Both the position numbers and the translations under genes were made by a program. Source: a virus. From it: a stretch of 22,950 nt of DNA. Shown in pieces: positions 1 to 22,950 of this stretch. Below the pieces are notes generated by a model that was not told the DNA's origin, did no database searches, and saw nothing but the letters and a program-made list of their open reading frames with translations. Where the stretch lies: positions 1-22,950 of the IMG/VR virus record IMGVR_UViG_3300037862_000031; one strand, given 5' to 3'. How positions within the stretch are numbered: position 1 is the first letter of the stretch; each line of letters starts with the position of its first letter.

Positions 1-878
1 GCACCCAAATCAGTAGCACGATCTCGCGCCTGACGAAGATTAAGCTCCGCCTCCTGAAATGCCAACTCAGCCTCACGGCGAATACGACTATTCGGCGGCA
101 AATCCTGCACACGAGCCAAAGTCTCTCGTGCACGTTCCAATTCGATAGCAGCACGGCCTTCAGCCAGCGCCGCCTCTTCAGCACTAAACCCAAGCTGCTG
201 AAGCTCCTCACGGCCCTCACGGAGAGCCGCATTCAAATCTAGTTGAGACTGACGAACATCATTGTTCGCATCTATCAAATCTTCGCGGTTACGTTCAATT
301 ACCCGAGCAAGGGCTCTTTCCGCCTCAGCAACCCTACGAGCAGCAGCCTCACGTGCTGCTGCCGCTGCAGCAATAGCAGCCGGAGACGGCCCTGCCGCTG
401 CGCCGCCACCAGCGTTTTGCCTGTTCAGCAGACCCAAAGCGCGGCCAACACCCGACAGAGCAAGACGTGCCGAAATTAGTGCGAGTGCGAACCCGGAGAA
501 AACACCACCCAACACCGCAATAGAAGCAGCCGCGCCACCAGCAGAACCAACCAGTGCACCTAACCCGCCAATGAGACTAAAAACACCGGAAAGTATGACT
601 GCAATAGACGTACCCAAAACTACACCTGTACGGTTTAATCTCTGAAACGCAGCACGAGCAGCGTCTGCGCCAGGCTGAGCAGATTTAATTCCAGCCCGCA
701 ACTTATCAAACGAGCTTGTCAACCCCGGCTGATTGAACCCCCGAGAAAAAGCTTTACCAAACGTATCACCAATTTTTCGACCTTGGCTTGGCGCACCACG
801 AAAGCCCCGCTGAATGTCGCGAGAAACATCCCGAGTAACAGCCCGAACAATGATGTCAGCAGAACCTATAACGGCCAC
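1..878 (-). CDS. Tape measure protein, N-terminal part (runs off left edge)
   Basis: The tape measure protein sets siphophage tail length and is packed inside the tail tube. Reading the minus strand from a GTG at 878 gives about 292 residues with no stop before the edge. The start is preceded by a GGAG Shine-Dalgarno sequence about 7 bases upstream. The protein begins VAVIGSADIIVRAVTRDVSR. Next come a basic, Gly-rich stretch (about 20-80), a hydrophobic Gly/Ala/Leu/Ile segment (about 85-150) and a long Ala/Glu/Arg-rich coiled coil (about 165-292). This order is typical of siphophage tape measures. It lies 13 bases after the tail assembly chaperone frame, the classic position. The C-terminus is outside the window, so total length and any lytic domain are unknown. 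Confidence 0.85.
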   Translation of the reverse strand, partial: MAVIGSADIIVRAVTRDVSRDIQRGFRGAPSQGRKIGDTFGKAFSRGFNQPGLTSSFDKLRAGIKSAQPGADAARAAFQRLNRTGVVLGTSIAVILSGVFSLIGGLGALVGSAGGAAASIAVLGGVFSGFALALISARLALSGVGRALGLLNRQNAGGGAAAGPSPAAIAAAAAAREAAARRVAEAERALARVIERNREDLIDANNDVRQSQLDLNAALREGREELQQLGFSAEEAALAEGRAAIELERARETLARVQDLPPNSRIRREAELAFQEAELNLRQARDRATDLG

Positions 879-891
879 TTCATCTCCAATG

Positions 892-1284
892 CTACTTTAG
901 CGGGGGGCTGAGAACTCCACCAAACGGATCGGCAGAATTTGGATTAAAAGGCGTTGGTGGGACGTACGGCTTAGTTGGTTCTTTCTCTTTAGGAGAGAAA
1001 GGCGTAACCAAACCGTCATCTTCTGGCCCATAATCGAAGTCAAAATCTTGTGCGTAAGCCCCCTGCTGTTTGGATTGGCTTTTCACTGCGTACTTATACT
1101 CTTTATTGTACAGTGTTCTGTACAAGTTAACTCTTAAACTTGACTGCGCTTCCATGCTCTCCTGAGATACATAAGCATGGTCGTCCTCAAAAATGTAATG
1201 CACAACATCGACCATCACTGGCCCATCGAGGCTCTCTAAATCAACACCCTGAAATGTAGCCTTGCCGTTGACATAAGGCCACAC
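892..1284 (-). CDS. Tail assembly chaperone, second (frameshifted) reading frame
   Basis: The nominal start is a GTG at 1284, but no Shine-Dalgarno sequence precedes it. The same frame is open upstream to 1374, bounded by a TGA at 1377-1375. Read upstream it continues sensibly (GLISWALDVWPYVNGK). This frame is -1 relative to the preceding chaperone gene, whose stop is at 1301-1299. That arrangement matches the lambda G/GT-type frameshift pair found just before tape measure genes. The C-terminal third is Pro-rich and acidic (YGPEDD, KPYVPPTPFNPN). Known family role: the longer fusion product binds tape measure and tail-tube subunits during assembly. I infer expression as a fusion with the upstream gene. 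Re-initiation 14 bases after the upstream stop is the alternative. Confidence 0.7.
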   Translation of the reverse strand: MWPYVNGKATFQGVDLESLDGPVMVDVVHYIFEDDHAYVSQESMEAQSSLRVNLYRTLYNKEYKYAVKSQSKQQGAYAQDFDFDYGPEDDGLVTPFSPKEKEPTKPYVPPTPFNPNSADPFGGVLSPPLK

Positions 1285-1298
1285 GTCAAGAGCCCAGC

Positions 1299-1646
1299 TT
1301 ATGAGGCCTCGGACTGCGCTTCCGGGCGGTTCGTGAACTCCTCTACAAGCCAGCCTGTAATCTCGGCCAACGTCTCAACGTCAACAATACGGTCAGTATC
1401 CTCTAGGAGAATGTCAAACCGCTCACGGCTTTCCTTGTTAAGTACTCGTGTAAAAAACTTAGTGATAATTCCAGCAGATTTTGCAGCATCTTCCGACTGA
1501 GAGTCGGCTACAAGATCAAGAAGAAGTTTACCGGGGATCATGCGCACGCAGGTGAAAGTTTCACCGTAGAGTGCAAACGTGATAGGTTCAACTTCGTTGT
1601 CGATACGGCCAGAGCCGAAATCGCGGAAACGTGTTGCTTTAGTCAT
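1299..1646 (-). CDS. Tail assembly chaperone, first reading frame
   Basis: A 115-aa acidic helical protein starting MTKATRFRDFGSGRIDNEV, with an AAAGGAA ribosome site upstream of the ATG at 1646. The core looks like actinophage tail assembly chaperones: a small N-terminal beta portion (ITFALYGETFTCVR) followed by helices (KLLLDLVADS, VETLAEITGWLVEEF). It lies directly upstream of the second frame and the tape measure gene, the standard position of lambda gpG-like proteins, which are abundant non-virion assembly factors. A fraction of ribosomes probably shift -1 near its 3' end to make the longer product. I see no perfect X XXY YYZ heptamer in the overlap. The nearest candidate is C CCG GAA at 1326-1320. 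Confidence 0.7.
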   Translation of the reverse strand: MTKATRFRDFGSGRIDNEVEPITFALYGETFTCVRMIPGKLLLDLVADSQSEDAAKSAGIITKFFTRVLNKESRERFDILLEDTDRIVDVETLAEITGWLVEEFTNRPEAQSEAS

Positions 1647-1686
1647 TGTATTCCTTTGTTTGTTGTCGTGTGAACGGTACGGTTAA

Positions 1687-2082
1687 CTATACCAAAAAGA
1701 ATTTGAATTGATCCGTAAGGTATTTATTTGCTTTCGTACCGGGGTGCATAACCTGCCGAGTGTAGATAATTCGACTGCCTTTTTTAAACCGCAACATTTG
1801 TTGATCTTTACCACGAATAAGGTGCGGTCTAGTGCCTTGGTGGTGCACCATGGCGTGCGGAGAGTTCGCTCCAATTTTAATTACTTGAAACATTCCCGCT
1901 CGATAGTGAGTCATCTTAATGGATCGACGTAGCTGACCAGTGTCTACGCCAACTTGCCGTTTTGCCGCACGGGTGGCTCTGCGCCCTCTACGCTTAAATT
2001 CGCGGCCCACTAAACCGTTTACGTTGTTAAACGTATAATCTAGAAGCGTCTGATCTACGTTAAAGCTAAAGTTATTTGCCAT
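1687..2082 (-). CDS. HK97 gp10-like neck/tail completion protein
   Basis: This 131-aa very basic protein begins MANNFSFNVDQTLL at the ATG 2082-2080. That ATG shares its A with the TAA stop of the upstream gene (TAATG coupling). A longer frame starts at 2190, but the extra 36 residues are Cys/Trp-rich junk overlapping the upstream gene, so I reject that start. Family signatures are visible: a basic helix (REFKRRGRRATRAAKRQV), then VDTGQLRRSI, then YRAGMFQVIKIGANSPHA, VHHQGTRPHLIRGK, and a closing HPGTKANKYL. These match the HK97 gp10-like family, which acts at the head-tail joint or tail completion. It follows a tail-terminator-like gene, which fits that role. Confidence 0.75.
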   Translation of the reverse strand: MANNFSFNVDQTLLDYTFNNVNGLVGREFKRRGRRATRAAKRQVGVDTGQLRRSIKMTHYRAGMFQVIKIGANSPHAMVHHQGTRPHLIRGKDQQMLRFKKGSRIIYTRQVMHPGTKANKYLTDQFKFFLV

Positions 2083-2585
2083 TATGGAATTGCAACCGTC
2101 AAAGTCATCACAATAGCCTGCATACCACCAGACGGCGGCGGCACAGAAACCGTAGCAATGACACCAAGCCCCCGGTGTTGATCCGCCCAATTATCATATT
2201 GGCTCAAAGAGTTCAAAAGAAGATACGCATCAACTGCTGACATTTCAGCACCCTGCTGAATTTTCTGCGCCGTAGGAGGCTTGCCGTTCACCCCAACAGG
2301 TACACAACGGACAATAGCAATGTCAACAACAGCACTGCGAGGATCAGAGCACTGACGCGGCTCTGTAGCCTCGTCACCGGGCCTGCCAAGGTAGACTTGA
2401 CCTAGAGTGACAGAGACCTGCTCACAGTCGTACACGGCCTCTCCGACCGTCCAAAACTGTTTAGCTGGGATTGGCATACGTGCGGACCCAAAAATGTCTA
2501 CTGTCGTCTCTAGTATGTTGTTAAGAAGAGACAAAAGACTCTTTGCGTCATCACTAACCTGAAGGTCGGAGACGCTCCTAACCAT
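2082..2585 (-). CDS. Tail terminator-like protein
   Basis: This 167-aa protein starts at ATG 2585, two bases after the stop of the 72-aa gene. The mid-region has EQVSVTLGQVYLGRPGDE followed by a Cys-containing strand motif (AVVDIAIVRCVPVG), a helix (MSAVDAYLLLNSL) and a Gly-rich beta end (PPPSGGMQAIVMTLTVAIP). This alternation, with the conserved RCVP strand, resembles actinophage tail terminator proteins, which cap the tail tube and meet the connector. Position between the adaptor and the gp10-like protein supports a neck role. A head-tail stopper is the main alternative. Its stop overlaps the next start by one base (TAATG), so the two are probably made in a fixed ratio. Confidence 0.5.
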   Translation of the reverse strand: MVRSVSDLQVSDDAKSLLSLLNNILETTVDIFGSARMPIPAKQFWTVGEAVYDCEQVSVTLGQVYLGRPGDEATEPRQCSDPRSAVVDIAIVRCVPVGVNGKPPTAQKIQQGAEMSAVDAYLLLNSLSQYDNWADQHRGLGVIATVSVPPPSGGMQAIVMTLTVAIP

Positions 2586-2587
2586 GA

Positions 2588-2806
2588 CTACTTCTTACCC
2601 TTAGGAGTAGGCTTGGCGTCTTCAAGCACTACCTCTTCTTCGACTACTACCTCTTCAGCTTTTGCTTCTACTTCTACTTCTACTTTTTCAGCAGCAGGCT
2701 TCTTTGCAGCAGCAGGCTTCTTGGCAGCAGACTTCTTCTCCGGCTCAGCAGCAGGCTTATTCGCGTTTCCCGGCATATCAACAGCGCGGAAGTTAGTCAT
2801 ACTCAT
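2588..2806 (-). CDS. Small Lys/Ala/Pro-rich protein with acidic middle, unknown
   Basis: This 72-aa low-complexity protein has a good AAGGAGA site before ATG 2806. Residues about 20-41 are Lys/Ala/Pro repeats (AAKKPAAAKKPAAEK), resembling the tail of histone H1. Residues about 42-62 are almost entirely Val/Glu (VEVEVEAKAEEVVVEEE). The end is basic again (TPKGKK). It has no recognisable fold and is probably disordered. It sits between the head-tail adaptor and the tail terminator, only 10 bases after one and 2 bases before the other, so it is clearly part of the structural operon. The opposite strand also has an open frame here, but that is a Ser/Thr-rich shadow of the repeats. Function unknown. 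Confidence 0.75.
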   Translation of the reverse strand: MSMTNFRAVDMPGNANKPAAEPEKKSAAKKPAAAKKPAAEKVEVEVEAKAEEVVVEEEVVLEDAKPTPKGKK

Positions 2807-2816
2807 TGTGTTCTCC

Positions 2817-3866
2817 TTAGGTTAACAAAATGCGGAGATTACCCGTTGCAACATACGCAACAACCCCAGCACGTTCAGCGTAAATGTCCCAAGTTCCTGG
2901 GTCTACCGTGCCAAGAGTTTTGACAACATCTTCATAGTAGATAGTTCCAATTATAGCCGAACCCGCCACCACTGCTCCGGCTGGGCCAGGCAAAATTACG
3001 CTTCTCGTACCCGCGTAACTGCGCGCCGTGAAAACAAGAGACCATCCCGGCTCAGAAGACAAGAACGTTGCCCCCGCCGCAGACAGCAAAAACGAGTACG
3101 AAACAGGATCAGAAACACTAACAGCAATGTCAAAAGTCGTAACAGGCAGTTGAAGAGCTTTAGCGTTATGACGTTTGCCACGCGGAACATCAGGAGAGAA
3201 CACTCTCGACCGCTGACGCGCCCCCGCCGGATTTACTGTCTTAAGGAACAAGTCAACAAAGTAAACACCCGTGCGAAGTTCCTGAATAAAGTCTTGGTTG
3301 TCCAAAATAGTGTACGTCATACCCTGACGACTAACCGAAGTTACGCGGTCTGGTAGACCACACTCCTCCTCAAGTCCACCCCACAAACGTGCAAACTCAG
3401 CAGCCAAATGGCGAGCAGCCATACGACCAATAGCAGGCGGTGCACTGCCAAACGTGTAAGTAATAAGAATGTCTTCACTGACATGATATTTGAAAACAAG
3501 AACAGAATGCTCTTCCAAATAATAGTCATCAGCAGACACAACCTCGCCGCTGTCCGCTTTACGAATAAGATCCACAGACAGTACAGGCATCCCACGCAAA
3601 CGCAAACGCGTACGCTCAGGATAAATTCCAGGCAAAGACGTAGAAACTGTACGCAAATCTCGAACAAGCAAAGGACTCTGAATGACACGCAAATCTTCTA
3701 TAGACGTGTGCATAAGATACTGTTCCGTGACAGTCTCAACGCCATGATATTTACGGCCCGACATTGCCCACAAAAGATAAGATGCAGAATCTACGGCTTC
3801 CTGAGCAAACTCAGTACCTACTAGATCATCTGGCAGTTCATCTGCCGTAATCCACCGAACAGGCAT
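2817..3866 (-). CDS. Head-to-tail adaptor with C-terminal extension
   Basis: This 349-aa protein starts at ATG 3866 after a strong AAGGAGA site. The N-terminal part is typical of gp6-like head completion/adaptor proteins of actinophages: a helical start (FAQEAVDSASYLLWAMSGRK), then TVTEQYLM, a beta section (TRLRLRGMPVLSVDLIRK) and a final helix bundle (IGRMAARHLAAEFARLWGG). Such proteins form a ring on the portal. From about residue 215 there is an extra beta-rich domain (SVSDPVSYSFLLSAAGATF to WDIYAERAGVVAYVATGNL) beyond what I expect of simple adaptors. It lies just downstream of a candidate terminator that ends the tail-tube gene. Adaptor assignment is fairly sure; the role of the extension is unknown. 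Confidence 0.68.
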   Translation of the reverse strand: MPVRWITADELPDDLVGTEFAQEAVDSASYLLWAMSGRKYHGVETVTEQYLMHTSIEDLRVIQSPLLVRDLRTVSTSLPGIYPERTRLRLRGMPVLSVDLIRKADSGEVVSADDYYLEEHSVLVFKYHVSEDILITYTFGSAPPAIGRMAARHLAAEFARLWGGLEEECGLPDRVTSVSRQGMTYTILDNQDFIQELRTGVYFVDLFLKTVNPAGARQRSRVFSPDVPRGKRHNAKALQLPVTTFDIAVSVSDPVSYSFLLSAAGATFLSSEPGWSLVFTARSYAGTRSVILPGPAGAVVAGSAIIGTIYYEDVVKTLGTVDPGTWDIYAERAGVVAYVATGNLRILLT

Positions 3867-3881
3867 AATATCTCCTTATAT

Positions 3882-3926
3882 AAAAAGTAAAGTGGTGCAC
3901 CGCACGAAGCAGCACACCACTTTACT
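3882..3926 (-). terminator. Candidate Rho-independent terminator after major tail protein gene
   Basis: On the minus strand a perfect 12-bp inverted repeat (AGTAAAGTGGTG / CACCACTTTACT, 3926-3915 and 3897-3886) with a 17-base loop is followed by TTTTT and an AT-rich run. It starts 10 bases after the stop of the major tail protein gene and ends just before the ribosome site of the adaptor gene. The stem base is AT-rich, so termination may be partial and allow readthrough. Confidence 0.6.
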
Positions 3927-3936
3927 ATTACTCGTC

Positions 3937-4983
3937 TTAAAGCGTCGGGTTAGACAGCGAGTCAATCACATAGTCGGACGCTAGAGTATCGTCGTGGTTG
4001 ACGTTACCCGGGACGTTAAACGTAGTAGCCAGAAGACCATTCGGCAGTTCATTAACCTGTCGTGCTCCCGGCGGAACAACAGCAACGCCGGTAGGCGAGA
4101 CTGCGCTAGAGGTGACGTTTGCAGTAGTGCGAGCAAACGAGAACGTGTCAGCAGTAACCGCTGAAATTACAGCAGCACCGTCAAGATCAGGGCTCACACC
4201 CGAAATCGTAACAGGATCCCCAACTGCAAACTCGTGGCTAGCTGACGTGGTCAACGTGGCCACGTTAGAGGAAACAGCCTGGTTAGTGACCGAAGCATTC
4301 AAGATACCGTTCCACGTGTAGAACCCACGAAGACTGCGGCTAGGTGCATAGCTGGCCCGAGCGTAAGCAAATGGACGGTCAGAAGCAACTGGGAACTCCC
4401 AGCGGCCATCAAGACCCGCACCAAACGCCGCATTCCCGAGACCAAAGCCCTCAAATGTGTTAGCGAGAAGCCCGTTCTCAATAACGCGGTCTCCGGACTG
4501 ACGAAGCTTCACAAACGGGAAGATCCAGTGGAAGAAGGGCAGGATAGCGGCTTTCTTGCCGTCAGTAATGGCCAAAGACCAGCACTCAATAGCAACACCG
4601 TTACCTGAAGGGTCATCCCCGACAGCAGGAGCAGCCCAACCGATGCTGGTGTTGTTCGGAGTACCGAGCGTTCCCAGGTTCTTCGACAGAAGCAGACCAC
4701 CTGAGAGCAGGTTAGTTAGCTCAGGGTCCGGCTCACAAATTGCAAGCTCCATAGTAATACGCTTGAGCGTGTCAGGAGCTTTGTAGCTTACGCAGATAGC
4801 ACCGCTAGCGGACTTCTCCGTAATCTCATCGCCCTCTTCATACTCCGGAGTGAACGACACACGCAAAAACGCTGACGTAGTGTAACTATCACCTGGACCA
4901 TTTAGTAGGTTGCCTAGAGCGTCCAAGCGTGTGACACGAATAGCCACACCCTGGATGCTGGCGGCGAATTCTTGCGTAGCCAT
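3937..4983 (-). CDS. Major tail protein (tail tube) with inserted Ig/FCCH-like domain
   Basis: This 348-aa protein starts at ATG 4983 with GAGGAG upstream. The first 220 residues resemble actinophage tail-tube proteins: GVAIRVTRLDALGN (about 12-25), AFLRVSFTPEYEEGDEI (about 38-54), CVSYKAPDTLKRI (64-76), ICEPDPELTNLLSGG (82-96) and KLRQSGDRVIENGLLAN (159-175). Residues about 229-304 form a separate beta-rich unit (SSNVATLTTSASHEFAVGD, then VTISGV and a Phe-containing closing strand) of the kind decorating phage surfaces. The tube C-terminus resumes with NGLLATTFNVPG. Unusually, it lies between capsid and neck genes, while the typical slot before the chaperones is empty. It has its own candidate promoter and terminator, which fits a highly expressed subunit. 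Confidence 0.75.
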   Translation of the reverse strand: MATQEFAASIQGVAIRVTRLDALGNLLNGPGDSYTTSAFLRVSFTPEYEEGDEITEKSASGAICVSYKAPDTLKRITMELAICEPDPELTNLLSGGLLLSKNLGTLGTPNNTSIGWAAPAVGDDPSGNGVAIECWSLAITDGKKAAILPFFHWIFPFVKLRQSGDRVIENGLLANTFEGFGLGNAAFGAGLDGRWEFPVASDRPFAYARASYAPSRSLRGFYTWNGILNASVTNQAVSSNVATLTTSASHEFAVGDPVTISGVSPDLDGAAVISAVTADTFSFARTTANVTSSAVSPTGVAVVPPGARQVNELPNGLLATTFNVPGNVNHDDTLASDYVIDSLSNPTL

Positions 4984-5015
4984 AGCTTTCTCCTCGTGTT
5001 TGAGTTGGGTTGGTG

Positions 5016-5044
5016 TTAATATCTATTTTACGCTACGCAGGCAA
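5016..5044 (-). promoter_or_regulatory. Weak candidate sigma70-type promoter for the major tail protein gene
   Basis: On the minus strand TTGCCT (5044-5039) is followed after 17 bases by TATTAA (5021-5016), each 4 of 6 to consensus. Predicted transcription would start near 5009, giving a leader of about 25 bases before the ATG at 4983. It overlaps the end of the upstream gene. Pattern evidence only. Confidence 0.25.
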
Positions 5045-5890
5045 AGTGACTTGCGCTGCAGCAAAAATAGACGGGTCAAAATGGACAGAAGCAGGACGGT
5101 GAACTCGGACAACAATGTCGTTAGTGGTCGTGTCAAAACCATCTTGAGGCCTAGTGTTGACAATTTCAGGAGCGCCCAGGTGAACTTCAATGCCACCTGT
5201 AACAAACATCCACTTGTTAGTTGCCGTAGCAGCGGTGCCCGTAGCGCCTGTCTTACCGTTTCCGGTATACCCGCTACCTACAACAACATGCGTGCCAAGA
5301 ATAGTGCAAATGTAGCCGTCTTTATACAAAAGACGATTACCAAGAGTAGAAGCCACGTCGCGGGTCATGTGCAAAATACCCTGCCCGCCGGACGGCGACA
5401 GTGCGATGCTTTGCTCTAGACGAGCCAAAGCAACAGCGGCATCAACGCCACCGGAGGTTACAACGTTTGCGTTAATGCCAGAATTTTTGCGGAAAAAAAG
5501 TGCGTCAGTGCCGCTGTAATTTGAGCCTTCCCACAATTCGAACTCGACAGCTTTCTGAGTTGCCGTTTCAATTTGAGTAAGAATCTCTGCCGGAAGGTCC
5601 TCAGATACAAGACCCAACCCGGACGAACGCAGTTCAACTTCAATAAAGAACGTTTCACCAGCAAAAAACGGTGCAGGCATAACAACACCTGATACGGTAC
5701 TATCTGCAACACCGTCTTCGCCAACAATGCGAACGAGAGGGTACGACGAGTTTTCAATCGAGTAGCCCTGAAGCCACAACTCATCCGATGCGCGACGTGA
5801 GTGCTCTGTAACTTTAGCAACACCCAGAAGCCCCTCAGAGATAGGCACCACTACTGGTGCTGAATGTTCGCCTCTTACGATGCGGGCCAT
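5033..5890 (-). CDS. Probable virion structural protein, possibly capsid-fold
   Basis: This 285-aa protein starts at ATG 5890 with GAGGAGA upstream. Visible pieces: MARIVRGEHSAPVVVP, a beta segment (about 75-90, FFAGETFFIEVEL), a long helix (about 100-121, ETATQKAVEFELWEG), HMTRDVASTLGNRLLY (about 174-189), LGTHVVVGSGYTGNG (198-212), ATNKWMFVTGGIEVHLG (223-239) and a closing VRVHRPASVHFDPSIFAAA (261-279). The order helix, met-rich helix, LGxxVVVG strand, then a final RPA...DP...A strand is reminiscent of the peripheral domain of HK97-like capsid proteins. I infer a minor capsid or capsid-associated protein. A tail or decoration role is possible. It is between the major capsid and major tail genes. 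Confidence 0.6.
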   Translation of the reverse strand: MARIVRGEHSAPVVVPISEGLLGVAKVTEHSRRASDELWLQGYSIENSSYPLVRIVGEDGVADSTVSGVVMPAPFFAGETFFIEVELRSSGLGLVSEDLPAEILTQIETATQKAVEFELWEGSNYSGTDALFFRKNSGINANVVTSGGVDAAVALARLEQSIALSPSGGQGILHMTRDVASTLGNRLLYKDGYICTILGTHVVVGSGYTGNGKTGATGTAATATNKWMFVTGGIEVHLGAPEIVNTRPQDGFDTTTNDIVVRVHRPASVHFDPSIFAAAQVTLPA

Positions 5891-5930
5891 TTTCTTATCT
5901 CCTCAGGGCTTCTGGATGTGCTAAATAATA

Positions 5931-5958
5931 CTTAGTGCTTAGTGCTTAGTGCTTAGTA
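5931..5958 (-). repeat. Tandem heptanucleotide repeat at the capsid gene stop
   Basis: Forward strand CTTAGTG occurs three times in tandem (5931-5951) followed by a variant CTTAGTA (5952-5958). The last copy contains the TAA stop of the major capsid gene. On the mRNA this is a run of CACTAAG units in the 3' spacer. It is probably a slippage-derived microsatellite; no function is evident. Confidence 0.85.
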
Positions 5959-7941
5959 CTCAACCACTGACGGAGCCACGCCACCGAGAGTGTCGCGGAG
6001 AGCAGCAGCAGAACCGTTGACATTGATAGTCGACGTGATTGACAGCGACTCAATACCGACGAATGCAAGACCCTCGAAGGTCTCCACAAACATCTTGTAG
6101 TCGTTCGTACCAACCAGACCTGAATCACGAATGATACCCAGGTCCAGAGTTCCACCATCAAGGAACAAGAAGCTACCCTCAGCAAAGAGGAGCCACGTGA
6201 ACGTGTCAGGGAACTCAGCAAGTGCACCGGTAGCCTGAGCACCAAAAGCGTTCCCGTCGAGCGTAGCCGTCATGGTGACGTTGCTCGAAGCCAGGTAGCC
6301 ATTGATGTTGTTCTCAGTAACACCGAGCTGGTTGTCGCCAGGCATAGCAAGCGCCAGGTCAGCAGCCATTGCTTCATACACCCAAGCGGGCACAATCGAG
6401 CGAAGCTGGGTGCGAGGGTCAATGCGGTGGCGGCTACGGTATGCAGCAGCGGCACGCTTGACCTGGACCAGGAAGTCCCGAGCGAATCCAATAACTGAAG
6501 TCGTGGTGACAGCAGTCGACGCGGCGTTCATCTTGGCGAGCAGAGTAAGCTCAGCAAGACGCGCGTGCTGGATGAAGCCAAGCTCGTTGTGACGAGCAAC
6601 AAGCTCCGGGTATGCACGGGCGAGAAGGTTGCCATACTGAAGCTGCAGAGTCACAGCATCGAGAAGGGCTTCGCGCTCAACAGCACCTGCAACAACAAGC
6701 TCGTTCTTAACGAGACCCGGTGCAGCAGCAGTGATGTCATTGGCATTGGTCCACACGCCAGTTGCAGCGACATAGTCGGTCAGCACAGGCGGGGCAATGA
6801 AACGCATGCCACCACGGTCGGCCTGGAACTTAGGCAGGCTCTCCTTGACGGGACGAGCGTCAGTACCAAAACCGAAAATGTCATAGTTGACAGGCAGCGG
6901 CGTACGGTAGCCACCAGAAGCAACAAGCGCCTCGGGGCCGACAACAGCATCAATCTTGCGCGAGTTCATGTCACTGTCAGTGTTAAGAACTCGGCTTTCA
7001 GGATACTCGGTGGAGAACGATGCAACAATGTGCTGTTCCCCATCTCCACCGTTGACACGGCGAAGAGCGTGAAGTCGCTTCGAGAAAGCCTCGGCAACTT
7101 CGTGAGTGTTGGATAGGGTGCTGCCTGCGGTGTAACCAGGAATGTCAGCGCCAGCCGTAATTGCGACGGGAGCCTCGACTACTTTGGCTACAGGGCGACG
7201 GTCAGCGGGAGCCTCGAAAACTCCGTCTGCTGCGGCGGTCACTGGTGCCTCTTCCTGCGCCTCTGGCGCAATATTTGTTTCTTCGATGTTTGAGGCTTCT
7301 GCCTCGTCCGCTGTCTCAGTAGCAGCTTCTGCTGTTTCCTCAACTTCGGAGAATGTTTCCGCAGACTCGACAGATGCTTCGTCTTCGTCTTCAACGGTCA
7401 CAGGTGCGTCATCGGCAGGCTCGTCCATAGGGGCGGAAGCTTCCATTTCTTCAATGTAAGACTCCTTCCCTGCGCCGAACTCAGCAGAATCATCTGCAAC
7501 CTCAGAGACGGGTGCCTCTTCGACTGCAAACTCCTGCGAAACCTCAGCATCAACAACCTGCGGGGTTTCAACGGAGAACTCTGCTTTTTCTTCTTCCTCT
7601 TCAGCAGGAACCTCGGCTTCGGTGTCCTCCGACATCTCCTTCTCAGAGTCGTCTTCAGTCACCTCTTCCATAGGCTCATCCATGTCCTCAGCACCGTACA
7701 CTCGTGATGCTGCCTCTGCTGCACGTGCAGAAAGCTCTTCAGCTTCTGCCGCACGGCGTGAGACCTCACCGCGAACGGTGTCTAGCATGTCAGCTAGCTG
7801 AGTCATAGACTCTACTGTCGTGGAAGTGGGGGCTTCGCCCTCAACCGATTCAAATTCGCTGACAATGCTATTCTGAAGCTCCGTGACTTGTTCGTCATTA
7901 AGATCAGAAAGCTGGTCAAGTTGCGACTTGATGGTATCCAC
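5953..7941 (-). CDS. Major capsid protein with fused acidic scaffold-like N-terminus
   Basis: From the GTG at 7941 this is 662 aa. The start is set by a near-perfect GGAGGAGG four bases upstream; a longer frame from 8010 lacks such a site and crosses a hairpin. Residues 1-80 are helical/coiled-coil (VDTIKSQLDQLSDLNDEQ, VRGEVSRRAAEAEELSARAA). Residues about 85-240 are strongly Glu/Asp/Ala-rich and probably disordered. The HK97-type capsid part begins near 250 and includes GYRTPLPVNYDIFGFGT, RFIAPPVLTDYVAATGVW (about 380-397), the long helix region LARAYPELVARHNELGF (440-456), VPAWVYEAMAADLALAMPG (517-535) and a C-terminal beta part. The N-terminus probably serves as an internal scaffold (delta domain) removed by the protease encoded just upstream. 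Confidence 0.85.
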   Translation of the reverse strand: MDTIKSQLDQLSDLNDEQVTELQNSIVSEFESVEGEAPTSTTVESMTQLADMLDTVRGEVSRRAAEAEELSARAAEAASRVYGAEDMDEPMEEVTEDDSEKEMSEDTEAEVPAEEEEEKAEFSVETPQVVDAEVSQEFAVEEAPVSEVADDSAEFGAGKESYIEEMEASAPMDEPADDAPVTVEDEDEASVESAETFSEVEETAEAATETADEAEASNIEETNIAPEAQEEAPVTAAADGVFEAPADRRPVAKVVEAPVAITAGADIPGYTAGSTLSNTHEVAEAFSKRLHALRRVNGGDGEQHIVASFSTEYPESRVLNTDSDMNSRKIDAVVGPEALVASGGYRTPLPVNYDIFGFGTDARPVKESLPKFQADRGGMRFIAPPVLTDYVAATGVWTNANDITAAAPGLVKNELVVAGAVEREALLDAVTLQLQYGNLLARAYPELVARHNELGFIQHARLAELTLLAKMNAASTAVTTTSVIGFARDFLVQVKRAAAAYRSRHRIDPRTQLRSIVPAWVYEAMAADLALAMPGDNQLGVTENNINGYLASSNVTMTATLDGNAFGAQATGALAEFPDTFTWLLFAEGSFLFLDGGTLDLGIIRDSGLVGTNDYKMFVETFEGLAFVGIESLSITSTINVNGSAAALRDTLGGVAPSVVEY

Positions 7942-7945
7942 TGTA

Positions 7946-7953
7946 CCTCCTCC
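7946..7953 (-). promoter_or_regulatory. Strong ribosome binding site defining capsid GTG start
   Basis: The minus strand reads GGAGGAGG, then TACA, then GTG. This is the best Shine-Dalgarno match among the starts examined. It fixes the capsid start at 7941 and not at the upstream in-frame ATG at 8010. Confidence 0.8.
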
Positions 7954-7966
7954 GGGCCAGTTAGTT

Positions 7967-7985
7967 CGACTGAACGATTCAGTCG
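7967..7985 (-). promoter_or_regulatory. Hairpin in capsid gene leader
   Basis: A perfect 8-bp inverted repeat (CGACTGAA / TTCAGTCG) with a 3-base loop lies about 25 bases upstream of the capsid GTG. No T-run follows, so it is not a terminator. It could be an mRNA-stabilising or processing structure, or a protein-binding palindrome. Confidence 0.5.
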
Positions 7986-8068
7986 TTCGTGATTGGGGAA
8001 TCTGAGGCAAGGGACTTACACGAAGAAATTCGTACAGGCACTCGACCCATTAACTATTATTGCATAAA

Positions 8069-8090
8069 TGTTACGTTAGGAGCCGTAACA
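8069..8090 (-). promoter_or_regulatory. Small hairpin over the protease gene stop
   Basis: Minus strand TGTTACG and CGTAACA form a 7-bp stem with an 8-base loop, containing the TAA stop of the protease gene. It is followed by TTTAT, so a weak attenuator between protease and capsid genes is possible. The T-run is too short to call a terminator. Confidence 0.3.
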
Positions 8091-11000
8091 ATTTGTTTAA
8101 TTCTGCAGAAACTTCTGCCTGATTAAACATATCTCCGCCAGACATAAAACTACGCAACTTCTGAGTAGCTTCACGCGACTCATCCGTACCAATTTTATCT
8201 TCTACACGTTCGATAAACTCTTGAGTCAATTCCTGCAAACGAGGAGGCAAATCGCTAAACTTAACTTTCTGCGCCTGATTGCTAAACGGCAAAGGCAAGT
8301 TCGCAATTGTTCGACCCAAATCTGTCGTCGCACTGCGAACGTTTACAATTGAATCAGCATTAAGCGCGCCGTCATCCAAACTATCAATCGTGCTAATTAG
8401 TTTGTTTGCAGACTCTGTCGCCTGCTCATAGTCGCCCGAGTTGCCGAGAAGCTTTTCGGTCTCCGCAATCTGATTAATAGCATCCTGGTTACCGGAAACA
8501 CCTAGGTTTTTCTTCAAACGAGCAAGAATGTCGCGGAAACGCCCCTGTGAATCACGAGGTTGCGTATCCGGCGTAAAGCGCCCCTCTTCCGGCTCATCAG
8601 CAGTCTCAACTTCAGTTTCAACGTCAGATTCAACAGCAGGAGTCGGCGTAGTATCCGCAATCTCCTCCGCCATTTTACGAAGTCGCTCCTCTTCCGTCTC
8701 CGCACCAGCAGCAACCCGAGCACGCAAAGACGCAACCGTAGCAACAAGCTCCGCACGCTTCGCAGGCGTAGTATACGCACCATTAGAAAGTGATGCAAAC
8801 CGTTCCACAAGGCTCTCAGCCTTAGCAGAAAGAAGCGCATCACGAGCAGCACGAGCCGGAGCCATACGAGCCCTCAAAGACGTAGCCTGAGCCGCAAGTT
8901 CACTGTTCGTAAAGTGTTCCAACATTTCCAAACGACCCGAAAGTTCCTTCAACGGATCGCTCTTCAACTTCGCCAACGTCGCCGCACCAGCAGCAACCAA
9001 CGCCATAACCTGACCAGAAGCAACACGAGCACGCGCAACCGGGAACCCAGGAACATTTACCTGACAAACCGCAACAAGCTCCAACGAATTGTTAATCGGA
9101 CGCCAATCGCCCGACGGAGCAGAAGCACGCAACACGCGAATCTGCTCAGGAGTCGTACCAGGACGCAACGCCCCAGCAACCCAAATACCAAAATCATCCT
9201 CGCCAGCATGCACATCAGCAATAGCACTAGCAGTATTATCGTAATGCTGAGCAGCCTGCGCGGCACTCGCCATAATATCCGCATGCCCGCCAGCCAACGT
9301 AAGCTGGCCTACAGCAATATCGCCGCCCTCTTCAGTGCGAAGAACTCCAGTATTGAAGTACTTATAACCGCTACGAGAACGAGGAGGCCGCGTACCAAAA
9401 GACATACCAATGTGGTCCATGTCCCACGCCGCAATGTGGCCATAAACTTGACCCTCATCCGTAATAGTCAAAGGAGTCGGACCAGACAGCGGCGGCTGTG
9501 CAAACCACGCCTTAGACGGCGTTACAGGAATAGAACTGGCAACATAACCGCACGCGACAAGAGCCATCGCATCAAGCGGGTCCAACTCATCCATGTAAAT
9601 TCCATCCGGAATCATACTGTCCTCCTCGAAAGTTTCGGGCTCATCAATAAAAATTAGGCATTCTTGGAAAGAAGGCTTTGATACAATTGTAACCGCCATA
9701 ATGCGAGCCTTATTGATGACAATTTTTTCTTTCTTAATGGTCTTACCATCATCGTCAGACTCGTCATCAAACTCAATAGGTACAGACTCAGCTTCAAAAC
9801 GGTCCATATCTGCAGAAACACCACGCAGGAAACCATTACGAACAAGACGCTCAGCCTCAGTGCCAAACACACCAGTATCAAACACTCCAACAGCATTACC
9901 CATGCCGTCTTCAGTGCGTTCCATAAAGTCAATACGGCCCACAACAACTGATCCGTTGTGTCCGTCAGCCGTCCTAAGCTGCCACAAAAGCGGAAGCGGC
10001 AACTCGCGCAACAGCAAGACACCCTTCTCAATCATGCGACCATCGCCGGACTCTACACCCTCAGGGATGACAACTGGAATGCGGAACCGCGCACCATGCT
10101 CCGGAGCACCCGCAGCCGCAACAACACCAAACATACGCTCGCGCGCTTCAGCAGCCGCCGCACGCAAACCCGCCTGCGAAATCATCTGATCGGTAGAAAG
10201 CAAAAGGTCAGAACTAAACACGTTAGCCCCGCCACGGCGACCAAAGATTTGACGTTGACGAGCATCACCTGTCCACTGTCCCGTAATTTCCTTATGCCGA
10301 AGAGCACAGTAGCCCTTAGCCCGCGTACCCATGTACTTAGACAAGTATCGAACGCAACGCGTCCAATCGCCGCCCGTACCCCAACGGATTTTTCCAGCAC
10401 CCGCACCATACAACCAATAACGGCGCAGCCTTTCAGCGCCACCACGATTACGATCCGCGCCGCCAGCAGCCGTCAAAGGGTTACCCCACAAAACAACAAG
10501 CTCATGATCTATCGGCTGAACAGAAGCAGTAATAACGTTGTCCACCTGAGCCAAAACATCATTCAACGTTTCCGAATCCAACGGAACAACCGGAGGTGGT
10601 GTGGCAGAGTTTAAATTGTTGAGAACCTGTGCATCCCTAATCCACTTACCGTCCCGACGAACATACGTCATCGGAGCATTCGACTGCGTAGACGCAGGAA
10701 CCAAAGCAATAAGCTCCAAAACAGCGCGAGGATCGTCAGAATCAATCTCCGCCATATAAATAGGCTGAACATCAGAAGTAGTCGGCGTAACCGTCTTCTC
10801 CTTCTGCCCCGACGACGTAATCGGGTTGTACCACATACGATTAGGGTACGACGAACTGTCCGTACGGTTTAACCAGTCCTTAAGCAAAGGATGGTCATAC
10901 GCATCCACCGTAAGCTTCTTACCAGCAACCCGCTCAGCCTCAGCGCCGCCCCGCCCCTTATTAAGACTGTTGCGGCCCTGAACAGAGACAGGAGCCGAAG

Positions 11001-12393
11001 ACCCCGCCGGAATGAACTGATCTCGCTGAGACTTAACCCAAGCAGGCCAATCATTAATAACAGAATGCAAATCGTCTCGCGTCATCGCAGGCAACGTGCC
11101 CGGGATCTGAGCAACACTACGACCAATAGGCGTACGAGGCTCACCCAAAATACCAGTCAAGTCAACGCGAGGCACCTCAATAGGCGAACCAACCGGAATA
11201 GCAGAAGCAGCAGGAGCCGCCTTCGTCGTGTTGCCCGGAACCTTAACCGTTCGGCCACTCTCCAACGTAACCTCAACACTGAGATCACTCGGAGTAACAC
11301 GCGTAATCGTACCAATAGCGGCAGGATTGTCACCAACCATCACACGCGTACCCGACTTAGCAAACTTCCCCGAGCCGTCACGAACCTGCTTAGAAGCATT
11401 CTCCGAACGCTCCTCCTCAGAATAAATACCATCCCCAGGCGTACCACCAGCAGCAACAAGAACCTCTTGCAACAACTCGTCCTGCTCAGCCTGAATATAC
11501 AACAAAGCCTCATCAGTGTTGAGGTCTTCAATGCTGACAACATCAAAAGGGTTCACAGAAAGCTTTGCAGAAATCTGAACAGCAGAATCAGGATCGACAG
11601 GCACATGCGTCACATCGACAAGCTCATCGTCAAGCTCATCATCGTACGTCCAAATGTCTGCATCCTCCACAGACATATCATCCCAACCAGACCCGTCCCA
11701 CACATAAACCCGATTGTCAAAATCAATTTTATACAAACGGTCAATGCCGCCGCCCTCTAAACGAACGCGAGCAATAAACTCCGGACCATAAAAAGGCTCA
11801 TCGGTGTCAAGCGCCGCATCAGTTACTGCAGACGCAGTAGTTGCAACTTTCTTATTCTCACGTTCAACAATCGCACTCGCCCAACGCTGAGCGGCATCCC
11901 CGCCCCAAAGAGCCCAAGCAATACGACCATTCGACGGAAACCCCTCATCACCAGGAGTATAACCAGAAGCCTGCTTATCCACCTCATGACGCGGAAAATA
12001 CTTAGCAATATGGCGAACCTTGTCAAGACTAATCTGACCGCCCTTTGCCAGCTTTCGAGCACTGCCCAACCCTACAGGCGTTCCACCACGCTTAAACTCT
12101 TTGCGCCATGCCAAAGCTTTCTTAGCCTCAACCTGCGCCCCACGAGGAATCGTATACATTCGCCGTTCAGTGTCCTGAACAAACTCAACCTTACGCTCCA
12201 AAGCACCCAAAGACTCAGAAGCTAAACTAGCATCCAACTCAGTAAAAACACCCTCACTCCAACCACCGCTAGCAGTCAAAGCAGCAATATCACCAGAACG
12301 CACAACAACCCCTAAAGAGTTGTCGATAACAACGCCCTGTGTTTCGCCCGTAAACAGTAACAAGTCACCGTTTTGGCCGACAAATTCTGACAT
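8071..12393 (-). CDS. Giant capsid maturation protease (S78-like) with multiple flanking domains
   Basis: A 1440-aa protein, far longer than a stand-alone prohead protease. The protease fold is at about 770-920: FRIPVVIPEGV, then TADGHNGSVVVGRID (His812), GVFDTGVFGTEAERLV and GFLRGVSADMD (Ser860), matching the His and Ser of the herpes/HK97 S78 class. Upstream modules are NGRIAWALWGGDAAQRWA (about 155-172), RDGSGKFAKSG with an SH3-like strand set (338-386), a GEGAAKIRW-type unit (YGAGAGKIRWGTGGDWTRC, 662-680) and YCALRHKEITGQWTGD (695-710). A conserved downstream module (about 935-1125) includes YGHIAAWDMDHIGM, GEDDFGIWVAGALRP and VNVPGFPVAR. Residues 1140-1440 are helical and acidic. It probably cleaves the scaffold part of the adjacent capsid protein. 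ATG 12393 follows the previous stop by one base. Confidence 0.85.
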   Translation of the reverse strand: MSEFVGQNGDLLLFTGETQGVVIDNSLGVVVRSGDIAALTASGGWSEGVFTELDASLASESLGALERKVEFVQDTERRMYTIPRGAQVEAKKALAWRKEFKRGGTPVGLGSARKLAKGGQISLDKVRHIAKYFPRHEVDKQASGYTPGDEGFPSNGRIAWALWGGDAAQRWASAIVERENKKVATTASAVTDAALDTDEPFYGPEFIARVRLEGGGIDRLYKIDFDNRVYVWDGSGWDDMSVEDADIWTYDDELDDELVDVTHVPVDPDSAVQISAKLSVNPFDVVSIEDLNTDEALLYIQAEQDELLQEVLVAAGGTPGDGIYSEEERSENASKQVRDGSGKFAKSGTRVMVGDNPAAIGTITRVTPSDLSVEVTLESGRTVKVPGNTTKAAPAASAIPVGSPIEVPRVDLTGILGEPRTPIGRSVAQIPGTLPAMTRDDLHSVINDWPAWVKSQRDQFIPAGSSAPVSVQGRNSLNKGRGGAEAERVAGKKLTVDAYDHPLLKDWLNRTDSSSYPNRMWYNPITSSGQKEKTVTPTTSDVQPIYMAEIDSDDPRAVLELIALVPASTQSNAPMTYVRRDGKWIRDAQVLNNLNSATPPPVVPLDSETLNDVLAQVDNVITASVQPIDHELVVLWGNPLTAAGGADRNRGGAERLRRYWLYGAGAGKIRWGTGGDWTRCVRYLSKYMGTRAKGYCALRHKEITGQWTGDARQRQIFGRRGGANVFSSDLLLSTDQMISQAGLRAAAAEARERMFGVVAAAGAPEHGARFRIPVVIPEGVESGDGRMIEKGVLLLRELPLPLLWQLRTADGHNGSVVVGRIDFMERTEDGMGNAVGVFDTGVFGTEAERLVRNGFLRGVSADMDRFEAESVPIEFDDESDDDGKTIKKEKIVINKARIMAVTIVSKPSFQECLIFIDEPETFEEDSMIPDGIYMDELDPLDAMALVACGYVASSIPVTPSKAWFAQPPLSGPTPLTITDEGQVYGHIAAWDMDHIGMSFGTRPPRSRSGYKYFNTGVLRTEEGGDIAVGQLTLAGGHADIMASAAQAAQHYDNTASAIADVHAGEDDFGIWVAGALRPGTTPEQIRVLRASAPSGDWRPINNSLELVAVCQVNVPGFPVARARVASGQVMALVAAGAATLAKLKSDPLKELSGRLEMLEHFTNSELAAQATSLRARMAPARAARDALLSAKAESLVERFASLSNGAYTTPAKRAELVATVASLRARVAAGAETEEERLRKMAEEIADTTPTPAVESDVETEVETADEPEEGRFTPDTQPRDSQGRFRDILARLKKNLGVSGNQDAINQIAETEKLLGNSGDYEQATESANKLISTIDSLDDGALNADSIVNVRSATTDLGRTIANLPLPFSNQAQKVKFSDLPPRLQELTQEFIERVEDKIGTDESREATQKLRSFMSGGDMFNQAEVSAELNKLLRLLT

Positions 12394-12394
12394 A

Positions 12395-12973
12395 TTAACT
12401 CTCAGGGCTCTCTAGTTCGTACTCGCCAATGTCCTCAATAGACACGTAGTTGTTGTCATACAATTCAATAAAATCTTCAGCCGTAGCAGGATCAATTTCG
12501 ATAGACGACAAACCGTCAAGATCCTCAGAAGCAGACGAAAGCGACATCCACTCACCACTGACACGCAGGTACGAGCCCGCCCCGGCGTTCCGATAAACAA
12601 GAGCCGCAATAAAAGGCGAACCGTCAACCACATATGCGATCAGAGTTTCGTTCTCCACGAAAGTTCCTTTCTTGTTTTTAGTCAAACCTTCAAGAACTGA
12701 AATAGGGAGAAGGATAGAGTATTTGGACAGATGAAAACCATCCTCCTCACGAAAAGACCTGAGCTTATAGAGGACATTATCTGAACTAAATATAATTCTA
12801 CCAGGAAGGTCAACCTTTGATCCCCTGTCAATAGTAAAAACTTGAACAGAATCGTCCCCCATAGTGAGATTCAAAACCTTAGAACGAGTAACCGAATATT
12901 CAACCACAACATCTGCAAGTCCCGGCTCCGCGTCAGACATCAACACTGCCGGAGTAGCTACATCAATTATCAC
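12395..12973 (-). CDS. Unknown 192-aa structural-operon protein
   Basis: It starts at GTG 12973, overlapping the stop of the giant upstream gene by 4 bases (GTGA), so translation is coupled. The N-terminal two thirds look beta-rich (ADVVVEYSVTRSKVLNLTM, SVQVFTIDRGSKVDLPGRI). The C-terminal part has SYLRVSGEWMSLS (about 134-146), then IEIDPATAEDFIELYDNN (158-175) and an acidic end (IEDIGEYELESPES). The C-terminal pattern YxRxxGxW...LD..T..D resembles a stretch of the neighbouring protease protein (residues about 576-619). No family recognised. Placement between the two giant head proteins suggests a partner or a detached domain of one of them. Confidence 0.75.
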   Translation of the reverse strand: MIIDVATPAVLMSDAEPGLADVVVEYSVTRSKVLNLTMGDDSVQVFTIDRGSKVDLPGRIIFSSDNVLYKLRSFREEDGFHLSKYSILLPISVLEGLTKNKKGTFVENETLIAYVVDGSPFIAALVYRNAGAGSYLRVSGEWMSLSSASEDLDGLSSIEIDPATAEDFIELYDNNYVSIEDIGEYELESPES

Positions 12974-15900
12974 AAGTACCGCCCAATCATACTTTCCATA
13001 TTCCGCATAATACCTCTATACCAATCACTACGGTTCATCGCAGCAAACGTGTCCTCCAAAGCAGCAAGACGCTGACGCACGCCAATAAGTTCAGCCTCCG
13101 TATACAAAGCCTTATCCTTGACAAGATTCCCTCTAACCATTGGGAATGCTATCTTACCAAACGGGCTAAGAGAGACTATGCCCATACCTGCGTTGTTCGC
13201 CAAACCGTTATCAATAGCTACAGGCTGACCGTCTTCTTTGATCATCCAGTTACCACGATGCCTATCACCATTACCTGCAAGCAAATCAAACAAGCCAATT
13301 GCACGAACATTCTTAGAAAAGCCGCTGGAAACCAACTCATCGAGCAACTCTGCGTCCTCTGCGCCCAGCATGCCGTTTGCCCGAATCCACTCTCGCGGTG
13401 CAACACCGTTGATGCGGTTCATCACAACAATAGACTCATCATCACGCAACCCAACAGTCAACCCCTCCATGCCCATAGCAGCCAACATTGCACCGCCCAA
13501 ATATTCAGCATCCCGCGTGTCCTTATCTGCGGCATACTTTACAAACACAGCACCAACCTCAGGGTCAGGGAACTCAGGATCAGAATAGTCAGCAGCAGGC
13601 TTTACAAACTGCACGCCACCGTTCTGTGCACCCCTGTTAATGTTGGCCTTCACGTCCCAACCTTCATTGAGAGCCGCCTCCAAAGCTTGAGCTTTTTCTG
13701 CATACCCCCCAAACCACTCAGCATCCGTCTCATCCGGATCAGGCTCATCAAAGTTCAAAGCATTAATTCTAGTAGGAGTCTCAAGTCCATACCAATCCGC
13801 AAAGTTGTCCTTAATTCTCTTCACGTTAAACACCGCAGGAGCCCGATCCAACCCAGATGCTTCCGTCTTAAAGTACGCTGTCACAGGCTCAAGAGTGTCA
13901 ACGTTTACACTAACAGTTTTAAGTTGACCGGGACGATCAGACCGACGACTGACCTCAATAACCTGAAAAGACCCACCAGCCGGAGAAGACACAATATCCC
14001 CAACGCGAACATTCTGAATCGACAGCGTCTTCAAAACTTGAAAACGATCCGCGATAGCTTTCACTCGAAGCTGCTGAGTTGTCAACGGACGCGCAATAGT
14101 AGTTCCCGGATCAACGCCAAGATTCTGCATAGCCGCAACAACATTTGCACGATCAGTATCCTTAGCCCCCAAAGCGCGAAGAATATCCTCCACCTGCATA
14201 GCCTCATCCGGAACCCACTCAGGAAGAGACAGCAAAGCACTAATCAATTCTTTAGCACGATCCGTATTCAACTCTTCAAGGACAGACTCCAAATCGGCAT
14301 CAGACAAAACCGAATTATCTGGACCTTTAGCCATAACCAAACGGCGAATAGCTTGCTTTTCCGTGTCCTCAGCAGCAAGCGGCTTAGCACGGAAAACATC
14401 AAACGTCATCGGAAACATTAAAGGCAGAACATACGTTTTAATCTTATAATCATCGAAATCATCAATAATCATTTCAAGTTCAAGGTTGCCGTCAACTATT
14501 GTCTTCTTAGTGATCTTGGCATAAACATCCAAATTACTATCATTCTGAACAACAGTCACATCACCAACAGCAACATCCGCCGCACGAACCTTAAAAGCAT
14601 CAGCGTTAGCAACTTCTGCCACAAAATCGAAACGCGTCTGCGGAACAAGACCCTGCGCCTCCGGAGCAACATCCGGACTCTCCAACAAACCGCTAGGAGC
14701 AACCTTACGAATCAAAGGCCTCTTAGGAGCGGCAGGCGCGCGAGGCTGAGGGGCCGGAGCGTTCGGGTCAGGCAAATTAAAGTCGCCAGCCTGAGCCACC
14801 AGACGCTGATTTTCCTGAATCTCTTCACGCTTAGCAAAGAACGCATCCAAAGGCTCGCCCGGAGCAGCAAGACGCAGATTCGAAGCAACAAAAGGCCGAC
14901 CACGACTCTCCGGCTTCGGATCATTCTTCAACCGGTTATACTCCGGAAAAACAGCCTCAACATAATCGGTGTACTTATACTCACCATTAGGCATCAAAAC
15001 CTGTTCGGTATCCTTCAAACGACGAACAAAGCCCTCAAACACTTGCCCATACGTAGGGCTATTGGTACGCCAATCCGTCCACTGAACCGTATCGCCAGGC
15101 TTCAACGACTCACCGCCGCCGTAAGAAATGTGAGTAGGCCCCCCATCCCCAGGCATAGCGCGAGCCGCCTCCAACTGACTATCAATCAGCCCACGCTTCG
15201 CCGCCCGAGCACCTACACCATCCGGAAAAGACTTCTTCAGAATGTCAATAACGTTGCGACCGTTACGTGCCTCTTTAGCCAAATGCTCAACCATATCCCG
15301 AACAGCATTACGCAACTCAGAAGCCGAAACAGCATTAGTAACCGCATCCGAGTCAGCGTCAGCCTGGAACTTAGCATCCTCGCCGCCCAAAGCTTCACGA
15401 TTCTTCATACGCGTAATAGCACGGTACGGGTCACGAGCAAACAGCCACTGAAGAGCCGAACCCATCTTACCCGTCAACGCTTTATAACTGTGCGCCTCGC
15501 CATAAACCTTTGCAGCAACAATAGAACCATCAGGCATAACAACACGACGGTACACAAAGAACCGCTCGTCAGGAGTACGACGCACAACAACATCAAACTT
15601 GCGGCCATTCACCTCGCGAGAAGCAATAACAATGTCACCATTAGCAAGACGACGGTTATTCGGGAAGTTAGCAAGAATGTCCTCAATAACAAGGTTCAAA
15701 TCCTCCTCATCCGCAGGAGCAAGCTTGCGCGCCTGCAGATCCTTATTACCCGGAAGCGCAGGAATGTCCGTGTTGCGCGGTTCCGTACGCTTATTTGGAC
15801 GTTGCGGCTGCAAACCCAACCAAGACATGAAATTATCAAACGCTTCCAACGCCATAGGCCGCTGCAAACGCTCTTCAATAACAGCAAAGTCTTCAGAATC

Positions 15901-18900
15901 AAGACGACCGCGAGCAGCCGAAAGCATAATGCCGATCTTAGTCTCGCCAATCGTCAACGCCGCGCCAGGAGCCGAAGGAATTGCCGGTAACCGGTCACCA
16001 TCACCACTATCCTCCGACGCAGGCGCATCCGGGACAACAACCAAAGACACATCCGCCGGAACACTAACAGGCGTATTGTCTTCATCAACAAACGAATTAG
16101 GACCCGTCTTAGTCAAAACCTTGTCACTGCCCTCAGGGCTGACACGCGTGTTGTTGGGCAAAGACTCGCGACCCAAACCCGTGTTAACAACCTGAGGCTC
16201 AGGCGCAGGGACAACCCCAGCAGGGCGAGCAAGAGTAGCTGGGACACTAACTAAAGTAATCTCCTCGCCATTCTCCATACGACGCTCAGGTGAGAACTGA
16301 AAAAGTTGACGCGCCGCATCAATACTCGAAAGACCATCCTCAGGGATAAAACGACCAACCTGAATAAACGTTCCACGAAGATCTTTCTGTGCACGAGAAA
16401 TGTCAAGACCATGCCGCACACCCGAAGGTCCGCTAAGAGACTCAACAATGCTACCCATCGGCAACATAGCAAGATCCTCACGCGTCAAAACACGACCAGG
16501 AACCAAACTGTCAAGGAAATCATTACGAACCTTGTCCGCAGCAATTTTAGCTTCGCGAGCCAACGCAATTTGAGCATTAACTGCCTCCTGATCAACCTCA
16601 GGAGACACAATAGGAGCCGAAGCAAACGGAACAGGATCAGGCTTATCTAAATCAACAATTGCTTTCTGTTCCCGCTCGTACCCATCGCGACGTGCCTTCT
16701 CAGCCGCGCGAGGCATATCCTCAAAGCGCCCAGCCATAGCCTCCATCTGATTAGCATTCCACTGAAGGTTAACCTCAAGAAGCTCTAAAATCTCCTCCGA
16801 CGTTGCACCCTCAAGGATGCGACGCTCAAGATTACCGTCAGCATCATAAGGCCGAATTGCACTAATAGCCTCCCGCTGACGAACCGTAACTGCAGCCGGA
16901 GCCTGCTCAGCATCAAAGTCGGGCGGCTCTGGCGTAAACTGAGGTTGCGCATCCATAACCTCATTAGTTGAAGGCACGTTTGCCTCCGCCTCAGGCGCAG
17001 CAGGAGCCGACGCCTGAACCTCAACGTAAAAGTTTCGAGGCGAATCAAAATCTTTACTCGGATAGATAATAACAGGACTAATAGAACCATCCTGCATAAC
17101 ACGGAACCACTCGTTGCCCACCTTCTGGAAAGACATCTCATCAAAGCTCTGCTTATGAGTACGCTTAACCCGCGACCCCTCAGGAGCACTCTCAAGCTCT
17201 GCCAACGTGGGAACAAGAGGATTAACAGCCCAACCTGCAGCAGCAGGAGCCTCATCGGGGGCCGTGTTGCGAATCTCAGCGGCAAGCTCCTCATCAGAAA
17301 GGTCTGCAACAGGAGTTGCACTAGGCTCTGAAACATCTTCTGCGTTAGGCTCGGGAGCCTCTACATTCGGAGTTTCGTCGCTTGGGCCGACAGCGTCACT
17401 AATTTCAGCTTTAAGCTCATCGTCAGAAAGATCTGCGGCTGGCGTAACGCTTGGCTCGACCGCAGGAGCCTCAGGGATCTCCGCTACGGGCTCAGGGGTG
17501 GCCTCAGGGGTGTCAGTGCCAACCGGAGCCTCAACAGGCTCAGGAGCGGCATCAGCAGGCGCATCAAAGTTATCAAGCCGCGCCTGAATATCATCACGCG
17601 TCGCCTCAATATCCTCAAGATCAGGACCAGGCCGTTCCGGATTAAACCGGTCAAGCTGACGATCTAAAAACCCTACTCGCTGTTCGAGTCCAGCTCGGTC
17701 ACTGGGGATGGGCTGCCCGAGACCGTCGAGTTCTGGCTCTGGCTCTCCATCTCCGCCTTTACCAGACTCTCGTGCATCGGAGTCAACCACAGGAGAATCT
17801 CCTCCTTCGACATCTCCTGCAGATTCGCCGGAACCGGGAGCACCGTCAACTTGTCTTTCATTATCTCCACCCTCACTAGAAGTACCACCCAAAGAAACAT
17901 CACGATCATTCGCCATATCGCGAATAACAGACTGCCCACCATCACGGCCCAACCGCGTAGCCTCACCAAGATCAGCCACCTGCTGAACAACATCAAAAGA
18001 CACCAAACCAGAATCACGGTCATGCCAAACACTCAAACGCTTACCACCATCACCGCCAAGCTCAACCCTATTATCTTCAACATACTCAGCAAGAGCCTCT
18101 AAACCCTGCGGGCTATAAAACTCCGCAGCAGAAATCTTCTTCTCAAAACCATCAACACCAACAAGATAACCCTCATTAACAAGATTACCCGTAACCGTAT
18201 CCAACGACAAACGACCACGCGCACGCACCCGCTCCAACAAATTCGGGTACTCCTGCGAACCATCCTCATTAACAGGCTCCACAGGCTGACCATCACGCTG
18301 ACCATCCGGAAGCGAAACACCATCCACCTCAGCATCCAACCGATCCGCAACCCGCAACGCATCAGCCCAACTAAAAGCCTCCTGAGCAGGCTCATCATTG
18401 TCCAAACGATTAACCATAAACCGGTTATCGTCCATCTCAACAATTTCCAACTCACCATCACCCGTAACAAAACGGTTAGAAACATTCTCATCACGAGCCC
18501 AACCCAGCGGCGCATCCAAACGCACAATCTCAGACTCGTTCTGAATCTCCTCCGCAAGCCGAGAACCCAAAGCATTACCCGCAGCATCCTGCCCAACGAC
18601 AATACCGCGAGCCTTCAACATTTCAGGACTCAACGTGGCAAGAATCTCTAGCGCATTAGAGCTAGAAACCTGATAAAACCCGTCAGGCAACCCAGAAGGA
18701 TCATCCTTAACGTAAACCTGACCAAACTCTGCAGTCTCAGCAGTACCAATAAAGACACCATTCAAGCTAACTACACGCCCATTAGCGCGGCGGATCTTAA
18801 ACTTAAGTCCGCGACCCATCTCAGCAAAACGCCCCGCCCTATCGCGAAACTGAAGCTTCGCACGAGCCGAACGAGCAGCGCGACTATTACCAATAGCAGC

Positions 18901-18927
18901 AAGAAGGGCAAAAAACTTTTCGGGCAC
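12970..18927 (-). CDS. Giant 1985-aa head-region protein with C-terminal kinase-like domain
   Basis: It starts at GTG 18927 after a TAGGAG site and lies after the portal, where MuF-type head proteins usually sit, though I see no MuF motif. Residues 26-40 carry a QFRDRAGRFAEMGRG motif. About 340-560 is acidic Pro/Ala/Glu-rich and contains a duplication (PAADLSDDELKAEI at 496, PVADLSDEELAAEI at 539). Several SH3-like beta units follow (LKPGDTVQW near 1275, RAADVAVGDVTVV near 1448, IQNVRVGDIVSSP near 1637). The C-terminus (about 1755-1985) looks like a PI3/4-kinase or HipA-type kinase: VFVKYA (Lys1797), RDAEYLG (Glu1808), catalytic loop AGNGDRHRGNWMI (Asp1888, Asn1893) and metal-binding VAIDNGL (Asp1906). 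All key residues are present, so activity is plausible. Target unknown; virion location is inferred. Confidence 0.8.
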   Translation of the reverse strand: MPEKFFALLAAIGNSRAARSARAKLQFRDRAGRFAEMGRGLKFKIRRANGRVVSLNGVFIGTAETAEFGQVYVKDDPSGLPDGFYQVSSSNALEILATLSPEMLKARGIVVGQDAAGNALGSRLAEEIQNESEIVRLDAPLGWARDENVSNRFVTGDGELEIVEMDDNRFMVNRLDNDEPAQEAFSWADALRVADRLDAEVDGVSLPDGQRDGQPVEPVNEDGSQEYPNLLERVRARGRLSLDTVTGNLVNEGYLVGVDGFEKKISAAEFYSPQGLEALAEYVEDNRVELGGDGGKRLSVWHDRDSGLVSFDVVQQVADLGEATRLGRDGGQSVIRDMANDRDVSLGGTSSEGGDNERQVDGAPGSGESAGDVEGGDSPVVDSDARESGKGGDGEPEPELDGLGQPIPSDRAGLEQRVGFLDRQLDRFNPERPGPDLEDIEATRDDIQARLDNFDAPADAAPEPVEAPVGTDTPEATPEPVAEIPEAPAVEPSVTPAADLSDDELKAEISDAVGPSDETPNVEAPEPNAEDVSEPSATPVADLSDEELAAEIRNTAPDEAPAAAGWAVNPLVPTLAELESAPEGSRVKRTHKQSFDEMSFQKVGNEWFRVMQDGSISPVIIYPSKDFDSPRNFYVEVQASAPAAPEAEANVPSTNEVMDAQPQFTPEPPDFDAEQAPAAVTVRQREAISAIRPYDADGNLERRILEGATSEEILELLEVNLQWNANQMEAMAGRFEDMPRAAEKARRDGYEREQKAIVDLDKPDPVPFASAPIVSPEVDQEAVNAQIALAREAKIAADKVRNDFLDSLVPGRVLTREDLAMLPMGSIVESLSGPSGVRHGLDISRAQKDLRGTFIQVGRFIPEDGLSSIDAARQLFQFSPERRMENGEEITLVSVPATLARPAGVVPAPEPQVVNTGLGRESLPNNTRVSPEGSDKVLTKTGPNSFVDEDNTPVSVPADVSLVVVPDAPASEDSGDGDRLPAIPSAPGAALTIGETKIGIMLSAARGRLDSEDFAVIEERLQRPMALEAFDNFMSWLGLQPQRPNKRTEPRNTDIPALPGNKDLQARKLAPADEEDLNLVIEDILANFPNNRRLANGDIVIASREVNGRKFDVVVRRTPDERFFVYRRVVMPDGSIVAAKVYGEAHSYKALTGKMGSALQWLFARDPYRAITRMKNREALGGEDAKFQADADSDAVTNAVSASELRNAVRDMVEHLAKEARNGRNVIDILKKSFPDGVGARAAKRGLIDSQLEAARAMPGDGGPTHISYGGGESLKPGDTVQWTDWRTNSPTYGQVFEGFVRRLKDTEQVLMPNGEYKYTDYVEAVFPEYNRLKNDPKPESRGRPFVASNLRLAAPGEPLDAFFAKREEIQENQRLVAQAGDFNLPDPNAPAPQPRAPAAPKRPLIRKVAPSGLLESPDVAPEAQGLVPQTRFDFVAEVANADAFKVRAADVAVGDVTVVQNDSNLDVYAKITKKTIVDGNLELEMIIDDFDDYKIKTYVLPLMFPMTFDVFRAKPLAAEDTEKQAIRRLVMAKGPDNSVLSDADLESVLEELNTDRAKELISALLSLPEWVPDEAMQVEDILRALGAKDTDRANVVAAMQNLGVDPGTTIARPLTTQQLRVKAIADRFQVLKTLSIQNVRVGDIVSSPAGGSFQVIEVSRRSDRPGQLKTVSVNVDTLEPVTAYFKTEASGLDRAPAVFNVKRIKDNFADWYGLETPTRINALNFDEPDPDETDAEWFGGYAEKAQALEAALNEGWDVKANINRGAQNGGVQFVKPAADYSDPEFPDPEVGAVFVKYAADKDTRDAEYLGGAMLAAMGMEGLTVGLRDDESIVVMNRINGVAPREWIRANGMLGAEDAELLDELVSSGFSKNVRAIGLFDLLAGNGDRHRGNWMIKEDGQPVAIDNGLANNAGMGIVSLSPFGKIAFPMVRGNLVKDKALYTEAELIGVRQRLAALEDTFAAMNRSDWYRGIMRNMESMIGRYL

Positions 18928-18983
18928 AGAAAGCTCCTATTGTAAGAGGTTGTCTATGAAAGAATAACAGAAAGTTTTAGCAA

Positions 18984-19193
18984 CTACTCCGCAGAAACGT
19001 CAGGAACAAGATTAGACGCATAATATCCGCCAACCCACATTTTGTAATACTCCACAAAACCCTCCGGAGTACCATCCCAATCGCCAACAAACATATCCGC
19101 AAGAATAGTACCGTCAGACTGCAACGAACCATCCTCCGCAATAGTCACAAAAGACGGCTCAGGATAATTGAGACCCTCGAACTTAATTTTCAT
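18984..19193 (-). CDS. Unknown 69-aa protein
   Basis: A small acidic protein starting MKIKFEGLNYPEPSFVT at ATG 19193, with AAGG upstream. It lies 9 bases after the portal stop and 56 bases before the giant gene, so it is part of the operon. The sequence is rich in aromatic residues (EGFVEYYKMWVGGYYASN) and has no recognisable motif or membrane segment. It might be an accessory protein of the portal or the giant protein. No function can be assigned. Confidence 0.65.
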   Translation of the reverse strand: MKIKFEGLNYPEPSFVTIAEDGSLQSDGTILADMFVGDWDGTPEGFVEYYKMWVGGYYASNLVPDVSAE

Positions 19194-19202
19194 AATCGTA
19201 CC

Positions 19203-20879
19203 TTAGACCTTTGGCTCAGCTAGCGGAAAAGGAGGCGCATCCTCACCCGGTTCAACAGGATCCGAACTTTCCGGAGGAGCTACTGCGGAGTCTACACCCT
19301 CGGCAGGTTCCGCAGACGGAACCTCACCAGCAAGCGCCTCAGCAATATTAGCCGGAACGGGAGCAACACTAGCCGCCTGAGACGCCGCACGAGCAGACGC
19401 AATCAACTCAGGAGCAATCGCCGTAAGAAGAGCCTCAGTAAGCTCAGGAGTGAAACTAGCCCGCTGAGTCAACAAACGCAACGCCAACTCCGTCGGATCC
19501 GGAGCATCCGTCTCCGAAAAACCATGCGCACGCCGCCACGTCTGACTCGAAATGGCCAACTTATCAAAACCAGAATCAGCATCCGACGCACGGTCATTAC
19601 GAGTAGCAACACTCGACGGGTCATACCAAACAACAACCTTAGAAACCTCAAGCTCAGAAAAACCAATACCACGCAAATACGGACGCAAATACACAACCGT
19701 CAAAGCATCAGAAATAAGCAACAACAACGGCTCAATATGCGCTTTGTAAAGTGATTCATCAATTTGCACAGCATTAGAATATTTAACCGACGCAAGACCC
19801 GTAACAACATCCTTAGGAATGTCGAGACCCTGCAAAATACGCTCCAAAACACGGTCAGAACGCTTAGCAAGCTCAGCATCAAAACTACGCTCAAACTTGA
19901 ACTGCTTAATCTTGTCACCCAAATCCGCAGGCCCACGAATAATCAACGGAACAACAGCCGAAGCCGACGACTCATCCGTAACCGGAGTCGTCATCGCATC
20001 AATAAGCTGCTCCTCAAACTCGTCAGCCGCCTCCTCAGGGAAAATCCCATCCTCATCCGCACCCACCATGTCCGGATCAATACCATTAGACGCAGACAAC
20101 CCATCCGGAATATACAACGCGCCAGCATTCAAACGAGACTTAGCCGTAGCACGGAACGTACGGTTGAGCAACAACAACTCTTCGCAAAGATCGAGGATAC
20201 CGCGAAGACTCGAATCAGGCTCATCCGAATAACGAGGATGCGAACGCCAAATGCGCCCCATAAACGACCCAACAGGCAAAGGAATAATATTACTAGCCGT
20301 CGCGCCAGGACCAAAAGCCGACCCAGACGTTTGACGACGCGAATTAACATAAAACTGGCCAGAATTATTCTGATGCAACTCATCAACCGAACGAATATCC
20401 CACGTTTCAGGCAACCCCGAACCAATACGCTCCGGAACCTGCACCAAATAACATTCACCCGTGACACTCAAATTCAACGCCGCATCACGCAACAACCCCG
20501 CCTGTCCGCCATACGCACTATCCAACCGAGACAAAGCCCGCTGAGCGGCCTCCGCCAACTTCGGATCAAAATCAGGAGACAAGTCCACGCCAACAGGAGC
20601 CTCAGAGGCATCATTCACAACCGCAGGATACAAACGAATACGAGAAACAATGTTAGCAACAAGCTGAAAAGAATACTTAATCTCACCAATAGCGTCGTAA
20701 TACTCCCACGCCTCCGACTGCCACTGAGCATCAGCAGAATTCTTACGGTCCTTAAAAAGCTCAGCCTCGCCCTTATCGTTCAACTTCACCTGCACAGCCG
20801 CCGCCGTCAACGGACGCGGCACGTTAAACGCCGCAGGCTTAATACTGTCGCCGTCAGATTCTTTTCTAAAAATTGCCAT
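19203..20879 (-). CDS. Portal protein
   Basis: A 558-aa protein starting MAIFRKESDGDSIKP at ATG 20879. The portal is the dodecameric ring through which DNA enters and leaves the head. Actinophage portal features are visible: SEAWEYYDAIGEIKYSFQL (about 55-73) followed by VANIVSRIRLYPAVV, LNLSVTGECYLVQVP (about 131-145), WDIRSVDELHQ, IWRSHPRYSDEPDSSLRG, the helical FDAELAKRSDRVLERILQG and LDIPKDVVTGLASVKYSNA, and YKAHIEPLLLLISDALT. The last 60 residues are an acidic Pro/Ala tail. Length is normal for the family. It starts 6 bases after the DUF1360-like gene. Confidence 0.92.
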   Translation of the reverse strand: MAIFRKESDGDSIKPAAFNVPRPLTAAAVQVKLNDKGEAELFKDRKNSADAQWQSEAWEYYDAIGEIKYSFQLVANIVSRIRLYPAVVNDASEAPVGVDLSPDFDPKLAEAAQRALSRLDSAYGGQAGLLRDAALNLSVTGECYLVQVPERIGSGLPETWDIRSVDELHQNNSGQFYVNSRRQTSGSAFGPGATASNIIPLPVGSFMGRIWRSHPRYSDEPDSSLRGILDLCEELLLLNRTFRATAKSRLNAGALYIPDGLSASNGIDPDMVGADEDGIFPEEAADEFEEQLIDAMTTPVTDESSASAVVPLIIRGPADLGDKIKQFKFERSFDAELAKRSDRVLERILQGLDIPKDVVTGLASVKYSNAVQIDESLYKAHIEPLLLLISDALTVVYLRPYLRGIGFSELEVSKVVVWYDPSSVATRNDRASDADSGFDKLAISSQTWRRAHGFSETDAPDPTELALRLLTQRASFTPELTEALLTAIAPELIASARAASQAASVAPVPANIAEALAGEVPSAEPAEGVDSAVAPPESSDPVEPGEDAPPFPLAEPKV

Positions 20880-20885
20880 GGAAAG

Positions 20886-21182
20886 CTACCCATCCAAACG
20901 TTGGTCTACGAACCCAGCAATGGCCGACAATGCTAAAATTGCGGCGAAGACCAAGGTTACGGTCGGTATTAGTATATAGGACACAACTAAGAACGTTGCC
21001 GTGTAAATCGAGATGCACCACGGGCACGTAAGCAAATAACCAAGCATACTCTCATGCGGAGGACGCTTAGCCCACACCCACTCTCGGAACGGCTCAAAAA
21101 TGACATCGCGAATAATCAAACGCGTCAAACGGATGTTAGCAAGAGCAAGCACAACACCAGCAAGTAAAAGCTCAACCTTCAT
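20886..21182 (-). CDS. DUF1360-like small membrane protein
   Basis: A 98-aa protein with a hydrophobic N-terminal segment (about 4-17, ELLLAGVVLALANI), a basic middle (REWVWAKRPPHES), a conserved LTCPWCISIYTATF (about 51-64) and further hydrophobic segments to about residue 90. The RLTRLIIRD...P.R and TCPWC pattern fits DUF1360, a family seen in bacteria and actinophages with no established biochemical role. It starts at ATG 21182, overlapping the upstream stop by 4 bases (ATGA). Likely an inner-membrane protein with 2-3 passes; the Cys pair could bind metal or form a disulfide. Its presence in a head operon is odd but recurrent in such phages. Confidence 0.7.
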   Translation of the reverse strand: MKVELLLAGVVLALANIRLTRLIIRDVIFEPFREWVWAKRPPHESMLGYLLTCPWCISIYTATFLVVSYILIPTVTLVFAAILALSAIAGFVDQRLDG

Positions 21183-21553
21183 GACGTAGGATCCTGCGAG
21201 CTACGCATAGTCCTAAACGGATTCCAACTACGCAACCGGGAACCACACGCACACGAAGACTCTCGGCGGAACGCCAACATTTTACCGCTCGTGGTCGTGA
21301 CATACGACAATGTAGAGCGAATATCCCCGGACTTAGAGAAAGATTCCGGCACAATACTCTCCGAAAAGACAATCTTAGGACCAGAAGAGTTATCTTGCGC
21401 CACAATAATCGAACCGTTATACACAATTACCCGACAATCCGTAATCAAATACGTACCCGGAGTCGGCGGAGACACGTGAAGACTACCAGGGATCGCGCCT
21501 AAACCCTCAGGAGCCACAACAACTGTGGCCGGGAACACGTCTTGGAAACTCAC
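21179..21553 (-). CDS. Unknown 124-aa protein with CxC motif
   Basis: It starts at GTG 21553, which overlaps the stop of the upstream HTH gene (GTGA), and ends overlapping the next start (ATGA). The body is beta-rich (DVFPATVVVAPEGLG, YLITDCRVIVYNGSIIVAQ). The C-terminus has ESSCACGSRLRSWNPFRTMR, a Cys-Ala-Cys-Gly followed by a basic aromatic tail, which might hold a small metal site or contact nucleic acid. No family recognised. Tight coupling on both sides argues it is a real gene working in the same process as its neighbours. Confidence 0.65.
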   Translation of the reverse strand: MSFQDVFPATVVVAPEGLGAIPGSLHVSPPTPGTYLITDCRVIVYNGSIIVAQDNSSGPKIVFSESIVPESFSKSGDIRSTLSYVTTTSGKMLAFRRESSCACGSRLRSWNPFRTMRSSQDPTS

Positions 21554-22029
21554 GCCTGCAACCGCCGTCTAATAGCCCGCTCAGACGCATTTGCAGCCTC
21601 AGCAATGTCCCGCACACTCGTACCCCGCAAGTGGAGGTGGTGAATAAGCTCCGCATACTCCCGATTAGCAATCGCAGCAGGATGAGTAGGGGCCATAACA
21701 CCCCTAAACCGTCGAGCAACCACAGCCAACTCCCTCAACCTGTAATGATCCGAGGGCAAGATAGGCGTAGACGGTAGCTTCTTCGGAACATACTCGAACT
21801 TAGGCGCAGGTTCCGGAACAGTAGGCATATTTTCTGGTTTAGGAATTTCAGAAATCCAACCATGCACTGTAGAACGAGAATGCCCAACAGCTACACCGAT
21901 TGCGGACAACGGCCACCCCGCCTCAAAAAGAGCATAAACGCGAATCTGACGAGCAGCGCCATGCAGAGTCGCAAGAATCGCAACTTCATCATCGGGAAGA
22001 GACTGACCACGTGCAATTGTCCTAGGCAT
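21550..22029 (-). CDS. Double helix-turn-helix DNA-binding protein, small terminase candidate
   Basis: This 159-aa basic protein begins MPRTIARGQSLPDDEV. A first HTH lies at about 28-62 (VYALFEAGWPLSAIGVAVGH, then SRSTVHGWISEI). A Pro-rich linker (KPENMPTVPEPAPKFEYVPK) follows. A second HTH lies at about 121-158 (YAELIHHLHLRGTSVRDIAE, then ANASERAIRRRL). It is the first gene of the structural operon, before the portal, which is where small terminase subunits lie; a transcription regulator is the alternative. The upstream region contains a large CTAG repeat array that could be its binding site (inference). No clear Shine-Dalgarno precedes the ATG, and TATGCT lies 11 bases upstream, so a leaderless transcript is possible. 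Confidence 0.7.
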   Translation of the reverse strand: MPRTIARGQSLPDDEVAILATLHGAARQIRVYALFEAGWPLSAIGVAVGHSRSTVHGWISEIPKPENMPTVPEPAPKFEYVPKKLPSTPILPSDHYRLRELAVVARRFRGVMAPTHPAAIANREYAELIHHLHLRGTSVRDIAEAANASERAIRRRLQA

Positions 22030-22237
22030 AAAACAAGGCTAGCATACTCGGACTGAGGTGATAAAACAGGCGATTGACTGAAAAATGCTTTTGGCCGCTG
22101 AGTTCGCTGCCGTACTATCTGAGACCTTCGAATATTGTTTCCTAAAAAACCTGAATGCCGCTCACTATGCCCTTCTTTCCTGCCCGAGTCCCTGGGCGTA
22201 AAGTGGACGTTTCCTGAATGTTCGTTGAATGCCTTGT
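22030..22237. other. Gene-free spacer upstream of HTH gene
   Basis: No supported gene. It contains short direct repeats (CCTGAATG at 22150 and 22213, TGAATGCC again at 22226) and a small GCCC/GGGC hairpin near 22180-22200 without a T-run. A TATGCT sequence just upstream of the HTH ATG (minus strand) could be a -10 box, but no convincing -35 is present. Confidence 0.5.
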
Positions 22238-22355
22238 GAATAACTTTCAATATAAAATGTTTTCATTATCATATGACATAAGTTTTTTTCATATAAAATA
22301 TTTTTCATTTATATATTGTGATTGTCTTTCATCTTGTAGTTTCTGTGTGTTTCAT
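22238..22355. other. AT-rich stretch with repeated TTTCAT elements
   Basis: This is the most AT-rich segment of the window, with runs such as TTTTTTT and ATATAAAATA. TTTCAT occurs five times, starting at 22261, 22287, 22303, 22327 and 22350 (spacings 26, 16, 24, 23). It adjoins the CTAG repeat array. It would melt easily, as in a replication origin, but it could also hold promoters. Confidence 0.6.
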
Positions 22356-22385
22356 GTGTGCTCTTGTGTTTGTGTTGTGTGTGTG

Positions 22386-22712
22386 CTAGGTGTTCTCTTG
22401 GTGTGTTGGTGCTTGAGGGCTAGGTGATGCTCTAGGTGCTCAGGGGGCGCTCTAGGCGCTCTAGTCGTGCTCTGGGTGTGTTGGGCGCTGATCTAGGTGT
22501 GTTGGGCGCTCTAGGTGTCCTAGGTGCTCTAGGTAGTGCTCTAGGGGGATGCTCCAGGTGCTAGGTAATGCTCTAGGGGGCGCTAGGGGCGCTAGGGGCG
22601 CTAGGTGTCCTAGGGCGCTGTAGGGGGCGCTAGGTGTCCTAGGGCGCTCTAGGCGCTACAAGGAGGGCGCTGTAGGCGCTAGGCGCTGCTGCGCGCTGCT
22701 AGGCGCTGCTAG
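22386..22712. repeat. CTAG-centred degenerate tandem repeat array
   Basis: Within 327 bases CTAG occurs 22 times, where about one is expected by chance. Most gaps between successive copies are 9, 10, 12, 18, 20 or 30 bases. Recurrent units include GCTAGGCGCT, GGCGCTCTAGG and CTAGGTGTCCTAGG. The forward strand is G-rich here (about 2 G per C). No open frame with sensible protein exists. It looks like an iteron-type array of short palindromic protein-binding sites. Confidence 0.85.
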
Positions 22713-22750
22713 GCGCTGCCACCGCATGTCTCAGCGAGACCTCAAGACAC

Positions 22751-22780
22751 AAAAAAACCCCCCACCGTATAGGTGAGGGG
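22751..22780 (-). terminator. Strong Rho-independent terminator
   Basis: The minus strand shows CCCCTCACC, loop TATAC, GGTGGGGGG, then seven Ts. The 9-bp stem has one G-U pair. It lies just after the stop of the gene at the right edge and insulates it from the repeat array and the structural operon. Confidence 0.85.
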
Positions 22781-22792
22781 CGTTCATTTTGG

Positions 22793-22950
22793 CTAGTGGT
22801 TGACCAGGATTCCGGCGGGGTCATACACGGCGGCGGCGTAGTGAGGGTAACCGCGCTCCCAGTCACGAGCATCAGCGCGGGCGGCGGTGAGCGTGTCGTG
22901 CACGTTGTTGCCAACGTGACCCTGAGTGGCGCGGGCCGGGGAGTTGTGGG
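22793..22950 (-). CDS. C-terminal fragment of an unknown GC-rich gene
   Basis: Minus strand, 51 codons ending in TAG at 22795-22793; the 5' end is outside the window. The readable end includes NSPARATQGHVGNNVHDTL, ARADARDWERGYPHYAAA and VYDPAGILVNH. Codon use is GC-rich at third positions (GCC, CGC, CTC), unlike the structural genes to the left. A strong terminator follows 12 bases later, which supports this frame as real. An overlapping frame on the same strand is Thr/Pro-rich and less plausible. Family not recognised. Confidence 0.6.
   Translation of the reverse strand, partial: HNSPARATQGHVGNNVHDTLTAARADARDWERGYPHYAAAVYDPAGILVNH

What the first reader, a model, noticed from the sequence alone, without database searches (positions are those of the whole stretch)
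12970..13660. Kinase-like domain at the end of a giant phage head-region protein
Seen: residues about 1755-1985 contain, in order, a Lys in a beta strand (VFVKYA), a Glu, a GNGDRHRGN catalytic loop and an AIDNG metal motif. Known: this order fits the PI3/4-kinase and HipA-like atypical kinase folds. Inference: since the gene sits between portal and protease, the protein may be packaged and injected, acting as a kinase on host or virion proteins at the start of infection, by analogy with injected modifying enzymes such as T4 Alt. I do not know of a characterised example in this setting.
Basis: partly seen in the sequence, partly recalled or inferred. Interest (0 to 1): 0.75.

Follow-up and report, generated by a model that had tools for sequence, protein, structure and literature searches.

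The report
Kinase tail on giant phage-head protein
A giant protein made by a phage of actinobacteria-type hosts ends in a genuine, intact kinase domain (PI3/PI4-kinase superfamily) that comes and goes between relatives and is probably loaded into the virus head and delivered into the host cell with the DNA, although delivery and target are still unproven.

Summary
In detail: residues 1744-1981 of the 1985-aa post-portal protein form a PI3/PI4-kinase-superfamily domain. Pfam PF00454 is above its cut-off. K1797, E1808, D1888-R-H-x-x-N1893 and D1906 are all present and conserved in 19 relatives. A moderate-confidence AlphaFold2 model matches PI4K-II, CtkA, Fam20C and Vps34 (Z 10-12). The same C-terminal kinase occurs in two other phages, on proteins that share this protein's N-terminus. 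In three Microbacterium phages related to Pumpernickel the same protein stops just before it, so the kinase is a detachable module. About 60 homologous proteins share the N-terminal ~160 aa but end in other enzymes: ADP-ribosyltransferases, ArdC/zincin peptidases, Toprim primase, UvrD helicase. This is the polyvalent-protein pattern (Iyer 2017). A short N-terminal element (Q-x-R-D-x-x-G-R-F-A-x-M-G) also occurs in the capsid protease/scaffold protein, so it may be a head-packaging address. Elsewhere, about 14 of 21 distinct viral contig groups with such kinases carry them beside portal, MuF or capsid genes, five of them fused to MuF. The best reading is a virion-packaged effector kinase delivered at infection. 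Packaging, injection and substrate are inferred. It is a new variant of a known kind.

The parts
12970..18927 (-). giant post-portal protein, 1985 aa, GTG start
   Evidence: ORF; lies between portal and protease genes; homologues in the same slot in many phages
18388..18927 (-). N-terminal module, residues 1-180: two helices plus SH3-like beta barrel, shared by about 60 giant proteins
   Evidence: AF2 model pLDDT 86.3
18814..18870 (-). candidate head-packaging element SARAKLQFRDRAGRFAEMG, residues 20-38
   Evidence: R 98%, D 94%, G 100%, Q 90% in 53 sequences; also in protease/scaffold proteins
14767..15807 (-). middle module of unknown function, residues about 1041-1387, shared with Microbacterium phage homologues with and without kinase
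   Evidence: BLASTP 24-28% identity
12985..13698 (-). PI3/PI4-kinase-superfamily kinase domain, residues 1744-1981
   Evidence: PF00454; family profile; fold match
13537..13539 (-). K1797, predicted ATP-binding lysine (VFVKYA)
   Evidence: at least 90% conserved in A3; position
13504..13506 (-). E1808, predicted alpha-C glutamate
   Evidence: E or its column at least 90% conserved in A1/A3; position
13249..13275 (-). catalytic loop GNGDRHRGN, residues 1885-1893 (D1888, H1890, N1893)
   Evidence: D, R, H, N invariant in A3
13204..13218 (-). metal-binding motif AIDNG, residues 1904-1908 (D1906)
   Evidence: Asp invariant in A3
12395..12973 (-). 192-aa protein overlapping the giant gene's stop; unknown function
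   Evidence: ORF; no family
8071..12393 (-). head maturation protease / scaffold-like protein, 1440 aa
   Evidence: phrog_859 1.5e-87, phrog_18402 1.9e-53
11119..11421 (-). segment of the protease/scaffold protein with the same element (KQVRDGSGKFAKSG) and a following beta-rich stretch
   Evidence: profile-profile match to the giant's N-terminal module, prob 85%, E 5.8e-6
19203..20879 (-). portal protein, 558 aa
   Evidence: phrog_776 2.2e-102
5953..8010 (-). major head protein, 685 aa
   Evidence: phrog_777 2.4e-76

Best explanation
The protein is a polyvalent-type cargo protein of the phage head. Its N-terminal module, with the Q-x-R-D-x-x-G-R-F-A-x-x-G element and an SH3-like barrel, recruits it into the procapsid during assembly, probably through the same partner that holds the protease/scaffold protein. 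It is ejected with the DNA. Its detachable C-terminal domain, an active PI3/PI4-, HipA- and Fam20-like kinase, then phosphorylates a host target at the start of infection; protein serine/threonine is more likely than lipid. Shown here: kinase fold and intact active-site residues, late-gene position, shared N-terminus with swapped C-terminal enzymes, and gain/loss of the kinase. Inferred: packaging, ejection, activity and target.
For: PF00454 above cut-off. Active-site residues conserved in 19 divergent domains. Model matches PI4K-II (Z 12.4), CtkA (12.0), Fam20C (11.2) and Vps34 (10.5). The kinase sits at the extreme C-terminus of the post-portal protein in three distinct phages. A3Wally, Zooman and Cece homologues end before it. 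About 60 ORFs share the N-terminus while C-termini are ART, MPTase-PolyVal/ArdC-N, Toprim, UvrD or kinase; Forza gp80 in the same slot is an ART. The element is shared with the protease/scaffold protein and rare elsewhere. MuF-kinase fusions and portal-adjacent kinases occur in unrelated phages.
Against: No virion proteomics. The AF2 kinase model is only moderate (mean pLDDT 58.8). The kinase is rare in this protein family (PF00454 in 3 of 48 related records, one of them almost identical to the window). Only one catalytic domain is recognisable in the window protein. Ejecting a protein of about 215 kDa needs unfolding or processing, which was not tested.
Confidence: 0.66

Rival explanations
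1. The kinase is made late and stays in the infected cell, altering the envelope or a host protein to block superinfection, as Benler et al. 2021 proposed for the HipA-like kinase between portal and MCP of Gratiaviridae.
For: Late-operon position; published reading of a comparable kinase in the same slot (PMC8008677).
Against: The kinase is fused in one chain to a module shared with the capsid protease/scaffold protein, and in other phages to MuF, which is a head protein. Neither fusion is needed for a cytosolic immunity factor.
Confidence: 0.15
2. The kinase acts inside the capsid on virion or assembly proteins (maturation, DNA release), not on the host.
For: Position among head genes; the shared element suggests contact with scaffold/protease.
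Against: Related Microbacterium phages have the same protein without the kinase, so it is dispensable for assembly there; other members carry host-directed enzymes in its place.
Confidence: 0.12
3. It is a pseudokinase or binding module that keeps the fold but not catalysis.
For: Weak sequence identity to characterised kinases; Fam20A pseudokinase is among the profile hits.
Against: K, E, D, N and the metal Asp are conserved in all three giant-protein copies and almost all 19 relatives.
Confidence: 0.07

Closest known systems
Polyvalent proteins (Iyer et al. 2017, PMC5512222)
   Same: Giant phage proteins by virion genes, shared and swapped enzymatic domains (ART, MPTase-PolyVal, ArdC-N, primase) predicted to be injected
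   Different: Their kinase domain is a different group of the Ser/Thr/Tyr superfamily that lost its C-terminal subdomain; no PI3/PI4- or HipA-type domain is named in the main text
HipA-family kinase between portal and MCP of Gratiaviridae (Benler et al. 2021, PMC8008677)
   Same: Kinase of the HipA/PI3K-like side of the superfamily in the same genome slot
   Different: Described in Bacteroidetes-type gut phages, read as late immunity; not reported there as part of a giant head-cargo protein
MuF polymorphic toxins (Jamet et al. 2017, PMC5576092)
   Same: Head-associated constant N-terminus with variable C-terminal effector
   Different: The window protein has no MuF domain, and that paper's text does not mention kinases
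Microbacterium phage Pumpernickel gp82
   Same: Same slot, 50% identical N-terminus, C-terminal kinase
   Different: Annotated only as hypothetical protein
T4 Alt with capsid targeting sequence
   Same: Working analogy: enzyme targeted to the procapsid by a short N-terminal signal and injected
   Different: ADP-ribosyltransferase, unrelated sequence
H. pylori CtkA, PI4K type II, Fam20C, HipA
   Same: Kinase fold and active-site layout (first three)
   Different: Cellular enzymes; low identity (13-18%)

Membership tests
PI3/PI4-kinase superfamily (Pfam PF00454) | Profile match above curated cut-off | tested here: met
   33.9 and 30.7 bits against 27.1
PI3/PI4-kinase superfamily (Pfam PF00454) | Catalytic Asp/His/Asn loop, metal Asp, ATP Lys and helix Glu | tested here: met
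   K1797, E1808, D1888, H1890, N1893, D1906 conserved
PI3/PI4-kinase superfamily (Pfam PF00454) | Kinase fold of this superfamily | tested here: met
   Foldseek E 8.7e-5 to PI3K; VIA-align Z 12.4 to PI4K-II beta, from a moderate-confidence model
Phosphoinositide kinases | Phosphoinositide substrate | not testable with these tools
   needs biochemistry
HipA-like kinases | Match to HipA profiles | tested here: inconclusive
   No HipA model matched the window at E<=1; relatives L110 and L111 match HipA_2
Polyvalent proteins (Iyer 2017) | Large protein encoded beside virion genes | tested here: met
   1985 aa, between portal and protease
Polyvalent proteins (Iyer 2017) | Two or more domains of disparate activity in one chain | tested here: inconclusive
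   Only one catalytic domain recognised in the window protein; homologues with the same N-terminus carry ArdC-N, MPTase-PolyVal and others
Polyvalent proteins (Iyer 2017) | Injected into the host | not testable with these tools
   needs virion proteomics and translocation assay
Polyvalent-protein kinase group of Iyer 2017 | Loss of the kinase C-terminal subdomain | tested here: not met
   About 75 residues with helices follow the metal Asp in the model; the only Pfam model matched is PF00454
MuF polymorphic toxins | MuF domain (PF04233) | tested here: not met
   Pfam scan of the full protein at E<=1 gave only PF00454

The most novel reading that the evidence does not exclude
PI3/PI4-kinase-like enzymes are a recurrent class of virion-delivered effectors in tailed phages, addressed to the capsid by a short portable element (R-D-x-x-G-R-F-A here, R-x-P-x-G-...-G-G-[QR]-[FW] in other lineages) that they share with scaffold/protease or other head cargo.
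Probability: 0.4. Interest if true: 0.78.

Novelty: new variant of a known kind. Interest (0 to 1): 0.58.

Why it matters
If true, phages deliver ready-made kinases of the PI3K/HipA/Fam20 side of the superfamily into bacteria before any phage gene is expressed. That would be a protein-modification route parallel to T4 Alt, with a candidate packaging address that could be tested by fusing it to a reporter. It would also give an alternative reading for the HipA-like kinase reported between portal and capsid genes of gut phages. Pumpernickel (with kinase) and A3Wally, Zooman and Cece (without) are isolated Microbacterium phages, so the question is testable now.

Tried and rejected
Relatives of the window kinase by single-sequence search: only a near-identical contig (99.9% identical DNA), so no selection test was possible. 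The A4 and L109 queries found only themselves. The L115 and L111 kinases had no match in annotated phages. Foldseek of the N-terminal module gave only weak SH3/Tudor-like matches and small unnamed phage proteins, so no named fold was assigned. Motif order alone as proof of a kinase was rejected, because a loose ordered pattern turns up in 15 of 2000 shuffles. No paper on virion-packaged phage kinases of this type was found in the held library, which lacks most subscription journals.

Full report
WHAT IS THERE. The window is a whole viral contig of 22,950 bases. On the minus strand the order is portal (19203-20879), giant protein (12970-18927, 1985 aa), a 192-aa protein, a 1440-aa protease/scaffold-like protein and the major head protein. 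Pfam PF00454 matches above its cut-off. Motif order alone is not decisive: a loose ordered pattern occurs in 15 of 2000 shuffles, though the strict catalytic-loop-plus-metal string occurs in 0 of 5000.

IT IS A KINASE FOLD. Nineteen domains from the window and related loci align with invariant D, R, H, N and metal D, and with K and E conserved in at least 90%. AlphaFold2 gave a moderate model (mean pLDDT 58.8, pTM 0.54; 64-85 by blocks from the hinge through the catalytic loop). Its best structural matches are all of one superfamily: PI4K-II beta (Z 12.4, 202 residues), CtkA (12.0), Fam20C (11.2), Vps34 (10.5), actin-fragmin kinase (9.9). Foldseek ranks PI3K and PI4K first (E 8.7e-5). The intact residues argue for an active enzyme. 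Nothing here decides between protein and lipid substrate; protein is favoured because the compact bacterial relatives HipA and CtkA, and Fam20C, act on proteins (established knowledge).

THE KINASE IS A DETACHABLE MODULE. Searches found it at the extreme C-terminus of the post-portal protein of Microbacterium phage Pumpernickel (gp82) and of IMG/VR contig 3300028394_000214. Microbacterium phages A3Wally, Zooman and Cece have homologues of gp82 that are 51-56% identical over the first ~450-540 aa and 31-32% identical to about residue 1840, but they stop there and have no kinase match. Pumpernickel continues for about 395 residues, which include the kinase. The window protein aligns with the constant parts (residues 7-179 at 49-57%, and about 1041-1387 at 24-28%) and, beyond them, with Pumpernickel's extension (23% over 1626-1983).

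THE PROTEIN FAMILY IS A CARGO FAMILY. In contigs with a related portal, some 60 ORFs share the N-terminal ~160 aa. Their sizes range up to at least 5,481 aa, and they often come two in a row. Of 34 C-termini scanned, four carry ArdC-N and four MPTase-PolyVal. Others carry ADP-ribosyltransferase domains, DnaG/Toprim, UvrD helicase, DUF3626 or PI3_PI4 kinase, and several more have HExxH motifs by eye. In Gordonia phage Forza the slot holds an ADP-ribosyltransferase. This is the architecture that Iyer et al. called polyvalent proteins (PMC5512222), predicted to be packaged and injected. Their kinase group is different: it lost the C-terminal subdomain.

A CANDIDATE PACKAGING ADDRESS. Just inside the N-terminus lies GNSxAARxARAxlQRRDrxGRFAeMG. 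In 53 sequences R, D, G and Q are 98, 94, 100 and 90% conserved. Outside the giants, the good matches of this profile fall in the downstream protease/scaffold proteins, including the window's own (about residue 337). The two profiles align at prob 85%, E 5.8e-6; segments were chosen because they carry the element, so this E-value is somewhat flattering. The N-terminal module is predicted with confidence (pLDDT 86.3) as two helices and an SH3-like barrel, without a specific known relative. By analogy with the T4 capsid targeting sequence (Mullaney and Black 1996, listed in PMC9958956), this could be the address that loads cargo into the procapsid. That is inference.

THE THEME RECURS. A profile scan of viral contigs gave 21 groups of distinct kinase-bearing contigs. 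In about 14 the kinase lies in the same gene as MuF or within about 5 kb of portal, MuF or major capsid gene on the same strand. Five groups are direct MuF-kinase fusions (L121/122, L123-126, L137, L138, and L146 with a weak MuF score), plus one in a Verrucomicrobia MAG (L115). L140-142 is another giant (2464 aa) with a C-terminal kinase 1.7 kb from a portal. No formal background rate was computed. In L111 and L129-132, kinase domains follow an R-x-P-x-G...GG[QR][FW] element: 12 of 55 kinase ORFs against 2 of 1446 others, duplicates not removed.

KNOWN AND NEW. A HipA-like kinase between portal and MCP was reported for five Gratiaviridae phages and read as late superinfection immunity (PMC8008677). 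MuF polymorphic toxins are known (PMC5576092). What I did not find in the held library is a PI3/PI4-type kinase as the C-terminal module of giant head-cargo proteins, its gain and loss among isolated phages, or the element shared with the protease/scaffold protein. Hence: new variant of a known kind.

LIMITS. No virion proteomics or activity data. The kinase is rare in this protein family (3 of 48 records, one nearly identical to the window). Many contigs are fragments. The host is inferred from isolated relatives that infect Microbacterium, Gordonia and another actinobacterium.

Noticed in passing
window 11119-11421 (-): The capsid protease/scaffold protein carries the same R-D-x-x-G-K-F-A-x-x-G element as the N-terminus of the giant protein.
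   Followed up: partly
L111 8578-18624; L129/L132: Tandem kinase genes behind the portal, with R-x-P-x-G-...-G-G-[QR]-[FW] elements before kinase domains; one 1266-aa non-kinase neighbour in L111 has four such elements.
   Followed up: partly
L110 9512-14191 and L108 6869-10546: Single proteins with four kinase domains (L110) and with a NUDIX domain plus three kinase domains (L108), in head-gene neighbourhoods.
   Followed up: partly
L100, L101 (one open frame of about 5480 aa), L094 (5051 aa), L095 (4801 aa): Related post-portal proteins of 4800 to at least 5480 aa, among the largest phage proteins; domains mostly unassigned.
   Followed up: no
L092, L093, L096, L097, L098, L103, L106, L050: Many relatives have two giant proteins in tandem after the portal, both with the N-terminal module.
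   Followed up: no
L148 7093-8928 (A3Wally gp84): A 611-aa protein without any Pfam match lies between portal and giant gene in A3Wally; Zooman gp69 is in the same place, absent in Pumpernickel and Cece.
   Followed up: partly
window 5953-8010 (-): The major head protein has a long acidic Glu/Ala-rich N-terminal region (about 200 aa) before the part that matches phrog_777.
   Followed up: no
window 14767-15807 (-): Residues 1041-1387 of the giant protein are a conserved middle module of unknown fold shared with homologues lacking the kinase.
   Followed up: no
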